Positions 1 to 64,000 of a DNA stretch of 64,000 nucleotides are shown one piece after another; position 1 is the stretch's first letter; the number at the start of each line of letters is the position of its first letter. The position numbers and the translations under genes are program-made. The stretch spans positions 1-64,000 of the forward strand of contig JAVZCK010000007.1 in NCBI GenBank assembly GCA_038874435.1, written 5' to 3'. Below the pieces are notes generated by a model. The model saw only the letters and a program-made list of their open reading frames with translations. It was not told the origin of the DNA and searched no databases. This DNA comes from Thermoplasmata archaeon. GTDB lineage: Archaea > Thermoplasmatota > Thermoplasmata > Lutacidiplasmatales > SKW197.

Positions 1-126
1 CTGACTATCAGGAACATACGGGGATTCTATATTCGTAAGGTGACGCCTTTCGGCACCAGCGCCAAGTGGGCAGATCTATATAGAGAAGGAGGTGAGATTC
101 AAGGAATTTCTTCTCGCTCTCTATGA
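1..126 (+). pseudogene. C-terminal end of an unidentified open frame, possibly a mobile-element remnant
   Basis: The frame is open from the window edge and ends at a TGA at 124-126, giving at most 41 visible residues. It contains the stretch KVTPFGTSAK (residues 13-22). This resembles the FGxSA/FGTGA core that I recall from DUF2080, a family of small proteins encoded next to archaeal transposases. The residues after it (WADLYREGGEIQG) do not continue that family's pattern. A second frame stays open over about 63-168, so a frameshifted remnant is possible. With so little sequence this is only a suggestion; it could equally be the normal end of an unrelated gene. Confidence 0.3.
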
Positions 127-363
127 AATATGTAGAGAGCGAAATGAAAATACACTAGGGAAGGGTTGATGGCCACTTCTATGGTACAGGAGCCATAGGG
201 GTGTAGGCCGGGAAAAAATCAGTAGATTTCCCTGTAGTATGTCCACATCAATTCCCTTTCTAATGGCTTTTAGGGTAGTAATGAGTATCTGGCTTTTCCA
301 ACTTGTTCGGAGATACTGACAAAGAGCGATAATTTTATCTATTCTCCTATTTTATTCTGCAAT
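114..363 (+). other. Hairpin-rich spacer upstream of the first complete gene
   Basis: No gene is convincing here. A perfect 10-bp stem with a 9-base loop (114-123 with 133-142) spans the stop codon of the frame that ends at 126. It has no T-run after it, so it is not a classical intrinsic terminator. A second structure pairs 179-184 with 193-198 (CTATGG/CCATAG) inside a GGCC pair (171-174 with 206-209). A third pairs AAATC with GATTT near 216-230. The nested stems could belong to a small RNA or a transposon end. I do not recognise RNase P, SRP or tRNA landmarks. Confidence 0.35.
329..339 (+). promoter_or_regulatory. Probable TATA box for the 364 operon
   Basis: AT-rich element ataattttat centred about 27 bases before the GTG start at 364. 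No Shine-Dalgarno sequence precedes the start, which fits a leaderless transcript. Confidence 0.4.
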
Positions 364-759
364 GTGAAACTAAAATTTCCACATACTAAAGAGTCGTTCA
401 TCCTCCTGATTGTTGTCTTCTTCGGTGCTTCTGCGTTTATAATCTTCATAATGCCTGCATTTCTACCAGAACTTCCGCATAATGATATTTATCCAGTTCT
501 CACCAATATGATGGGCATCTTTGCAATTATTTCTGCAATATTCTTCATTTACTGGGCATACAACATGTCCAAAAGAATGCGAATGCGTAGCCAAGCAAGT
601 TCCCAAGCCAAAGTCAGTGATGAAAGAGTGGAAGAAGGACATGGTGAGTTCATTTTCTGCACAGAATGCGAATTAATAGAAGGGAGGGCAAACATTTGCA
701 AGGGCTGCCCGAAAGCAGGAGAGGTAAAAAATGGATATCCAGGTAAAAAAACTTTTTGA
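364..759 (+). CDS. Small membrane protein with a C-terminal CxxC-CxxC zinc-binding tail
   Basis: 131 residues; I do not recognise the family. Two hydrophobic segments (about residues 10-32 and 46-66) should span the membrane as a hairpin. They are followed by a basic stretch (KRMRMR) and a tail with cysteines C99, C102, C112 and C115, spaced as a four-cysteine zinc site. The start is a GTG without a ribosome-binding site, about 27 bases after a TATA-like element, so probably leaderless. Its last 29 bases overlap the next gene, so the two are translated together. That neighbour (DUF2085) also carries paired cysteines, so a shared membrane role is plausible but not demonstrable from sequence. 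Confidence 0.7.
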   Translation: MKLKFPHTKESFILLIVVFFGASAFIIFIMPAFLPELPHNDIYPVLTNMMGIFAIISAIFFIYWAYNMSKRMRMRSQASSQAKVSDERVEEGHGEFIFCTECELIEGRANICKGCPKAGEVKNGYPGKKTF

Positions 760-1318
760 TTTTAAACCTTCTTTGAACTTCTCAATTGCGCTTTTTTCCC
801 TCAGCATCCTATTTACCGTTTTTGCATTTCTTCTAGTAATCACTCCCTACATGCTTCCACCCAACTCACTGGATTTAGGTGAGGGAGGCAGGGTGAACAT
901 AATTGACTTTCAAAACGAAACCGAAAAGATGCCGCACTTGGCTAAAGAAATTTATGAATTTGGGGATATAATGTGCCATCAGCATGCCTCTCGTTCTTAC
1001 TTTCTAAATGGAAACCAGATGCCTTTCTGTGCAAGATGTACTGGCATTTTCTTCGGCCTTGGAATTGCTACTATATTACTCAGCTTTGTCAATTTAGATA
1101 TTAAACTCTGGCTCATTTTCCTGCTTCTGGTGCCAATGGGTGTTGATGGTGTTGCCCAGGACTTTCTCACATTTTTACATTACGAAAGCACAAACCCTAT
1201 TAGAGTATTCACAGGTGTGCTTGGAGGCATCGCACTTGCCCTCGCAATTGCATTCATTGTTCGCTCAATCGGAGAAATCCGTAAGATGGAGCAGGAGTTG
1301 AAGAAGGCGAGAAGATGA
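731..1318 (+). CDS. DUF2085 family membrane protein
   Basis: 195 residues with an N-terminal membrane span (about 17-40), a central loop and two or three C-terminal spans (about 105-135 and 160-178). The loop has the hallmark of DUF2085: MCHQ at 81-84, RSYF, then CARCTG at 100-105. A later conserved stretch, NPIRVFTGVLGG, also fits. The two cysteine groups suggest metal or haem/iron-sulfur binding, but the family has no assigned function that I know. The ATG follows GGAGAGGT by a short spacer and lies inside the end of the upstream gene. The stop codon overlaps the QueC start (ATGA), indicating translational coupling. Confidence 0.8.
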   Translation: MDIQVKKLFDFKPSLNFSIALFSLSILFTVFAFLLVITPYMLPPNSLDLGEGGRVNIIDFQNETEKMPHLAKEIYEFGDIMCHQHASRSYFLNGNQMPFCARCTGIFFGLGIATILLSFVNLDIKLWLIFLLLVPMGVDGVAQDFLTFLHYESTNPIRVFTGVLGGIALALAIAFIVRSIGEIRKMEQELKKARR

Positions 1319-1998
1319 AAGCAGTTGTTCTTGTCTCTGGTGGCTTAGATTCTGCTACAGTGCTCGGAATCGCAAAATCAAAGGGCTATGAAATTCATGC
1401 AATTTCCTTTGTCTATGGACAACGACACAAGAGGGAACTGGCATGTGCAAAAAAGCTCTGCAAATTCTTTGAGGTAAAGGAACATAAGATAATAAAACTC
1501 AACCTTGATACGATTGGGGGCTCGGCGCTCACAGATAAGTCGATTGATGTCCCGCTAGCAACTCACAAAATCGGAAAGGATATTCCGCCAACTTATGTGC
1601 CTGCTAGAAACCTCATTTTTCTCAGTATTGCGGGCGCATATGCAGAAGTAATTGATGCAGACGCAATTTTCATCGGTGCAAACCAGGTTGACTTTAGTGG
1701 TTATCCTGACTGCAGGGAAGAGTTCTTGAATGCATTTGAAGAGACGCTAGCAAAAGGAACTAAAGTGGGTGTTTCAGGCAAAAGAATAAAGGTGTTAGCA
1801 CCGTTACTCCACATGACAAAGGGAGAAATAATAAAGAAGGGAATACAACTAGGCGTTCCTTACGAATTCACATGGACTTGTTACAAAGGTGGGAAGCTTG
1901 CCTGCGGAAAATGCGAGGCATGCATCCTCCGCTTGAAAGGATTTAGGGATGCTGGCTATGAAGACCCTCTCAAATACGAAAAAAAGCCGAAGATGTGA
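1315..1998 (+). CDS. queC: 7-cyano-7-deazaguanine (preQ0) synthase QueC
   Basis: 227 residues, normal length for QueC. The enzyme converts 7-carboxy-7-deazaguanine, ammonia and ATP to preQ0, the base that archaea insert at position 15 of tRNA and turn into archaeosine. The N-terminal PP-loop SGGLDSAT is at residues 8-15. The substrate-pocket motif PTYVPARN is at 92-99. The C-terminal zinc site is C189, C197, C200, C203. The gene starts inside the stop of the DUF2085 gene (ATGA) and overlaps the following thiolase gene by about 40 bases, so it sits in a compact operon. ArcS, which acts later in the same pathway, is encoded at 34283-35977. Confidence 0.95.
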   Translation: MKAVVLVSGGLDSATVLGIAKSKGYEIHAISFVYGQRHKRELACAKKLCKFFEVKEHKIIKLNLDTIGGSALTDKSIDVPLATHKIGKDIPPTYVPARNLIFLSIAGAYAEVIDADAIFIGANQVDFSGYPDCREEFLNAFEETLAKGTKVGVSGKRIKVLAPLLHMTKGEIIKKGIQLGVPYEFTWTCYKGGKLACGKCEACILRLKGFRDAGYEDPLKYEKKPKM

Positions 1999-2896
1999 TT
2001 TTTGCAGTAAAGAGGCAATAGAATTCGTTAGATACAGCGGTGCTCATCTATGCCGTGAACATTTCAATGAATTTTTCGAGAAGAGAGTGAAACGGGAAAT
2101 TGCCACCCAAATATACATCGAAAAAAAAGCGGTTATAGGAATTGGTCTATCTGGCGGAAAGGATTCATCTGTCTGTCTCTACATGCTTCATAAAATTTTT
2201 TCTAGGCACAGAGATGTACGAATTGTAGCAATAACTGTGGATGAGGGAATTGAGGGTTATAGAAGTGAGACAATTAAAGCAGCAAAAAAGCTCTGCAAAA
2301 TGCTTGGTGTAGAGCATCACTTTATCTCATTTAGGCAACTTTTTCAGAGGACACTTGATGAGACCGTTGCAGATAATCGAACACGGGCTTGCACATACTG
2401 CGGGGTTATGCGAAGAAAGGCACTAAATCTGGCAAGCAAATCCCTTGGCTGTACAGTTCTTGCTACTGGCTTAAATCTAGATGATACTGTACAATCAATT
2501 CTGATGAATTTTACAAGAGGAGATGTGGAGAAACTTGCACGGATGGCACCGCATGTTCATGTACAGCCTGGGCTTGTACCTCGAATTTTACCGTTGAGGA
2601 GCATACCAGAAAGAGAAGTATATCTCTTTGCAATGCTAAATGCTATTCCATTTTCGCATGCTGTCTGCCCTTATGCAGAATTTGCATTGCGGAACCAATA
2701 TAGGGCTCTGATAGAGAGGCTAGATAAAGAAAACCCGAGTGTAAAATTCGGAATTTTAAAAAGTTATGATGAAGTTATCCCCCTAATCCGAGAGAGATAC
2801 AAACAAAAGCAACTTAAGGTGTGTAAAATCTGTGGCGAACCATCTATAAATGAAGTGTGCAAGAGCTGCAATTTATTAGAAGGAAAACCAAAATAA
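1958..2896 (+). CDS. tRNA 2-thiolation enzyme, TtuA/Ncs6 (CTU1) family
   Basis: About 312 residues. The PP-loop SGGKDSS (65-71) adenylates the target uridine of tRNA. The enzyme then inserts sulfur supplied by a ubiquitin-like carrier, either at U54 (TtuA) or at wobble U34 (Ncs6). An N-terminal zinc site is formed by C13, C16, C32 and H35. A C-terminal one is in CKICG and CKSC. The family's catalytic/iron-sulfur cysteines are present in ACTYCG and in the later HAVCPYAE stretch. The ATG at 1958 is preferred; another ATG at 1949 is in frame. Both lie within the end of queC, read in another frame. Sequence alone does not decide between U34 and U54 specificity. Confidence 0.88.
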   Translation: MKTLSNTKKSRRCDFCSKEAIEFVRYSGAHLCREHFNEFFEKRVKREIATQIYIEKKAVIGIGLSGGKDSSVCLYMLHKIFSRHRDVRIVAITVDEGIEGYRSETIKAAKKLCKMLGVEHHFISFRQLFQRTLDETVADNRTRACTYCGVMRRKALNLASKSLGCTVLATGLNLDDTVQSILMNFTRGDVEKLARMAPHVHVQPGLVPRILPLRSIPEREVYLFAMLNAIPFSHAVCPYAEFALRNQYRALIERLDKENPSVKFGILKSYDEVIPLIRERYKQKQLKVCKICGEPSINEVCKSCNLLEGKPK

Positions 2897-2912
2897 TGAT
2901 AGAACGCTGTAA

Positions 2913-2922
2913 CCTATAAATA
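2913..2922 (+). promoter_or_regulatory. TATA box of the giant surface-protein gene at 2946
   Basis: CCTATAAATA is centred 28 bases before the ATG at 2946, with no ribosome-binding site in between. This fits a leaderless transcript separate from the upstream operon. Confidence 0.6.
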
Positions 2923-2945
2923 CCAGAAGTTGGATATATATACAG

Positions 2946-5900
2946 ATGATGGGAAAACAGGCACCTGAGATGAGAGAGATATACAAAATGTATGATAGTG
3001 CACTCTTCTTTTATTCCAATCAGGATTTTCATAGTGCAATCATACAGCTTAAATCTATTCTTAATCTTAATCCAGAATTTAAGGAGGCCTGGGAACTTCT
3101 CGGTCACTGTTACAAGGCACTTGGTGATATAGACGCAGCCCAGCACTGCTACCAGCAATCACAAAAACTTGCATACAGTGGGCCTCTAACATACTACTGC
3201 CCATTCTGTGGGACTGTTGTGGGTGAAAAAGATTCAAAATGCAGGAGCTGTGGGGTGGTCATTGTCGATAGTGAGGAGGAGAAAGCAAAATACAGGGGTT
3301 TTGTGCTTGCAAGGAGTGAGTTGAAGGTGATGGGACAGGTGGAGATTCCAGAGACACAGAAAACTGATGTGAAAGGAACTTACGAGAGCCAGGATAATAT
3401 TCCAGCCCAACCATTGAGACAAGAGCCACCACAATACCCAGTGGAGGAGAGAGCTGAGTTGAATGGGCGGGAATCCCGGCCACCATATGTGTTTCCAGAC
3501 CTCTCTGTGAAAACTTCCGCAAGGTTCGGATTTGCTGACCCAAGTGGTCTCACATTTGGAAGAAAAAAAATCAGGGGCTTTTCTCCCAAAGTGTACATTG
3601 TGCCATTTATCTTTCTGATGTTTCTTCTTATTTCCATTTCATCAGGACTTTATGAACTCAGCACCAAACCCCTTCTGAAAGTGGATGGAATTTTTGAAGA
3701 ATGGAAGGACATTGACAAGTCATCCCAGATAACCAGTCACGCTCAGGTAAATCCAAACATCAGAATCAGAGAATTTTCTTTTGCAGAGAAGGAACAGGCA
3801 TACTTTGTTTACCTTTCAGTGGAAGGGAGAATGCTGGCTGGAAGTCAAGACCGTGTAGCAGATACTATTTTTGTTTTTATTGACACAGGCACAGGGGGTT
3901 TTAGCATCTCGGGTGTCACTGCCTCCTACCATGTGCAGGTCTATGGCTGGAATAATGAGGTTTATTCCACAACCCTTTACAGATACGACAGTGCGAGCCC
4001 TTATTCCTGGCAGTGGATTCAACCTGTATCTGTGCCAGCGGCAGTTTCAGAAAACCAGCTCGAAGTTGAAATTAAAAAGTCATTGCTTTCAGGTAACGAT
4101 TTTAAAATTTTTATCGTTGTCCAAGCATACGATGGCACTCTAGATATGGCTGACTATCCAATTGGAAAAAAGCCCACACTTATCCTTACTACCAGAACTT
4201 TGCTCCAGGATATCACACAACCTGGGAATGTAGATGCGATGGAACTTGAGTTCACATCTGTCAGAGGAGATTCGAAAGTCGAGGAGGTCTTTGTAAGCAT
4301 TGAAGGTAGTGCAGCACCGCAAACCGCTACATTGAAAGGCCCTCAAACCATCAGTGTTGGGCTTGAGGCGGGAAGGTACAGGTTCCAGCTGGGAAGAACA
4401 TTGAGCTTTGGCACATCAGAGAAATGGCAGTTTTCGGTGCCAGTAGATGGAAGCATGAATACCGCTACCCTCGGTTTCTCAATTAAGGACGGAGGGGTCA
4501 GGGGAGATGTCATCGTAGTCCTGATGGATGCCTCAGACAGATACCATGCTAGAAAAAGTTATGTTGGTTCAGCCCCTGCAATTACCATAGATGGTGCCTT
4601 TGCCGATTGGGCTTCAACGCCGAAAAGGAGCGAATCCTCTGGTGAGGTCTCAAATCCTTCCATAGACATTCAAGAATTTGCGGTAGTACATGGCACAAGC
4701 AACCTTCAGTTTTACCTTGATGTTGAAAAGTGGATTTTTGGTGGAGAGAAACTTCCATATCGAAACTATGTGACTGTTGGAACTGTTTACACCCCTGATA
4801 CTGATAGAGACACAATGCCAGACAACATTGATCCGCTGCCCTCTGACTTCAACAATGATGGGATTCCAGATAGCCAGACAAATAATGATATTGATGGAGA
4901 TGGGATAAAGGATTATCCCTATGGTGAGGACTATTACCTCAACACGACAATTCCAGATACAGTGGAATTTCCACTGGCGTACAGAGGCAAGTTTGTGAGT
5001 GTCTACATAGGGCCAGTAACACCAACAGAAAGCGAAGATAGAGGACTTGACTGGCTCAGAGTTTACCTGGACATGGATAACAACAGAAGTACTGGAATTC
5101 CGTGTGCTAGCATTGGTGCAGATTACCTGATTGAGTTCGGTGGAAGGGAAGGGAAGATCCTTGAGAAGAAAACATGGAGTGCAGAAGGAGGTAATTGGAG
5201 ATTAACAGGCGATGGAGTTTCTGGTGCTATTGATTTCTATAGGTTAGAATTTGAGTTGACAAAATCGGTGCAAACAAACCCTGATATTTACATTGAATTT
5301 GCAGATTTCTGGCAGAACAGGGACACGGCCTTCTTTGAACATGGGTTGCTGGACCAAGTTCGGGCTGCAGAATGCACTCCATCAGTTGGAACATTACAAG
5401 GAAGAGTGGTGGAGCCAGTTCATGAAGAAAACCCACCACTTCCCCAGCATGTTGCTGAACTCAAATCAAACGATGTCCCTGTTACCTCTGTTCCAGAAAA
5501 ACTTGAACCTGCCGAGATGCCTGTGCCTAGAGCTTACTCTACGGGCACTGTTTCAGCGGAAACACTGTCTTACTACCTAAATGCTTCAAAAGAAAAGCCA
5601 GTGAGACGAGGGTTTGCATTTACGCCAGCGAAACCCATGGTGCCAGGTGGTGCTGTCGGTTCCGGGTGGATTCCTGATGTGAATGTGAGCAAGGCCTCAA
5701 ACTATAATGCTTTCTCGCCTGTGATGGCAACCGATAGTGATAACTACATTTACACTGCGTTCATGTTCTGGAGCACAGCCGTTTCAAGATGGGGCATTGC
5801 AGTATTCCGTTCAACTGATTCTGGCCTCACATGGAGTGGTCTTTGGTGGTATTTCACGAACTATGATTGTGACAATCCTTCGCTTGCGATCTCTAGCAAC

Positions 5901-8624
5901 TCTGGAAGTTATGCAAACAGAATCTACCTTGCTTTCACATTGTATTCCTCCTCTTACTTGTTTATAGAATTGGGCTATGTGGATAAGGCAAATTTTGCCA
6001 CATCTACAGCTTGGCAGTGGAGGCAGATTACTAGTACCTCAGAGTACTGGGATATGCCATCCATTACTGTGATGGGAAACTCAGTAAATTCTGTTTATAT
6101 CGCAGCTAGATGGTGGTATGGTAATTTTGACAGGGACATTCTTGGATTTAGGTCTGACAATGGTGGAAATAGCTGGAATGGATATGCTCCACCTCTGACT
6201 TCGAGTTATGCTTACCAGATAAGATACACATACGAAGATTCAGGTGTGGTCTATGGACCCACTGTCGCCTGGGGCACTGGTACAAATCTCTATTGTGCGT
6301 ACGATGACATGGGAGTTACTTATGCCCGCTGGGAATTCTGGACAAATGGAAATGCTGAGGGCTGGGTAGTCGGTAACCATCTCACCGCCTTCACAGTTTC
6401 AGGTGGCATTCTCTCCACCACTGCAACAGGCAATGACCCGTTTATGTACAGCCCCGCTCTGAACATTCCCGCATCCAATTACAAATACATCCATCTCTAC
6501 ATGCGGGCTACTGGCACTGGCACAACCACAAAAATTTACTTTATCACTAGCACTGACGGAACCTGGAACGAAGCAAAATCAGTAACTCTGAGTGTAACAG
6601 ACCACTCTAATTATGTTTGGTACACCTTCAACATGTCACAATGTGCTGGTTGGACAGGGACAATCACTAGGCTACGACTTGACCCGATTGATGCAGGTGC
6701 CCAGAGTGGGGACACATACTCCATAGACATGATTGGCATCCAGTCCCAGCCACTTAACTCTATTGTCTTGAAATCCACAGATAGTGGTGTTACATGGAAC
6801 ATTGGTTACATTTTAAGGCCAGCAGGACCTGATGTCACACCTTCATTTGCTCCTTATGTGGCTGCAACCCACGGGAGTAATACCGTGGTAGTGGCGAGCG
6901 TTTATTACAAATCAAGCACGGACTGGGATATCAACATTTCTTACAGCACTGACGGATTGGCATCGCCACCTTATGTTATCCCCTTCAGCACCGAAAGCAC
7001 CACTCAGGCGTGGCCTGCACTTTGTTCTGACCCTGTATATGGGTATTTCCATTTAGTTTACTATGATTCTGGGAGTTATTCAATAAGATATGCAAAGGCC
7101 TACTACACCACACCGAACTCCTGGAGTGTACCCTATGCCACAAGTTATGTCTCGGATGGAAATACAGGAGATTGGGAATACAGGCCTGCGGTAACCTACC
7201 AGTGGAGAGATGGTGGTGCAGGTTACTATCCCTGTGTTACCTGGGGTGATGCAAGAGGAAGTTACTGGAATGTTTATTACTCCACGCCAGGCTCAAGGTG
7301 CACAATCACCACATCCCCATCTGGCTTGCTTGTTGAAGTTGACAGCACTCAGTACACAGCCCCTGTTTCATTTACCTGGATTGCTGGCTATAATCACTAT
7401 CTCTATGCTCCATCCCCTCAAGGAACAGACATATATGCCCCAAGGTATCTGTTTTCTTCATGGAGTGATGGTGGTGCTCAGGGCCACACAATCACAGTCC
7501 TCGGATTTGACATGACAATTACTGCTTATTACCAGACCCAGTACTATCTTCGGGTAATTTCTGCCCATGATAGTCCAGCAGGAGAGGGCTGGTATAATGC
7601 CGGAAGCTCTGCCTCTGCCTCTGTGACCTCTCCCGTTTCTGGAGGTTCTGGTATCCAGTACACATGTACAGGTTACACTGGAACTGGCTCGGCACCTTCA
7701 GGCACTGGGAACAGTGTTATATTCACAATCACCGCACCTTCAAGCGTCACCTTTAACTGGAAGACCCAGTATCTCCTAACTGTCTCAACCCTGAATCTGA
7801 CATCTACCTATCCCGGAATCCTTTCTCTCAATGGTTCCTTCTATTCTACAATTTATGACAGCTCACCTGTTACGCTCTGGCTTGACGAAAATCTTGGCTA
7901 TCAAATTGGGATTTCTTCAGAAGTAGCAGGCCCGGCAAACACCAGATGGGCTTTTTACAGGTGGACTTCGGGAAGCACTGCAAATCCAATCACTGTAAAT
8001 TTGAATACACCCACTCAGATAACTGCGGAATTCCTCAAGCAGTATTACTGCACCCTCACATTAAATGGGCTTTCCCCCTCTGCACCAGCTACCATAAACT
8101 ACCAGTCTCTCCTCACTCCTCACTCTGTTTACTCCTCTGATACATGGAATGCCTGGGTGGACCATGGCTCTACGATTACAATTTCAAATGAAATTCATGT
8201 GAGTTCCACAGAACGCTACAGAACTGTTGACCAGTACTCTTTTGTCGCAATTACAAGCCCGATTTCAAGAACCATCACCTACAGGCACCAGTGGTATTCA
8301 ACAATCACACTTGTTGGTACAGACGCAAGTCATACGGTCTGGGCGAACTATACGCTCGATGGCATTTACTATTCGCAATCTGGGGTTTATGGTTCATGGG
8401 CAAACTGGTGTGACCATGGTACCTCCCTCTCTTTCAGTGATACAACCACAGGCACGCCACCATATACTACGACTGACCCACACTCCTGGACTGTCACAGG
8501 TACAATTGTAGCAACAATCCATTACACTACTCCAGTGGAAGAAGAGAACCTGTTTGAGATTTATCCACTAATTTTTGTCCTTGCCTGTATCGTCTTCTCC
8601 ATCAGAAGGAAACTGTCTGTTTGA
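2946..8624 (+). CDS. Giant bitopic surface protein: TPR and zinc ribbon inside, three-part stalk and BNR/repeat ectodomain outside
   Basis: 1892 residues. Residues 1-80 look like tetratricopeptide helices. Residues 83-106 form a zinc ribbon (YYCPFCG and CRSCG). A proline/glutamate-rich linker leads to one membrane span at about 214-236. There is no signal peptide, so the N-terminus should be cytoplasmic. Outside come two domains of the xxVDGxFxxW type (about 243-400 and 550-610), which recall CBM9-like beta-sandwiches. Then follow a calcium-type DxDxDG stretch (about 617-660) and a third sandwich (680-795). Residues about 905-1440 carry BNR/Asp-box motifs (STDSGLTW, SDNGGNSW, STDSGVTW) with an inserted jelly-roll-like domain. 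From about 1450 there are repeats of the InlB-like/bacterial-repeat type, and a C-terminal hydrophobic anchor lies near 1870-1886. The stalk is shared with the protein at 51547-57966. Function is unknown; adhesion or sensing is inference. The last 57 bases overlap the convergent Pcc1 gene. Confidence 0.85.
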   Translation: MMGKQAPEMREIYKMYDSALFFYSNQDFHSAIIQLKSILNLNPEFKEAWELLGHCYKALGDIDAAQHCYQQSQKLAYSGPLTYYCPFCGTVVGEKDSKCRSCGVVIVDSEEEKAKYRGFVLARSELKVMGQVEIPETQKTDVKGTYESQDNIPAQPLRQEPPQYPVEERAELNGRESRPPYVFPDLSVKTSARFGFADPSGLTFGRKKIRGFSPKVYIVPFIFLMFLLISISSGLYELSTKPLLKVDGIFEEWKDIDKSSQITSHAQVNPNIRIREFSFAEKEQAYFVYLSVEGRMLAGSQDRVADTIFVFIDTGTGGFSISGVTASYHVQVYGWNNEVYSTTLYRYDSASPYSWQWIQPVSVPAAVSENQLEVEIKKSLLSGNDFKIFIVVQAYDGTLDMADYPIGKKPTLILTTRTLLQDITQPGNVDAMELEFTSVRGDSKVEEVFVSIEGSAAPQTATLKGPQTISVGLEAGRYRFQLGRTLSFGTSEKWQFSVPVDGSMNTATLGFSIKDGGVRGDVIVVLMDASDRYHARKSYVGSAPAITIDGAFADWASTPKRSESSGEVSNPSIDIQEFAVVHGTSNLQFYLDVEKWIFGGEKLPYRNYVTVGTVYTPDTDRDTMPDNIDPLPSDFNNDGIPDSQTNNDIDGDGIKDYPYGEDYYLNTTIPDTVEFPLAYRGKFVSVYIGPVTPTESEDRGLDWLRVYLDMDNNRSTGIPCASIGADYLIEFGGREGKILEKKTWSAEGGNWRLTGDGVSGAIDFYRLEFELTKSVQTNPDIYIEFADFWQNRDTAFFEHGLLDQVRAAECTPSVGTLQGRVVEPVHEENPPLPQHVAELKSNDVPVTSVPEKLEPAEMPVPRAYSTGTVSAETLSYYLNASKEKPVRRGFAFTPAKPMVPGGAVGSGWIPDVNVSKASNYNAFSPVMATDSDNYIYTAFMFWSTAVSRWGIAVFRSTDSGLTWSGLWWYFTNYDCDNPSLAISSNSGSYANRIYLAFTLYSSSYLFIELGYVDKANFATSTAWQWRQITSTSEYWDMPSITVMGNSVNSVYIAARWWYGNFDRDILGFRSDNGGNSWNGYAPPLTSSYAYQIRYTYEDSGVVYGPTVAWGTGTNLYCAYDDMGVTYARWEFWTNGNAEGWVVGNHLTAFTVSGGILSTTATGNDPFMYSPALNIPASNYKYIHLYMRATGTGTTTKIYFITSTDGTWNEAKSVTLSVTDHSNYVWYTFNMSQCAGWTGTITRLRLDPIDAGAQSGDTYSIDMIGIQSQPLNSIVLKSTDSGVTWNIGYILRPAGPDVTPSFAPYVAATHGSNTVVVASVYYKSSTDWDINISYSTDGLASPPYVIPFSTESTTQAWPALCSDPVYGYFHLVYYDSGSYSIRYAKAYYTTPNSWSVPYATSYVSDGNTGDWEYRPAVTYQWRDGGAGYYPCVTWGDARGSYWNVYYSTPGSRCTITTSPSGLLVEVDSTQYTAPVSFTWIAGYNHYLYAPSPQGTDIYAPRYLFSSWSDGGAQGHTITVLGFDMTITAYYQTQYYLRVISAHDSPAGEGWYNAGSSASASVTSPVSGGSGIQYTCTGYTGTGSAPSGTGNSVIFTITAPSSVTFNWKTQYLLTVSTLNLTSTYPGILSLNGSFYSTIYDSSPVTLWLDENLGYQIGISSEVAGPANTRWAFYRWTSGSTANPITVNLNTPTQITAEFLKQYYCTLTLNGLSPSAPATINYQSLLTPHSVYSSDTWNAWVDHGSTITISNEIHVSSTERYRTVDQYSFVAITSPISRTITYRHQWYSTITLVGTDASHTVWANYTLDGIYYSQSGVYGSWANWCDHGTSLSFSDTTTGTPPYTTTDPHSWTVTGTIVATIHYTTPVEEENLFEIYPLIFVLACIVFSIRRKLSV

Positions 8625-8885
8625 AAGTTGGGCACTTTCAATTGCAAGGTTGAGCCATCGGATATAGGAGTTCAGAGAGGCCCTCAAACTGCTCAGGTCT
8701 TGAGCATTGATGATAAGGTGGAGGCAATTATCTAGGTATTCCATACTCAAATTTGTTCTAGCATCTGTTTCCCCATCTTCTGCAATTTCAACCTTAATTG
8801 CGTCCATCACACACCTAGCAATTTTTTTATCCAGTTCCACAGAAATCGTGAGAGAGCATGTTAACTTCTCAGAATTCTTCACCAT
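8568..8885 (-). CDS. KEOPS complex subunit Pcc1
   Basis: 105 residues. Pcc1 is the small dimerisation subunit of KEOPS, which makes N6-threonylcarbamoyladenosine at A37 of ANN-decoding tRNAs. The C-terminal half has the family signature AQDLSSLRASLNSYIRWL (nucleotides near 8650-8710), followed by a helix and an acidic tail. The ATG at 8885 is preferred over the upstream GTG at 8894, because GTGAGG just before it can serve as ribosome-binding site. The start lies 17 bases inside the end of the RPA-associated gene, so it is translationally coupled to the RPA operon. Its 3' end overlaps the convergent giant surface gene. Confidence 0.88.
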   Translation of the reverse strand: MVKNSEKLTCSLTISVELDKKIARCVMDAIKVEIAEDGETDARTNLSMEYLDNCLHLIINAQDLSSLRASLNSYIRWLNLAIESAQLSNRQFPSDGEDDTGKDKN

Positions 8886-9852
8886 TTTCCTCACTATCTA
8901 CCGCTCTATATCTATTAGGTTCAGGCTCATCAATAAGTCCTTTCTCAATTAGTGAAAGGGTGAGATTTTCGATTTTGTCCTGTTCCATCCCTGTAAGTTC
9001 CATCAGTTCCTCCATTACAACGCCGTCTTCTCTGTAGCTTTTTATCATTTCATACAAAGTTCGTTCCTCATCTTCAACTTCTGTTTCTATCTCGTCAATT
9101 CCACTATCAAATGAGTTTGCAATGGACTCTCTTTTCGTTTCTGGTAATTCAACATCTTCGCCGCAAACAATTTTCAGAGCATCAATTGCTAGTTCCCTGT
9201 ATCTTGCAACCCTTTCAGAATCAATTCCATAGTACTTCTTTGCTCTGAGCGCCGCCTCCGCCTCACTCCTTGTGTATCCAATTGCCATCAAATTCTCAAC
9301 GCTTTCAGGTTCCATCTTAGCCAACTCCTCAAGGCACTCAATCCGCCTGAGCAAAGATTTTGCTGCCTGAATAAGCCAGTAATGATGCATGTCCATCGTT
9401 GAGTCGCAGAGCACTTCTGGCCTAATTGAGATATAGAATCTCGTTTCATCTGGCTTGTAGGTTCTTATTTTTCCACAAAGAAATACAACCTTAGGCAGAG
9501 TGTCAGGGTCCATATTCTTCACATAATTCACAATCTCCGATCGGAAATTTGGTGTGAGCACATAGAACGTACCTAGGCTATCCGATACCTCTAACTTCCA
9601 CATCTCCTTTTCACCTATCCGTTCTGGAGCATACAGGAGTTTACCTACAACAAGAACCCGGTTCACTCGCAGGCCAGTTGGTGTGATTACATAGTTAGGA
9701 GTTTTACTCTGCTCTGAAAAGCTGGCACTCTCGGCACTGAGCGTTTCCCCTCCCTTCTCTTCCACTGTGGCTTCTTCTAGTTCAAAAGAAAAGATTCTGT
9801 AGGCAACCTCTCTGCGGGTTGCCTTCTTTATAACCCTCTGCTTGCTCTCCAT
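8869..9852 (-). CDS. RPA-associated protein (OB-fold plus winged helix, COG3390-like)
   Basis: About 327 residues. An OB-fold at roughly 45-150 (VNRVLVVGKLLYAPERIGEK and following) is joined through helices to a C-terminal winged helix near 265-315 (LYEMIKSYREDGVVMEELME). This is the RPA32-like layout of the archaeal RPA-associated proteins. It should pair with the large RPA subunit encoded just upstream to coat single-stranded DNA in replication and repair. The ATG at 9852 is preferred over a GTG at 9858: it follows GGAGGTG and lies 2 bases after the stop of the upstream gene. Pcc1 follows with an overlap. Confidence 0.85.
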   Translation of the reverse strand: MESKQRVIKKATRREVAYRIFSFELEEATVEEKGGETLSAESASFSEQSKTPNYVITPTGLRVNRVLVVGKLLYAPERIGEKEMWKLEVSDSLGTFYVLTPNFRSEIVNYVKNMDPDTLPKVVFLCGKIRTYKPDETRFYISIRPEVLCDSTMDMHHYWLIQAAKSLLRRIECLEELAKMEPESVENLMAIGYTRSEAEAALRAKKYYGIDSERVARYRELAIDALKIVCGEDVELPETKRESIANSFDSGIDEIETEVEDEERTLYEMIKSYREDGVVMEELMELTGMEQDKIENLTLSLIEKGLIDEPEPNRYRAVDSEENGEEF

Positions 9853-9854
9853 GT

Positions 9855-11174
9855 TCACACCTCCATTTCAGAAAGCAAGCTCTCTGCCTCAACTTTGCAG
9901 TCAATCTGGAGATTCTGGGCGTCCTTCACTATGAAAGTAGTTCCAAAATCTCCAGAGCTAACATTTCCCCTGAGTTGAAACGCTCTGCCAAGCAATCTCT
10001 CGTTCATCTCTAGGAGTGCAGGATTTACAACACCGTTTTTGCCAACAAGTGAGAGATAGTCCTCTATTCTCTTTCCGAGCAGTTTCTCACAGACCTCCAA
10101 CGGAAAGATTGCAATTATGGCACCAGTACCATCGTCTATAACTCCCTTTATGCGCAAATCAGTTTTGCTCTCCTTCACTTTCCCGTGGGTCTTACACATC
10201 CCTTTGTCTAGAACCATACCACATTCACTGCATCTGTATACTAGCCCAGAAGTTTCCTTCACTTCTATTAGAAAACCCTCTATCTGGACATTTGACATAA
10301 AACCTTCGCCCTCCTCATATATATCCTCTATCAATATTTCTCTGGGGGCTAGCAATTGGGTAGATGGGGGAAGTTTGGTACTTTCAACTCGCTCCACGGT
10401 TGTTTTTTCATCCAGCACAACAGAATGCATATCCTTCCATAACTTCTTGTAAGCACCATTTATCTTCACAACTTCATCCTCTTTTAGTCCGAAGTCCGCC
10501 CATGCAGTGAAACGGACATGGCCAGTTTCGTCAGCAATCACACCTGAATAAAGCACTTTCTCTGTATCTCCCACATTCACTGTCTTTTTCTCAACTGATA
10601 TGACCCTCACTGTGAGTGTTACTGGAAACTTCACTACTGGCAAGTCCTTTACCTTAACAGGTGTCCCAAGTCTAATGTTGGGTAGATGCTCATCAGTCAC
10701 AGTTGTTATCTCAGTTGCATCTGAAGTGTTAATCTGCGGCTCTCCCTGCCATTCTGTCGTATAAATATTTTTTAATGAAAGCACTGCACCCTTCACTATC
10801 AATCCCTGATGTTTCTCGGGGTTCCAGACAACAAAGTTAAGCTTCTTTGTGTTGTCGGATATCAAGCCCTTCAGCACCTTCTTTTCAGTTCCATTCCTCA
10901 TTTTGATGGTTTCATCATTCACGAAGAGGATGCGTCCTACCACTGACACATTTTTCATACCCTCTCTCAATTTAGAAAGTGGCACAGTTTCTCCTTCCAT
11001 TTCTCTGTGAGGTGCCAGTTTGTGAAGAACAACCTCTTTAATCTCATTTGGTTGGAGAGAAAGTTTCCCAACTATCTCGTTCACAGTCGCTTCTATTTGT
11101 TCTCGCGGCACATCTTTCATTTCTGGCATCCTGGCGATTTCATCAATCAAGGATGCGATTTTTTCTTTCTGCAT
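9855..11174 (-). CDS. Replication protein A large subunit (multi-OB-fold ssDNA-binding protein with zinc finger)
   Basis: 439 residues. A helical N-terminal part is followed by three OB-folds, at roughly 65-160, 165-265 and 280-420. The third carries a zinc finger (YRCSECG, then CKTHGK, about residues 313-337), as in euryarchaeal RPA. It binds single-stranded DNA during replication, recombination and repair. The ATG at 11174 is chosen because GAGGTG stands 6 bases before it; the in-frame GTG at 11183 is inside that site. It is the first gene of a three-gene operon with the RPA-associated protein and Pcc1. Confidence 0.92.
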   Translation of the reverse strand: MQKEKIASLIDEIARMPEMKDVPREQIEATVNEIVGKLSLQPNEIKEVVLHKLAPHREMEGETVPLSKLREGMKNVSVVGRILFVNDETIKMRNGTEKKVLKGLISDNTKKLNFVVWNPEKHQGLIVKGAVLSLKNIYTTEWQGEPQINTSDATEITTVTDEHLPNIRLGTPVKVKDLPVVKFPVTLTVRVISVEKKTVNVGDTEKVLYSGVIADETGHVRFTAWADFGLKEDEVVKINGAYKKLWKDMHSVVLDEKTTVERVESTKLPPSTQLLAPREILIEDIYEEGEGFMSNVQIEGFLIEVKETSGLVYRCSECGMVLDKGMCKTHGKVKESKTDLRIKGVIDDGTGAIIAIFPLEVCEKLLGKRIEDYLSLVGKNGVVNPALLEMNERLLGRAFQLRGNVSSGDFGTTFIVKDAQNLQIDCKVEAESLLSEMEV

Positions 11175-11220
11175 CGATTTCACCTCGTGCCTTTCGGCGG
11201 AGAGAGGATTTGCAGGGGTG

Positions 11221-11230
11221 CATATATAGT
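11221..11230 (-). promoter_or_regulatory. TATA box of the RPA-Pcc1 operon
   Basis: On the minus strand the element reads ACTATATATG, about 51 bases before the RPA start. It predicts a leader of about 25 bases that contains the GAGGTG ribosome-binding site. The divergent promoter of the 11303 gene lies 45 bases away. Confidence 0.6.
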
Positions 11231-11273
11231 TTTAGGGAAGGGGTGAGTGAAAGTGCTTGCAAATAGAGCGAGG

Positions 11274-11282
11274 TTAATATAT
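11274..11282 (+). promoter_or_regulatory. TATA box of the surface-protein gene at 11303
   Basis: TTAATATAT is centred 25 bases before the ATG at 11303, with no ribosome-binding site between them. A leaderless start at that ATG is therefore likely. Confidence 0.6.
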
Positions 11283-11302
11283 CCCTTTGGCTATTGAGAA
11301 TC

Positions 11303-13066
11303 ATGAAGAGTGAAAGTGCTCCTGTAAGTGTTTTGCTCCTCATTCATCTAGTCTTAATACTCTTGCTCATTTCTCTACCTTTGCCTGCCAGTGAAATACA
11401 TATCAAACCCTCTGCAACAGTACTCGAAGGTCATGTGGTCAACGCCACGTCTCTTGTGCCCATTCCAACTGCAAAGATACATGTGTACCCCGGAAATCTG
11501 AGTGCAGAAACCGACCTCAACGGTTCCTTCTCCCTCGTTCTCTCATCTCCTGGAAATTACACAGTGAATGCAAGTGCAGATGGCTACATTTCATCCGAGG
11601 AAACAATTTATTGTGCGGAAAATCAAAACACACACATAGACATACTTCTATTTCCGCTCGGGACCTCATTTGAGAACGGTACAATATATGGATATGTGGT
11701 TGATGGAATGACTGGACTGCCTGTGAAATCTGCAAATATTTCAATAACACCAGGAAATCTTTCCACAAACACGGATTCCAATGGATTCTATTCTGTTTCT
11801 GCAAGAGGCAGTACATACTACACAATTACTGCAAATGCTACTGGGTACTACAACGCCTCAACATTCGTGTTTCTAGGGCCTAACAGTTCCACGAATGCAT
11901 CATTCTACATGACCCCTCTAGAGGAGAAGTATGGATGGATCTTTGGCTACATATATGATGGTGCTAACAGTACAAGAATTGCAGGTGCAGAGGTGAAAGT
12001 GTTTCCAGGAAGCAATACCACTCTTTCAGATTCTCAAGGTTACTATAACTTTACTGTCGTGGGTGGAGTAACTTACACTGTGCAAGCGATTGCGGAGGGA
12101 TATCAAACGGGAAGCAAAAGTGTGCATGTAGAGGCATCTAATGGTGTCCGCATAGATGTTCCATTAATGCCAGTTTCAATCGCCTCTGCTAGGGTTTATG
12201 GATATGTTTACAACACATATACAAATGAACCGTTGCAATCTGCAATAATTGTAGCTACACCTGGAAACTTATCTGCGGTCACAAATTCTAGTGGATATTA
12301 CTATTTGGAACTGATACCTGGAGTGAACTACACAATAAAGTGCACCGCTGAGAGTTATCAAGAGAACTACACATTCGCAACCCTCTCACCCAATGAAGAG
12401 AGGCAAATTGACTTTTATATGAAGCCCGAATATGAGAAGGGGAGGGTGTATGGAAAGGTGCTGGATATAACAAACCAAACTCCATTAGCTGGAGCCATCG
12501 TAGTTATTGAGGTAGAAGGATTAACTACCTACACGAATCTAGCAGGAGAATACGAATTTCTTCTCAGAAAGGGACTCGACTATAGAATTTCAGTTAGTTG
12601 TGAAAATTACACTTCCCAGACCACCACATTCACACTAAACGAAACCGAATTCCGGTTAGATTTTTATATGTATCCAAGAATATACAACCTTACTGTCAAC
12701 ATTACTGGTGTGGTGCGTGATGCGGCTGGTAACCCCATTGAAAATGCTGAAGTAATTCTTCGTTCCATGGATGGAAAATTGCTTAGAACTAATTACACAG
12801 ATTCTAGCGGAAATTTTCGTTTCTCAAATCTTCCAGTGCTTTTGAATTATTCCATTACCGTTTCTGCCGATGGATATATCGAAAAGAGAATTCTAATTAA
12901 AAATGAAAATTTTACTTCTGACACTTACTCCATACCTCCAGCCCTCACGAAACTAGACCGGATACAGACCGAAAAATCAGATTATATGCCATTTGTGATC
13001 GCCAGTGTTCTAGTTACGGCTGTGGTATCCGCATTTGCAGTTCTATATTATGCTATGCGAAGATGA
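11303..13066 (+). CDS. Membrane-anchored surface protein of six carboxypeptidase-regulatory-like repeats
   Basis: 587 residues. An N-terminal hydrophobic export signal (about 9-28) is followed by six repeats of about 80-85 residues. Each has the CarboxypepD_reg-like form: (I/V)xGxV, then P(I/V)xxAxVxV, a TDxxGxYxF turn, and a final YxVxAxAxGY. A C-terminal span (about 562-584) ends in MRR, leaving the repeats outside. There are many potential N-glycosylation sites (NxS/T). No catalytic motif is seen, so a structural or adhesive role is inferred. The ATG at 11303 is preferred over a TTG at 11294 because of the TATA spacing. It opens a run of surface genes up to 28232 and resembles the protein at 59567-61405. 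Confidence 0.82.
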   Translation: MKSESAPVSVLLLIHLVLILLLISLPLPASEIHIKPSATVLEGHVVNATSLVPIPTAKIHVYPGNLSAETDLNGSFSLVLSSPGNYTVNASADGYISSEETIYCAENQNTHIDILLFPLGTSFENGTIYGYVVDGMTGLPVKSANISITPGNLSTNTDSNGFYSVSARGSTYYTITANATGYYNASTFVFLGPNSSTNASFYMTPLEEKYGWIFGYIYDGANSTRIAGAEVKVFPGSNTTLSDSQGYYNFTVVGGVTYTVQAIAEGYQTGSKSVHVEASNGVRIDVPLMPVSIASARVYGYVYNTYTNEPLQSAIIVATPGNLSAVTNSSGYYYLELIPGVNYTIKCTAESYQENYTFATLSPNEERQIDFYMKPEYEKGRVYGKVLDITNQTPLAGAIVVIEVEGLTTYTNLAGEYEFLLRKGLDYRISVSCENYTSQTTTFTLNETEFRLDFYMYPRIYNLTVNITGVVRDAAGNPIENAEVILRSMDGKLLRTNYTDSSGNFRFSNLPVLLNYSITVSADGYIEKRILIKNENFTSDTYSIPPALTKLDRIQTEKSDYMPFVIASVLVTAVVSAFAVLYYAMRR

Positions 13067-13192
13067 TGAGATATACCCCATCTTATGGTTATCCGCTCAT
13101 CACTCAGCACTGCATCAGCGTTAACGGATAGCATGGCCTGATGGGGCAGGATAATAACTTCAATCCTGTATTTATGCTTTGGGCTAATCTGC
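13067..13192. other. Convergent-gene spacer with nested inverted repeats
   Basis: CCCCATC (13076-13082) pairs with GATGGGG (13140-13146). Inside it, TTATCCG (13089-13095) pairs with CGGATAG (13125-13131, one wobble pair). The structure sits between two convergent genes, so it could stop or protect both transcripts. No T-run follows on either strand. Confidence 0.45.
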
Positions 13193-15604
13193 TCATTTTC
13201 TTCGTTGGATTGCGTTGATGTACAGCCCAGAAATTGTAGAGGAGAGGAAGAAAATAATCAGGAGAAGCCCATAGAGATAAAACGGAACTTCTGGCTCTGG
13301 ATGTTCGCATTCAATGCTTGTTGTGGTGCGCACCTTCAGTTGCTCAGAAATACTCTTCTGTCCAAAATTATCTACTAACACTATTCGAACATAGTAGTCC
13401 ACATCAGGAGTTAGACCATAAATTACATAGGCAGTTTCTCCTTGGGTATATATTGTGTGAAGCAATGTCTTTTCAGAAGGTGTGAAATTCTTTTCGAGCG
13501 AGAGATGAACTTCAAGACGGGAGAAATAGCTGTAATCCGTTGCAGGAAAATAAATTTTTACAGAAGTAACATTCAATATCTCATATTTTGTAATTGAAAC
13601 TCCGGGAATTACCGGCAGATATGTGCTATTGGAAACAATGTTTGATTGTGCAGACTGCCAGAATGTGTTGTATACAACTATTCCAAAGTAAAATGAAGTA
13701 TTCATCTCCTCGAATTTCATTGTGAAGCTGGAAATAGATGAATCGTAAATTACAGTGGCAAGTGAGCACGTATCAAAAGTGGTGTTCTCCATTTTAGAAA
13801 CATACACCTCCATTTTCTCAAAAAAGTTATTTGATGGTTTTTGCCATCTGATCGTAATTTCATCTACATTCGCCACGGCATCTAATATCTCAGGACGGGT
13901 GAGAACTGTAATGACCTGGGAATCCGCTTGGTCTCCATAGAAACCGATGCTCCGCACAAATACAAAGTACGTAGTGCTAGCATTAAGAGAATCGAAAGTG
14001 TAGGATGTTGTAGTATTCTCCAACTCTAGGATTATCTCGTCGCTGAAATCTGAATTGGTTGAGAAATGCACTTCGAAGTTCTTACAGTGTTTTTGCTCCC
14101 ATGAAAGAGAGAAACTATCAGATCCCACATTAGAAACTGTAGCATTCACTTGTTCAACAGGTGCGGGTGTTTCCCAGGAAGCGAAGTTAGAGTATATGGT
14201 CTCGTTTGTTATGAATCTTACAACTATGAGAAACCAAAACATTTTCCCAAGTTCAAGGTTTTCTATGCATTCCATCGTTTGCTCGTTATCGTAAATTGTT
14301 GCATACAGTGTTACTAGGGACGGTGTGAAGTTACTTCCAGTATAATAATGAATTTCATACCATGCAAACTCTTCATCGTAACAAGGAGACCAGCAGAGTG
14401 TAATTGAGGTTTGTGTCGTATTAATAATACTCAAAAATATGGGTTCCTTGTGAATTGTATATATTTTATAATGTAAAAGGCCATTTTCGATAACTAGTAG
14501 GTGCAACGTGTGTAGTTCTGCAAAAACACCACATATCTTGCCAGATGAAACAGAAACAATAGAGGCAAGTTCATCGCCCACAATCCTTCCTACTTTTCCA
14601 GTCAGATTACCTAAAAAGTTGCCTTCACTCCATGAGATATAGAATGTTTTTGTGCCTGAGGGGGCAATGTATACTCTCGGATTAGAAGGGCTATCCGTCA
14701 GGGAACTCGTGTTGAATGTGGAGAGCACAAGGGTTTCTATTTCTCCGATGCTTCCATTTGATGCAATCTCTCCGGTCCCTATCACTGCATTCATGTCCTG
14801 TCCTATTATGCCAAAAAATCCAATATAGCACTTGTTGTTTACAAACCTAGCATTTACCTCAGATGCAAGTGTAAAGCGTACACTTAGTTTTTCATGATGC
14901 CAAACAGTCCCATTCGAATAATAGTGTTCAACTGAAGAGAGATTTGCAAGCATCACATGGGAATTACCGTAAATGTCATACCAACAAATTGGATTTCTGA
15001 AACTTTGAGCATTTAAAGGAAGTGTATCTAACACCTCAACATTTAAACTCCCATTTTCGTCTCTATTAGCAACAACGAGATTTGCACTATCAGTTTGGTT
15101 TCCACATAGAAAAACTATCATCAACTTTTTTCCAAATGATGCGAGTGTGGGTGGGTTGTAGTAGTCAGCAATATTTTCTATTCTACAGATGCCTGTAAGA
15201 TTCTCGCCCTCAAACATGGATAAGACGATTGCTCCTTTTTCAGCCCAGCATACATAAATTGAATTGTTGTGAAAGGAAATAGCCGGTGCGAAGGTTCCTT
15301 CCGTTATATTTACTTGTTCCACAACACCCGCAGAAAAATTCTTGATAGCATTCAATGATATATCCACCTGCGTAACTCTAATGCAGGCACTGCCATTCGT
15401 GTCTACTATTGTATAGACATGGCACACACAATTGCCATATCCATAAAGAGATGGGAAATCCATTTCACCCGCAATGGAGAGTACAAAATCTTGGCTTTCT
15501 TCATAACCTCTTACAATGTTAGGAGTATCGGCATCTATGACACTAACAGCTACGGAGACCAGCATCGCCACAATTCCCAGATGCCACAAATTGCTCCACT
15601 TCAT
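13193..15604 (-). CDS. Membrane-anchored surface protein with fibronectin type III domains
   Basis: 803 residues. A signal peptide lies at about 6-25. An N-terminal half (about 30-385) has short beta-rich repeats that could form a propeller, but I cannot assign it to a family. From about 388 to 760 there are four fibronectin type III-like units, recognisable by WxxP or SWE openings and endings such as LNASTTYFVFVRS and LTPDVDYYVRIVLVD. A single C-terminal span (about 775-797) ends in RRK. No enzyme motif is visible. It is convergent with the 11303 gene and divergent from the subtilase at 15785. A weak AT element about 26 bases before the ATG suggests a leaderless start. Confidence 0.8.
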   Translation of the reverse strand: MKWSNLWHLGIVAMLVSVAVSVIDADTPNIVRGYEESQDFVLSIAGEMDFPSLYGYGNCVCHVYTIVDTNGSACIRVTQVDISLNAIKNFSAGVVEQVNITEGTFAPAISFHNNSIYVCWAEKGAIVLSMFEGENLTGICRIENIADYYNPPTLASFGKKLMIVFLCGNQTDSANLVVANRDENGSLNVEVLDTLPLNAQSFRNPICWYDIYGNSHVMLANLSSVEHYYSNGTVWHHEKLSVRFTLASEVNARFVNNKCYIGFFGIIGQDMNAVIGTGEIASNGSIGEIETLVLSTFNTSSLTDSPSNPRVYIAPSGTKTFYISWSEGNFLGNLTGKVGRIVGDELASIVSVSSGKICGVFAELHTLHLLVIENGLLHYKIYTIHKEPIFLSIINTTQTSITLCWSPCYDEEFAWYEIHYYTGSNFTPSLVTLYATIYDNEQTMECIENLELGKMFWFLIVVRFITNETIYSNFASWETPAPVEQVNATVSNVGSDSFSLSWEQKHCKNFEVHFSTNSDFSDEIILELENTTTSYTFDSLNASTTYFVFVRSIGFYGDQADSQVITVLTRPEILDAVANVDEITIRWQKPSNNFFEKMEVYVSKMENTTFDTCSLATVIYDSSISSFTMKFEEMNTSFYFGIVVYNTFWQSAQSNIVSNSTYLPVIPGVSITKYEILNVTSVKIYFPATDYSYFSRLEVHLSLEKNFTPSEKTLLHTIYTQGETAYVIYGLTPDVDYYVRIVLVDNFGQKSISEQLKVRTTTSIECEHPEPEVPFYLYGLLLIIFFLSSTISGLYINAIQRRK

Positions 15605-15729
15605 GAGAGGGAGATGGTCTTCTGCTTATTATTGTTTTTGTTTTCGAGAAATAGAGTGGTATTCAGCTTTCATTCAGAATAAGCGATTAGAACACCAGGA
15701 AAACCTGCGAAAAACGCAAAACCCCAATG

Positions 15730-15739
15730 TATTTATATT
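15730..15739 (+). promoter_or_regulatory. TATA box of the large subtilase gene
   Basis: TATTTATATT lies about 50 bases before the ATG at 15785. Initiation near 15760 would give a leader of about 25 bases that includes GCGGAGGG as ribosome-binding site. Confidence 0.5.
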
Positions 15740-15784
15740 GGTGCCCCTATGTAGGCAGAGAAAAAATAAGCGGAGGGCATATAA

Positions 15785-18700
15785 ATGAATATAGAAAGAA
15801 TGCAGAAAATATTTGGGCTCGGATTAGCGGCTGTGATTCTGATATCTGGGTTTGTACTTCTCGCAAGCCCTGGAAGCGGAGAAATCCCTGAAAAGCAAAC
15901 ATTCGTAGTGTGGTTACCTGTAAAGGGAACAAATTCTAATCAGTGGCTGGAGATTGTAGAGGACTATGGAGAAATGAAAATTGTAAAGATAAGCCAGAAA
16001 GAGAAAGCAATTCTTGAAGCGGAGGGTGCAGTGCTTGTTGATATTTCATACATGAAGTACATTGGTCTTGATACTGGCACATTTGACCCTGTGCTTGCTT
16101 GTAAATCAGGAGAACTTAAGGGAAAATATTTTCTCTGGCAGTTTGACAGAATGCCGAAGACCGATGATGTTACCAGATTGACTTCTATGGGTATCAAAGT
16201 GGTGATGTATCTCCCCTACAATACCTATCTTGTTTTTGGAGATGTAAATGCACTAAAGGATACAGCAGCACTCCTTAGGCCGAGATGGGTAGGAAACTAT
16301 GAAGCCGAATACAAAGTACATCCATCACTCCTTTCCAAGAGTGGAAAGTACACTGTGACAATTCAGATTTATCCTGATGAAAACCTGAAAAACACGCTTA
16401 AGGAAATCTCGGGCTATGCAGAAAATGTGATTGCAAGTTATGAAAAGAGAGGTTTCTGGGTTGTGAAGGCAGAAATTTCACACATGGTGTTGAGGAAGAT
16501 TGTATCCATAGAGAATGTGCTCTGGGTTGAACCATTTGTCATTCCACAGCTTTCAGACGAAATAGGTGTTGAAATCCACAGTGGAGCTTACTCAGGAGCA
16601 GGTGGCTACATTCAATCACTTGGCTGGCAGGGAGAGGGCGTGGTAGTGGGACTTGCAGATACTGGCCTTGACGATGGAAATTTGGACACAATGCATCCAG
16701 ACCTCTATGGAAGAGTGGTTGGACTGATAGATTATACTGAAACTTATACTGGTGATGGAATTGCAGAGGATGCTTATGGCCATGGAACCCATTGTGCGGG
16801 TATTATTGCAGGCAATGCAGCAACTGGTATGACAGATGAAAACGGGTATCTCTATGGTTATGGCGTTGCTCCAAAAGCCAGTGTGATGATGCAGAGATTG
16901 TTCGATGACTATGGATACTGGGGCTATTCTTACCCTGTTTCTGTGATGACAAGTGCTGCAGCGAACTACAGCGTGAAAATCCATAGCAATTCCTGGGGTG
17001 CTGCAGTTGCTGGTGACTATGACGACTATTCTCAGGATTTTGATTGGGCTGTGAGAGATGCAAATCCATACAACGCCGGGAAGGAACAAATTACCTATGT
17101 GTTCGCAGCAGGAAATGCTGGTCCAGGCACCCAAACTGTAGGAAGCCCCGGCACAGCAAAAAATGTTCTGACAGTTGCGGCTTCGGAAATTTATAGACCT
17201 AACCTCGGCAGTTATGCAGACAATCCTGAAGAAATTGCTGACTTCAGTTCACGCGGACCCACTGCAGATGGAAGATGGAAACCAGAAATTACAGGCGTTG
17301 GTACATGGGTTGCCTCTGCCCTCTCCTCTTCTGCCTCACCCGGCTGGGGCTGGGGAAACATAAATGAGTACTATGAATGGTGTGGAGGCACAAGTATGGC
17401 TACTCCACATGTTGCAGGTGGCGCGGTTCTTTTCTTCGAATACTACTCAAAGACCTATGGTAAGGAACCTTCTCCTGCCCTTGTAAAAGCGGCATTGATA
17501 AACGGTGCAGATGATATGCTCGGTGGGCCAAATGGTGGAAGTGCACCTGTGCCCAATAAGGATGAGGGCTGGGGCAGAATGAACCTTACAAAGGTAATTC
17601 AGCCGGACTTGGGTGTGGTCTATGTAGATGGTGGCTATAACCTAGAAACAGGTGAGCTATATGAAAAGGATGTGAGGGTTATTGATGCGAGCAAACCACT
17701 GAAAGTGACAATGAGTTATCTGGACATACCTGGGGCCATCTCAGCAAATCCTGCGCTCGTAAATGACCTTAACCTAATTGTAATTGCACCCGACAACACA
17801 ATCTACTATGGCAATGTATTTGCAAATGGCTGGAGCATGCCATCGATGGGAATACCCGATGCCAAAAACAACCTTGAAAATGTGTTTATTGAGCATCCAA
17901 TGCCTGGTACATATAGGGTTATTATTTCTGCTTTGAATGTTCCGCAGGATGCAGTTAACGAAACGCCTGAGGTTGACCAGGACTTTGCGCTTGTGATAAG
18001 TGGGAACATTGAGGCAGAGCATCCAGGTACAATTTTGTTACACAAGGAATACTACATGCCTAGCGAGAACGTGACGATTACTGTGATGGATGCAGACCTT
18101 AACACAAATCCTGGTTCTGCAGAAACTGTGAGTGTTAAAATAGAGAGTGAACTTGAACCCTATGGCGAAACGGTGTTGCTAACTGAAACGGGCATAAACA
18201 CAGGTAAATTTTCAGGAGTGATACATCTTAAAATGGCCAATCCATCTCCAGGTGATGGCTACCTGGAGGTAAAGGCACAGGACAACATTACCGCAAGATA
18301 CATAGATTTATCACCACTGGGCGAAAGAACTGCAACAGCTGTTGTGGATGGAATTTCACCAGAAATCTGGGGTGTGAGTGTAACCTCCATTGCTTCAAAG
18401 AAAGCCACAATTGAATGGATGACTGATGAGCCAGCTACAAGCGTGGTCTACTACTGGGAAGAGGGAAACCCTGTTCCGATGAAAACAGTTGGCAGGGATA
18501 GGAGAGACATGAGAAGCAATGCTGTCTCATTAGTTGAAGCCAAGGTAATTCCTAACAAGGATAAAACAGTGCTCAGAAACGAAATGGGAATTGAAGTCGA
18601 ACCGCAGGCTACCAGTGTTATCAACATGCCCGGTTATGTAACCCACCACATCGTGGAAATCAAGAACCTGAAGCCAGAGACCAAGTACTTCTTCTATGTT

Positions 18701-21700
18701 GTGTCTGTTGACCCGGCTGGCAACAGTGCAATGAACAACAACAATTCCAAAAACTACACATTCACTACGCCACCCCCAGCCAACATTCTCCTTGTTGACG
18801 ATGACCTCGGTGCAAATTACGAGGTCTACTTTACAAATCCACTCACACTCGCAGGATACTACTTTGATGTCTGGGATGTTGCCATTGATGGAAGTCCTGA
18901 TTTAGATGCTCTTAATCAATATGATGTTGTAATATGGACTACGGGTGATGACTTCTCAACCACACTTTCAGTCTCTGACGAGGCAAATCTTGCAGCTTAT
19001 CTAGATGCTGGTGGTAAGCTCTTCCTTTCTGCCCAGGACTATCTCTGGGATGTAGGACTTACCACATTTGGAACGGATTATCTCCACATTGGAAGCTATG
19101 ATAATGACTACGGAGCCACCTATGTAGTTGGCGTATCTGGTGACCCAATAAGTGACGGACTTGGTACAGTTCAGCTATCATATCCATACTACGACTGGTC
19201 AGATTATGTGGAACCAGATGCAAGTGCATATACCGTATTCACAAGCAACTATGGCTATCCATGTGCAATAAGGTACGAAGATGCAACTGCCGGCTTCAGA
19301 ACTGTGTTCTTTGCCTTCCCGTTTGAAGCAATTACAAACGAAAACATCACAAATGGCACGCTCATTATAGACAGAATCATAAAGTGGCTAAACCCACCGC
19401 AACAGCATGATTTAGCAGCCACCTCTATCTCTACAAACAAGACATGGTCGCAGCCAGGTGAGAGTGTGACGATCACTGCTACAGTGAAAAACAAGGGCTT
19501 GCAGACAGAGACAAACATCGAAGTGAAGTTCTATGCAGATGGAAATGTGATTGACGTGAAGTACATTCCTACTCTTGCAGCGGGTAAGTCCACCACGCTT
19601 AGCACTTCCTTTGTATTTCCAGTTGAGGGCCTCAGACCAATTGCAGTAGAGATAACACCAGTAACCGGTGAAACAGTGACTGGAAACAATATCAAAGAAG
19701 GACAGGCCTATGTCCGTGTCCCCACCGGTCCAATCAAGATTGGGGTTGTAGATTCATTCGGAGCAGATAATGCGCCCTACATGGTTTGGGCAGAACTTGA
19801 AAATAGCTGGTATAAGTACAGCAACTACATGTTCGAATTTGATACTGAAAGCTTGAATATGGAAGACATCACATTGAACGACTTGGTGGAAAGCGGTGCA
19901 GATGTGCTCTTCCTTTCTGATGCTTGGTATCCAGACTATGGCTGGGAATTCACGGATGCAGAAATTCAAGCCCTCAAAACTTATGCGATGATGGCTCATG
20001 GAATGATTGCAACCAGCGGCACATTTGGAGACAGTGTTCCAAACAACATGAAACTGGCTGACGCATTTGGATTCGACCCAGCGGTGATGGGATACTGGTC
20101 TGATTCCATAGTAAGCCCATTTGCATTCAATGACCCAACCCATCCACTGTTCAAGGATATGACTGAGCCTTACATGCCTGGGCTGCTGTACGCCTGCGTT
20201 CTTCTCTCTCCAGATAACGCAACAGTGCTTGCAGCAGCTGATACATACTACGACTATGCTTACATCACAGAGTACAAGTATGCTGCTTCAGAGGCAATCT
20301 ACTTTGGCCACATACCTGAGTATGCTGGCGGTGCCAACGCCCAGGACATGCAACTCGTCGCCAACGCAATAATTTGGGCATACGAGAATTCTACACCCTT
20401 AGCCCATGACCTCTTCCCGACTTCTCTTGCACTCCCTGATTACACGATTCCAAATCAGCAGCTATATATCAACACCACTGTTCTGAATGCAGGCACCAAT
20501 ACCGAAACAAATGTGATTGTTGACTTAATTGTAAACTCGGCACTGGTAGATACTAAAGTGATAGCCGCAATCTCTCCTGGGTCACAGGCAGGTGTTTCCT
20601 TCCAATGGACGCCCACATCTGAAGGCAGTTATCAGGTCCAGATTTATGTGCACGAAGTAGCAGGTGAAACGGTTGACTGGAATAACAGGATTTATGGAGA
20701 TTTGTATGCTGTGTTGCCAAAAGGTCCAATTAAGGTGGCAATGGTAGATAGTTGGGGTCTGGACATCAAGGATTATACGGTATTTTCAGAGATTGAGAGC
20801 AAATGGTATAAATTTGGAAGTTACATGATTGAATTTGATTTAACATCGTTGGACAAAGAAGGCATCACAGCAGAGGACCTGATTGGTACTGAAGCCCATG
20901 TTGTGTTTATTTCCAACGCATGGGACAATGGTACCTATACCGGGTATAACTGGGAATTCACAGATGCAGAGATTCAGGCACTCAAGGACTACATTTACTA
21001 TGGACACGGTGCAGTAGCGACTGCGGGCACATTTGGGGATGGAGCCATAAACAACATGAAGCTTGCTCCTGCATTCGGAATTGCCCAATCTCCATATGGT
21101 TACTGGGGCGATTATCTGTTTTCACCACCTGGCTACACGCTTCTCATGCCTACGCATCCAGTGTTCGATAATATTCCTAATCCCTATCTCACAGGCGAAA
21201 GCAGTGGCTATACACTTGTGAACAGTGGTCTAACATTAGCTGGTGCTACAAAACTTGCAAATGCAACCACATATTATTCAGACGAAGCAGTGATTGTGAA
21301 CTACACCTATGGGTATGGTGCAACCGTCTATGCCTCCAATATCCCAGAGTATTCTGGATTTGCGTGCAAGGCAGACAAACAGCTTATTTACAATGCAATT
21401 GTCTATGCCTTCAGAAACACCACATACCTGCCTTTGCTGCTCCACACCCCAGTAATCTCTGCAGCCCCGAATGTTCCTATCCCGATAAGTGTTGTGGCTA
21501 AAGAAATTGATGATGGGGTAAAAAATGTCACACTTTATTACACCAATGTGGGTTCATCCACTTACAATGCTGTGCCAATGGTGCGTACAAGTGGGGACAG
21601 TTTCAATGGCGTATGGAATGCTACAATTCCAAGTCAGACAGTTTCAGGCAATGTTAATTACTACTTTGTGGCATATGACAATGGTGGACATTCTATCTCA

Positions 21701-24652
21701 CTGCCATTGGGTGCTCCAGCAACCTATTACACCATAGTGATTGATGCTACACCACCTGTGATTACTCACACACCTCCTGCTTCTGTAGAAGTAGGGTCAG
21801 GATGTGGAATAACTGCCACAGTCACAGACAATGGGGAACTGAAAGCAGTTTATCTGAACTACACGGATGTGAACGGAAACAACTATAATGTAACCATGAA
21901 CTGGATGGGTGGAAGCACCTACACATACTTCTTACCACCCCAGAACAAAACAGGTACTGTATACTATGTGATTTCTGCTGTTGACAAGGTCGGTAACTGG
22001 AACTTCACGCCGATGTCCTCAGTGCCTGTTGTGGATACACAGGATCCAGTTATTCAGCATATGCCAGTGCAGAGAGCTGATGCAATGGTATCGTTTGACA
22101 TTGTGTGCAAAGTGACAGATAACTATGGCATTCAAAGTGTGAAATTAAGATATACTACACCAGACGGACAAACAGGAAATGTCACGATGACTATGTTCTC
22201 TCCCGACTACTACAAGTACACGGTGCCAGGGCAACCGATTGGTACATTCAAATACAGTATCTTTGCGATAGATAAGGCCGGCAACGATGCTCTTACACCA
22301 GAATACACAGTCCCAGTTGTGGATATAGTGCCACCAGTCATTCGTCTGTTCTATCCAACCCCTGTGGTCAATACCTCACAACTCACAGTATTCGCATATT
22401 GTGACGACACCTTAGGTTACACTGGCCTTCTTATGGCGTATGTCTATCTGGACTATATTGATTTCACATCCCTTGTGGTTTATGACGGTGATTATATAAA
22501 TTGTACAATTCCATTTGACCTCACAGACGGAACACACATTCTCCAGATAGATATGTATGATAAAGCATCTAACTACGCCACACTCACCACGATTTTCGAA
22601 GTTGATACCGCTGCACCTGCACTTACCGTCACGAATCCTTTGAATAGTGCGGTGCTGCCAACCAGTGATGTGAATGTAACAGGTCACTCCGAACCAGGTG
22701 CAGTAGTGACGGTGAATGGAAACATTGCCACAATGTTACCATCAGGTGACTTCTACTGTGAAATCACGCTGAATGAAGGAGCGAATACAATCACCGTAGT
22801 TTCAACTGACAGCGCAGGCAATACAAACACACAGAAACTGGATGTTATTGTGGATACCATAGAACCTGTGGTAACAATTTACACGCCCTCAAACAACGCA
22901 GTGCTGAACAACGGGGAGGTGCTGGTCACAGGTAAGGTTACAGAGACGAACCTTGATAAGGTGGAAGTAAATGGAATAATGGTGGATGTGGCGACTGACG
23001 GAAGCTTTGCCAAGGTGCTTTACCTTTCAGAAGGGAGCCACACAATCACTGTAAAAGCATTTGATAAGGCGGGCCATGTTGTTACAGAAAGTGTATCTAT
23101 AATCATAGATTCTGTAGCGCCAGGAATAACAGTCACAAATCCACAAGCTGGAGAATACATTCCAGCAACGAGCATTAATGTCACAGGAACAACCGAACCG
23201 GGATCCGTTGTGAAGGTAAATGGTTACAATGCAACTGTGTTCTCTGACGGCACATTCTACTATGTGCTCAGTGTTTCTGATGGACCACTAACCATCACGA
23301 TTGTGAGCACGGATGCAGCTGGTAATACAAACACAAAGCAAATAAGTGTTATTGTAGATGCCACAGCACCAGTAATAGCCATAACAAATCCACCAAATAA
23401 CAGCGTGTTCAACAAATCCACCGTGCTTGTGAACGGCACGATTGTGGAAGCAAATCTTAAAGCGCTCAGTATAAATGGCATTGGTGTAAGTGTTGGAACT
23501 GGTGGAACCTTCGGATATTATCTCACCCTTGCAGATGGCACGCAGGAAATCACAGTGGTTGCAGAGGACATGGCAGGTAACAAGGTCACGGTGAAACGCA
23601 CTGTAACTGTGGATACAACAGTACCAACGATAACGGTGGCATCCCCTGCAGATGCCAGTTATCTTGGCGACAAATCAGTGGTTGTCTCAGGAACAACAGA
23701 ACCAAGTGCGACCCTGAAGGTGAATGGCAATCTAGTTCAGGTATCTTCTAGCGGGAGTTTCAGTGCAGAAATCACACTTGCAGAGGGAACGAACGAAATC
23801 CTATTCTTTGCTGAAGATGTTGCCCACAACACCTACACCACAAAGATAAAGGTAATTGTGGACACTATCTCCCCAGTTATAACAATTGCACAACCCGTTG
23901 ATGGAGTATTGATTAACACAACCACTGTTAGTGTATATGGCAAAGTCAACGATGCAAATCTGAAGAGCATCAGGGTGAACGGAGAACAGTGTCTTTACAC
24001 GGCCCATGGTTACTTCCTAACTACTCTTATAGGTTTGAGCGAAGGAGATAACACAATCAATGTAGTAGCAGAGGATTGGGCAGGACATATCACCGCCCTT
24101 GATATCACAGTTAATGTAGATACAACTCCACCCATGTTAAGAGCTAATGTGCCCACAACGACTTCAGAAACTCAATGCAGTGTAAATGGCACTACAGAAT
24201 CTGGTGCAGAACTATATATCAACGGAGAGAAGGTCACAGTGGGAGTGGATGGGAGCTTCTCCAAAACAATAAACCTCAAAGATGGTTCAAATCTTGTTGT
24301 AATAAGAGCAGTAGACGCTGCAGGCAATGTGAACACCCAAACATATACAGTCCTTTGCACAAAGACAACTTCAGAGCAATTCGATAACCTCAACAAGACG
24401 ATTGACGACCAGAAAAACATAATTGACAAATTAAAAGAGGACCTGAACAATCTGGGCATGCAGCTGTTGCTCGCAGTGATTGGTCTAATAGTAGCACTAA
24501 TAGTGGCAGCGATTGTACTCCTCCTGTTGATGCGGAGGAGAGGTCCCTCCGGAGAACTCCCTATGCAAGAAACACCTGAGGAAACAAACGAAGGTGCACC
24601 TACAGAAATCGCATCTAAAACTCAAGAAACGCCAGAGGAACCAAAACTATAA
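15785..24652 (+). CDS. Giant cell-surface subtilisin-like serine protease (family S8) with CARDB and Ig-like repeats
   Basis: 2955 residues. Signal peptide about 10-32, then a propeptide-like region to about 265. The S8 triad is complete: D292 in ADTGLDD, H333 in HGTHCAG, and S537 in GTSMATPH, with the oxyanion Asn in AAGNAGPG. After the catalytic domain comes a fibronectin-like region. Next are two copies of a module of about 330 residues, each a CARDB domain (starting near 1208 and 1541) plus a Rossmann-like domain ending around 1530 and 1880. Further Ig-like domains and seven Ig-like repeats (about 2270-2855) follow. A short coiled coil (2861-2892) precedes a C-terminal membrane span (2893-2917) and an acidic cytoplasmic tail. 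It probably digests proteins at the cell surface while anchored by its C-terminus. Confidence 0.93.
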   Translation: MNIERMQKIFGLGLAAVILISGFVLLASPGSGEIPEKQTFVVWLPVKGTNSNQWLEIVEDYGEMKIVKISQKEKAILEAEGAVLVDISYMKYIGLDTGTFDPVLACKSGELKGKYFLWQFDRMPKTDDVTRLTSMGIKVVMYLPYNTYLVFGDVNALKDTAALLRPRWVGNYEAEYKVHPSLLSKSGKYTVTIQIYPDENLKNTLKEISGYAENVIASYEKRGFWVVKAEISHMVLRKIVSIENVLWVEPFVIPQLSDEIGVEIHSGAYSGAGGYIQSLGWQGEGVVVGLADTGLDDGNLDTMHPDLYGRVVGLIDYTETYTGDGIAEDAYGHGTHCAGIIAGNAATGMTDENGYLYGYGVAPKASVMMQRLFDDYGYWGYSYPVSVMTSAAANYSVKIHSNSWGAAVAGDYDDYSQDFDWAVRDANPYNAGKEQITYVFAAGNAGPGTQTVGSPGTAKNVLTVAASEIYRPNLGSYADNPEEIADFSSRGPTADGRWKPEITGVGTWVASALSSSASPGWGWGNINEYYEWCGGTSMATPHVAGGAVLFFEYYSKTYGKEPSPALVKAALINGADDMLGGPNGGSAPVPNKDEGWGRMNLTKVIQPDLGVVYVDGGYNLETGELYEKDVRVIDASKPLKVTMSYLDIPGAISANPALVNDLNLIVIAPDNTIYYGNVFANGWSMPSMGIPDAKNNLENVFIEHPMPGTYRVIISALNVPQDAVNETPEVDQDFALVISGNIEAEHPGTILLHKEYYMPSENVTITVMDADLNTNPGSAETVSVKIESELEPYGETVLLTETGINTGKFSGVIHLKMANPSPGDGYLEVKAQDNITARYIDLSPLGERTATAVVDGISPEIWGVSVTSIASKKATIEWMTDEPATSVVYYWEEGNPVPMKTVGRDRRDMRSNAVSLVEAKVIPNKDKTVLRNEMGIEVEPQATSVINMPGYVTHHIVEIKNLKPETKYFFYVVSVDPAGNSAMNNNNSKNYTFTTPPPANILLVDDDLGANYEVYFTNPLTLAGYYFDVWDVAIDGSPDLDALNQYDVVIWTTGDDFSTTLSVSDEANLAAYLDAGGKLFLSAQDYLWDVGLTTFGTDYLHIGSYDNDYGATYVVGVSGDPISDGLGTVQLSYPYYDWSDYVEPDASAYTVFTSNYGYPCAIRYEDATAGFRTVFFAFPFEAITNENITNGTLIIDRIIKWLNPPQQHDLAATSISTNKTWSQPGESVTITATVKNKGLQTETNIEVKFYADGNVIDVKYIPTLAAGKSTTLSTSFVFPVEGLRPIAVEITPVTGETVTGNNIKEGQAYVRVPTGPIKIGVVDSFGADNAPYMVWAELENSWYKYSNYMFEFDTESLNMEDITLNDLVESGADVLFLSDAWYPDYGWEFTDAEIQALKTYAMMAHGMIATSGTFGDSVPNNMKLADAFGFDPAVMGYWSDSIVSPFAFNDPTHPLFKDMTEPYMPGLLYACVLLSPDNATVLAAADTYYDYAYITEYKYAASEAIYFGHIPEYAGGANAQDMQLVANAIIWAYENSTPLAHDLFPTSLALPDYTIPNQQLYINTTVLNAGTNTETNVIVDLIVNSALVDTKVIAAISPGSQAGVSFQWTPTSEGSYQVQIYVHEVAGETVDWNNRIYGDLYAVLPKGPIKVAMVDSWGLDIKDYTVFSEIESKWYKFGSYMIEFDLTSLDKEGITAEDLIGTEAHVVFISNAWDNGTYTGYNWEFTDAEIQALKDYIYYGHGAVATAGTFGDGAINNMKLAPAFGIAQSPYGYWGDYLFSPPGYTLLMPTHPVFDNIPNPYLTGESSGYTLVNSGLTLAGATKLANATTYYSDEAVIVNYTYGYGATVYASNIPEYSGFACKADKQLIYNAIVYAFRNTTYLPLLLHTPVISAAPNVPIPISVVAKEIDDGVKNVTLYYTNVGSSTYNAVPMVRTSGDSFNGVWNATIPSQTVSGNVNYYFVAYDNGGHSISLPLGAPATYYTIVIDATPPVITHTPPASVEVGSGCGITATVTDNGELKAVYLNYTDVNGNNYNVTMNWMGGSTYTYFLPPQNKTGTVYYVISAVDKVGNWNFTPMSSVPVVDTQDPVIQHMPVQRADAMVSFDIVCKVTDNYGIQSVKLRYTTPDGQTGNVTMTMFSPDYYKYTVPGQPIGTFKYSIFAIDKAGNDALTPEYTVPVVDIVPPVIRLFYPTPVVNTSQLTVFAYCDDTLGYTGLLMAYVYLDYIDFTSLVVYDGDYINCTIPFDLTDGTHILQIDMYDKASNYATLTTIFEVDTAAPALTVTNPLNSAVLPTSDVNVTGHSEPGAVVTVNGNIATMLPSGDFYCEITLNEGANTITVVSTDSAGNTNTQKLDVIVDTIEPVVTIYTPSNNAVLNNGEVLVTGKVTETNLDKVEVNGIMVDVATDGSFAKVLYLSEGSHTITVKAFDKAGHVVTESVSIIIDSVAPGITVTNPQAGEYIPATSINVTGTTEPGSVVKVNGYNATVFSDGTFYYVLSVSDGPLTITIVSTDAAGNTNTKQISVIVDATAPVIAITNPPNNSVFNKSTVLVNGTIVEANLKALSINGIGVSVGTGGTFGYYLTLADGTQEITVVAEDMAGNKVTVKRTVTVDTTVPTITVASPADASYLGDKSVVVSGTTEPSATLKVNGNLVQVSSSGSFSAEITLAEGTNEILFFAEDVAHNTYTTKIKVIVDTISPVITIAQPVDGVLINTTTVSVYGKVNDANLKSIRVNGEQCLYTAHGYFLTTLIGLSEGDNTINVVAEDWAGHITALDITVNVDTTPPMLRANVPTTTSETQCSVNGTTESGAELYINGEKVTVGVDGSFSKTINLKDGSNLVVIRAVDAAGNVNTQTYTVLCTKTTSEQFDNLNKTIDDQKNIIDKLKEDLNNLGMQLLLAVIGLIVALIVAAIVLLLLMRRRGPSGELPMQETPEETNEGAPTEIASKTQETPEEPKL

Positions 24653-24659
24653 CCTAAGA

Positions 24660-24700
24660 ACAATTTTTCTTTTTTTTGTTTTTATTTCTGGTTTTTTCTC
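24660..24700 (+). terminator. Oligo-T terminator after the subtilase gene
   Basis: A run of T tracts starts 8 bases after the stop codon (TTTTTCTTTTTTTTG, then TTTTT and TTTTTT), without a hairpin. This is the usual form of archaeal transcription termination. Confidence 0.6.
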
Positions 24701-24709
24701 AGGCAACCT

Positions 24710-24719
24710 TAAATATATC
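24710..24719 (+). promoter_or_regulatory. TATA box of the surface-protein gene at 24735
   Basis: TAAATATATC is centred 21-25 bases before the two adjacent ATG codons at 24735 and 24738. There is no ribosome-binding site. It places the start after the oligo-T stretch rather than within the end of the subtilase gene. Confidence 0.55.
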
Positions 24720-24734
24720 GTTTCCATTATTATC

Positions 24735-27700
24735 ATGATGTTTCCTCACTGGTGTGTGTTAGTCGTGGCATTGGTTGTGCTTGTAAACCCAATAGTTAGT
24801 GCGCCATCTCTGATGTTTGAATTGAAGGAAACGACGAAAAAACTGACAGAACCTACTGAAATTTTGGAAGATAAAGGAATTTTCTGGCAGAATTTTTCTA
24901 TGCCTGTTGTGAAAAGAGGTACTGTGGGCAATGCCTCGATTACTCTCTCATCAAATATGACACCAATTCCAGATAACCCTGTTCTGTACATTGGTGGAAA
25001 AAAGGTCTGGGAATTTACAGGAATGTTTGGGAAATACCAGAACTTCACAACCCCTGTTGTTCTTGATTTTGCCGTGAATTCTACCTATCAAATTGAAATT
25101 GAAGTCCCACTGAGCATGGTAAATACCGCATCCATTTCACTTTCTAGCAATGTGACACAGGTCAACAACTATGATTTCAAGTTTTATGCTTGCGGGAAAA
25201 AGATCTGGGAGCGAAACACAAGTTCCCAGGTGTTTGTAGATGCGAGAACCATTGCAACAAGCAGTTTGGACCTATATGGAACTGAAACTTGCGACCTGAA
25301 CAATGATGGTAAAATCGATATAATTGTGCTTGACCGCTCAGGGAACATGCTAGTGCTTGAAAATATAGGGAACGGGACTTTCAGCACCCATTATGTACCC
25401 GTGTTGGATTATCAGGACCACCCTGCAAAAAAAGCCATGATTAGAAGAGGAAGCACCGGCTTTGATGACATCTACTTCCAGTTTTCTGATTGTATTCTTG
25501 TAGTGAAAAACTATGGCAATTTCACCTTCAGCAGGGCAATCTCCGTGGCATCGCCTGGAGATGGGATAAAGGACTTTATTGTAAACGATACAAACCTATT
25601 CCTATGCAAGAATAGTGGAATGGTGTATGTGTACAATTTCACAGGCGATACCGTCTCATTCTTCTACAATTTTCAGGGAGCTAGTTGTAGCGTAGAATCT
25701 CTCGGTATTTACAATAATGAGTTGGTCTGGGGTGCTGCAGATGGCTTTTTGTATTTCCAGAACGGAACCTCAATTTCCGTATCTAGTTTTCCACTGAGCG
25801 CCCTTGCAGTACTCCAGGATAAGAGGATTGTTGTAGGAGACACAAACGGGACACTCTACATTGTTTCTCCTCTTCTTGAAGTGAGCCAGCTTATCCAGAA
25901 ACCCTGGAAAAAAGTCAACAGAATTGTAAGTGCTGACATAAACGAAGATGGTAAGGAGGACCTTGGCTTCTCTACTTCACCAGGTGGATTTTATGTCCTG
26001 TTAGGAAAAGGCAATTCTTATGAGGAGGTATTTTCAGGTTCTGGCTATTGGTGTACCTTTGCAGATGTGGATGGAAATGGGATAGATGTGGTAACTGCTT
26101 CTTACAAAAACGTGTATTTATATAGAAACAACAGAAATGTGTTCATAGAAAATGTAAATCTGACTGCTGTGCTGAATGAATGCCTGAATTCATCCGCATC
26201 CATACTAGATGCCTGGGGCAACCGTTTTGCAAGGGTGAATCTTACATTTTATGGCATATCTCCAACAAAGCTTACGGTTGCCTCCCTTTCCATAGATTAC
26301 AATTATACAACTACACTTTTTATCACTGAAAAAGTGATTGAGTATGTGGGCCTGACAACTGCAAACGAGACAGGCTTCGTGAATGTGCCCGTTTGTTTTT
26401 CTAGCACGCAGGAGTTTATAATACAACCGTTGTTCCAGCTTAATTATATAAAATGCCCCCCATTTCTGAAAAAATTGATTCCAGAACTTGTATTTGACGA
26501 AGATTCTTTTCCAGTTAGTGGAATTAACCTTCTTGACCTTTCAGAAATTTTCGACGATGAAAAGGACAAGGTACTTAACTACAGAATTGTATACATGGAG
26601 AAGCCAGAGGTGCTGAGAGCGGAGATTTCAGGAAACTTTATGAGCTTTTATCCTACGGAGAACTGGTATGGGAGAGCAATGTTTTGCGTGGCAGCCATGG
26701 ATAGTGAAAACCAGGAAACAAGGAGTAACTACTTCAATGTGACTGTGAGAGAGGTAAATGATCCCCCATTCATCTCTCCAATTCCAGATGTTGAGGTCAA
26801 CCAGAATGTGGACTTCTACCTGAATTTAACTGACAAAATCCATGATGTGGATAGCACAGAATTTACTCTCTCTTCAGATTCGGAGTATGTGGAGGCATTG
26901 AACCAGAACCTCTCGCTTCGCCTCAATTTCCCAGAGTTAGGAAATTTCTCAGTAAATCTTACAGTTTCAGATGGTATTGATGCTACAAATACTTCCTTCA
27001 TAGTGAGAGTGTATCCATATGGTTTTCCACTATGGAAACCTCTACCAGTAATTTACACCCAGAAAAACAAAAACATTTCTTCAAGTAATGGCCTCGATTT
27101 GTTAGCGTATGTAACGGATGTAGACACACCTTCCCAGAACCTTAAATTCAAGGTGGCGAGCCAGACAAACAAGGACATAAATGTGAGTATCATAGGAACA
27201 AAGATCCAGGTGAATATTACATACAACTATGTTGGCAGGAGTAATGTCACACTTGCAGTAAATGACGGTACTTTTGAAAACTATGCAAATCTCACAGTTA
27301 TCGTAAATGAAACCAATTATCCTCCCGTTTATCTAGGAGGATTGGAACCAATCTACACAGTTTATGAGGATACCCAGTTTATCCTTGACCTTTCTAAGCA
27401 TTTTTTTGACGTGGAAGATGGAACAGCTCTTACCTATGGATGCACAAATTCCACAGTTTTAATAAACGGTTCTATTGCAATTTACATGCCGCGGCATGGA
27501 AGCACTAACATCACAGTTCAGTTTTTTGCACTGGACTCTGCTGGCCAGAATGCATTCTCGCCTATGATAAATCTCACCTATGTGGAAGTCAACGATCCTC
27601 CAGTATATCTAGGGGGTTTGAACAACATCACGCTCTATGTGAACCAGAGCATAACAATAGAACTAGATAAATACTTCTGGGATGAGGAAGGACCATTAAG

Positions 27701-28232
27701 TTTTGCAGTTAGTGATCCCCTGATAAAAATAAAAAATTCCACCGCAGAATTCGTATCTGAGCAACCAGTCAGTTTTGAGGTCAATTTCAGTGCAAGCGAT
27801 GGAAAATACACAGTTTATTCGCAGAATCTCACCATTACAGTTTTGCCAGTGAACCAGAAGCCCGTAGCAAAGATTGAAAAAATCTCACCTTATAGAGCCT
27901 ACACTAACACCGAGATTGAATTTGCGGGCAGTGGCATCGATGTAGATGGTAACATAACCGCTTACCTTTGGATCTCAAGCATTGATGGTGTGCTTTCTGC
28001 AGAACCAAACTTCACAAAGAAACTGAGCAAAGGTGAGCACATAATAAAATTTAGAGTTAAAGACAACAACGATACCTGGAGCCAGGATGTTGAGCGAGTG
28101 ATTGTGGTGGAAGACCCCCCTGTTGTAGTGAACCCAGTCATTGGTTATCTACCTCCTGTTGGAATTACTGCACTGGTAATTGGACTCGTGCTTAACATTT
28201 CGGGGAGAATATTGATGAAAAGGAGGCTATGA
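24735..28232 (+). CDS. Membrane-anchored surface protein with FG-GAP-type calcium loops and cadherin-like domains
   Basis: 1165 residues. Signal peptide about 6-22 ending at VSA-PS. Residues about 185-460 contain FG-GAP/VCBS-type loops with calcium-binding DxNxDGxxD patterns (DLNNDGKID, DINEDGKED, DVDGNG), suggesting a beta-propeller. Cadherin-like or dystroglycan-like beta-sandwiches follow from about 590 to 1040, joined by the repeated linker VNDPP. A PKD-like domain comes next (about 1045-1125), and a C-terminal span lies near 1137-1158, before MKRRL. The frame stays open upstream to 24594, but that part overlaps the subtilase gene and the terminator. It shares its 3' end with the following DHH gene (stop, then immediately ATG). 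Confidence 0.83.
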   Translation: MMFPHWCVLVVALVVLVNPIVSAPSLMFELKETTKKLTEPTEILEDKGIFWQNFSMPVVKRGTVGNASITLSSNMTPIPDNPVLYIGGKKVWEFTGMFGKYQNFTTPVVLDFAVNSTYQIEIEVPLSMVNTASISLSSNVTQVNNYDFKFYACGKKIWERNTSSQVFVDARTIATSSLDLYGTETCDLNNDGKIDIIVLDRSGNMLVLENIGNGTFSTHYVPVLDYQDHPAKKAMIRRGSTGFDDIYFQFSDCILVVKNYGNFTFSRAISVASPGDGIKDFIVNDTNLFLCKNSGMVYVYNFTGDTVSFFYNFQGASCSVESLGIYNNELVWGAADGFLYFQNGTSISVSSFPLSALAVLQDKRIVVGDTNGTLYIVSPLLEVSQLIQKPWKKVNRIVSADINEDGKEDLGFSTSPGGFYVLLGKGNSYEEVFSGSGYWCTFADVDGNGIDVVTASYKNVYLYRNNRNVFIENVNLTAVLNECLNSSASILDAWGNRFARVNLTFYGISPTKLTVASLSIDYNYTTTLFITEKVIEYVGLTTANETGFVNVPVCFSSTQEFIIQPLFQLNYIKCPPFLKKLIPELVFDEDSFPVSGINLLDLSEIFDDEKDKVLNYRIVYMEKPEVLRAEISGNFMSFYPTENWYGRAMFCVAAMDSENQETRSNYFNVTVREVNDPPFISPIPDVEVNQNVDFYLNLTDKIHDVDSTEFTLSSDSEYVEALNQNLSLRLNFPELGNFSVNLTVSDGIDATNTSFIVRVYPYGFPLWKPLPVIYTQKNKNISSSNGLDLLAYVTDVDTPSQNLKFKVASQTNKDINVSIIGTKIQVNITYNYVGRSNVTLAVNDGTFENYANLTVIVNETNYPPVYLGGLEPIYTVYEDTQFILDLSKHFFDVEDGTALTYGCTNSTVLINGSIAIYMPRHGSTNITVQFFALDSAGQNAFSPMINLTYVEVNDPPVYLGGLNNITLYVNQSITIELDKYFWDEEGPLSFAVSDPLIKIKNSTAEFVSEQPVSFEVNFSASDGKYTVYSQNLTITVLPVNQKPVAKIEKISPYRAYTNTEIEFAGSGIDVDGNITAYLWISSIDGVLSAEPNFTKKLSKGEHIIKFRVKDNNDTWSQDVERVIVVEDPPVVVNPVIGYLPPVGITALVIGLVLNISGRILMKRRL

Positions 28233-29132
28233 ATGTACATAATAACCCATCACGACGCAGATGGAATCCTTAGCGCTGCAACCTTAATGAGGGCAATCCC
28301 TCAGAAATTCTGGATTTACTTTTCATCACCTAATCGTCTATTCAGTACGATCTGCACCACACTCCTCAATACAGAGGGAAGGGACACACTCTACATCTGC
28401 GACATCAGCGGCAGCCAGAAAAGCATAGGGGTTGCAGCCGTGTATGATAAGGTTTTTTGGCTTGACCATCATGTTTGGGAGGATTGCAAGACCCCAAATA
28501 ATATAACCTTAGTGTTGGATGTAGAAAGTAAATCTGCCACTAGAGTCGTTGGCAACTACACAGGTATCTTTGACTTCGTAGAGGTCGCAGATGAAATTGA
28601 CACCAATAATGTTGTGACAGACACTGCGGAACGGTTCAGAACAGTCACTTTTGCGATAAAGATGATTTATCCGAGACATGAGGTTTACCGTGCCCTTTAT
28701 GACCTCACTGCAACAATTGCAGAAAAAGGTCTAGGTGCGATTTACAGGCCTATTTTTGACGAACTGATTGCAAGGTACAATGTAGTGATTGAAGCCGCAA
28801 TTAATAAAGCAATAATGACAAAAAAGGACTACAAACTTGGAACCGTGACAGTTTCTATAATCACGATGCCTGATTCCATTCCTATTGCACCATTGTTTAA
28901 CAGAATCGAAAATTCTGGCATAGATGTGCTTGTTTTTGTCACCAAGAAAGATAATGAGGAGGGTGGAGTAATCACAAAGCTTGAATTCAGAACTCAGACG
29001 GAATATGATGTTCTCAAAATAGCTAGAGCGTTTGGGGGAGGAGGCCACAAGCGCGCAAGTGGAGCGAGTGTGAGAGGAGAAATAAGTGCCGATCAGATTC
29101 TTGAAAAAATAAGGAGCACATGTGGGTGGTGA
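28233..29132 (+). CDS. DHH-DHHA1 family phosphoesterase (nuclease-like)
   Basis: 299 residues. The metal-binding motifs of the DHH superfamily are present: THHDADG (5-11), CDISG (56-60) and LDHH (77-80). The DHHA1 substrate domain carries GGGGHKRASG at 268-277. Relatives degrade short oligonucleotides, single-stranded DNA or cyclic dinucleotides; the substrate here cannot be told. The ATG directly follows the stop of the surface-protein gene and is preceded by AAGGAGGC, a strong ribosome-binding site, so it is co-transcribed with an unrelated surface gene. The next gene starts 13 bases before this one ends. Confidence 0.87.
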   Translation: MYIITHHDADGILSAATLMRAIPQKFWIYFSSPNRLFSTICTTLLNTEGRDTLYICDISGSQKSIGVAAVYDKVFWLDHHVWEDCKTPNNITLVLDVESKSATRVVGNYTGIFDFVEVADEIDTNNVVTDTAERFRTVTFAIKMIYPRHEVYRALYDLTATIAEKGLGAIYRPIFDELIARYNVVIEAAINKAIMTKKDYKLGTVTVSIITMPDSIPIAPLFNRIENSGIDVLVFVTKKDNEEGGVITKLEFRTQTEYDVLKIARAFGGGGHKRASGASVRGEISADQILEKIRSTCGW

Positions 29133-29818
29133 AATTGAGAATTGCGGTGATTTCAGATGTGCATGCTAATCTACCAGCACTTGTGACATTTCTCAAAAAA
29201 GCTAGAGAGGAAAATGTTGAAAAAATATGTTGTGCTGGGGATATTGTAGGATACAACCCATATCCTGCGGAAGTAGTTGAGATTTTCATGACTGAAAACA
29301 TCATTACAGTTGCTGGTAATCATGATTTTGGTGTGGCTAACAATGACTTTAGTAATCTTAACTGGATGGCTGCAGAAGCTGGGAGATGGACAAGAGAACA
29401 GTTGAAACAACGACATCTGGAATATCTCGCGTCACTTCCTGAAATACTCAGATTTGTGTGTGCTGGAAGGCAAATCTGTATATGCCATGGAAGTCCGTAT
29501 GACAGAAACGAATATGTTTATCCAGAGAATGCAAGTGGAAAGATGCTCAGAGATGCAGAAGCTGACATATTAATTCTAGGACATTCTCATATCCAGTTTC
29601 AAATTTCTTATGGAGAGTCAGCAATTCTTAACCCGGGAAGTATTGGACAGCCAAGAGATGGAAATTGGCAGTCAGGCTATGCCATTCTTGAGATAGATGA
29701 GCATTCCTGGCGTGTAGCACTTAAGAGATTTGAGTATCCTGTTGAAGAAGTAGTGGAAAAAATCAGGAAAACTGGTCTACCCGACTTTCTTGCCAGTAGA
29801 TTACTTGAGGGGAGGTAG
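29120..29818 (+). CDS. Calcineurin-like metallophosphoesterase (YfcE/MJ0936 type)
   Basis: 232 residues. All five metal-site motifs of the family are visible: SDVHAN near the N-terminus, AGDIVGY, GNHD, CHGSP, and GHSH followed by NPGSIGQPRDG. Small archaeal members are phosphodiesterases with broad in-vitro activity; the physiological substrate is unknown. The ATG at 29120 overlaps the DHH gene. An in-frame TTG at 29135, just after GGTGGTGA, would give the more usual short N-terminus (xRIAVISDVH) and may be the real start. It lies in one operon between the DHH gene and the dihydropteroate synthase gene. Confidence 0.88.
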   Translation: MWVVKLRIAVISDVHANLPALVTFLKKAREENVEKICCAGDIVGYNPYPAEVVEIFMTENIITVAGNHDFGVANNDFSNLNWMAAEAGRWTREQLKQRHLEYLASLPEILRFVCAGRQICICHGSPYDRNEYVYPENASGKMLRDAEADILILGHSHIQFQISYGESAILNPGSIGQPRDGNWQSGYAILEIDEHSWRVALKRFEYPVEEVVEKIRKTGLPDFLASRLLEGR

Positions 29819-29824
29819 GAAAAA

Positions 29825-31009
29825 ATGCATGTGCGGGTTCTCTCTAAAGATTTAGAACTTGAGAGTTTATTTGCAAGAATTGGAGTGCACCCAGAGGGAA
29901 TTGAAATTTTGAAGAGGAAAGGAGAGATATACAGAATTTATATCTCAGGTATCAAACCTATCTGTGCAAACATCATAAAGCAAGAGATGCTAGCCGCAGG
30001 TGGTGATGCTGCAATTCCAATGGATGCAATAACTGGCAAAGGAGAAAATTGTGATGTGGTTTTACTTGGGACAGAAAAAACCCTTAAGATTTTTTTAGGA
30101 AAACTTAGAAAGCAACCGTTTAATCTCGGAGAACTAGGTGAGCAGATTGAGAGAATTATTATTTCTCGTGCAAATGCATTGAAAGGTGTCTGGAAGACAG
30201 CAAAAAGGACAATAAAGATCGAAAGACCATTGATAATGGGAATCCTGAATATTACTCCGGATTCATTCTCAGACGGGGGCTATTTCATGCAGCCAGAGGC
30301 AGCTTTGGAACATGCAAAGCGGATGGTTCTGGAGGGAGTTGACATAATAGATATAGGCGCAGAATCTACAAGGCCCGGCTCCGAACCTGTCTCGGTCGAG
30401 GAGGAAACAAAACGCCTTTCCTCTGTGTTAGACGCTATTGTTTCTCTTGGAAAACCGGTCTCAATAGATACATACAAACCAGAAGTTGCTGCATTCGCCC
30501 TCGAGAAAGGTGCGGAGATAATAAATGATGTATATGGATTACGGAAAAATGGTATGGCAGAAGTGGTTTCTGAATTTGGAGCTGGTGTGTGTATAATGCA
30601 CATGTTGGGTGAGCCGAAAACAATGCAAGATAATCCTGTTTACAAAAACCTGATTACAGACATCTATGAGTTTCTCAAGGAGAGAATTGAATTTGGGCTG
30701 AATGTAGGCATAGACCTGGAAAAGATTGTGATAGATCCTGGAATCGGTTTTGGTAAGACCATTTCTCAGAATTACGAAATTGTTGCAAGATTAGACGAAT
30801 TTCTCTCTCTAGGGCGTCCATTGCTTATTGGAACCTCAAGAAAATCGTTCATAGGCAAGGTCATCGAAGCACCTCCTGAGAAAAGAATTTGCGCTACAGT
30901 AGCAATTAACATGCTGGCTCTAATAAACGGAGCCAGGATTCTCAGAGTTCATGATGTTCGTGAACATGCTGAACTTCTAAAAATCTATAGGATGATTAAA
31001 ACAGAGTAA
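29825..31009 (+). CDS. Dihydropteroate synthase with an N-terminal extension domain
   Basis: 394 residues. The C-terminal 260 residues are a complete DHPS TIM barrel: GILNITPDSFSDGG (about 138-151), DIGAESTRPGSEP, SIDTYKPEVA, INDVYG, IDPGIGFGKT and GTSRKSFIG. DHPS joins a pterin diphosphate to an aminobenzoate in the folate/methanopterin pathways. The first 130 residues form a separate domain (KQEMLAAGGDAAIPMDAI). I associate this arrangement with clostridial and Thermotoga-type enzymes, so acquisition from bacteria is possible. The ATG follows GGGGAGGTAGG, 6 bases after the upstream stop, and closes the operon of 24735-31009. Confidence 0.9.
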   Translation: MHVRVLSKDLELESLFARIGVHPEGIEILKRKGEIYRIYISGIKPICANIIKQEMLAAGGDAAIPMDAITGKGENCDVVLLGTEKTLKIFLGKLRKQPFNLGELGEQIERIIISRANALKGVWKTAKRTIKIERPLIMGILNITPDSFSDGGYFMQPEAALEHAKRMVLEGVDIIDIGAESTRPGSEPVSVEEETKRLSSVLDAIVSLGKPVSIDTYKPEVAAFALEKGAEIINDVYGLRKNGMAEVVSEFGAGVCIMHMLGEPKTMQDNPVYKNLITDIYEFLKERIEFGLNVGIDLEKIVIDPGIGFGKTISQNYEIVARLDEFLSLGRPLLIGTSRKSFIGKVIEAPPEKRICATVAINMLALINGARILRVHDVREHAELLKIYRMIKTE

Positions 31010-31011
31010 AT

Positions 31012-31063
31012 TAAAACAAAAAATCAAAAAACATAATAAAAATTATTAAAAAAGTTTAAAAAT
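31012..31063 (-). terminator. Oligo-T terminator of the 31066 minus-strand gene
   Basis: Read on the minus strand, the spacer is a series of T tracts starting just after the stop codon. It separates two convergent genes. Confidence 0.5.
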
Positions 31064-31065
31064 TT

Positions 31066-31515
31066 TTACTCAGATTTCTCTTCCGTTGCCTCACCAGACG
31101 GTGCACTCTTCTTCATGCCCATTAGCATCATTACGACGCCAACAATACCAATCACCACACCTATCACTGCAACAGTCATGTTAAGCCAGCCAAATGAGTC
31201 AAAGTTTTTACCGATAATTTCCCACTTGAAGGCATCGTGCGCCCAGGAAATTATTGGTCCACCGAGGAATCCGACGATTGCCAGGATTACACCCAGCCAG
31301 AACATCATCGGACTGCGTTCTCCTGCTGGCTCTTCCGCAGCGGGTGCTTCGGCCTCTGTCTCTGTCACTGTCTCTTCCTTTGGCTGTTCTTCACTCGATG
31401 CCGCTTCTTCTGTCGCTGTCTGGATTTTTTCACCGCATTCTGGGCATTCAGTTGCACCTGCAGGAAGTTCTGCACCGCATGTTGGGCATCTCTCTTCCTC
31501 TGGAATATTTATCAC
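31066..31515 (-). CDS. Zinc-ribbon membrane protein
   Basis: About 149 residues from a GTG at 31515, or 157 from the ATG at 31539. It has an N-terminal zinc ribbon (CPTCG, 12 residues, CPECG), then a glutamate/alanine-rich linker of about 45 residues, then two membrane spans (MMFWLGVILAIVGFLGG and MTVAVIGVVIGIVGVVMML). A short charged tail follows. The GTG is preferred because a TATA box sits only a few bases before the ATG but about 29 bases before the GTG, as in other leaderless genes here. Function unknown; this ribbon-linker-two-span layout is common among archaeal proteins without assigned roles. Confidence 0.72.
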   Translation of the reverse strand: MINIPEEERCPTCGAELPAGATECPECGEKIQTATEEAASSEEQPKEETVTETEAEAPAAEEPAGERSPMMFWLGVILAIVGFLGGPIISWAHDAFKWEIIGKNFDSFGWLNMTVAVIGVVIGIVGVVMMLMGMKKSAPSGEATEEKSE

Positions 31516-31538
31516 CGCTACCCTGATAGATGTTCTCA

Positions 31539-31550
31539 TTTATATTATTT
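31539..31550 (-). promoter_or_regulatory. TATA box of the zinc-ribbon membrane protein gene
   Basis: The minus strand reads AAATAATATAAA, overlapping the ATG at 31539. Initiation 25-29 bases further on falls at about 31515-31520, next to the GTG proposed as start. Confidence 0.5.
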
Positions 31551-31611
31551 TCGCTTTCGCATGATATTTGGGTATTTTTCAAAATATGACATAAACCTGC
31601 AGATTGAAAAA

Positions 31612-31623
31612 TGCTTATATATT
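31612..31623 (+). promoter_or_regulatory. TATA box of the DUF835 gene
   Basis: TGCTTATATATT is centred about 30 bases before the ATG at 31648. No ribosome-binding site is visible, so the transcript is leaderless or nearly so. Confidence 0.55.
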
Positions 31624-31647
31624 GTTTTGTTATTGTTTCCATTAGAT

Positions 31648-32274
31648 ATGCAAAAAATCCCTAAGTTCACTAGCACAGGTGGTGCTGAGAAAGGATTAAA
31701 TATAAAAGCTAAATTAGGAGATGGGGCTATAATCTCAGAGATGGGAGGTCGGGGCAGGATGACCGTGGCTGATGAAAGGAATACCAGCCGTGTGGAAATT
31801 CGTGATGGTGAGATTTACATACTAGAAACAAAAAATATTGACAAGGCACATGATTTTATAATGAACTACATTGCTGAAAACGATAAGAACAATTCAAAGT
31901 ATCTTGTGAATATATTTACAAGGCACATGCCTGTTGTTAATGGGCTTTACAAGGAAGCAAAGGGAGTTTGTGGTAATGTTTTTGAAATCTCTACAGTTAG
32001 CGGAAAGAACAGGATTTCACCAGCCTCGCTTGGATACATCAAGCACACAATTTCTTCCACTGCTTTCACAGAGAAAAAGCCCCTTTTTGTGATTGACTGC
32101 ATTGATGTTCTGGCCATGTACACAGATAAGGGTAAAGTAGAGGCAATGCTGGAAGAATTGAGAGATATAGTTACCGCAACAAAGGGGCTTGGATTTATAA
32201 TAATCGACCCTGCCACCTACGATGAGAAGGAACTTGCCCAGATACGAAGGTTCAAAACCACAATAAAAATCTAG
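31648..32274 (+). CDS. DUF835-like domain protein
   Basis: 208 residues, no membrane span. Residues about 60-200 resemble DUF835, an archaeal domain often attached to sensor or signalling proteins. Visible features are the start YLVNIFTRHMPVVNGLYKEA, the strand KPLFVIDCIDVLAMY, a helix with LEELRDIVTATKG, and a final strand GFIIIDPATYDEKEL. The same domain is clearer in the giant protein at 51547-57966 (VLVLDCIETLIL and following). The first 60 residues (KAKLGDGAIISEMGG) are not recognised. The gene is convergent with the GvpD-like ATPase gene (one base between stops). Signalling is inference from the family. Confidence 0.65.
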   Translation: MQKIPKFTSTGGAEKGLNIKAKLGDGAIISEMGGRGRMTVADERNTSRVEIRDGEIYILETKNIDKAHDFIMNYIAENDKNNSKYLVNIFTRHMPVVNGLYKEAKGVCGNVFEISTVSGKNRISPASLGYIKHTISSTAFTEKKPLFVIDCIDVLAMYTDKGKVEAMLEELRDIVTATKGLGFIIIDPATYDEKELAQIRRFKTTIKI

Positions 32275-32275
32275 C

Positions 32276-33802
32276 TCAAACAATCGGTATTAATTTTATT
32301 TTGATCTCCTTCGGTGCTGGTTTTGAACCACTCTTTGGAGAACTCACATATTTTTCCACACTGAACCCATGGTAAGGTGTGTGCGGAAACTCTCCTGCAA
32401 TCGCAGGGACGGACTCAATCTTTTTCAAGGAAAGGTTGACATCACATAACTGGCTTATCGTATCATAGGTGATTCCTCTGTAGGTGATGAATATACAATT
32501 GGAACCTGTCTGTCTTATCAATCTGATGAGGTTCATAATATCCACTGCCCCCATGTTTCGATAGGTAGAATAGAGAGCATCAGCATCAATAACAAACAAA
32601 TACGGGGGTTCAATTCCAATGTTGGATTTCAATATATCCAGTGTTATCTCTCTGCTCACATCCGAGCCCTCTAACAGCATCAAATTCTCCTGGCGTTCAC
32701 TCACACTCGGGAGGAAGGTGTGGAGCACAAGCATTCGTAAATTGGTTTTAAACCTTTCTGCACAGGGCTTATTGCAACTGAAATATTTTGCGGTCTCCCT
32801 TAAATCCTGGACTTTTGAGGGCATGTAAAACACACCTTTACCAGCAAGCAAATGTCCGGCGATAATTTTCTTCAAGAAGAGGTACTGGTCTGCTACAGTC
32901 GTGCCTTCATCTGCAAGCATGTTCAGAATCACACCTTTTTCACCTAATCTCACAATTATCTTATCAGCGGTATCAATTTCTGTAGAGAATGGCTTTGCAG
33001 ATGCCTCCTCAAAGCTGTTGAAGGAAATCACATCTTCCGGCTCTGGTGTTGCCAGTGCAGTGAATCTCCCGTTTTCCAGCGTGTACACATAGTGGCTCCT
33101 TTTTATTCTCATCCCTCTCAATTTCCTGATTTCCATTGTTCTCAAGGTGCGATTGTTCACAATCTTCATTTCGAGATGGACGACACCATCGGCCAGGTAG
33201 TCCAGCAGTGGCTCAGGGGTCTCTACAATAAACAGCACCTTTGCATGTGCGCTTTCGACAAGGTCCTTTTCAAGCGTATACATGAGTTTCGCTGGAGAAA
33301 TTCCATATTTCTCACATATCCCTTCTATTGAATCAATAACAACGAGTGTGGATTTGGGCAATGCCTTCTCCACCACATCATAAACAAGGTCGAGTTCCTC
33401 AACTGGAGAACCAACGGCGAGCGTTATCTCACCCTGCTCAAAAAGGGGCTCGCCCCCTTCCTCAATAAAACCCTCAAGCTTTCTCAATTCAGTTCTCTCC
33501 ACCTTCGGCCCTTTCTTTTCTGCCGCCTCCCTTTTCAACGCCAGCTTCTCCATCTCCTTCACAACCTTCATCATCTCTCCTTCCTCAATCATCTGCTTCA
33601 GCCAGGGGAAGTGGTCGTAGAGAGCACTATCCGCTACCCTTGAGGTAAGGTAGTAGGTGTTCATCATTCTCCGCATTTTGTCCATTGTCTCAAGTGCCAG
33701 CGTTGTTTTACCTGTGCCCGCAGGTCCTCTTATCAACAACGATCTCCCAGCATCCCTGTTCAGAAAGTCAAATATTTCTTCAGGAATTTTTCCTTTCATC
33801 AT
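32276..33802 (-). CDS. GvpD-like RecA-superfamily ATPase with a second, degenerate domain
   Basis: 508 residues. The N-terminal domain has a good Walker A motif, GPAGTGKTT, at 26-34, and a Walker B strand STLVVIDSIEG near 155-165. This is close to the KaiC/GvpD-type ATPases of archaea, used as regulatory partners of transcription factors or membrane sensors. A second RecA-like domain from about 295 has lost its P-loop: the equivalent position reads LADEGTTVADQ. The ATG at 33802 follows AAGGTGA; an in-frame GTG at 33811 lies within that site. The start is inside the end of the winged-helix gene, which strongly suggests that the two proteins act together. Confidence 0.72.
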   Translation of the reverse strand: MMKGKIPEEIFDFLNRDAGRSLLIRGPAGTGKTTLALETMDKMRRMMNTYYLTSRVADSALYDHFPWLKQMIEEGEMMKVVKEMEKLALKREAAEKKGPKVERTELRKLEGFIEEGGEPLFEQGEITLAVGSPVEELDLVYDVVEKALPKSTLVVIDSIEGICEKYGISPAKLMYTLEKDLVESAHAKVLFIVETPEPLLDYLADGVVHLEMKIVNNRTLRTMEIRKLRGMRIKRSHYVYTLENGRFTALATPEPEDVISFNSFEEASAKPFSTEIDTADKIIVRLGEKGVILNMLADEGTTVADQYLFLKKIIAGHLLAGKGVFYMPSKVQDLRETAKYFSCNKPCAERFKTNLRMLVLHTFLPSVSERQENLMLLEGSDVSREITLDILKSNIGIEPPYLFVIDADALYSTYRNMGAVDIMNLIRLIRQTGSNCIFITYRGITYDTISQLCDVNLSLKKIESVPAIAGEFPHTPYHGFSVEKYVSSPKSGSKPAPKEIKIKLIPIV

Positions 33803-34232
33803 TTTCTTCACCTTCTGTATTTTCTCCAGCTTTCATCATGAACATGCTAAACCTTTTTTCAGTTTCTTGGTGAGGTTGTGTTCTTACTTCCTCAGCAATC
33901 AACTCCGCGGTTCTCTCAATTTCAGGCTCTGGCGAATCCATGAGAGCAAGTTTCACCTTCACCTTTGTGCCCTCATAGTAAATCTGAACATTTTTCACCA
34001 ATGACTTATACAAATAAATTCTTTTCCCTTCCCGTGTGAGCACACGATCAACCGCTTTTAACAGCCCTGCATTTTCGAGTGCATGAATTCGTCTGTAGCA
34101 TTGTGCAATTGGGATTCCAAATCTATCAGATAATTCAATAGCGGATTTTGGTCTTCTAGAAGTAGCAATCAATATCTTCGCAACATAACCATCAGTCAGA
34201 AGTTGAGCAAGCTCAAGCGCATCAAGGGCCAT
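33780..34232 (-). CDS. Winged-helix (ArsR-like) transcriptional regulator
   Basis: 150 residues. Residues about 10-75 form a winged helix: DGYVAKILIATSRRPKSAIE, then the recognition part FGIPIAQCYRRIHALENAGL, then a wing with RVLTREGKRIYLY. A beta-rich middle (VKNVQIYYEGTKVKVKLAL) and an acidic tail follow. No ligand-binding residues can be named. The ATG lies 27 bases after a TATA box, so the mRNA is leaderless. It overlaps the GvpD-like ATPase by 23 bases, which suggests that the ATPase modulates this regulator, as GvpD does GvpE in haloarchaea (analogy, not homology of the partner). Confidence 0.83.
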   Translation of the reverse strand: MALDALELAQLLTDGYVAKILIATSRRPKSAIELSDRFGIPIAQCYRRIHALENAGLLKAVDRVLTREGKRIYLYKSLVKNVQIYYEGTKVKVKLALMDSPEPEIERTAELIAEEVRTQPHQETEKRFSMFMMKAGENTEGEENDERKNS

Positions 34233-34252
34233 TCTTTTAGTAATATTTTTCT

Positions 34253-34264
34253 GATATATATAAA
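34253..34264 (-). promoter_or_regulatory. TATA box of the regulator-ATPase operon
   Basis: On the minus strand TTTATATATATC is centred 27 bases before the ATG at 34232. This is one of the clearest promoters in the window. Confidence 0.65.
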
Positions 34265-34282
34265 TTTTCGGCAGAAACTACC

Positions 34283-35977
34283 TCAGCCAATATTTATTTC
34301 CGTAATGCCTGGTATAAATTTCCATCTTTCCCGCATCTTAACTGCCAACCCCTTCTTTAAATCTCTCATTTCAATTCCAGAGAGCATCGCTCTTCCCGTA
34401 CCCACAGCTACTCCATTTTGCACCACCACGACCTCGTCGCCCTCTCGAATATCAGAGGTTGCAGAAACTATGCCTGGAACAAATACATCGCCTTTCAATT
34501 TAAACTCGCCAATTTCAACACACTTAACCCTTTGCGATGCAAGAATTTTTCCGCCTTCCTCAAGCACCAGTATTTTTCCTGTCTCTTCATCCATTCTGAA
34601 TGCATTACTCCCACAGACCAAGAGCCAGTTCCATCTGTTTCCCTTTATCTTTGCCTCTGTCAAAAATGCAGTATCGATCCCAGAAAACTGGAACTTTAAA
34701 GCATTTTTCACTTCTTCAGCCAGCCGCTTCCAATGCTGTCCCTTTTCCAGCTGAAATTCGCCAACTTTTTCTACCAGTGCCTTCAAGCTTGCCTCTGAGG
34801 TCACATCATCATCTTTGCAGGTGTTCTCCAGCCCAAAATGTTCCACCACAAATTTGTAATCATCTGGTAGATGGGCAAGCACAAATCTGTATTTTTTTAT
34901 TAGGGGCTCGAGACCCTCAATCACCACCTGCTTTTCCTCCCAATCCCAGTGTCCAGTTACCGGAATATCGTAGGCATTAGCAGGATAAAAATTTTCCAGT
35001 TCCTCTGGCACTACTCCAAGAGGTGATGTAAGCGAAACCACATGAATGTTTGCTCTCACACCAGTACTTCTTAAGACCTCCTCAACCAGCATGTGGGAAC
35101 GGGATTGATGATAAGGTTTTTTTGCGGAACATGGTAGGAGGAGTAGCAAATCTGCATTTATTCCCCTGTAGTTCAATATCTTTTTTCTGTATCTCACAAC
35201 ATCAACTCTACTGAGCGATTCCTTTGAATTTGCATAAAATTTTTTCCCACATACAGTCCACAAGTTTTCAAAAAACTCATAATGCAACAGGTCCATGTAC
35301 CTAAGTAAAGCCACAAGTTCTGGCTCGGCCCGAATTCGCATCTCAACAAGCTCCCTTAACTTTCCTCCCTTCCCAAATCTTTCAACTACATTTAGCTCGC
35401 TCTTCAGCTCTGCCAAATTTTCGGCAACGCACCTTTCCTTCTCTGGGAGCAAGCCAGCACTTAATGTTCGCACTCCCTTTTCTCCTAAAAACCTAGCTAG
35501 TGCATCATCAAACAGGTCTATCCTCAGGCATGAAAGCACTGCAATTCTAGAGGGCAGGGCAATTCCAGGCACATAAAGTAATTTCCCAAACCCGATTGCC
35601 TTTCTTATTGCTAAAATTGCATCTGAAAACTCCTTCGGACGATGAAAAAGTTCTGTGCCCCTTGGAAAAAAACACAACGCTTGGCTAAAATTTCGAAAGT
35701 CTGGAAGATGTCGCCAGTCAACTACAACAATCCACTCACCCACAATTTTCCAATCATCCTCTAAATTAGTCATAGAAAGAGGGGCGGGAAAATAACCTTC
35801 TGGGTTTGTAAATATCACATCAGGCATTCTTATCTCTGTTTTTTCTCCCCCTTCAGTGGTAGCAATCAGTGTATCTCCGCGTACCTCTACCAGTGTTGGT
35901 ATTCTGATTGCTTTTTCCTGGAAATGGAAGTATCCAAAGGCAGCTGAAGCATCTTTGTGTTTGATTTCAAAACTCAT
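34283..35977 (-). CDS. arcS: Archaeosine synthase ArcS
   Basis: 564 residues. ArcS modifies preQ0 at position 15 of tRNA on the way to archaeosine; in several archaea it attaches lysine and a radical-SAM partner finishes the reaction. The diagnostic motif PC-x3-KPY-x2-S-x2-H is complete (PCSAKKPYHQSRSH, about residues 278-291). A TGT-like N-terminal region precedes it, and a PUA domain closes the protein (about 485-560; VSATSDIREGDEVVVV). The ATG follows GGAGAGGT and overlaps the end of the Hef gene by 11 bases, so the two are co-translated. QueC of the same pathway is at 1315-1998. Confidence 0.92.
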   Translation of the reverse strand: MSFEIKHKDASAAFGYFHFQEKAIRIPTLVEVRGDTLIATTEGGEKTEIRMPDVIFTNPEGYFPAPLSMTNLEDDWKIVGEWIVVVDWRHLPDFRNFSQALCFFPRGTELFHRPKEFSDAILAIRKAIGFGKLLYVPGIALPSRIAVLSCLRIDLFDDALARFLGEKGVRTLSAGLLPEKERCVAENLAELKSELNVVERFGKGGKLRELVEMRIRAEPELVALLRYMDLLHYEFFENLWTVCGKKFYANSKESLSRVDVVRYRKKILNYRGINADLLLLLPCSAKKPYHQSRSHMLVEEVLRSTGVRANIHVVSLTSPLGVVPEELENFYPANAYDIPVTGHWDWEEKQVVIEGLEPLIKKYRFVLAHLPDDYKFVVEHFGLENTCKDDDVTSEASLKALVEKVGEFQLEKGQHWKRLAEEVKNALKFQFSGIDTAFLTEAKIKGNRWNWLLVCGSNAFRMDEETGKILVLEEGGKILASQRVKCVEIGEFKLKGDVFVPGIVSATSDIREGDEVVVVQNGVAVGTGRAMLSGIEMRDLKKGLAVKMRERWKFIPGITEINIG

Positions 35978-38309
35978 CTCTACCTCTCCATTCCTGATTC
36001 AGCACTTCGTAGATTTCCCTTGCCTTTCCATCTCCCAAACCCTTTACTTCCATCAACTCGTCCACTGTGGCATTGAACACTTTTTTCGGAGTTCTGAAAT
36101 GCTCTAGTAATCTCCTTGAAATCACTGTAGAAACATCTGGTAATCCTGCCACCAAATACTCTTGGAGTTCAGCCATACTTCTTGGCTTTTTCTCAAATCG
36201 GATTTTGGGAAGGCGAGAGCCGTTGTTGACCCTCTTTATCAGCTGGTGGAGAAAACTCGCAGTTTCTTCTGAGGTCTCAAAGTTGACCACTGGAATTCGG
36301 AAATCAATTCCCAGGGCACAGATTGCTCCATACACTGCAGACACAGATACATTTCTGGTGTAGCCATTCCATTTCCCCTCAACCACTATCAGCGGATGTG
36401 CATTTGAATCGCTGAGTGCCTTTGCCTGTTCAAAAATCCTGCCATCTAATATGGAATTGACAAAATCCTCCACAGTTTTCCTTTCTACAACCACTTCATC
36501 TGAGATCAGGTAATCCCCAACATCTAGCGTACGAAAGATTACATGCACACCCATCTTTGAAAGCGCTCTGGGAATCTCAGACCTAAATTCTCTCCTATCC
36601 ACAACAATTTCTAGCGTTTTATCAGAACAAGCGGAAAAGAAATCGTCAAGCGTGAGCTGTGTCTTTGATGATTTTCTCTCCTTTTTCTCCTCAACCTTCG
36701 AAACCTCTTTTACCACTTGCTCTTCTTCAGTCACATTCTTTTCATGTTCACTCCTTTTTTTATCCGCTTCCTTCAAAAATTCCCTCTGGACTTCCTGCAC
36801 AATTTTCTGCATCTTCCTTTCCTTTTTTGTAGAGGCAAAAAATCTTCCCATGTCAAAAGAATCCACTGTGATTAAAAAGTAAACTTTGCCAGTATATCTT
36901 CTTCCAGTTCTTCCTCTACGCTGTATCAATCGTTTTTCTGAACCAACTGGCTCATAAAAGATAACCATATCCATTGATGGAATGTCCAGCCCTTCCTCAG
37001 CAACCGATGTAGCACAAAGCACATTAAACTCTCCATTCCTGAATTTATTTATAATCTCTATCTGCTCCTTTTGCCGCATCCCCTTTAAGTTCTTTTTAGA
37101 GGCCTGACCATAGAATAGAGATGGCCTTACCCCAGGTAAATCCTTGATTTTCTCATAGATGTATGCCACGCTCTCTCGCACCTCTGCAAAAATCAGAATC
37201 CTTGAATCTGGATTTTCAGCAAATTGTTTTTCAATTATTTCCATGATCTTGAGAATTTTTGGATGCTCGACCTTGCACTCCTTAGCCCTAAGCACTGCTT
37301 CAAGCATTTTTGGATGTTTTGCTACTTTTATGGCTGCCTTTGATGCATCTGATTCCTGTGCATCACTCAGTAACTTATTCTGGTAATAGGCAAGAAACTG
37401 CTTTACTCCCTGGGTTTCCACAAGTTGAAGGGCATGGTGTAACTTCTGTAATACTGCAATGTAAGAACGCGCAGTAAAAAGTGAGCTTTCTTTTTTCTGA
37501 GCAAGCATTGCCGTAATTTTTCTAGTGACATCTTCAAATTTGGAAAATGTGAGACCTTTTAAAGAGAGGATAATTCCGAATTTTTTCAATGCCTCTATAT
37601 ATTCCAACATTGCCTCTTTAATCAATCTACTAATTCTCTCAATTTCTGGTGGAAGCGTAACATATGCCCACTGGTTTACAAACCCATGCACATAAGGTGC
37701 CACATCAGGGTCCGTAGGGAACCGGATTTCCGCCCAGTTAATATTGAGGTTTCTACAGACCTCCAGAACCTTCTCCTTTTTGGACCCAGGAGACGCTGTC
37801 AATCCCATCGTTCTTATGTTGTGTTCCCTGCAAAGCTGGCCTATGTATACATAGTCATAATTACCAACACCCTTATGTGCTTCGTCAAATATTACAAGCC
37901 CAACATTTTCTATGTTTATCCTATTTGCTAGTAAATCGTTGGAGATTACCTGAGGCGTGGAGACCACAATTACACTCTTTTCCCAGATTTCCTTTCGCTT
38001 CTTCCAGGAAATCTCGCCTGTGAACAATGCCACCCTCTCTTTTTCTATGTTTATGAATTTCAGAACACCATGTTCATACTGTTGGACCACAAGCGGTTTT
38101 GTGGGAGCTAGAAAGAGAACCTTTTTTTCTGGCTTTGCCCCAGTTTTTGCAAGAAAGTCCGCAATGACAATGAGGGCAATCATTGTCTTGCCTATGGAGG
38201 TGGGCAGCACCACCAATGTGTTTCGCTCTATGCATTTCCTACTTATATTTATCTGATATTCTCTTTTCTCCACGAGTTCAGTTTTGAGATATGGGTTTGT
38301 TTCAAGCAT
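35967..38309 (-). CDS. hef: Hef: FANCM-type helicase fused to XPF-type nuclease
   Basis: About 780 residues. Helicase motifs: TSIGKTM (37-43) as Walker A, FDEAHK near 145-151, and RRGRTGR in the C-terminal helicase domain. After a charged linker comes the ERCC4 nuclease domain, with DRREFRSEIP and the catalytic VVERKTVEDF. A tandem helix-hairpin-helix region follows (about 720-770). Hef processes stalled replication forks in euryarchaea. The ATG at 38309 is preferred to the ATG at 38321, because it lies 26 bases from the TATA box. Overlaps ArcS downstream. Confidence 0.93.
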   Translation of the reverse strand: MLETNPYLKTELVEKREYQINISRKCIERNTLVVLPTSIGKTMIALIVIADFLAKTGAKPEKKVLFLAPTKPLVVQQYEHGVLKFINIEKERVALFTGEISWKKRKEIWEKSVIVVSTPQVISNDLLANRINIENVGLVIFDEAHKGVGNYDYVYIGQLCREHNIRTMGLTASPGSKKEKVLEVCRNLNINWAEIRFPTDPDVAPYVHGFVNQWAYVTLPPEIERISRLIKEAMLEYIEALKKFGIILSLKGLTFSKFEDVTRKITAMLAQKKESSLFTARSYIAVLQKLHHALQLVETQGVKQFLAYYQNKLLSDAQESDASKAAIKVAKHPKMLEAVLRAKECKVEHPKILKIMEIIEKQFAENPDSRILIFAEVRESVAYIYEKIKDLPGVRPSLFYGQASKKNLKGMRQKEQIEIINKFRNGEFNVLCATSVAEEGLDIPSMDMVIFYEPVGSEKRLIQRRGRTGRRYTGKVYFLITVDSFDMGRFFASTKKERKMQKIVQEVQREFLKEADKKRSEHEKNVTEEEQVVKEVSKVEEKKERKSSKTQLTLDDFFSACSDKTLEIVVDRREFRSEIPRALSKMGVHVIFRTLDVGDYLISDEVVVERKTVEDFVNSILDGRIFEQAKALSDSNAHPLIVVEGKWNGYTRNVSVSAVYGAICALGIDFRIPVVNFETSEETASFLHQLIKRVNNGSRLPKIRFEKKPRSMAELQEYLVAGLPDVSTVISRRLLEHFRTPKKVFNATVDELMEVKGLGDGKAREIYEVLNQEWRGRDEF

Positions 38310-38330
38310 GATTTCAACCATGAATGTAGT

Positions 38331-38340
38331 ATATAAATTA
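38331..38340 (-). promoter_or_regulatory. TATA box of the Hef-ArcS operon
   Basis: The minus strand reads TAATTTATAT, centred 26 bases before the ATG at 38309 and only 14 before the ATG at 38321. It therefore favours the shorter Hef protein with a leaderless mRNA. Confidence 0.55.
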
Positions 38341-38357
38341 CTTAGCCCTACATGTAG

Positions 38358-39314
38358 TTATTCCTTGTGTTTCCACATTCTCGGGTATGTTCCTCTATGC
38401 ATCAGAACTCTGAGCGGATGGAACGCTACACCTGTTTTTGCATTAACTACACCCTCGCTGCTCATTTTTGCCTCTGCAAAGCACACTGCTTCTCCTTTCA
38501 GCGTAAACACGCCCACAACATCGCCTTTCGCAATATTCTCTCCAATTTTTGCAATCCCAGGCACATGCACATCAGCACCATGGCACACGGCATCCACTGC
38601 AGAATCCTTCAAAATCACTTTTGGCAGATGCTCAAGCATTGCTTCAACAGGCAAAATGACTTTCCTGAGGAGCTCAGGATTTCCCTCCTTGTAAAATTCA
38701 TATGCATCTTTAAGGTCCTGCAGTTTCACTGCCTGGCTTTCTGTAAAATTTGCAGTTCGCAACCGCCTTAGTTCCTGCATCTGGGCACCAACGCCCAGTA
38801 CATCACCAATATCTGTACAGAGCGTCCTTACATAAGTGCCAGAATCACATACAACACGAAAGAGCACAAATTTTCCATCAATTTCTAGCACATTCAACGC
38901 ATGAATTTTTCTCACTCTCAGTTCTCGCTTTACTGCAGCTCTTACGGGTGGGAGTTGATAGATCTCCCCAACGAATTTTGCCATCACTCTCCTGATTTCG
39001 CTCTCTTTTACATCACCGTGGAGACGCAATAGCGCTATGTATTCTTTTGTTCCAAGAAGAAGGCAAGGGAGTGCCTTTGTTGCGTTTTCCAAGGCAACAG
39101 GTAGCACCCCACTTACTTTTGGGTCTAGAGTTCCAGCATGGCCTGCTCTGGAAAGCCCAAATATCTGCTTTACCCAGGCAGTAACTTGATGGCTAGTAGG
39201 GCCTCTTGGCTTATCCACTATCACTAATCCATTTTGAATGTGCTCCTCAATGCTTCGCATTTCTGGCGGTTTTCCCCATCTTGGATCTGCTTCGGTCTCG
39301 GAGAGTACAAGCAT
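38358..39314 (-). CDS. cbf5: Cbf5 pseudouridine synthase of H/ACA ribonucleoproteins
   Basis: 318 residues. It is the TruB-family catalytic subunit of H/ACA guide RNPs and isomerises uridines in rRNA; it can also act on tRNA U55 alone. The catalytic aspartate is D64 in GHAGTLDPKVSG. Other signatures are the N-terminal WGKPPEMRSIEEHI, IVDKPRGPTSH, GTKEYIALLRLHGDV, and FRVVCDSGTYVRTLCTDIG. A C-terminal PUA domain (about 225-305; HGADVHVPGIAKI) is as in archaeal Cbf5. The ATG at 39314 is preferred: its N-terminus aligns by eye with known archaeal Cbf5, while the GTG at 39368 would add 18 unusual residues. Confidence 0.93.
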   Translation of the reverse strand: MLVLSETEADPRWGKPPEMRSIEEHIQNGLVIVDKPRGPTSHQVTAWVKQIFGLSRAGHAGTLDPKVSGVLPVALENATKALPCLLLGTKEYIALLRLHGDVKESEIRRVMAKFVGEIYQLPPVRAAVKRELRVRKIHALNVLEIDGKFVLFRVVCDSGTYVRTLCTDIGDVLGVGAQMQELRRLRTANFTESQAVKLQDLKDAYEFYKEGNPELLRKVILPVEAMLEHLPKVILKDSAVDAVCHGADVHVPGIAKIGENIAKGDVVGVFTLKGEAVCFAEAKMSSEGVVNAKTGVAFHPLRVLMHRGTYPRMWKHKE

Positions 39315-39337
39315 CAATGAGCGGGATAGATTTGATG

Positions 39338-39347
39338 AATAAAGAGT
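39338..39347 (-). promoter_or_regulatory. Possible TATA box of cbf5
   Basis: The minus strand reads CTCTTTATTC, centred about 29 bases before the ATG at 39314. It is weaker than the other boxes in the window. Confidence 0.35.
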
Positions 39348-39374
39348 TTTCTGGGGTTTGGAGAACACAATGGG

Positions 39375-39427
39375 GTGAAAAATTAAAACAAAAAGAAGGT
39401 TTTAAAAAATTTAGAGGGCTAAAAAAT
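39375..39427 (-). terminator. Oligo-T terminator of the secreted subtilase gene
   Basis: On the minus strand two near-copies of TAAATTTTTTA follow the stop codon at 39428, and further T tracts (CTTTTTGTTTT, AATTTTT) lie downstream. Confidence 0.55.
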
Positions 39428-42400
39428 TTAAGAGGAGGTGGCTTTGATTGTGAAGCTACCTGAGCCAGAGTAGGAGTATATCATGATGTACCAGGTGCCA
39501 CCTGCAGGGCTCGAAATCGTGATCGTCTCTGTAGATGTTGAACCGATGCTTCTGTAGTCGTAGGAGGAGGTGGATGGATTTGCACCGAGTTTTACATAGA
39601 GGTCGAAGTCTGTACCACTTGGTCCTGTGAGCTCAATCTTTAGTTGGCTCTTTCCACTGGGGATTGTGATGTAGTAGTATGCCTTTGCTCCCGTTGCACT
39701 CAACGAGCCGGTCTTTGCCACGCCATCTGTCAGTTGCCCTGTGTCTGTGGAGGTTGAGGTGGATGCTTTGATTGTGAATGTGCCAGAGCCAGAGTAGGAG
39801 TACACATAGATGTACCATGTGCCTGCAGCTGGGTTCGTAATTGACACTGTTTCAGACGCGGAAGAGGTCGTGCCACTGTAATCGTAGCTTGAAGTTGTTG
39901 GCATTGCACCGAGCTTTACATAAACATCGAAATCAGTGCCGCTTGGACCAGTCATTTCAATTTTGAGCTGTGCCTTGCCAGAGGGTATTGTTATGCTGTA
40001 GTACTTTCCATCCTTTGAGGCACTCAGTGAACCAGTCGCTGCAACTCCATCTGTAAGTTGGGTAACATTGGTGCTTGAGGTGCTTGTTGTGGCTTTGATT
40101 GTGAATGTCCCAGAACCAGAGTAGGAGTACACCATGAAATACCAATCTCCAGCTGAGGGATTTGTGACATTAATTGTCTCTGTTGAGGTTGATCCAATGC
40201 TTCGGTAATCATAGGTGGAAGTCGTTGGCTTTGCACCCAGCTTTGCATAGAGGTCAAAGTCAGTACCACTTGGTCCTGTAAGCTCAATTTTCAACAAGGT
40301 CTTGCCCGCAGCTACACTCAGCATATAGTACTTTGCATCTTTGGTTGCACTCAGTGAGCCAGTTGCTGCAACGCCATCTGTAAGAACAACCACATCCGTG
40401 GAATTTGCGAGAGTGGTGAATGTGTAGTCAGAACTAGTTGCAAGGTTGCCTGCTGCATCTGCGGACTTAACCCTGAAGTGATAGGTGGTTGAGGCGGTTA
40501 ATCCTGACAGTGTAACTGAGTGGGAAGTAACTCCACTTGAACCAGTTGCGGTCTGGCCATAAGAGGTTGTTGTACCGTATTCCACGACACTTGTGCTAGC
40601 CTCGTCCGTTGTCCAGGTAATTGTTGCTGAGTTTGCTGTTATCCCACTTGCTGCCACATTTGAAATTACCGGTGGTGTTGTGTCACTAGCAGATGAGGTT
40701 GTGAATGTGTAGTCAGAGCTGGTTGCAAGGTTGCCTGCTGCATCTGCGGACTTAACCCTGAAGTGATAAGTGGTTGAGGCGGTTAATCCTGACAGTGTAA
40801 CTGAGTGGGAAGTAACACCACTTGAGCCAGTTGCGGTCTGTCCATACGAGGTTGTTGTACCGTATTCCACAACACTTGTGCTTGCCTCGTCCGTTGTCCA
40901 GGTAATTGTTGCTGAGTTTGCTGTTATCCCACTTGCTGCCACATTTGAAATTACCGGTGGTGTTGTATCGCTTCCACCAGAGCCGAAGGCACCAATCAGC
41001 GCAAGTGCAAATGGCTGTGGACCATTCGGCACACTCGTAGCAGTAACACGGATTGTATAGGTACCAGTAACTGGTGTTGGCAGTATTACACCTTCTTCAG
41101 CATTTACTGAGTCAGCTGTTCCACCAGTAACGGAGTGCCCTGGGTTCTTGCCTGAAAACACATTTCCCAGATAGACACTACCATCTGGTGCCGTTACCTT
41201 CAAGTCCAGGTTGTTCACAAGCGCCTTTGAGGCACCAACTGTGCCCGGGTAATCTGTCCAGGTGAGAATCACTTTGAAAGGCTGAGCATTTGAGGATATT
41301 GTGTACTGGTACTCCTTATACTGGCCTGTAGTAATACCTGTGGTCTCGTCGACAATCTGAAGACCAAGTGTATCACCTGAGAAATAGAGAGAATTGTCAA
41401 GGTTAATTCTGCCCCAGCCCTGGCTGTTGTTCGGGAATTTGCCCTCGTTGTTCATATCACTATAGGAGCCAGTTAGCTCAACACCACCAACCATCAGCAC
41501 CGCTTTTAGCAGAGCAGCTGAAGGTGTAATTGCATTTGCTGGATTCTTTGTGCCAGTCGGATACCAACCCTCTGTGAAATATTGCCTTACAAGAGCTGCA
41601 TTTCCAGCCGCACATGGGGTTGCCATGCTTGTACCAGCCATACTTATGTAACCCGCGTTATTTGAATTGAGGTTCCCATCTGAATCTGCAGAATACAAGC
41701 TATATCCAACTGCTGTGAGTGTGGGCTTCATTCTCCCATCTGCTGTTGGCCCTCTGCTTGAGAAGTAAGCTACATTGTTCTGATTTGGGCTGTTCTGGGA
41801 AGCACCGACACTTACCACACTTTTTGCAGTTGCCGGAGAACCCACTGTGCTTGCTCCAGATGAGCCTGAGTTTCCGTTCGCAAACAGAATCAGACAATCC
41901 TTGTAGTTCCACATGAACAAATCGACCATCCTTGCATCATCATCATAGGTGTTAGTAGAGGCACCCCAAGAGTTTGAAATGATTCTTGCACCTGCACTAT
42001 AAAGAGGCCCAAAGAGGTCATTTAAATCAGAAGGAATTCCAGAAAGGCTATCTCCTGAGCCTCCAATGTCTGCGAATGCCAGCTTTGCCTTGTATGCCAT
42101 ACCATCATAGGAACTTGTGCCGCCCACATAGGAGTCATCGCCTGCAATTGTGCCCGCTACATGGGTTCCGTGGCCTGAGCTATCCAAGTCCTTTCCATCT
42201 GCAAAATTTTTGTAGAGAACGATCTTCCTGTGGTTCTGGTTTACCTGGTTCTGCACAATCTGCACATTCGGGTCTCTGAATGCAGCATGGTCATAGTCAA
42301 TTCCTGTATCACTCTCTCCTACAATCTGTCCTTCTCCGTGAATACCTTTATCCCAGATTTTTCTGTTCTCAGAGATGCCTGTCTGGGTAATCCACTGAGC

Positions 42401-43168
42401 ATTGTTGTTCAGGATTTTCATTTCATAATAGGGTGAGACGAACTCAACACCTGCCAACTCTGCCACTGCCCTTATGCCTGCCTGGGATAGTTTTGCAATG
42501 ACCCTTGTACTGCTTGCCTTTATCACCTCTCCGCCATAAGAATTTATTACACTCATCACCCCGCCAAGAGCCTCTGGCTCCAGCAACGAAATACTTACCT
42601 TTGCTTCTCCCATGCCGCTCAAGGCAGTATCAACCTTGTAGGCAGGCAGATATTCGCCCACCCATCTAACAAACGAGAGTTTTTTCACTAAAGAAAGGGA
42701 GGACGAGGGAACCTTGACTAGGAATGCGTTGTTTGGGACATACCAGTAAATCTCACAACCCAGATTTACAAGTGCAGTTTTCCATGAATCCTTCACTGGA
42801 CCTATGAACTGCACAATTTTCACATCAGAGCCAACGTTCTGAAGTCCAGACTCACCCTGGAGTGGATCGAACTGGTAGTTTCGGAGAAGAATTGCATTAT
42901 CCACATTTGCAACTTCAAATCTATTTTTCTCCAGTACCGCTTTCTCCTCTCCCGTTACCTCTACAAGTATATAATTATCGTACTTTTCGAGGATATGAAT
43001 GCCTGATTTTTCAAGCATCTGGATCTGCATTGGATTTGCAGATACATACACAACTTCTTTCTCAGTCGCTGGTGTCGCTTTGTAGGTACTCATCACCCAG
43101 AAAACACTACCCACTACAACTATTGCCAAAAATGCGGCAATTACTGCCACCTTTGTGCATCTCTTCAT
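39428..43168 (-). CDS. Secreted subtilisin-like serine protease (S8) with FN3 and PPC domains
   Basis: 1246 residues. Signal peptide about 5-26, a long propeptide, then the catalytic domain with the full triad: Asp in SDTGIDYD (about 288), His in GHGTHVAG (about 334) and Ser in GTSMATP (about 512). The serine motif continues CAAG instead of the common HVAG. Two nearly identical fibronectin type III domains follow (about 733-918). Three bacterial pre-peptidase C-terminal (PPC) domains of about 105 residues close the protein; each ends in a YSYSGSG-type strand. There is no C-terminal membrane span, so unlike the subtilase at 15785 it should be released or bound non-covalently. TATA box at 43205-43214. 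Confidence 0.93.
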   Translation of the reverse strand: MKRCTKVAVIAAFLAIVVVGSVFWVMSTYKATPATEKEVVYVSANPMQIQMLEKSGIHILEKYDNYILVEVTGEEKAVLEKNRFEVANVDNAILLRNYQFDPLQGESGLQNVGSDVKIVQFIGPVKDSWKTALVNLGCEIYWYVPNNAFLVKVPSSSLSLVKKLSFVRWVGEYLPAYKVDTALSGMGEAKVSISLLEPEALGGVMSVINSYGGEVIKASSTRVIAKLSQAGIRAVAELAGVEFVSPYYEMKILNNNAQWITQTGISENRKIWDKGIHGEGQIVGESDTGIDYDHAAFRDPNVQIVQNQVNQNHRKIVLYKNFADGKDLDSSGHGTHVAGTIAGDDSYVGGTSSYDGMAYKAKLAFADIGGSGDSLSGIPSDLNDLFGPLYSAGARIISNSWGASTNTYDDDARMVDLFMWNYKDCLILFANGNSGSSGASTVGSPATAKSVVSVGASQNSPNQNNVAYFSSRGPTADGRMKPTLTAVGYSLYSADSDGNLNSNNAGYISMAGTSMATPCAAGNAALVRQYFTEGWYPTGTKNPANAITPSAALLKAVLMVGGVELTGSYSDMNNEGKFPNNSQGWGRINLDNSLYFSGDTLGLQIVDETTGITTGQYKEYQYTISSNAQPFKVILTWTDYPGTVGASKALVNNLDLKVTAPDGSVYLGNVFSGKNPGHSVTGGTADSVNAEEGVILPTPVTGTYTIRVTATSVPNGPQPFALALIGAFGSGGSDTTPPVISNVAASGITANSATITWTTDEASTSVVEYGTTTSYGQTATGSSGVTSHSVTLSGLTASTTYHFRVKSADAAGNLATSSDYTFTTSSASDTTPPVISNVAASGITANSATITWTTDEASTSVVEYGTTTSYGQTATGSSGVTSHSVTLSGLTASTTYHFRVKSADAAGNLATSSDYTFTTLANSTDVVVLTDGVAATGSLSATKDAKYYMLSVAAGKTLLKIELTGPSGTDFDLYAKLGAKPTTSTYDYRSIGSTSTETINVTNPSAGDWYFMVYSYSGSGTFTIKATTSTSSTNVTQLTDGVAATGSLSASKDGKYYSITIPSGKAQLKIEMTGPSGTDFDVYVKLGAMPTTSSYDYSGTTSSASETVSITNPAAGTWYIYVYSYSGSGTFTIKASTSTSTDTGQLTDGVAKTGSLSATGAKAYYYITIPSGKSQLKIELTGPSGTDFDLYVKLGANPSTSSYDYRSIGSTSTETITISSPAGGTWYIMIYSYSGSGSFTIKATSS
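40416..40970 (-). repeat. Tandem duplication encoding two almost identical FN3 domains
   Basis: Copies at about 40416-40685 and 40701-40970 are offset by 285 bases (95 codons). I count about nine base differences in the aligned part, all silent as far as I can see. The encoded FN3 units are identical over about 90 residues. Confidence 0.85.
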
Positions 43169-43204
43169 ATTATGTCACCAATTGCCCGAGCGGTATATGA
43201 GTAT

Positions 43205-43214
43205 ATAAACCCGA
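43205..43214 (-). promoter_or_regulatory. TATA box of the secreted subtilase gene
   Basis: The minus strand reads TTTATATACT-like sequence centred about 42 bases before the ATG at 43168. It predicts a leader of about 15 bases containing GGTGA. Further upstream (43252-43294) TTAACA, TGTGTTAA and TAACACA form overlapping inverted repeats that could be an operator. Confidence 0.5.
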
Positions 43215-43382
43215 TTTGGTAAATACCAGTTTTGCACCAAATTGCTAATTTTTAACAACTACGGTGTGTTAAAGGCAGATACTGGAATAACACAACAGGT
43301 TAGTTAATTTCAAAATTTCACACACCAGTATTTCTGCAAGTGTGAGAAGTCGCAAAAACATCACAGTGTTAACCAATGAAAT

Positions 43383-44111
43383 TCACAGATTTTTCCTTAG
43401 AACTTTATAGACGCCAGAACTATACTGAGCCGCTTTTTTCTCTCGCTCATAAATTTCCGGCGGAATACCTGCAATTCTTGCACAATCCCTGAGAATAACC
43501 TTTCTTCTCCCCAGATAGATTTTTTTCTCGTGAGATAGCGAAAATGCAAACTTCACTACCTCCTCGTCCATATATGGAGAACAAATTTGTTTTCCTAATT
43601 CAGATGCAACCTTTTGTTCTATTTCCCGCTCAATCCGTGCCTTTTCAAGGTCCTTTTTTAGTTCTTCTTTGAGTTCCTGGGGGTCTGCTCTAAGTATTCT
43701 AAGGTACCTGCTGTATCCCCCAAAGAGTTCGTCGGCACCTGCACCAGTAAGGATTATTTTCTCACTAGCAAACTTGAGAAGAGCATAAACCGGTAATTCG
43801 TAGCTAAGTATGAGAATGGATGAAATCTCTGTTTTTCTTCGTAGTTCCTCGGCTATCCCAAGAACCTCTTTTTCGCTCAACTCTATTTTCTGATGGTTAA
43901 TTGCCAGAAGATTTGCAGCATGGACACCCCAAACAATATCTCTAGAGCCAGCAACTCCTACTGTGTATCCCTTTACATTTGCATGCTTTTTTGCAAGAAA
44001 TGCTATCACAGCAGAATCCAGACCGCCAGAAAATGCAATTGCTACATTTTTCTCATCTATGCATTTCGCAACTGCTGCATCCAGAATTTCAAGAAGTTCA
44101 ATCTCTCTCAT
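43383..44111 (-). CDS. Stand-alone asparagine synthase (PP-loop) domain protein
   Basis: 242 residues. It has the AMP-forming amidotransferase fold of the AsnB C-terminal half: PP-loop AFSGGLDSA near residues 28-36, LTGAGADELFGGYSRY as the second AsnB signature, and CSPYMDEEVVKFA near the end. The N-terminal glutamine-hydrolysing domain of normal AsnB (about 200 residues, Cys2) is missing. It must therefore use free ammonia, obtain ammonia from a partner, or have another substrate. The ATG at 44111 overlaps the PurF gene by 14 bases, so it is translated together with that glutamine amidotransferase. The function of such short archaeal homologues is not known to me. Confidence 0.8.
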   Translation of the reverse strand: MREIELLEILDAAVAKCIDEKNVAIAFSGGLDSAVIAFLAKKHANVKGYTVGVAGSRDIVWGVHAANLLAINHQKIELSEKEVLGIAEELRRKTEISSILILSYELPVYALLKFASEKIILTGAGADELFGGYSRYLRILRADPQELKEELKKDLEKARIEREIEQKVASELGKQICSPYMDEEVVKFAFSLSHEKKIYLGRRKVILRDCARIAGIPPEIYEREKKAAQYSSGVYKVLRKNL

Positions 44112-45507
44112 TAAAATCCCAGATACAAGGTTGAACATGGGCTTTTGTAGTTTCTATATGTGTAGGATAAACACCAGTTACACACCCAAGGCACAGGTCT
44201 CTTCGCTCATGCTGTACCGCTTCCACGAGCCCATTAATGCTTATGTATCCAACCGAATCAGCACCAAGCTTCTCTGCAATCTCCTCTTCAGTCTTGCCTA
44301 TAGCCACAAACTGTTCTCTTGTTGTCATGTCAATTCCATAAAAACATGGAGAGATTATTGGAGGAGAGCCGACACGAACATGGACTTCAGTTGCACCAGC
44401 ATTTCTGAGAATATCAATTATACTTCGCATTGTGGTTCCTCTAACTATGCTGTCATCCACAAGCACAACCCTTCTTCCAGCCACAATATCCCTTATCGGA
44501 TTCAATTTTTCCCTTACATTCATTTCTCGCTTTTCCTGTTTTGGAAGAATGAAGGTCCTAGCAATGTATCTGTTCTTTATCAAGCCTTCGTTGTAGTGGA
44601 TTCCTGAAGCTCTAGAGTAGCCGAATGCATGGGCTCTGCCCGAATCTGGCACCGGAATTACTACATCTGCATCAACTGGTTTCTCCTTAGCCAACCTCCA
44701 CCCAATCCTCCTTCTTATTTCATACACACTTCTGCCATTCATAATTGAGTCTGCTCTTGCAAAATATGTGTATTCAAAAAAGCAGAACGCTCTTTTGCCA
44801 GATGTTCCAATTTTGTAACTTTCAAAACTACTGGGCTTCAACTCAATCAACTCACCCGGTTCCACTTCTCTTGCAAGCACTGCATCGTTTACATCAAGGG
44901 CAACGCTCTCTGAGGCAGCAATTGTGTAACCGTCACCACAGCCAACACAGAGAGGACGTAAACCCAGAGGGTCACGGAGTGCAAATACTCTTGAATCCCA
45001 GAGAATTGTAAGGGCATAGCTGCCGTTGAGCACTTTTACAAGTGTTTTAAATGCCCTGATTATGTTTCTGTGCTTTGTGTATTCGTCAGAAAGTATGAAG
45101 GCAATGCTCTCCTCCTCACTTTCCTTTTGATAGCAGTGTCCCCTCGCCTTGAGTTTTTCCTTCAGAATATCTGAGTTAGTGATGATTCCGTTATGAGCTA
45201 CTGCAATTTCTCCTGCAGGGGTGCTTACTACATGGGGCTGGGCATTATCTGGAACGGAAATTTTGATCGAGTAGTAATCATGTCCAATACCTACATTACT
45301 TGCTAAGTTGTGCAGCTTTTCATCATTGAATACATTGTCAACAACCCCAATTCCCTTAACGCTCACAATTTTGCCTTTAAAAACCGAAATACCAGAGGCC
45401 TCCTGTCCCCTATGTTGAAGGGCACGCAGACATCTATACAGAATATAACTTGCAATTTCATCCTTGCAGGCAGTCGCCGCTACACCACACCTTTCATGAA
45501 GTGGCAT
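44098..45507 (-). CDS. purF: Amidophosphoribosyltransferase PurF
   Basis: 469 residues. It catalyses the first step of de novo purine synthesis: PRPP plus glutamine to phosphoribosylamine. A short propeptide (MPLHER) precedes the catalytic Cys7 in ERCGVAA, the nucleophile of the N-terminal glutaminase domain; HRGQEASGI and AVAHNGII also belong to it. The PRPP-binding loop VVLVDDSIVRGTT marks the phosphoribosyltransferase domain. The C-terminal cysteines (CLGC) could ligate an iron-sulfur cluster, as in Bacillus-type PurF. It starts one base after the stop of L37e, which makes it the third gene of the LSm-L37e-PurF-AsnB-like operon. Confidence 0.94.
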   Translation of the reverse strand: MPLHERCGVAATACKDEIASYILYRCLRALQHRGQEASGISVFKGKIVSVKGIGVVDNVFNDEKLHNLASNVGIGHDYYSIKISVPDNAQPHVVSTPAGEIAVAHNGIITNSDILKEKLKARGHCYQKESEEESIAFILSDEYTKHRNIIRAFKTLVKVLNGSYALTILWDSRVFALRDPLGLRPLCVGCGDGYTIAASESVALDVNDAVLAREVEPGELIELKPSSFESYKIGTSGKRAFCFFEYTYFARADSIMNGRSVYEIRRRIGWRLAKEKPVDADVVIPVPDSGRAHAFGYSRASGIHYNEGLIKNRYIARTFILPKQEKREMNVREKLNPIRDIVAGRRVVLVDDSIVRGTTMRSIIDILRNAGATEVHVRVGSPPIISPCFYGIDMTTREQFVAIGKTEEEIAEKLGADSVGYISINGLVEAVQHERRDLCLGCVTGVYPTHIETTKAHVQPCIWDFNERD

Positions 45508-45508
45508 C

Positions 45509-45670
45509 TCACCGCGCCTTTTGCCATGAATATTGTCTCAACCTGGTTGATGCACCATAGCCGCAGTGAGCACATTTCTTTTTTGTGATGTGATAAGTAT
45601 GATGACCACAGCGTCTGCATCGGATGTGGGTTTTTCTCCCACCTTTTTTTGAAGGCGTTCCTTTTGTCAT
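45509..45670 (-). CDS. rpl37e: 50S ribosomal protein L37e
   Basis: 53 residues, beginning [20 protein letters not shown], a clear match to archaeal/eukaryotic L37e. The zinc site is CRRCG and CAHCG, 12 residues apart, and the C-terminus is rich in arginine. It lies between the LSm gene (29 bases upstream) and PurF (1 base downstream). The LSm-L37e pairing is widely conserved in archaea. A longer overlapping frame at 45480-45674 has no cysteine pattern or family resemblance and is not the gene. Confidence 0.95.
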
Positions 45671-45699
45671 TCAATCACCATTTCCTGATTAGTTTAAAT

Positions 45700-45927
45700 T
45701 TATGGGGAAATAAAGATTACATTGTCACCGCGGACAAGGGCCACATCCATCTTTCGCACCACTTCGTTGTTCACAAATTCCTCTGCATTCTTGAGCACTA
45801 GATTCATATGTGGGTCGTAGCCCTCTAGGATTCCCCTGTACGCCCTATTTCCCTTCAGTTCTACCATCACTGGCTTCGTAAGCGCCTGGTTAAGCATTCC
45901 GAGCGGTTTAAGCATTGTCCCCACCAT
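45700..45927 (-). CDS. Sm-like RNA-binding protein (LSm)
   Basis: 75 residues. The Sm1 motif is VMVELKGNRAYRGILEGYDPHMNLVL, quoted here only in part: the key elements are GxxxxGxLxGYDxHMNLVL (nucleotides about 45785-45870). The Sm2 motif is ALVRGDNVIFI at the end. LSm proteins form rings that bind U-rich RNA. The ATG at 45927 is about 24 bases after a TATA-like element; the ATG at 45915 is an alternative. It is the first gene of the operon with L37e, PurF and the asparagine synthase-like protein. Confidence 0.93.
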   Translation of the reverse strand: MVGTMLKPLGMLNQALTKPVMVELKGNRAYRGILEGYDPHMNLVLKNAEEFVNNEVVRKMDVALVRGDNVIFISP

Positions 45928-45945
45928 GTTGTTGGAATAAAGCAG

Positions 45946-45957
45946 GTTATACTTAAA
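45946..45957 (-). promoter_or_regulatory. TATA box of the LSm operon
   Basis: The minus strand reads TTTAAGTATAAC, centred about 24 bases before the LSm ATG at 45927. Confidence 0.5.
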
Positions 45958-45959
45958 CC

Positions 45960-46250
45960 TATTTGTTTTGGAAATTTTGCCTCTGCAAATCAAGTTAACA
46001 AGTAGAAAGAATTTAATATTATTTATAGGTTATATAATTAAATTAGTGATTAACAATATGACACTTAAATTAAATTAAAATGATTTTTATTCCAGAAAAC
46101 TCTTTGATAAAATTTCTCCACTTTTGAGCACTATCGGACTATTCTCTTAGCTCGTGATGTGTTATCTTGCGTTGAGTAACTTTATGTAAGTGGAGAAAAA
46201 GGAAAATCTCTGGAGTACTTAGATAACAGCGAAACTCGTGACTTCCCCTA
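45960..46250. other. Divergent spacer between LSm and purB with long inverted repeats
   Basis: About 290 bases without a gene. 45995-46090 is very AT-rich. TTTCTCCACTT (46113-46123) has an exact inverted copy at 46188-46198. GTTATCT (46161-46167) is inverted at 46221-46227. CTCGTGA occurs at 46151-46157 and again at 46235-46241. The arrangement could form a stem of a small RNA or serve as regulator-binding sites. I recognise no tRNA, C/D box or H/ACA pattern. Confidence 0.4.
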
Positions 46251-46251
46251 T

Positions 46252-46261
46252 CTTAATATAC
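46252..46261 (+). promoter_or_regulatory. TATA box of purB
   Basis: CTTAATATAC is centred 26 bases before the ATG at 46283, with no ribosome-binding site. It supports a leaderless start there rather than at an in-frame ATG at 46238. Confidence 0.6.
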
Positions 46262-46282
46262 TCTCTTTCAATACACCTTTTC

Positions 46283-47605
46283 ATGATATGCCCTATTGAT
46301 TACAGATACGGTCGAGAGGAAATGAAAAGAATTTTTGAAGAAAATTCCCGTCTGGAATACATGTTGCGGGTGGAAGGGGCTCTGGCCTTGGTCCAGGCAG
46401 AGTTTGGAAACATTCCCGCCGAGATGGCAGAGAAAATAAATGAAATGGCAACACAAGAGCATGTGAAGATGGAAAGGGTGAAAGAAATTGAGAACCAGAT
46501 AAAACATGATGTGATGGCGCTGGTTAAGGCACTCTCAGAGGTTTCGGAAGAAGCAGGTAAATATGTGCATCTCGGTGCCACCTCCAATGACATCATTGAC
46601 ACAGCTAATGCCCTCCAGATAAAAGATGGGCTTGAAATAATACTTAAAGGACTTGGAGAACTCAGGCGTGTCCTTCTCGCCATTGCAAAAGAACACAGAA
46701 ATACTGTGATGATTGGGAGGACACATGGCCAGCATGCTGTGCCCATCACATTTGGCCTGAAAATGGCTGTGTTTGCTACAGAGGTAGCAAGACATGAAGA
46801 GAGGATTCGACAAGGCATACCCAGATTCTGTGTTGGAAAACTTCTCGGGGCTGTTGGAACAGGTGCAGCCCTCGGACCAAATGCTCTCAAAATCCAGGAA
46901 AAACTGATGGAGAAGCTTGGAATCTGGGCCGAAAATGGGTGTACGCAGGTTGTGGGTCGAGATAGATACATAGAACTTGTCTGTCTTCTCGCCAACATTG
47001 CAACCACATGCGAAAAATTTGCAACTGAAATTCGCAACCTTCAACGCACAGAAATCAACGAGGTTTCTGAACATTTTGAGGAAACGCAGGTGGGAAGCTC
47101 AACAATGCCTCACAAGAGAAACCCAGTAATGGCTGAGAATATTTGCGGGCTTGCGAGAGTTGTGCGTGCCCTTGTGCTTCCTGCATTTGAGAACAATCTG
47201 ATGTGGCATGAACGCGACCTCACCAACTCCTCTGCAGAGCGCTTTATAATTCCTCATGCATTCATTCTCTGCGACGACATTATTCACAAAACCATTTCCC
47301 TCTTCAGAAAACTGAATGTGAATGCAGAGCAAATGCAGAAAAACATAGAACTCACACAAGGTCTCGTGATGGCTGAGCGTGTAATGATTGAGTTGACAAA
47401 GAAGGGCATGGGACGCCAAGAAGCCCACGAACTTGTGAGAAAACTTTCAATGGAAGCGCTATCAGAAAAAAGGCATCTGAGCGATTTACTTGTGGAAAGA
47501 CAGATTTTTAGCAGAGAAGATGTGGAAAAAATATTTGAGGCAGGGAGTTATGTAGGTGTTGCTCCTGAAATTGTGGACAAAATAATCAAGGAACTTGGTG
47601 ATTGA
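46283..47605 (+). CDS. purB: Adenylosuccinate lyase PurB
   Basis: 440 residues. It acts twice in purine synthesis: SAICAR to AICAR, and adenylosuccinate to AMP, releasing fumarate. The family signature is GSSTMPHKRNP (near residues 271-281). Other motifs are MIGRTHGQHAVP with a catalytic His, and HLGATSNDIIDT. The start ICPIDYRYG matches other PurB N-termini. The frame is open further upstream, but the promoter spacing favours this ATG. The M18 aminopeptidase gene follows after one base. Confidence 0.94.
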   Translation: MICPIDYRYGREEMKRIFEENSRLEYMLRVEGALALVQAEFGNIPAEMAEKINEMATQEHVKMERVKEIENQIKHDVMALVKALSEVSEEAGKYVHLGATSNDIIDTANALQIKDGLEIILKGLGELRRVLLAIAKEHRNTVMIGRTHGQHAVPITFGLKMAVFATEVARHEERIRQGIPRFCVGKLLGAVGTGAALGPNALKIQEKLMEKLGIWAENGCTQVVGRDRYIELVCLLANIATTCEKFATEIRNLQRTEINEVSEHFEETQVGSSTMPHKRNPVMAENICGLARVVRALVLPAFENNLMWHERDLTNSSAERFIIPHAFILCDDIIHKTISLFRKLNVNAEQMQKNIELTQGLVMAERVMIELTKKGMGRQEAHELVRKLSMEALSEKRHLSDLLVERQIFSREDVEKIFEAGSYVGVAPEIVDKIIKELGD

Positions 47606-47606
47606 G

Positions 47607-49010
47607 ATGGCTAAGAAAAGGAAAAAAGAATTGGAAATTAAGAAGAAAAATCTATGGTCTAATCTAAAGAAGGACGAAATAAAGAAAATAGAAGCAACTG
47701 GAGAAAAACTGCTGAGGTTTTTAGAGGCAAAAACAGAACGAGAAGTGGTTGCAAAGGTAAAGGAAATTGCAGAAAAACAGGGTTTTGTGGACATAAACAA
47801 GGTCTCAAAAATTGAGCCGGGAATGAAGTTGTTTGCTGTGAACAGAGAGAAAAGCATTGCGTTGATTGTGGTGGGGCGAAAAAAGATTGTGGAGGGGATG
47901 AACCTCATCGTGTCCCATACTGATGCACCACGACTTGATTTAAAACAGATGCCGCTAGTTGAAGATGCTGTTGCGGACCTCTGTTTCCTTGACACGCACT
48001 ACTATGGCGGAATCAAAAACTACCAATGGGTTTCAACACCTCTTGAACTCAGAGGCGTTTTCGTGTTGGGATCAGGGGAGAAGATAGATGTTTCAGTTGG
48101 TGAGAAAGATGGAATTTACTTCATGATTCCAGACCTTCCGCCGCATTTAGATGATAATGTCCAGGGCAAGAGAAAACTATTGCCTGGGATAAAAGGGGAG
48201 GAACTGAATGTGCTAGCCGGAAGCATTCCGCACGATTCAGATAAGTCCCCACTCAAACTGAATGTGCTCCGCATCCTCAACGAAAAATATGGAATTACGG
48301 AGGAAGATTTCGTTTCTGCAGAACTCGAGTTTGTGCCTGCCTGGAAACCCGCATATCTTGGGTTTGACAGGGGGTTGATTGCTGCCTATGGGCTTGATGA
48401 CAGAGTTTGTGTGTTTGCCTCACTGGAGGCCCTCTTTGGGTTGAAAGTGCCAGATAGAACATGCATTGCCTATGCTGTGGATAAGGAGGAGATTGGGAGC
48501 GACACAAACACCTCTGTCACCTCTTTGTTTTTCGAAAACCTAGTAAAAAAATTAATCCAGCTTGAGAAAGGGCATGCTTGCAGCACCGAAGTTCTAGATG
48601 CTCTCATCAGAACCAAGGCAATTTCTGCAGATGTGAAGCCAGGTGTGGACCCAATTTACAAAGGTGTTTATGATTCCACAAATGCGGTGTATGTAAATCG
48701 TGGAATGTGTTTCACCAGAGGCCCATACCATGGCGGGAAGAAAGGTGCAAATGAAGCAAATGCAGAATTTTTGCACGAAATGAGAGTGATTTTAGACAAA
48801 GCGGGAGTTGCCTGGCAGTTCGGAAATTCTGGAAAAATGGATGAAGGTGGGGGTGGCACAGTCGCAAGATATTTAGCCACCAGAGGAATGGATGTAGTGG
48901 ATGCAGGTGTGCCATTGATTGCAATGCATGCACCTGTGGAGATTGTGGGTAAGGTAGATGTTCATGCCACTGTAAAAGGTTTCAAGGCATTCTTTGAACA
49001 TCCTTTTTAA
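47607..49010 (+). CDS. M18-family aminopeptidase (bacterial aminopeptidase 1 type)
   Basis: 467 residues. It is a zinc aminopeptidase removing N-terminal residues, often acidic ones, from peptides in the cytoplasm. Metal-site motifs: VSHTDAPRLD, GLDDRVC, DKEEIGSDTNTSV, and a C-terminal MHAPVEIVGKVDVHATVKG. Stretches such as DTHYYGGIKNYQW, GEELNVLAGSIPHD and EKYGITEEDFVSAELE closely follow the clostridial aminopeptidase 1 pattern as I recall it. The ATG at 47607 comes one base after the purB stop; an upstream TTG at 47595 is less likely. It could process peptides delivered by the extracellular subtilases (inference). Confidence 0.9.
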   Translation: MAKKRKKELEIKKKNLWSNLKKDEIKKIEATGEKLLRFLEAKTEREVVAKVKEIAEKQGFVDINKVSKIEPGMKLFAVNREKSIALIVVGRKKIVEGMNLIVSHTDAPRLDLKQMPLVEDAVADLCFLDTHYYGGIKNYQWVSTPLELRGVFVLGSGEKIDVSVGEKDGIYFMIPDLPPHLDDNVQGKRKLLPGIKGEELNVLAGSIPHDSDKSPLKLNVLRILNEKYGITEEDFVSAELEFVPAWKPAYLGFDRGLIAAYGLDDRVCVFASLEALFGLKVPDRTCIAYAVDKEEIGSDTNTSVTSLFFENLVKKLIQLEKGHACSTEVLDALIRTKAISADVKPGVDPIYKGVYDSTNAVYVNRGMCFTRGPYHGGKKGANEANAEFLHEMRVILDKAGVAWQFGNSGKMDEGGGGTVARYLATRGMDVVDAGVPLIAMHAPVEIVGKVDVHATVKGFKAFFEHPF

Positions 49011-49137
49011 TGGTTTTTCCAGAATAACATGTAATGCAGATTTCCCCTCTTAGACACTGGTCGCAGGTGGGAAGTCCACATAGTTTGCAGGTTCTGATTG
49101 CCTGCTTCTGACAGATGTGGCAAATACCAGTTAGCAT
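48982..49137 (-). CDS. Small zinc-finger protein, four CxxC pairs
   Basis: 51 residues starting MLTGICHICQ. Its cysteines are in CHIC, CKLC, CDQC and CITC, which can hold two zinc ions in a treble-clef or HIT/B-box-like fold. The C-terminus is basic (GKTIKKDVQR). The ATG is one base after the stop of the DUF59 gene, the same coupling seen at L37e-PurF. The frame ends in a TGA that overlaps the convergent aminopeptidase gene by 29 bases. I do not recognise a named family. The regular cysteine pattern and the coupling argue for a real gene. Confidence 0.75.
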   Translation of the reverse strand: MLTGICHICQKQAIRTCKLCGLPTCDQCLRGEICITCYSGKTIKKDVQRMP

Positions 49138-49138
49138 G

Positions 49139-49429
49139 TCAATCTTTTTTCAATTGCTCAGTAATTTCCTTTGCGGAAACATGACCTTCCACACGCATAT
49201 CAATGCCCTTTACCCCTGCTATTCCCTTGACTTTATTCTTTATGTCAAATGCAATTCTCACGCCCAGAGGACAGAATGGAGAGGAAGGTACGAAAACCAG
49301 GTGCACAATTCCATCCTTCACACTTAGATTCTGCACCAGACCCATGTCCATAACGCTTATTCCTGTCTCCGGATCAAGAACTTCATTCAACTGCTTTGCC
49401 ACTTCAAGTTCCAATTCCTTATCATCCAT
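49139..49429 (-). CDS. MIP18/DUF59 family protein (iron-sulfur cluster assembly, SufT/PaaD-like)
   Basis: 96 residues. The family core is visible: LNEVLDPETGISVMDMGLV, then VHLVFVPSSPFCPLG with the conserved cysteine, then GVKGIDMRVEGH. Members help to deliver or mature iron-sulfur clusters; the exact partner is unknown here. The ATG at 49429 follows AGGTGG by about 5 bases, and an in-frame GTG at 49438 lies inside that site. It is coupled to the small zinc-finger gene downstream. Confidence 0.9.
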   Translation of the reverse strand: MDDKELELEVAKQLNEVLDPETGISVMDMGLVQNLSVKDGIVHLVFVPSSPFCPLGVRIAFDIKNKVKGIAGVKGIDMRVEGHVSAKEITEQLKKD

Positions 49430-49439
49430 TTTTTCCACC

Positions 49440-50110
49440 TTTGTGTTGTTTTTTCAGATACGAAATAAGTAAGAGATAGATAAGGGTTGTTATTTAGAAG
49501 ACCTATTGTGGACGAGAAAAGGGAAAATAAAACGAATGAAGGGTCTCCTTCCAACCCCTAAATAAATCTATGACTTCGGAAAGTTCATAGAAAGTTTGAA
49601 TAGAAAAAACCATCTCCATCTAAAATCAACCAGAGGGGATGGCATCTCAACACAGCATGTCTATATTTCGTCCGAACTAAAAAAATTATTGATGACCATT
49701 TGACCCGTTGCTTTCCAATATGCGACTATTGCAACGTAAGATATTCTAAATCTGAAATATGTTTATACGTTGCTGGACGCAATAGGTAGCAAAAAATTTG
49801 TAACAGCAAGAATTGACGAGAGAGTGTATTATCAATGGCCCTCGTGAACGCCTGCAGGTGAGAGTAACTCGTCCGTAGATTTAAAATCTGCGAGTTTAAA
49901 CCAATTTCTTTCGTTCCTTTTCATATACTACTTTTCCATTGACTACTTTGGGCCTTATGGGCATGTTGATCACCCACAGGCGCCATAAGGTCCACTGATT
50001 TTTTTCTTTTCCTCCCCAAACTTCGTGATCTGTTATATCAGGCGTATTGGTGTTCACGATGTGTGGTGATAATACAACAACACGGCGATTACAGCAAAAT
50101 ATAAATATAA
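49440..50110. other. Long spacer without a convincing gene, strongly structured on the plus strand
   Basis: About 670 bases. A TATA-like element (ATGTTTATACG, near 49758-49768) could drive a small RNA beginning near 49790. A hairpin pairs 49866-49870 with 49892-49896, and 49875-49881 with 49885-49891. A long stem with a T-run follows (see the terminator at 49950). The minus strand has a 22-codon frame (49896-49964, starting MPIRPKVVNG) preceded by more open, protein-like codons, which may be a decayed gene. No tRNA or rRNA is visible: the 49875-49891 stem-loop looks like an anticodon arm, but D and T arms are missing. Confidence 0.45.
49950..50010 (+). terminator. Hairpin plus T-run, probable terminator of an unknown RNA
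   Basis: GGGCCTTATGG (49950-49960) pairs over 11 positions (one G-T) with CCATAAGGTCC (49983-49993). TTTTTTTCTTTT follows a few bases later. No plus-strand gene ends nearby, so it may end a small RNA from within this spacer. Confidence 0.5.
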
Positions 50111-50120
50111 TGGGGACATG

Positions 50121-50130
50121 GGTTTAAATA
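50121..50130 (+). promoter_or_regulatory. TATA box of the TBP gene
   Basis: GGTTTAAATA is centred about 30 bases before the ATG at 50155. Another AT element (AATATAAATATAA, near 50098-50110) stands just upstream. Two adjacent boxes at the gene of the TATA-binding protein could allow autoregulation. Confidence 0.5.
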
Positions 50131-50154
50131 CTATTTAAATCAGGGGGCACGAAA

Positions 50155-50703
50155 ATGGTAAAAATAAAAATAGAAAATGTGGTTGCAAGCACATCACTGG
50201 ATGGAGACCTCGACCTTCAGAGAATAGCAAATGCACTTGACGGTGCAGAATATGAGCCAGAGCAGTTTCCAGGTCTCATTTATCGGCTCTCAGAGCCAAA
50301 AACAGCCACCCTTCTCTTTAGAAGTGGAAAAGTCGTCTGCACGGGTGCAAAGAGCATTGAAGATGTGCGAAAAGCCATTTTTACTGTGGCTGAGCAAATT
50401 GAGAAGGCAGGTGTCAGAATCAACAAGAAGCCAGAAATTGAAATCCAGAACATTGTTGCTTCCTCAGACCTTGAACAGGAGATAAACCTGAACGCAATTG
50501 CGATAAGTTTGGGGCTTGAGAAGGTAGAGTATGAGCCTGAGCAATTCCCAGGGCTTGTTTACCGTCTGGACAATCCCAAAGTCGTGGTTTTGTTATTTGG
50601 TTCAGGGAAACTCGTATGCACGGGTGCAAGGGTGCCTGAGGATGTCGAGCATGCAGTTGAGAAAATAATGGAGGAACTGCGTGCTGTGGATTTGCTGAGA
50701 TAA
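50155..50703 (+). CDS. tbp: TATA-binding protein (TBP)
   Basis: 182 residues, the normal archaeal length. Two imperfect direct repeats of about 90 residues form the saddle that binds and bends TATA boxes. Each has IxNxVAS, the stretch YEPEQFPGLxYRL, and SGKxVCTGA (residues about 7-90 and 98-180). It recruits TFB and RNA polymerase to promoters such as those listed here. It is followed after 2 bases by the TIM-barrel hydrolase gene. Confidence 0.96.
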   Translation: MVKIKIENVVASTSLDGDLDLQRIANALDGAEYEPEQFPGLIYRLSEPKTATLLFRSGKVVCTGAKSIEDVRKAIFTVAEQIEKAGVRINKKPEIEIQNIVASSDLEQEINLNAIAISLGLEKVEYEPEQFPGLVYRLDNPKVVVLLFGSGKLVCTGARVPEDVEHAVEKIMEELRAVDLLR

Positions 50704-50705
50704 AA

Positions 50706-51539
50706 ATGAAAATTCCAATTCTGGACGACCACATCCATCTTTCTTCTGCTGGAGGCAATGTAGAATCTGTAAAGCGGTTTGAGAAGGCAGGAGGAACCCA
50801 TTGCATTGTTGTAAATATGCCTTATGCGGGCATGGAAGCAGTGAGGAACGGTAATTTCAAAGCCCAGTATGAAGAAACACTCCGACTTTGTGAACTCGTG
50901 AATGCAAATACAAATGTGAAGGCTTTTGCTGTGATTGGGCCTTATCCTGTGGAATTGCTTGCACTTGCTGAAAAGCTAGGATTAGAAAGGGCAAAAGAAA
51001 TCATGTTGCGGGGTGTGGAAGATGCAGCAACACTGATAAAAGAGGGGAAAGCGATTGGGTTTGGAGAGATTGGGAGACCGCATTTTCCTGTGTCTCAAGA
51101 AATTATGCAAATTTCCAACGAGATAATTGAATCTGTTTTTGAGAGAGCGAAAGGACTGGGTTGTGCAGTTGTGCTCCATACTGAGAGAGCCTCAGAACAG
51201 CTTTACGAAGAGATTTGCAGCATGGCTGAGAGAACTGGGATTGAGAAAGCAAGGGTGGTGAAGCATTTTGCAAGGGCTGAAACAATTGGTCATGCTGGTG
51301 GGCTTACACCATCTGTTCTTGCTGGGAGAGAGGTTCTGAATCCGGGAATCTTCGAAACCCCGAATTTCATGCTGGAAACCGACTTTCTTGACGACCCTGC
51401 AAGACCTGGTGCAGTGCTTGATATTACCACGGTGCCTAAGCGTGTGAAACGACTTCTGGAAATAGGCGTGAGCGAGGAAAAGATTTGGAGCATCATGGTG
51501 GATGTACCAAAGAAGGTGTATGGGATAGAAATTGTTTAG
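50706..51539 (+). CDS. TatD-related TIM-barrel metal-dependent hydrolase
   Basis: 277 residues. The N-terminal metal motif is DDHIHL (7-12). Later metal ligands are likely in GEIGRPHF, in VVLHTERA, in VVKHFA and in LETDFLDDP near the end, as in the TatD/amidohydrolase group. Relatives are nucleases or hydrolases; the substrate of this archaeal branch is unknown. It lies 2 bases after TBP and is clearly in the same operon. The tiny spacer to the convergent giant gene (stop to stop, 7 bases) leaves no room for a separate terminator. Confidence 0.85.
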   Translation: MKIPILDDHIHLSSAGGNVESVKRFEKAGGTHCIVVNMPYAGMEAVRNGNFKAQYEETLRLCELVNANTNVKAFAVIGPYPVELLALAEKLGLERAKEIMLRGVEDAATLIKEGKAIGFGEIGRPHFPVSQEIMQISNEIIESVFERAKGLGCAVVLHTERASEQLYEEICSMAERTGIEKARVVKHFARAETIGHAGGLTPSVLAGREVLNPGIFETPNFMLETDFLDDPARPGAVLDITTVPKRVKRLLEIGVSEEKIWSIMVDVPKKVYGIEIV

Positions 51540-51546
51540 TCTGTGT

Positions 51547-54500
51547 TCATGGTTTTCTTCTGCCTTTCTCGCTCTGTGTTTTTCTGGCGAGGATGGGAAG
51601 AATGACCATGAGTAAGACTCCGAGATTGGAGAAAACTGAGGTTTCGATTATGGGATACCAGTCGCTTGCACCTGCACCACCGTCAATGGGATAAGCACCT
51701 GCTGTGCCCCAGCCATTCCCGTCCCAGTTACTCCAGTAGTTGCCTTCCTGAATTGTGTTGTTATACCATATGTTCCCACCCACACTATCGTATGCCTGGC
51801 AGTTGCCAGAAACACCCTTGCCCGCACCGTTGTTGCCAATGAAGTAGTTGTAGTAGATGTAGTTGCCTGTAGAACTGGATGTGATGTACACTCCGTAGTT
51901 TGTGTTGTTGCAAATCCAGTTATATGTAATAAGGTTGTTGGATGAAAAAGACAAGTAGATGCCACGGTTGGAGTTACTCGAAACATTGTTGTTTGTGATG
52001 TTATTGTTGCTTGAGGAAGACAAGTAGATGCCATAGGGGTTACCAGATACATTGTTATTGATTATGGTATTGTTTGTGCTTGAAGAATACAAATAGATGC
52101 CGTATTGTGAACAACCAGAGACAACGTTTCCTCTTACGGTATTGTTGGATGATGTGCGGAGATAGATGCCATTTTTAGCACTATAAAATTTGTTGTTTTC
52201 TATAGCGTTATTGTCTGAATAGTATGTGTAAATGCCATTGGTATTTGGAAAGTTAGATGCATAGTTACCTATTATGTTGTTATATTTGGAGTATTCCATG
52301 TAGATACCCTCGTAACTGGCACTGATATTGTTGTCTGTTATGTTAGTGTAGTTTGCATTAGACAAGATGATGCAATAATATCCGATGCTGGAAATATAGT
52401 TATTCCTTATGTTGTTGAATCTAGCGTTAGAGTATAGATAAATTCCGCTGTACCTACATCCATTGCAACTGCAGTTTTCAATTGTGCCGTTTTGCACATT
52501 ATTTAGTGCGATGGCGTTACCATTCGTCATACTGTTTCCATCAGTTGCGTTGTATAGATTGCAATTTCGTATCACGAAATACGCATCCGTGTTTTCAATC
52601 CAGATGCAATATATCCCACCATTTGCGTCTATTTCCCATCCCTCTATTAAGTAGGGGTCTGCTTGTGTTCCTGAGCCGCCGACGACTCCGTTTACGGGTG
52701 TAAATTCACCGTTGTTGGTTATGTGGATAGGTCCCCTTTTGATATGTAAAGGATACCAGTCGCTTGCACCTGCACCACCGTCAATGGGATAGGCACTTGG
52801 TGTGCCCCATCCGAGATTATTCCAGTTACTCCAGTAGTTCCCTTCTTTAGATGAATTATTGTACCAGTTGTTGCCACCACAATTATCGTACGCCTGACAA
52901 TTGCCAGAGATCCCCTTGGTTGCACCATTGTTGCCGATGAAGTTGTTGTGATGAATTGTGTTGTCTATGGAGCCAGATGTGATGTAAACGCCATAGTTTG
53001 TGTTATTGCAAATCCAGTTGTAAGTTATACTATTGCTGTTGGAGGCGGACAAGTAAATGCCATAGTTTGTGTTGTTAGAGACAGTGTTGTTTGATATATT
53101 GTTGTAGTTACTCGAGGATGCCAAGTGGATGCCGTATTTAGAGTTGTCTGTGGCTTTGTTGTTTGCGATGGTGTTGTTGCTTGAGGAATACAAGTAGATG
53201 TCATAGTTAGTATTTCCAGAGGCATTGTTGCTTGTTATGTTGTTGTTGTTTGAAGAGTACAAGAGGATGCCGTGATTAGCGTTGCCAGAGACCGTGTTGT
53301 TTGTTATGTTGTTGTAGTTGCTTGAGGAATACAAATAGACGCCGAATTGGTTGTTGTTAGAGGCATTGTTGTTTGTTATGTTATTGTAGTTGCTTGAGGA
53401 ATACAAGTAGATACCGTATTGGGTGTTGCCATATGCATTGTTGTTTGTTATGTTATTGTATTGAGAAGAACCGTAGAGATAAATCCCACGGTTTGAGTTG
53501 TTGCACTTGTTGTTTTCCAGGAAGCCATTTCTCATATTGTTCAATGTGATTCCTGCTCCATAAGGCACACTGCCTGCATTTGTTGCATTGTAAACTGTAC
53601 AATTTCTTACAACAAAGTAAACATCAGTATTTTCAATCCAGATACAATAAGTGCCTCCTTTAGCATCTATTTCCCAGTCCCCTATAATGTATGGGTCATT
53701 TTGTGTCCCAGAACCTCTTATCACTCCATTCTCTGCAGTGAACTCGTTATTGTTGGTTATGTGGATTGGAGTATGCAATCCTGCACTTCGGAGGGGGTAC
53801 CAGTCACTTGCACCAACACCGCCATCAAGTGGGTAAGCATTTGTAGTGCCCCAGCCTTGCCCATTCCAATTGCTCCAGTAATTGCCTTCCTGGATTGTGT
53901 TGTTGTACCATGTGTTTCCACTCACACTATCGTATGCCTGGCATTTGCCATCACTTATGCCTTTACTCGCTCCTTTGTTGCCTATAAAGTTGTTGTGATG
54001 GAGAATGTTGGCAATGGCACTGCTGGCAATATAAACACCGTAATTTGCGTTATTGCGAAGCCAATTGTAAGTTAGAATATTGCTTTGGGAGCTATACAGG
54101 TAAATACCGTACTGGTTGTTGCTGGAGACATTGTTGTTTGTTATTTTATTGTAGTTGCATGAAGAAAACAAGAGAAGGCCGTGTTGTGTGTTGCCAAAGG
54201 CATTGTTGTTTGTTATGTTATTGTAGTTGCTTGAGGAATACAAGTAAATACCGCTGTAGGAGTTGCCAAAGGCATTGTTGTTTGTTATGTTGTTGTAGGT
54301 GTTTGAGGAAGACAATTGGATACCGTATTTGTTGCTAGAAACATTGTTGTTTGCGATGTTGTTGTAGCTTGAGGCCTCTATGTAGATGCCATTGTTAGTA
54401 TTCCCTGAAGCATTGTTGTTTGCGATGTTGTTGTGGCTTGAGGAATACAATAAGATACCCTGATTGGTGTTGCCAAAGGCATTGTTGTTTGTTATGTTGT

Positions 54501-57500
54501 TGGAGTTACTTGGGGAATATACATAGATGCCGAATTGGTTGTTAGAGGCATTGTTGTTTGTTATGTTATTGTATTGAGAAGAACCGTAGAGATAAATCCC
54601 ACGGTTTGAGTTGTTGCACCTGTTGTTTTCTATGCATCCATTTGTCACATTGTTCAACGCAATCCCAGCACCTGTAGGAGCACTAGTAGTACTTGTTGCT
54701 CTGTAAAGTGTGCAATTGCGCACAACAAAGTATGCTGTTGTGTTCTCCACCCATATTGCGTACGGCCCTCCATTAGCATCAATGTCCCAGCCATCTATTA
54801 TGTACGGGTCTGCCGATGTGCCAGAGCCACTTACAACTCCATTTGCACCGGTAAATTGGCTGTCGCCATTTATGTGGATTGGTGCATGCGATGTGCCCCT
54901 TGTCTCAACATTCGTCTCTATATTCTGCTGTTGAATCTTTCCTGCTCTGTAAGCAAACTCGCTCGCATCTTTTTCGCCAATCCAATTTGTCATCTCAAAG
55001 TAGAATTTCGTGTCGGTGTTAAGGCCAGCTAGTGCTGTTCCTGCAACACTGAACTCTATTTTTCCATCGCTCAAACCATGAGCAATGTTTGGATTCTGGA
55101 TTTCCTCTGACATTACTCCATTCTCCCACTTCCAGACCCTTTCACTTACAACCTGACCATTTCTGCCCTGCAACTCAATCAAATAACCATGGGAAATCAT
55201 TGCTGGATTGAATGTGTTGATTGTGGAATTCATCAAATCAATGTAAACCCTTGCCACATCCATGCCCAGATTTTCTTTTATCACCACTGGCGTTGGTGGT
55301 CCTGGTTGCACTGGTGGTCTGGCACCAAGCACAGGGATTTCGCAGCCAGCAAGCATTGTACCATCCACTGCCATATAGAAGTATGCATTGCTTGCAATTG
55401 CACTTGCATACTCCCGCAAATCAATGTTTTTAGTTACATCGCCTGGCACATCAACACCTTTCTGCACACCCTGCCAGTCACCAAATGCACCGTCTATAAC
55501 AATCCCAGAAGGCAGAGAACCAAAGTATGCTTTGCCACCGTTGCCCACAATTCTGTAGGGCACGTTTGTGTCAACGCTGGAAACTGCAAACGCATACGCA
55601 TTACCATCACTCAAGCTCTTTGCCTTGCATCTCACAGTAAGTTCTTCGTTCACTGCAATGTCCTTCTTCGGTAAACTCACATTCGCATTTGCCACGCTTA
55701 TGCTTTCCACATGCACATCCTTACCCTTTGCAATCAATCTTAGCTCGAGCACATCAGCATCTGCATATACCACATCATTGCCAATAAAATTCTGGTAAAC
55801 CACTAAACTTCCTTCAGTTTTGCTCACCAGCGCCATGCCCCGTTTCTCTGCATAAACACTGCCCTCATAGTGTCGCATCGCAACAAGGCCTATTGGCTCT
55901 GTCATTCCTGTAATCTTCGCACTTCCTTCAACAATGTTCCCGCTTTTCTCCACGACCACACCGCCAACACTTTCCCAGGCACTGTAATTCAATTCTGGCT
56001 TTATAGATGTACTCCCTTCTTTAAACACTGCCACTGATGAAGTATGAATGTTGCCATTGAATCCGCTAATCTCTATCTTTGCATCTGCTCCTATGTTCTC
56101 CACCCTGTAGCCAGTGTTTGGATTCCTGTCCTTGTCGATAAACAGAACAAGGGTATCATAGCCACTGTTTGCACCATTAAACGCAGTGCCAGCAACTTTC
56201 ACATAGAAATAGCATTTTTCATTGCTATAATAAATGCTGTATTCTGTGATTTTTATGTCTGGGTTTGCAAAGTCCTCACTGTCTTTATAAACCGCAAGCC
56301 CCTGCCAATCATCTATGTTTCCATCCACCTTAATTTTTTCTGAAGGAATCGTGAAAAGCCAGAATGCAAAAACTGAGATGGCAATTACCACAACCACAAG
56401 TCCCACAACAACCTGTTTTACCCGGCTAACTTTTGCTGGTCTTTGCCTCATGCCAGGTTTCTTCAATCCGTTTACATACCCTGGCTTCCGCTTTCCAAGT
56501 CCATTGGTGTAGGCCTCTCTCGCAGTCACACTCTTCTTCAACCCATTTGTAAATGCTTCCCTGCTAACTAGCTCTTTTGTTTTCACTTCTTCTGGCTTTT
56601 CCTCAGTAACCTCTTCTGCTTCTACTTCTTCAACAACCTCTGGCTCTACTTCCACTACCTTTGCTTTCTTTCTCTCTTTTCCAATTTCCTTACCTTTTAG
56701 CTCCATGTCAAAACTTTTCGAAAGCACATAGAGTTTCTCCTGCTCTATGCTCTTGTCATTTATCACAGCCAGAACCGTGTTGCCGTTCACCGCAGCCATG
56801 TCACCAATTTTCTTCAGAAACTTAACAACCTTATCAAAGCCATTTTCAAGGATGAGGGTTTCAATGCAGTCAAGAACCAGCACACCATTCTTATTGTTTT
56901 TAAGGAAAATAGCCACTTCCCGCATCAACTCAAATTCCATCCTGCCTGGCTTCACTGCACCTTTCTCTGAGGATTCCGAAATCCACAGCACATCTGACTC
57001 AAATTTGTGCATTTTTTTGAGCTTATCAGGAAATGTGGTACTCACACAAAGTCCAGTTGCTCCCTCTGAGAGAAATTCACTGTATAGCTTGTAAATGTAG
57101 TTGGGCCTGTTTTCGTAAACAAGGACACTTGAGCCCCTCATATCTTCAAGATTCTCGCTGAGTTCTGCTTCCTCTTCTGGCTCTTCCTCTACCGCTTTCT
57201 TTACGACTTTCTTCACTTCTGGCTTCGGTTTTGGTTTTGGCTCATCCTCATCCATGATTACAATGCATTTTGTCTTGCTCACGCCTATCTTTTTGTAAGC
57301 GGTCTCATAAAAAAGATTGTCAAGCGAGATAATCCCAATTTTTGCGACAATCCTGTCTGCTTCCCTGCTGTGCTCGATGTCCAGCACACCATTAAAGTGT
57401 GGATGAAATGCGGAAACTACTTTTTGTTCATGCGTTGTCTTTGAAATCTTGAACAGAGCACCACCACTGTACTTTTTGATTCTTGCGGTCAGCCCTTGCG

Positions 57501-57966
57501 AAAATTTAAAAGCGGTTTCGAACCCAAAGACCTTAATCACATTTGATAGAATATCAGAATAAACCCTGAATTGTTTTCCTTCAATTTTTTTCAGAATTTT
57601 CGAAATTGCAATCTCCACATTTGTTAAACTCTTCGAGCATTTGTAAATTGCGCCTTTTTCCTCTAGCCCGATTATTCTTTCATTTCTGAAGGAATACCAG
57701 TCCACAATGTAGAGCGTTCCATTCTTTTCATGGGTCTCAGCATTAATACCAATTGCACTCATCAGTTTTTTGAAATCTTCTGGAGAACTTTCTGAGAGTA
57801 CAGCGATACAGATTTCGCCTTTGATGAGTGCCTCTTTTATATACTGTCTTACAAGCAGGTCTGTTTCTAAACCTTCATCTGTTTGCAACAACAGCATATA
57901 ATTTGAAGGAATGCCTTCCTCAACCAGTTTATTTATGCCTTCAATTTCAATCTTGCCAGTATCCAT
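51547..57966 (-). CDS. Giant bitopic protein: degenerate KaiC-like domain and DUF835 inside, stalk and three NosD-like beta-helix modules outside
   Basis: About 2139 residues. Residues 1-235 have the RecA/KaiC fold pattern but a ruined P-loop (LQTDEGLET at 27-35 where GxxGxGKT is expected). DUF835 follows at about 285-425 (VLVLDCIETLIL, FLKKIGDMAAVNGNTVLAVI). A linker repeats REAF/YTNGL units, and one membrane span lies at about 517-541. No signal peptide exists, so these domains should be cytoplasmic. Outside are beta-sandwich domains of the VDGxxxDW type (about 545-1020), homologous in order to the stalk of the protein at 2946. Three modules of about 350-370 residues follow, rich in NNITNNNxxxN repeats (NosD/right-handed beta-helix). 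A C-terminal span is near 2112-2130. The ATG at 57966 follows GGGGGG; an upstream TTG at 58008 is less likely. It may link surface contact to a cytoplasmic signal (inference). Confidence 0.85.
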   Translation of the reverse strand: MDTGKIEIEGINKLVEEGIPSNYMLLLQTDEGLETDLLVRQYIKEALIKGEICIAVLSESSPEDFKKLMSAIGINAETHEKNGTLYIVDWYSFRNERIIGLEEKGAIYKCSKSLTNVEIAISKILKKIEGKQFRVYSDILSNVIKVFGFETAFKFSQGLTARIKKYSGGALFKISKTTHEQKVVSAFHPHFNGVLDIEHSREADRIVAKIGIISLDNLFYETAYKKIGVSKTKCIVIMDEDEPKPKPKPEVKKVVKKAVEEEPEEEAELSENLEDMRGSSVLVYENRPNYIYKLYSEFLSEGATGLCVSTTFPDKLKKMHKFESDVLWISESSEKGAVKPGRMEFELMREVAIFLKNNKNGVLVLDCIETLILENGFDKVVKFLKKIGDMAAVNGNTVLAVINDKSIEQEKLYVLSKSFDMELKGKEIGKERKKAKVVEVEPEVVEEVEAEEVTEEKPEEVKTKELVSREAFTNGLKKSVTAREAYTNGLGKRKPGYVNGLKKPGMRQRPAKVSRVKQVVVGLVVVVIAISVFAFWLFTIPSEKIKVDGNIDDWQGLAVYKDSEDFANPDIKITEYSIYYSNEKCYFYVKVAGTAFNGANSGYDTLVLFIDKDRNPNTGYRVENIGADAKIEISGFNGNIHTSSVAVFKEGSTSIKPELNYSAWESVGGVVVEKSGNIVEGSAKITGMTEPIGLVAMRHYEGSVYAEKRGMALVSKTEGSLVVYQNFIGNDVVYADADVLELRLIAKGKDVHVESISVANANVSLPKKDIAVNEELTVRCKAKSLSDGNAYAFAVSSVDTNVPYRIVGNGGKAYFGSLPSGIVIDGAFGDWQGVQKGVDVPGDVTKNIDLREYASAIASNAYFYMAVDGTMLAGCEIPVLGARPPVQPGPPTPVVIKENLGMDVARVYIDLMNSTINTFNPAMISHGYLIELQGRNGQVVSERVWKWENGVMSEEIQNPNIAHGLSDGKIEFSVAGTALAGLNTDTKFYFEMTNWIGEKDASEFAYRAGKIQQQNIETNVETRGTSHAPIHINGDSQFTGANGVVSGSGTSADPYIIDGWDIDANGGPYAIWVENTTAYFVVRNCTLYRATSTTSAPTGAGIALNNVTNGCIENNRCNNSNRGIYLYGSSQYNNITNNNASNNQFGIYVYSPSNSNNITNNNAFGNTNQGILLYSSSHNNIANNNASGNTNNGIYIEASSYNNIANNNVSSNKYGIQLSSSNTYNNITNNNAFGNSYSGIYLYSSSNYNNITNNNAFGNTQHGLLLFSSCNYNKITNNNVSSNNQYGIYLYSSQSNILTYNWLRNNANYGVYIASSAIANILHHNNFIGNKGASKGISDGKCQAYDSVSGNTWYNNTIQEGNYWSNWNGQGWGTTNAYPLDGGVGASDWYPLRSAGLHTPIHITNNNEFTAENGVIRGSGTQNDPYIIGDWEIDAKGGTYCIWIENTDVYFVVRNCTVYNATNAGSVPYGAGITLNNMRNGFLENNKCNNSNRGIYLYGSSQYNNITNNNAYGNTQYGIYLYSSSNYNNITNNNASNNNQFGVYLYSSSNYNNITNNTVSGNANHGILLYSSNNNNITSNNASGNTNYDIYLYSSSNNTIANNKATDNSKYGIHLASSSNYNNISNNTVSNNTNYGIYLSASNSNSITYNWICNNTNYGVYITSGSIDNTIHHNNFIGNNGATKGISGNCQAYDNCGGNNWYNNSSKEGNYWSNWNNLGWGTPSAYPIDGGAGASDWYPLHIKRGPIHITNNGEFTPVNGVVGGSGTQADPYLIEGWEIDANGGIYCIWIENTDAYFVIRNCNLYNATDGNSMTNGNAIALNNVQNGTIENCSCNGCRYSGIYLYSNARFNNIRNNYISSIGYYCIILSNANYTNITDNNISASYEGIYMEYSKYNNIIGNYASNFPNTNGIYTYYSDNNAIENNKFYSAKNGIYLRTSSNNTVRGNVVSGCSQYGIYLYSSSTNNTIINNNVSGNPYGIYLSSSSNNNITNNNVSSNSNRGIYLSFSSNNLITYNWICNNTNYGVYITSSSTGNYIYYNYFIGNNGAGKGVSGNCQAYDSVGGNIWYNNTIQEGNYWSNWDGNGWGTAGAYPIDGGAGASDWYPIIETSVFSNLGVLLMVILPILARKTQSEKGRRKP
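51640..54900 (-). repeat. Three tandem NosD-like beta-helix modules with short internal repeats
   Basis: The modules cover about 54900-53790, 53785-52740 and 52735-51640. Each starts with PIHIxxxxxFT and xNGVxxGSGT, then GGxYxIWxENTxxYFVxRNC. Each ends with CQAYD, NxWYNN, EGNYWSNW and GASDWYP. Inside, units of about 22-24 codons (YLYSSSNYNNITNNNASGN type) repeat many times, giving high DNA-level repetition and a T/G-rich plus strand. Confidence 0.8.
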
Positions 57967-58110
57967 ATTTTGCCCCCCATAACTCCCATATCCTGGTGAG
58001 GAAGACAAATCCTCCCCATTATACAGGTGTTTTGAAGTGCAGGTGTCAGCAGTAATAAAGCCCCCATAGTAAATAAATCTTTGCCAATAGACAGAAAAAA
58101 TTGATGGGAA

Positions 58111-58122
58111 GAGTATATAATT
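58111..58122 (-). promoter_or_regulatory. Candidate TATA box of the giant beta-helix gene
   Basis: The minus strand reads AATTATATACTC at the end of purD. It would give a leader of about 120 bases. A second AT element (ATTTATTTACT, near 58067-58077) is an alternative with a shorter leader. Confidence 0.35.
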
Positions 58123-59465
58123 TAACGCTCACATTGATATTTTCCTCTTACCTCAGCCATATGTTTAACTCTTTTTCTTATTAATTCCATTTTACCAATG
58201 TCATGTCTCATAAAAACTTTCCCACGCACAAATTTCAGGGCATTTTCTGCCTTTTGTTCTGCTTGCTCCACTGTTTCTCCGATGCCAACAACTGCAATTG
58301 CTCTGGAGGTTGTGGTGTAGACCTTTCCGTTTTCTTCATTCACCATTGCGTAGTAGGGAACACAGCCAGCGTTAACTATTCCTGTTTCGTCCACACTAAT
58401 TTCTTCATTAGCCAGCGGCTTTATCCCATAGCCCTCAGGCACAATGTACTTGCACACCGTTGCCTTTCTCTCAAAATCTGGTTGGGAGAAACTCTCACCT
58501 TTTGCAATTTTCCAGCAAAGTTCTGTAAAGTCAGAGGAAAAGAGCGTGAGCACATTCATCGCCTCAGGGTCTCCGAGCCGACAGTTGAACTCAATCACCT
58601 TAACTCCATCTCTCGTTGCCATAAACTGGCCATAAAGAAAACCCCTGTAATTTACTCCTTCCATCTTAAGTGTTTCCACAGTTTTAACAATTATCTCCTT
58701 TGCCATGGTCAAGTCATCTGCACTTAAAAATGGCAATGAAAAATCCTCGCAAGAATAAGAACCCATGCCTCCAGTGTTTGGGCCTGCATCACCTTCTAGC
58801 AATCTTTTGTGGTCCTGCACAAGCGGCGAAAAGCAAACAGATTTCTCGTTCACAAATGCCTGGAGCGTGAACTCCTCTCCCTCAACCTTTTCCTCAACAA
58901 GCAAGCTCTGGCTTTGACCAATCTTTTTCTCAATTATCTCTTTTGCATAATTTTTCGCATCCTCAATCGTGTGCAAATGCTCACCCATCACCTTCACTCC
59001 TTTGCCACCTGTCAACCCAATGGGCTTTATCACGATATTTCCGTTCAGTTCATTAAATGCAGTTTCAAACGCCTCGACAGATTCCACCAATCTGTAATCC
59101 ACACAACCAGGTATTTTGTGCTTTTTCATCAATTCTCTTGCAAACAATTTGGAGCCCTCGATTCTAGCGCCAGATTGAACAGGTCCAACACATGGAATTC
59201 CATGCTGCTGGAGGGCATCTGCAAGTCCATGTACAAGTGGGTCTTCAGGGCCACAGACTGCAAAATCTACTGTATTCTGTTTTCCGAATTCTACCACAGT
59301 GTTCAAATCGGTTTCTTGCACAATTCTCACTTTTTCGGAGATTCTGATGATGCCGGGGTTTTTGTTTCGCATTGCTGCAAAAATTTTTGCACCTGTGCGA
59401 TGAAGAGCACTGGCAATCGCATGCTCCCTGCCACCACCACCAATGAGCAGCACTTTCGCTTGCAT
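58122..59465 (-). CDS. purD: Phosphoribosylamine-glycine ligase PurD
   Basis: 447 residues. It catalyses the second step of purine synthesis: phosphoribosylamine plus glycine plus ATP to GAR. The N-terminal VLLIGGGGREHAIA is the family's nucleotide-like start. The ATP-grasp domain has IVIKPIGLTGGKGVKV, LVEEKVEGEEFTLQAF and VIEFNCRLGDPEA. The product of PurF (44098-45507) is its substrate. The ATG is 24-26 bases after a TATA box on the minus strand, so leaderless. Confidence 0.95.
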   Translation of the reverse strand: MQAKVLLIGGGGREHAIASALHRTGAKIFAAMRNKNPGIIRISEKVRIVQETDLNTVVEFGKQNTVDFAVCGPEDPLVHGLADALQQHGIPCVGPVQSGARIEGSKLFARELMKKHKIPGCVDYRLVESVEAFETAFNELNGNIVIKPIGLTGGKGVKVMGEHLHTIEDAKNYAKEIIEKKIGQSQSLLVEEKVEGEEFTLQAFVNEKSVCFSPLVQDHKRLLEGDAGPNTGGMGSYSCEDFSLPFLSADDLTMAKEIIVKTVETLKMEGVNYRGFLYGQFMATRDGVKVIEFNCRLGDPEAMNVLTLFSSDFTELCWKIAKGESFSQPDFERKATVCKYIVPEGYGIKPLANEEISVDETGIVNAGCVPYYAMVNEENGKVYTTTSRAIAVVGIGETVEQAEQKAENALKFVRGKVFMRHDIGKMELIRKRVKHMAEVRGKYQCER

Positions 59466-59483
59466 GGAAAAGAGATAACGGTT

Positions 59484-59493
59484 GATTATATTA
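59484..59493 (-). promoter_or_regulatory. TATA box of purD
   Basis: The minus strand reads TAATATAATC, centred about 24 bases before the ATG at 59465, with no ribosome-binding site. Confidence 0.6.
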
Positions 59494-59526
59494 GGTTAAC
59501 TCCTTCAGTGTTTGTTCCATAATTCA

Positions 59527-59537
59527 GATATATAAAT
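59527..59537 (+). promoter_or_regulatory. TATA box of the surface-protein gene at 59567
   Basis: GATATATAAAT is centred 35 bases before the ATG at 59567. Initiation near 59557 leaves a leader of about 10 bases, with GGTGA just before the start. Confidence 0.55.
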
Positions 59538-59566
59538 CATGGGTAAAGAAAGCAGAGGTGATAAAC

Positions 59567-61405
59567 ATGCACAAAAAAATTGTAATTGTTGCAACAAGCT
59601 TGGTGCTCTGCCTGCTATTTGCAGGAATGTATGGCGTCATGGGTGCGAACGAACGAGAGAGTGCAAGGGTTCTGGATTTGAGGGAGCTGAAATTTCCATC
59701 TGGCACAGTAGAATTAGTGAACCTCTCTTTTCATGTGATTGATGGAAAAAACTGGACGCCAATTGCTGGTGCTTCAATAACAGGGAAGCGACTTGGCGAT
59801 ATTTACTACAATGGGACAGTTGGGAATGAGACATGGTATTTCTATGGCGAGACAGATGGAAACGGGAATTTTGCAGTACAGGTAATTCCAGACACATACT
59901 ACATCTATGTTTATGCAGAGAACTACATGCCAGAAAGCATGAGCATAACTGTTAGCGACGCAAATGCGACATTTTATGTGGAGATTGCACTTGATACAAT
60001 GCCAGAACCAGATTCAACTGTGAAAGGAAGGGTGTTGGACCAGTCAGATGGAAGCCCTATTGCAAACGCTACTGTGTATGCCTGGTCTGGAATAAGCTCA
60101 AATGAAGGTTTCTACTATCCCTACGAAAACACCGCGTTGACAGATGGAAATGGAAACTATGAACTGAATGTGCATAGCGGAATTTTGGTAGTCCACGCAT
60201 ATGCAGAGGGATACTACGAGTATGCCACAACCGTCAATGTGCCTCCGAACACAACGATGCAGATGGACATAGGACTGCTTCCGTTCAAGGAGCCAGAGAT
60301 TGTGTCTAAAGTGCAGGGAAAGGTTGTTTCTGAACAAGAACCGCTTGTGGGAGCAGTGGTAGAATTTGTGTGCTATTCTGAATACTATGGAGGTATTGAT
60401 GACTTCATAGGTAATGGTGTGGTGGGCTCAGAGACACCTGGTTACAATGGGAGTTATCCTGGTGCATGGAGGTATTCTGGAGTGACTGATAGCGCAGGAA
60501 ACTATGCTGTGGATGTGCCTGCGGGCTGGCTTTCCCTCACTGTCTTTGCGGAGGGTTTCTATCCACACTATGAGACAGTTTTTGTTGAGGCAAACACAAC
60601 GCTCTGGCTGAACATCTCGCTTGAGAAACTACCGGAACCAGATGCATGGATAACAGGCATAGTTTACAATGAACAGGGACAGAAGGTGAAGGGTGCATAT
60701 GTAAGTGCTTATGCATTGCTGGAAATTGTTGACATACTGCCCTCAAATGGAACTGCAACAACAAATGCCACCTATGGTTACTATGCAGCAAGCACAGTGA
60801 CAGATGAGAATGGTAAATTCACACTTGCGGTGCCCGCGGGACAGTATGCCCTCTATGCCTACCACGAAACTTATGGTGGCTACAATGGAGTGGTAGAAGT
60901 AGAGCAAGGGACAACACTCTCCGTTGAGATTAAACTCACAACAATCACCAACAACACAGTGTTGCCAGGTAATGGGACAGAGGACAGTTATGTGATCTCG
61001 CCGCCGAAGGATGCAACGGTAGCACCCAAGTTCACAGGTGAGCAGGAAGTTACGCTTTCCCCTGGCTCAGAACTCCGGCTCAGCATCTCCACATTGTTCA
61101 CAGTGCCTCAGGGCAAGAGAATTATGTTTGGGGTGAGAGAGACAAAATATATTTCAGCGGTTTACAATTCAGCCAATGGCGAGCTTTTGCTCAAAGCCCC
61201 TGAGAACTGGCAGGGCGAGGAAGTGGTTACGCTAGAAGCAACGGATGGCATTACCACGGTGATAGGCACAATACTGGTGAAGATTCTAGGCACCTCACCA
61301 GCGAACATTGCTCTATGGTTTACATGCGGAATTCTTGTAGCGATTGCAGTGATTACAGTATTTTGGTACAGGCAGAGAAACGGGAAGCAAAGACAGAAGT
61401 TCTGA
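59567..61405 (+). CDS. Membrane-anchored surface protein with carboxypeptidase-regulatory-like repeats
   Basis: 612 residues. Signal peptide about 4-26 (KKIVIVATSLVLCLLFAGMYG). At least four CarboxypepD_reg-like repeats span about 45-465. Each has a V(K/Q/I)GxV start, PIxxAxV, a TDxxGNY/F turn, and a final YAxxYxxY or FAEGF. A domain of about 120 residues with a KFTGEQEVTLSPG opening follows. A C-terminal span at about 580-600 ends with YRQRNGKQRQ. The ATG at 59567 is favoured over a GTG at 59558, which is part of GAGGTGA. It is a relative in layout of the protein at 11303-13066. No enzyme motif is seen. Confidence 0.82.
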   Translation: MHKKIVIVATSLVLCLLFAGMYGVMGANERESARVLDLRELKFPSGTVELVNLSFHVIDGKNWTPIAGASITGKRLGDIYYNGTVGNETWYFYGETDGNGNFAVQVIPDTYYIYVYAENYMPESMSITVSDANATFYVEIALDTMPEPDSTVKGRVLDQSDGSPIANATVYAWSGISSNEGFYYPYENTALTDGNGNYELNVHSGILVVHAYAEGYYEYATTVNVPPNTTMQMDIGLLPFKEPEIVSKVQGKVVSEQEPLVGAVVEFVCYSEYYGGIDDFIGNGVVGSETPGYNGSYPGAWRYSGVTDSAGNYAVDVPAGWLSLTVFAEGFYPHYETVFVEANTTLWLNISLEKLPEPDAWITGIVYNEQGQKVKGAYVSAYALLEIVDILPSNGTATTNATYGYYAASTVTDENGKFTLAVPAGQYALYAYHETYGGYNGVVEVEQGTTLSVEIKLTTITNNTVLPGNGTEDSYVISPPKDATVAPKFTGEQEVTLSPGSELRLSISTLFTVPQGKRIMFGVRETKYISAVYNSANGELLLKAPENWQGEEVVTLEATDGITTVIGTILVKILGTSPANIALWFTCGILVAIAVITVFWYRQRNGKQRQKF

Positions 61406-61414
61406 AATAAAAAC

Positions 61415-61425
61415 CTTTTTTATAT
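61415..61425 (+). promoter_or_regulatory. TATA box of the 61444 membrane protein gene
   Basis: CTTTTTTATAT is centred about 24 bases before the ATG at 61444. The T-run just before it may also end the upstream transcript. Confidence 0.5.
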
Positions 61426-61443
61426 TTATTGTGATGTGGTAGT

Positions 61444-61707
61444 ATGTGGGAAGTTACAGCATTTGCGACTGGTGTGATTCTGGTTTTCAGTGTGGTGCTC
61501 TTTTTTTTGTCAATAATCACCTACATGCGGGTGAAAAGCAGAAGGCTGCTGATTGTATCTCTCGCCTTCCTATTGTTTTTCGTAAAAGGTATCTGGCTCT
61601 CAGTCAGTCAGTTTGTGGTCATCCAGGGCAATGCCCTTGTGTTCCTTTACCTCTTTGACCTCTGCATCCTCTCGCTCCTGGCATTTTCTCTCTTCACCAA
61701 GGGATAG
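61444..61707 (+). CDS. Small three-span membrane protein coupled to a regulator
   Basis: 87 residues with three membrane spans (about 5-27, 35-56 and 62-84) and a short basic loop (RVKSRR). I recognise no motif with certainty. Similar small three-span proteins next to winged-helix regulators occur in other euryarchaea (the haloarchaeal DUF7521 type comes to mind, unverified). The next gene starts 2 bases after the stop, so the pair forms one unit, perhaps a membrane signal for the regulator. Leaderless start by TATA spacing. Confidence 0.75.
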   Translation: MWEVTAFATGVILVFSVVLFFLSIITYMRVKSRRLLIVSLAFLLFFVKGIWLSVSQFVVIQGNALVFLYLFDLCILSLLAFSLFTKG

Positions 61708-61709
61708 GG

Positions 61710-62240
61710 ATGCTTCAGGAACTGGAGGTAAGGCGGAGCATTTTTTCTTTGATTGCGAAAATCCCAGGCATCCATTTCAGGGAACTGCAGAGAAAACTCG
61801 GGCTGGAGGTTGGCACACTGGATTATCACCTGAACAGGATGGAGAAGGAGGGATTGATTTACGGTGTTAAGGAGCGGTATTACAAACGGTATTACACAAA
61901 GGAAGTTGATGCGAGAGATTTTGAGTTGATGGCAGTTTTGCGCCAGGAAAAACCGAGGAGAATAGTGCTCCACCTTCTGCTCAAGCCTGGCAGCACCCAT
62001 GCAGAGATTGGAAGAGAACTTAATCTCCCTTTGTCCACAACCACTTTTTATCTGGACTTGCTTCGCAAAAAAGGAGTGGTGAATGCAGTGGAAGGCGAGC
62101 GAACCCGATACTTTGTTTCAGAGAAGGAGCGAACAGTGAATGCAATCATCCGCTATCGCCATAGCTTCCTGGACAAACTTGTGGATAGATTTCTGGAGGT
62201 GTGGCTGGAGACATCCACCACCTCAGACGAAAATATCTGA
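61710..62240 (+). CDS. Tandem winged-helix transcriptional regulator
   Basis: 176 residues with two winged-helix domains. The first (about 5-65) has PGIHFRELQRKLGLEVGTLDYHLNRMEKEGLI as helix-turn-helix core (key residues HFREL and TLDYHL). The second (about 75-135) has STHAEIGRELNL and STTTFYLDLLRKKGVV. A helical tail of about 40 residues follows. Such double-HTH proteins are common in Thermoplasmata and related euryarchaea. The target is unknown; the gene is co-transcribed with the membrane protein 2 bases upstream. Confidence 0.85.
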   Translation: MLQELEVRRSIFSLIAKIPGIHFRELQRKLGLEVGTLDYHLNRMEKEGLIYGVKERYYKRYYTKEVDARDFELMAVLRQEKPRRIVLHLLLKPGSTHAEIGRELNLPLSTTTFYLDLLRKKGVVNAVEGERTRYFVSEKERTVNAIIRYRHSFLDKLVDRFLEVWLETSTTSDENI

Positions 62241-62245
62241 AAATC

Positions 62246-64000
62246 TCACTTCCAGTACTTCTTTGTCTGGGTATACTTTATCTCTGCCCTGATTATTTCC
62301 TTGATGAGTTCATCTTCGCTCTCATAACTTCTTGACAGGATTCTGGCTGCAGTGTCGGGCCCGATTCCTCTACCAGCAAGTGCAAGCAGTGCATTTTTTC
62401 CATTATCTCTGACAAGATTTGCACAGAGCCACGCACGTTCTATGTTTCGTTTCTCTGCTTTGTTCAACACTTTCAGGTCCTTTTTCGCACCAAAGTATTT
62501 TTTGCAGGTCTCAATAATACTTTTCTCCACTTTTCGCATTCCAGCTACCATCACAGAATTACACCGCAGGCAGGAGAGTCGGGTTATGTTTTTCAGTTTA
62601 TAGGTAAGCGTGGTTCCACATGACATGCAGATGAGCACCATATCTGTGTCCATGAGACGTGTCTTCACGCTATTAATGAGCTGTGCTGAAATCTCGGTCT
62701 GCACAAAACCCTGGGTTTCCGCCAACACTCTTTCACAGAAACCAGTGATACGCGGATAGTAAATCACAGTAATTTCCTTCATTGCAATTTTTTCAAGCAC
62801 GCAAATTGTGGTCTCAATATCCATATGCTCAAAAACGGTTTTTTCCACAGCTTCCTTGAACACAAGTGAGTCACGGTAGGCATCAATGAAACGCTCTATG
62901 TTTATCTGGCTATAATCTGCATCACGTTCTATCAAGCCAAACTTCTTTGCCACATTCACAAAAATCCAGCGGAAGTAGGAAATTGCGCCAACACCTTTTT
63001 CTATTATTCTTCTCAGCCCTCGTGCATTTGCTGCAAGATTTTCGATTGTCTGTTGCAACTCCCCAATCTCCAGTTGTCTTGGAAGGTCCAGCACAATCCA
63101 GTATGGTTCAGCTGAAAATCCAACGCTCTCACCGAGTTTTGCAGTGAGCAGAATGGAGATTGCTCTCGCAAGGGTTTCATTCACCCTTGAGCCAAATGCT
63201 GAAGCAATCACGCACTTCTTTCCATGTAAGCACACATGCACTGTAGTATCCAGGGGCAAGCATTCAAGTTTGGAGAGTGCTTCAATTGCCATCTTTCCAT
63301 TCTCATCAATCTCGCAATCAATGTTTTTTGTTCTAAGGATTCTTCCAGCTTCCATCGCACATTCAAAAGGTACAGGAATTTCCTCGCCAGTCCATAAGGG
63401 AGGCATTGCCAAACTCTGGCTCGGTACAACAAATACGGTATCGTCGTGAATCTCCTCCACGAGCCAGACACTGCCTTTAACCGCAAACTCTTTCCCCACT
63501 TCAAGATTTTGGACAACAAAGGACTCATCCAGTACTGCAATTATTTTTCTCGTGCTTAAGTCCTGCACCTTGTAAGTTCGCTCATCTGGAATCATTGAAA
63601 TATTGTTGTAGAAATACTCCCGCCCTCTTCTTGAGCCCTCCACACGCTTCTCTTTTATGAAAATTCTGTGGAATCTTTCAAGTTCATGGAGCACTGCTAG
63701 ATATTGCTCAGAACTCAGATTTCTGAAAGGATAGGAATTTCTCACGAGTGCATAGAATTCCTCAATCTCAAACGATTTTTCGGCGGTAGCATGGGCCACA
63801 ATCTGATTTGCCAGCACGGCAAGTGGGTTTTCACGAATTCTTATGCTTTCAATTTTTCCAGCCATCCCCATTTTTGCAAGAACTCCCGCCTCAAGGGCAT
63901 CAAGTGCATTCTCGCAGATAATTTTTCCCTCAGAGGTTCTTCCAATCCCATGGCCACTTCTTCCAATTCTTTGCAAAAGTCGCCCTACCTGCCTTGGACT
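62246..64000 (-). CDS. C-terminal part of an Lhr-type ATP-dependent DNA helicase (cut by the window edge)
   Basis: At least 584 residues, open to the window end. The first visible codons read SPRQVGRLLQRIGRSGH, the arginine-finger motif VI of Lhr/Hel308-like superfamily 2 helicases. The rest fits the large C-terminal region of Lhr proteins. A cysteine pair group (MSCG and LSCLRC, nucleotides about 62560-62640) looks like a zinc finger, and a helical end has GRGIGPDTAARIL. It unwinds DNA or RNA:DNA structures in repair. The gene is convergent with the tandem winged-helix regulator, only 5 bases apart. Confidence 0.9.
   Translation of the reverse strand, partial: SPRQVGRLLQRIGRSGHGIGRTSEGKIICENALDALEAGVLAKMGMAGKIESIRIRENPLAVLANQIVAHATAEKSFEIEEFYALVRNSYPFRNLSSEQYLAVLHELERFHRIFIKEKRVEGSRRGREYFYNNISMIPDERTYKVQDLSTRKIIAVLDESFVVQNLEVGKEFAVKGSVWLVEEIHDDTVFVVPSQSLAMPPLWTGEEIPVPFECAMEAGRILRTKNIDCEIDENGKMAIEALSKLECLPLDTTVHVCLHGKKCVIASAFGSRVNETLARAISILLTAKLGESVGFSAEPYWIVLDLPRQLEIGELQQTIENLAANARGLRRIIEKGVGAISYFRWIFVNVAKKFGLIERDADYSQINIERFIDAYRDSLVFKEAVEKTVFEHMDIETTICVLEKIAMKEITVIYYPRITGFCERVLAETQGFVQTEISAQLINSVKTRLMDTDMVLICMSCGTTLTYKLKNITRLSCLRCNSVMVAGMRKVEKSIIETCKKYFGAKKDLKVLNKAEKRNIERAWLCANLVRDNGKNALLALAGRGIGPDTAARILSRSYESEDELIKEIIRAEIKYTQTKKYWK

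Follow-up and report, generated by a model that had tools for sequence, protein, structure and literature searches.

A 51-codon frame on the minus strand of a Thermoplasmata archaeon contig is a genuine coding gene whose protein is under selection. It lies in a stretch of 64,000 nucleotides, called here the window. Its product, the finger protein, is probably a zinc finger with predicted zinc binding and, judged from sequence comparisons, is a member of an archaeal micro-protein family that spans the class and the phylum and has no name in the copies of Pfam and NCBIfam that were searched. The gene directly follows a DUF59 gene, and this adjacency is a trait of the window's genus within the loci searched. 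Together, a genuine gene, an unnamed family and a genus-limited link to DUF59 form the explanation that we consider very probably correct, any guess at function being left out of this estimate. Small archaeal zinc-finger proteins are an already known kind; the new part is a family without a name or a Pfam or NCBIfam model of its own, intact through an archaeal phylum and short enough for gene callers to drop. Once named, it would be an additional small housekeeping candidate that can be tested.

The finger gene and its surroundings

Translation of the gene gives MLTGICHICQKQAIRTCKLCGLPTCDQCLRGEICITCYSGKTIKKDVQRMP, followed by the stop. Four CxxC pairs (CHIC, CKLC, CDQC and CITC) would supply eight Cys ligands with the spacing C..C-x7-C..C-x4-C..C-x5-C..C, the last pair being C34 and C37, and the C-terminal tail, SGKTIKKDVQRMP, is basic. 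An earlier, sequence-only reading of this DNA had described the four pairs in 51 codons, the basic tail, a start one base after the DUF59 stop and an overlap with a convergent aminopeptidase gene. All of these are borne out by the translation and by the ends of the frames (Table 1), and the identities given to the two neighbours hold, both scoring above their Pfam cut-offs.

The DUF59 gene is the sole PF01883 match in the window's genome. Its start is listed as GTG at 49438, but reading by eye shows AGGTGG at 49440-49435, upstream of an ATG at 49429 that looks the likelier start. PADLOC assigned no defence family to the window finger protein, and ARAGORN found no tRNA genes within the window.

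Table 1. Features at the finger locus of the window
Feature	Position	Strand	Evidence or remark
51-codon gene, probable zinc finger	48982..49137	minus	ATG start at 49137, TGA stop; translation, orthologue in G001 and family
Single spacer base between DUF59 stop and finger ATG	49138..49138	minus	Also one base in G001
DUF59 / FeS_assembly_P gene, upstream cistron	49139..49438	minus	PF01883, 57.7 bits (cut-off 23.5)
M18 aminopeptidase gene, convergent to finger	47595..49010	plus	PF02127, 263.6 bits (cut-off 24), E 4e-78
29-base tail-to-tail overlap of finger and M18 genes	48982..49010	both	Same overlap in G001

Evidence that the frame is coding

The sole other genome of the genus in the comparison, G001, carries the finger at locus L092 in the same arrangement (Table 1). 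Its frame is open, 71% identical to that of the window (36/51 residues) and retains 8/8 Cys; the DUF59 partners are 95% identical. Differences between the two finger genes are concentrated at third codon positions (9/6/27 for positions 1/2/3, chi-square p ~1e-4), also outside the M18 overlap (8/6/25). The NG86 method gives dN 0.163, dS 2.93 (saturated) and dN/dS 0.055, while YN00 gives a dN/dS of 0.36 for the full gene and 0.46 without the overlap, where NG86 is not computable; the ratio depends on the method and its exact value is therefore no basis to lean on. By chance, all eight Cys would be found within the 36 identical positions with a probability of ~0.05, which makes their conservation in this pair alone weak evidence; the family as a whole offers stronger evidence. 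A single frame of the window contains the eight-ligand motif, compared with 0/60 random windows of the same length with matched dinucleotide frequencies.

Stop codons or lost cysteines in relatives had been put forward as observations that would speak against the gene. The G001 frame is intact with its 8/8 Cys, each of the 101 loci compared (see below) retains seven Cys, and the eighth place is C or H except for a D at four loci. A second, weak match to the finger profile in G001 (G001:C55:89806-89886) contains a stop inside the matched stretch.

Extent of the family and ligand pattern

A scan of named genome contigs with the window protein alone found no relatives. At E<=0.05 and counting weak hits, a 2-row profile detects the family in 146 of the 300 class genomes. 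In the order, an 18-row profile with a threshold of E<=0.01 matches 84/103 genomes; four have weak hits only, which leaves 80 clear cases, and copy number among the 84 genomes is one match in 80 and two in 4. In the phylum, a 61-row profile matched 182/389 genomes at E<=0.001, probably a lower bound because at most 16 candidates per genome were scored among the matches listed. Outside the class, this last profile often matches a genome twice or more, and the family is thus not single-copy everywhere. Two families of the class contain mcrA (13 of 110 genomes), which, with genome sizes and archaeal neighbour genes, points to Thermoplasmata. In genus g4 of family f2, all five genomes (G004, G006, G015, G033 and G091) lack a match to the 18-row profile; with the finger present in most of family f2, this absence likely reflects a lineage loss.

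The comparison covers 101 loci, that of the window and 100 fetched ones: 60 from the class, spread over genera but with eight from genus g2, and 40 more, of which 32 are outside the class. Predicted finger lengths range from 40 to 80 residues, about ten exceeding 70, with starts chosen by script. Long upstream frames at L148, L069, L084 and L088 had raised the possibility of a HAD-finger fusion, which was rejected: their upstream part reads as an out-of-frame shadow of the upstream gene and not as a HAD protein.

The pattern C..C-x6..8-C..C-x4-C..[CH]-x4..9-C..C fits 97/101 loci. The eighth ligand place is occupied by D at L101, L116, L187 and L216, and by C or H in the other 97. Seven Cys columns are invariant in 61/61 aligned sequences; since the 101 loci were picked by profile match, finding these Cys in all of them is partly circular. 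A search of the open-licence literature on small archaeal zinc fingers, including those of Thermoplasmatota or Methanomassiliicoccales, and on B-boxes in archaea or Thermoplasmata found no published name for the family among the papers listed.

Profile matches and predicted fold

No Pfam or NCBIfam family exceeds its cut-off for the window finger protein. The nearest models are zf-B_box (PF00643, 17.6 bits for a cut-off of 24.1), ANCHR-like_BBOX (PF22586, 16.4 bits for a cut-off of 27) and zf-HIT (PF04438, 14.9 bits for a cut-off of 24.7). Ten relatives were scanned separately; two pass the ANCHR-like cut-off (28.2 and 27.1 bits), one of which also passes that of the B-box (27.5 bits). In the set of 61 family members, matches at E<=0.01 were obtained with the ANCHR-like B-box model for 44, the B-box for 26, HIT for 14 and C5HCH for 12, and the NCBIfam scan returned nothing consistent. 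The best PDB neighbours by sequence are B-box1 of PML and the C5HCH domains of NSD1 and NSD2 (E 7e-4 to 3e-3).

An AlphaFold2 model of the finger has a mean pLDDT of 79.4 and a pTM of 0.55. Used as a Foldseek query, this model gave no match below E 0.49. Realignment of 316 of the top Foldseek chains reached a best Z of only 4.0, which is weak, and placed PML B-box1 at Z 2.8. The rows include FYVE, RIM, synaptotagmin-like, B-box, HIT, MYND, AN1, PHD, GATA and nuclear-receptor fingers together with other zinc-finger-bearing chains. A two-zinc cross-brace finger would be the natural reading, zinc binding and fold both being predicted. The zinc-finger gene proposed by the sequence-only reading thus stands as a real small gene whose product is very probably, by prediction, a zinc finger; the metal role derived from its DUF59 neighbour is not supported.

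Association with DUF59

That role had been proposed from the part of the partner family in iron-sulphur cluster maturation; DUF59 proteins are described as acting in Fe-S assembly (PMC4982691). DUF59 adjoins the finger at only 2/101 loci, both in the window's genus, and a role in Fe-S or metal handling is not supported by this distribution. The cysteine pattern beside DUF59 was looked for in relatives. When the loci of the 100 relatives (about 4 kb on each side, less at contig ends) were searched with a DUF59 profile, two genes were found, one next to the finger in G001 (L092) and one about 2.5 kb away from it at L093, so that among these loci the pairing is present in G001 alone. The reverse search, with the finger profile, covered 30 loci of the order that carry DUF59 (L003-L032, with flanks of 1.5 kb); a finger is present at two, those of the window and of G001, and 28/30 are without one. 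A neighbour seen in one genus only says little about the function of the finger, and the locus offers a case where guilt by association at a single locus fails once 100 relatives are read.

The coupling itself fares better. The one-base spacing is found in both genomes of the genus, where the two genes are probably co-translated. Read by eye, the finger gene has no ribosome-site-like stretch of its own and it starts one base after the DUF59 stop, which makes re-initiation by the terminating ribosome the likely mode of its translation.

Other neighbours of the finger gene

Genes at the 101 loci were called with a simple script that takes the longest and most conserved frames first. The labels HAD, TPR, GCHY-1, HTH_3, DUF5611, QueC, TtuA-like, PheS, ThyX and PTPS come from a Pfam scan of one representative each, while ValRS, GatE-like, MFS and others are our own reading. 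A same-strand upstream gene lies within 70 nt of the finger at 61/101 loci, 11 of them with a 4-nt overlap, and a convergent downstream gene lies within 70 nt at 71/101. The direct upstream partners at these 61 loci are HAD (17), HTH_3 (11), GCHY-1 (8), QueC (6), TPR (4), ThyX (3), MFS-like (3), DUF59 (2), TtuA-like (1) and others (6). Anywhere in the fetched stretches, PheS and TPR are found at 27 loci each, HAD at 21, GCHY-1 at 20 and QueC with PTPS/QueD at 6. Common descent of the loci means that these counts do not represent independent events, and neighbours may go unseen where a contig end truncates the stretch. The recurrent neighbours do no more than lean towards translation or tRNA modification.

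One block recurs in the class: a GTP cyclohydrolase FolE2/MptA, a HAD phosphatase, the finger and a convergent TPR gene or PheS (L097-L099, L101, L108, L112-L115, L123, L133 and others). The HAD gene of this block could be a pterin-pathway phosphatase. Outside the class, 11 loci have an HTH_3 regulator gene immediately upstream of the finger, with gaps of -23 to 14 nt (L190-L194, L196, L200-L202, L208 and L210).

Proposed role and alternative explanations

The family proteins would consist of one two-zinc, cross-brace finger (treble-clef type; B-box/HIT/FYVE-like) and a short variable tail. In the window's genus, DUF59 and the finger would form a two-gene unit in which the finger comes second; more generally, the finger would be expressed with whatever gene precedes it. 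As the upstream partner varies and the finger stays, it is expected to act outside the pathway of any one partner. The product is most likely a small protein-protein (or protein-RNA) binding module with its own job and not a dedicated Fe-S factor. A role as adaptor or structural part of a housekeeping complex, related to translation or tRNA, is a tentative guess, clearly short of an even chance.

Several other explanations deserve consideration. The frame is short and overlaps another gene, as a chance open frame without product might be; its maintenance in G001 with a third-position bias, the family found through the phylum and the lack of comparable motifs in the random windows reduce this to a negligible chance. 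A dedicated DUF59 partner in iron-sulphur cluster maturation or metal handling would fit the one-base spacing in both genomes, the fact that the genome's one visible DUF59 gene is the one beside the finger, and the Fe-S assembly role described for such proteins (PMC4982691). It is nonetheless very unlikely given an adjacency confined to this genus among the 101 loci, the lack of a finger at 28 of the 30 DUF59 loci searched in the order and the different functions of close upstream partners elsewhere. Another possibility is a finger with a single zinc or no zinc at all, partly as in HVO_2753, that acts through charge or contacts with RNA. HVO_2753, as described in PMC10716476, holds only one zinc in spite of four motifs of this kind, and the tail of the window protein is basic. 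Seven invariant ligands and an eighth that is C or H in 97/101 loci argue against this, as a free site would not demand such conservation; four loci have D at the eighth place. We regard this explanation as unlikely.

The neighbours themselves could point to a helper protein in tRNA modification or in deazapurine/pterin synthesis (preQ0, archaeosine) that has moved away from its usual neighbours in this genus. At 20/101 loci the fetched stretch includes a FolE2-type GTP cyclohydrolase, and PTPS/QueD accompanies QueC at 6/101; with the starts chosen, QueC overlaps the finger start by 4 nt at five of these six loci and by 20 nt at the other. A TtuA-like thiolase is present at 2 loci and PheS at 27 of 101. 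Most fetched stretches, however, contain none of these genes, shared ancestry makes the counts non-independent, HAD and HTH_3 are commoner as direct partners, and in the window's own genome 47 kb separate QueC from the finger while FolE2 is encoded on a different contig. Such a role appears unlikely, and a binding module that keeps its own job while its partners change is the reading retained here.

Comparison with known small zinc fingers

The B-box fingers (PF00643 and PF22586) share the spacing of their first six ligands with the finger family and are its best profile matches, yet the window protein remains below both cut-offs. B-boxes have His ligands at the last pair, whereas this pair is CxxC in the finger family, with Cys invariant in 61/61 sequences; moreover, the finger makes up the whole protein in the window gene. 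The zf-HIT domain (PF04438) has the CxxC-x7-CxxC-x4-C core in common with the family. HIT fingers end in HxxxC, while the last pair of the window protein is CxxC.

Small zinc-finger micro-proteins of archaea include the haloarchaeal C(P)XCG proteins, for example HVO_2753 and HVO_0758 (PMC11241148, PMC10716476, PMC6562870). As described there, these are likewise archaeal, carry paired Cys motifs and are shorter than 70 residues (51 in the window), and HVO_2753 has four motifs, as does the window finger. The window protein differs from this description in having one CxxCG motif (CKLCG) instead of two; many of its relatives have two motifs of this type, e.g. CHICG and CxxCG. The 52 PDB sequences listed at E<=1 include no H. 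volcanii protein by name, and neither HVO_2753 nor another solved archaeal micro-protein stands among them or among the fold-search matches listed, both being weak searches. Brz of Halobacterium salinarum is another small archaeal zinc-finger protein encoded directly beside a gene of the same orientation (PMC2253796). By its description in that source, it is set apart by its position upstream of bop, which it regulates, whereas the window finger is downstream of a partner that changes.

Tails of relatives and other features of the window

Tails ending in hydrophobic-[Y/F/L]-X (VYR, VYH, VYS, LLR, LLH) are observed in 16/101 family members, for a shuffle expectation of 1.6 on average and 8 at most (2000 shuffles of 100 tails, kinship ignored). 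The strict hydrophobic-Tyr-X ending is found in 5/101 (shuffle mean 0.55, maximum 4, kinship again ignored). Members with hydrophobic tails include L104, L107, L110 and L118 in family f9 and L108, L129, L133, L150 and L220 in family f22. Proteasome activators carry an HbYX tail, which hydrophobic-Tyr-X endings resemble. It is conceivable, albeit highly improbable, that the phylum-wide stand-alone B-box-like two-zinc fingers are small adaptors whose members with HbYX-like tails, clearest in f9, are ligands of the 20S proteasome. The window finger protein, whose last residues are RMP, has no such hydrophobic-Tyr-X tail.

Elsewhere in the window, QueC is encoded on the plus strand at 1318-1953 (265.2 bits) and is followed by a second plus-strand frame with a weak QueC/PP-loop match (2144-2341). 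By our own reading, a plus-strand frame at 50155-50703, divergent from the DUF59-finger pair, resembles an archaeal TATA-binding protein, and a minus-strand frame of 2153 residues (51547-58008) contains many Asn-rich beta-helix-like repeats.
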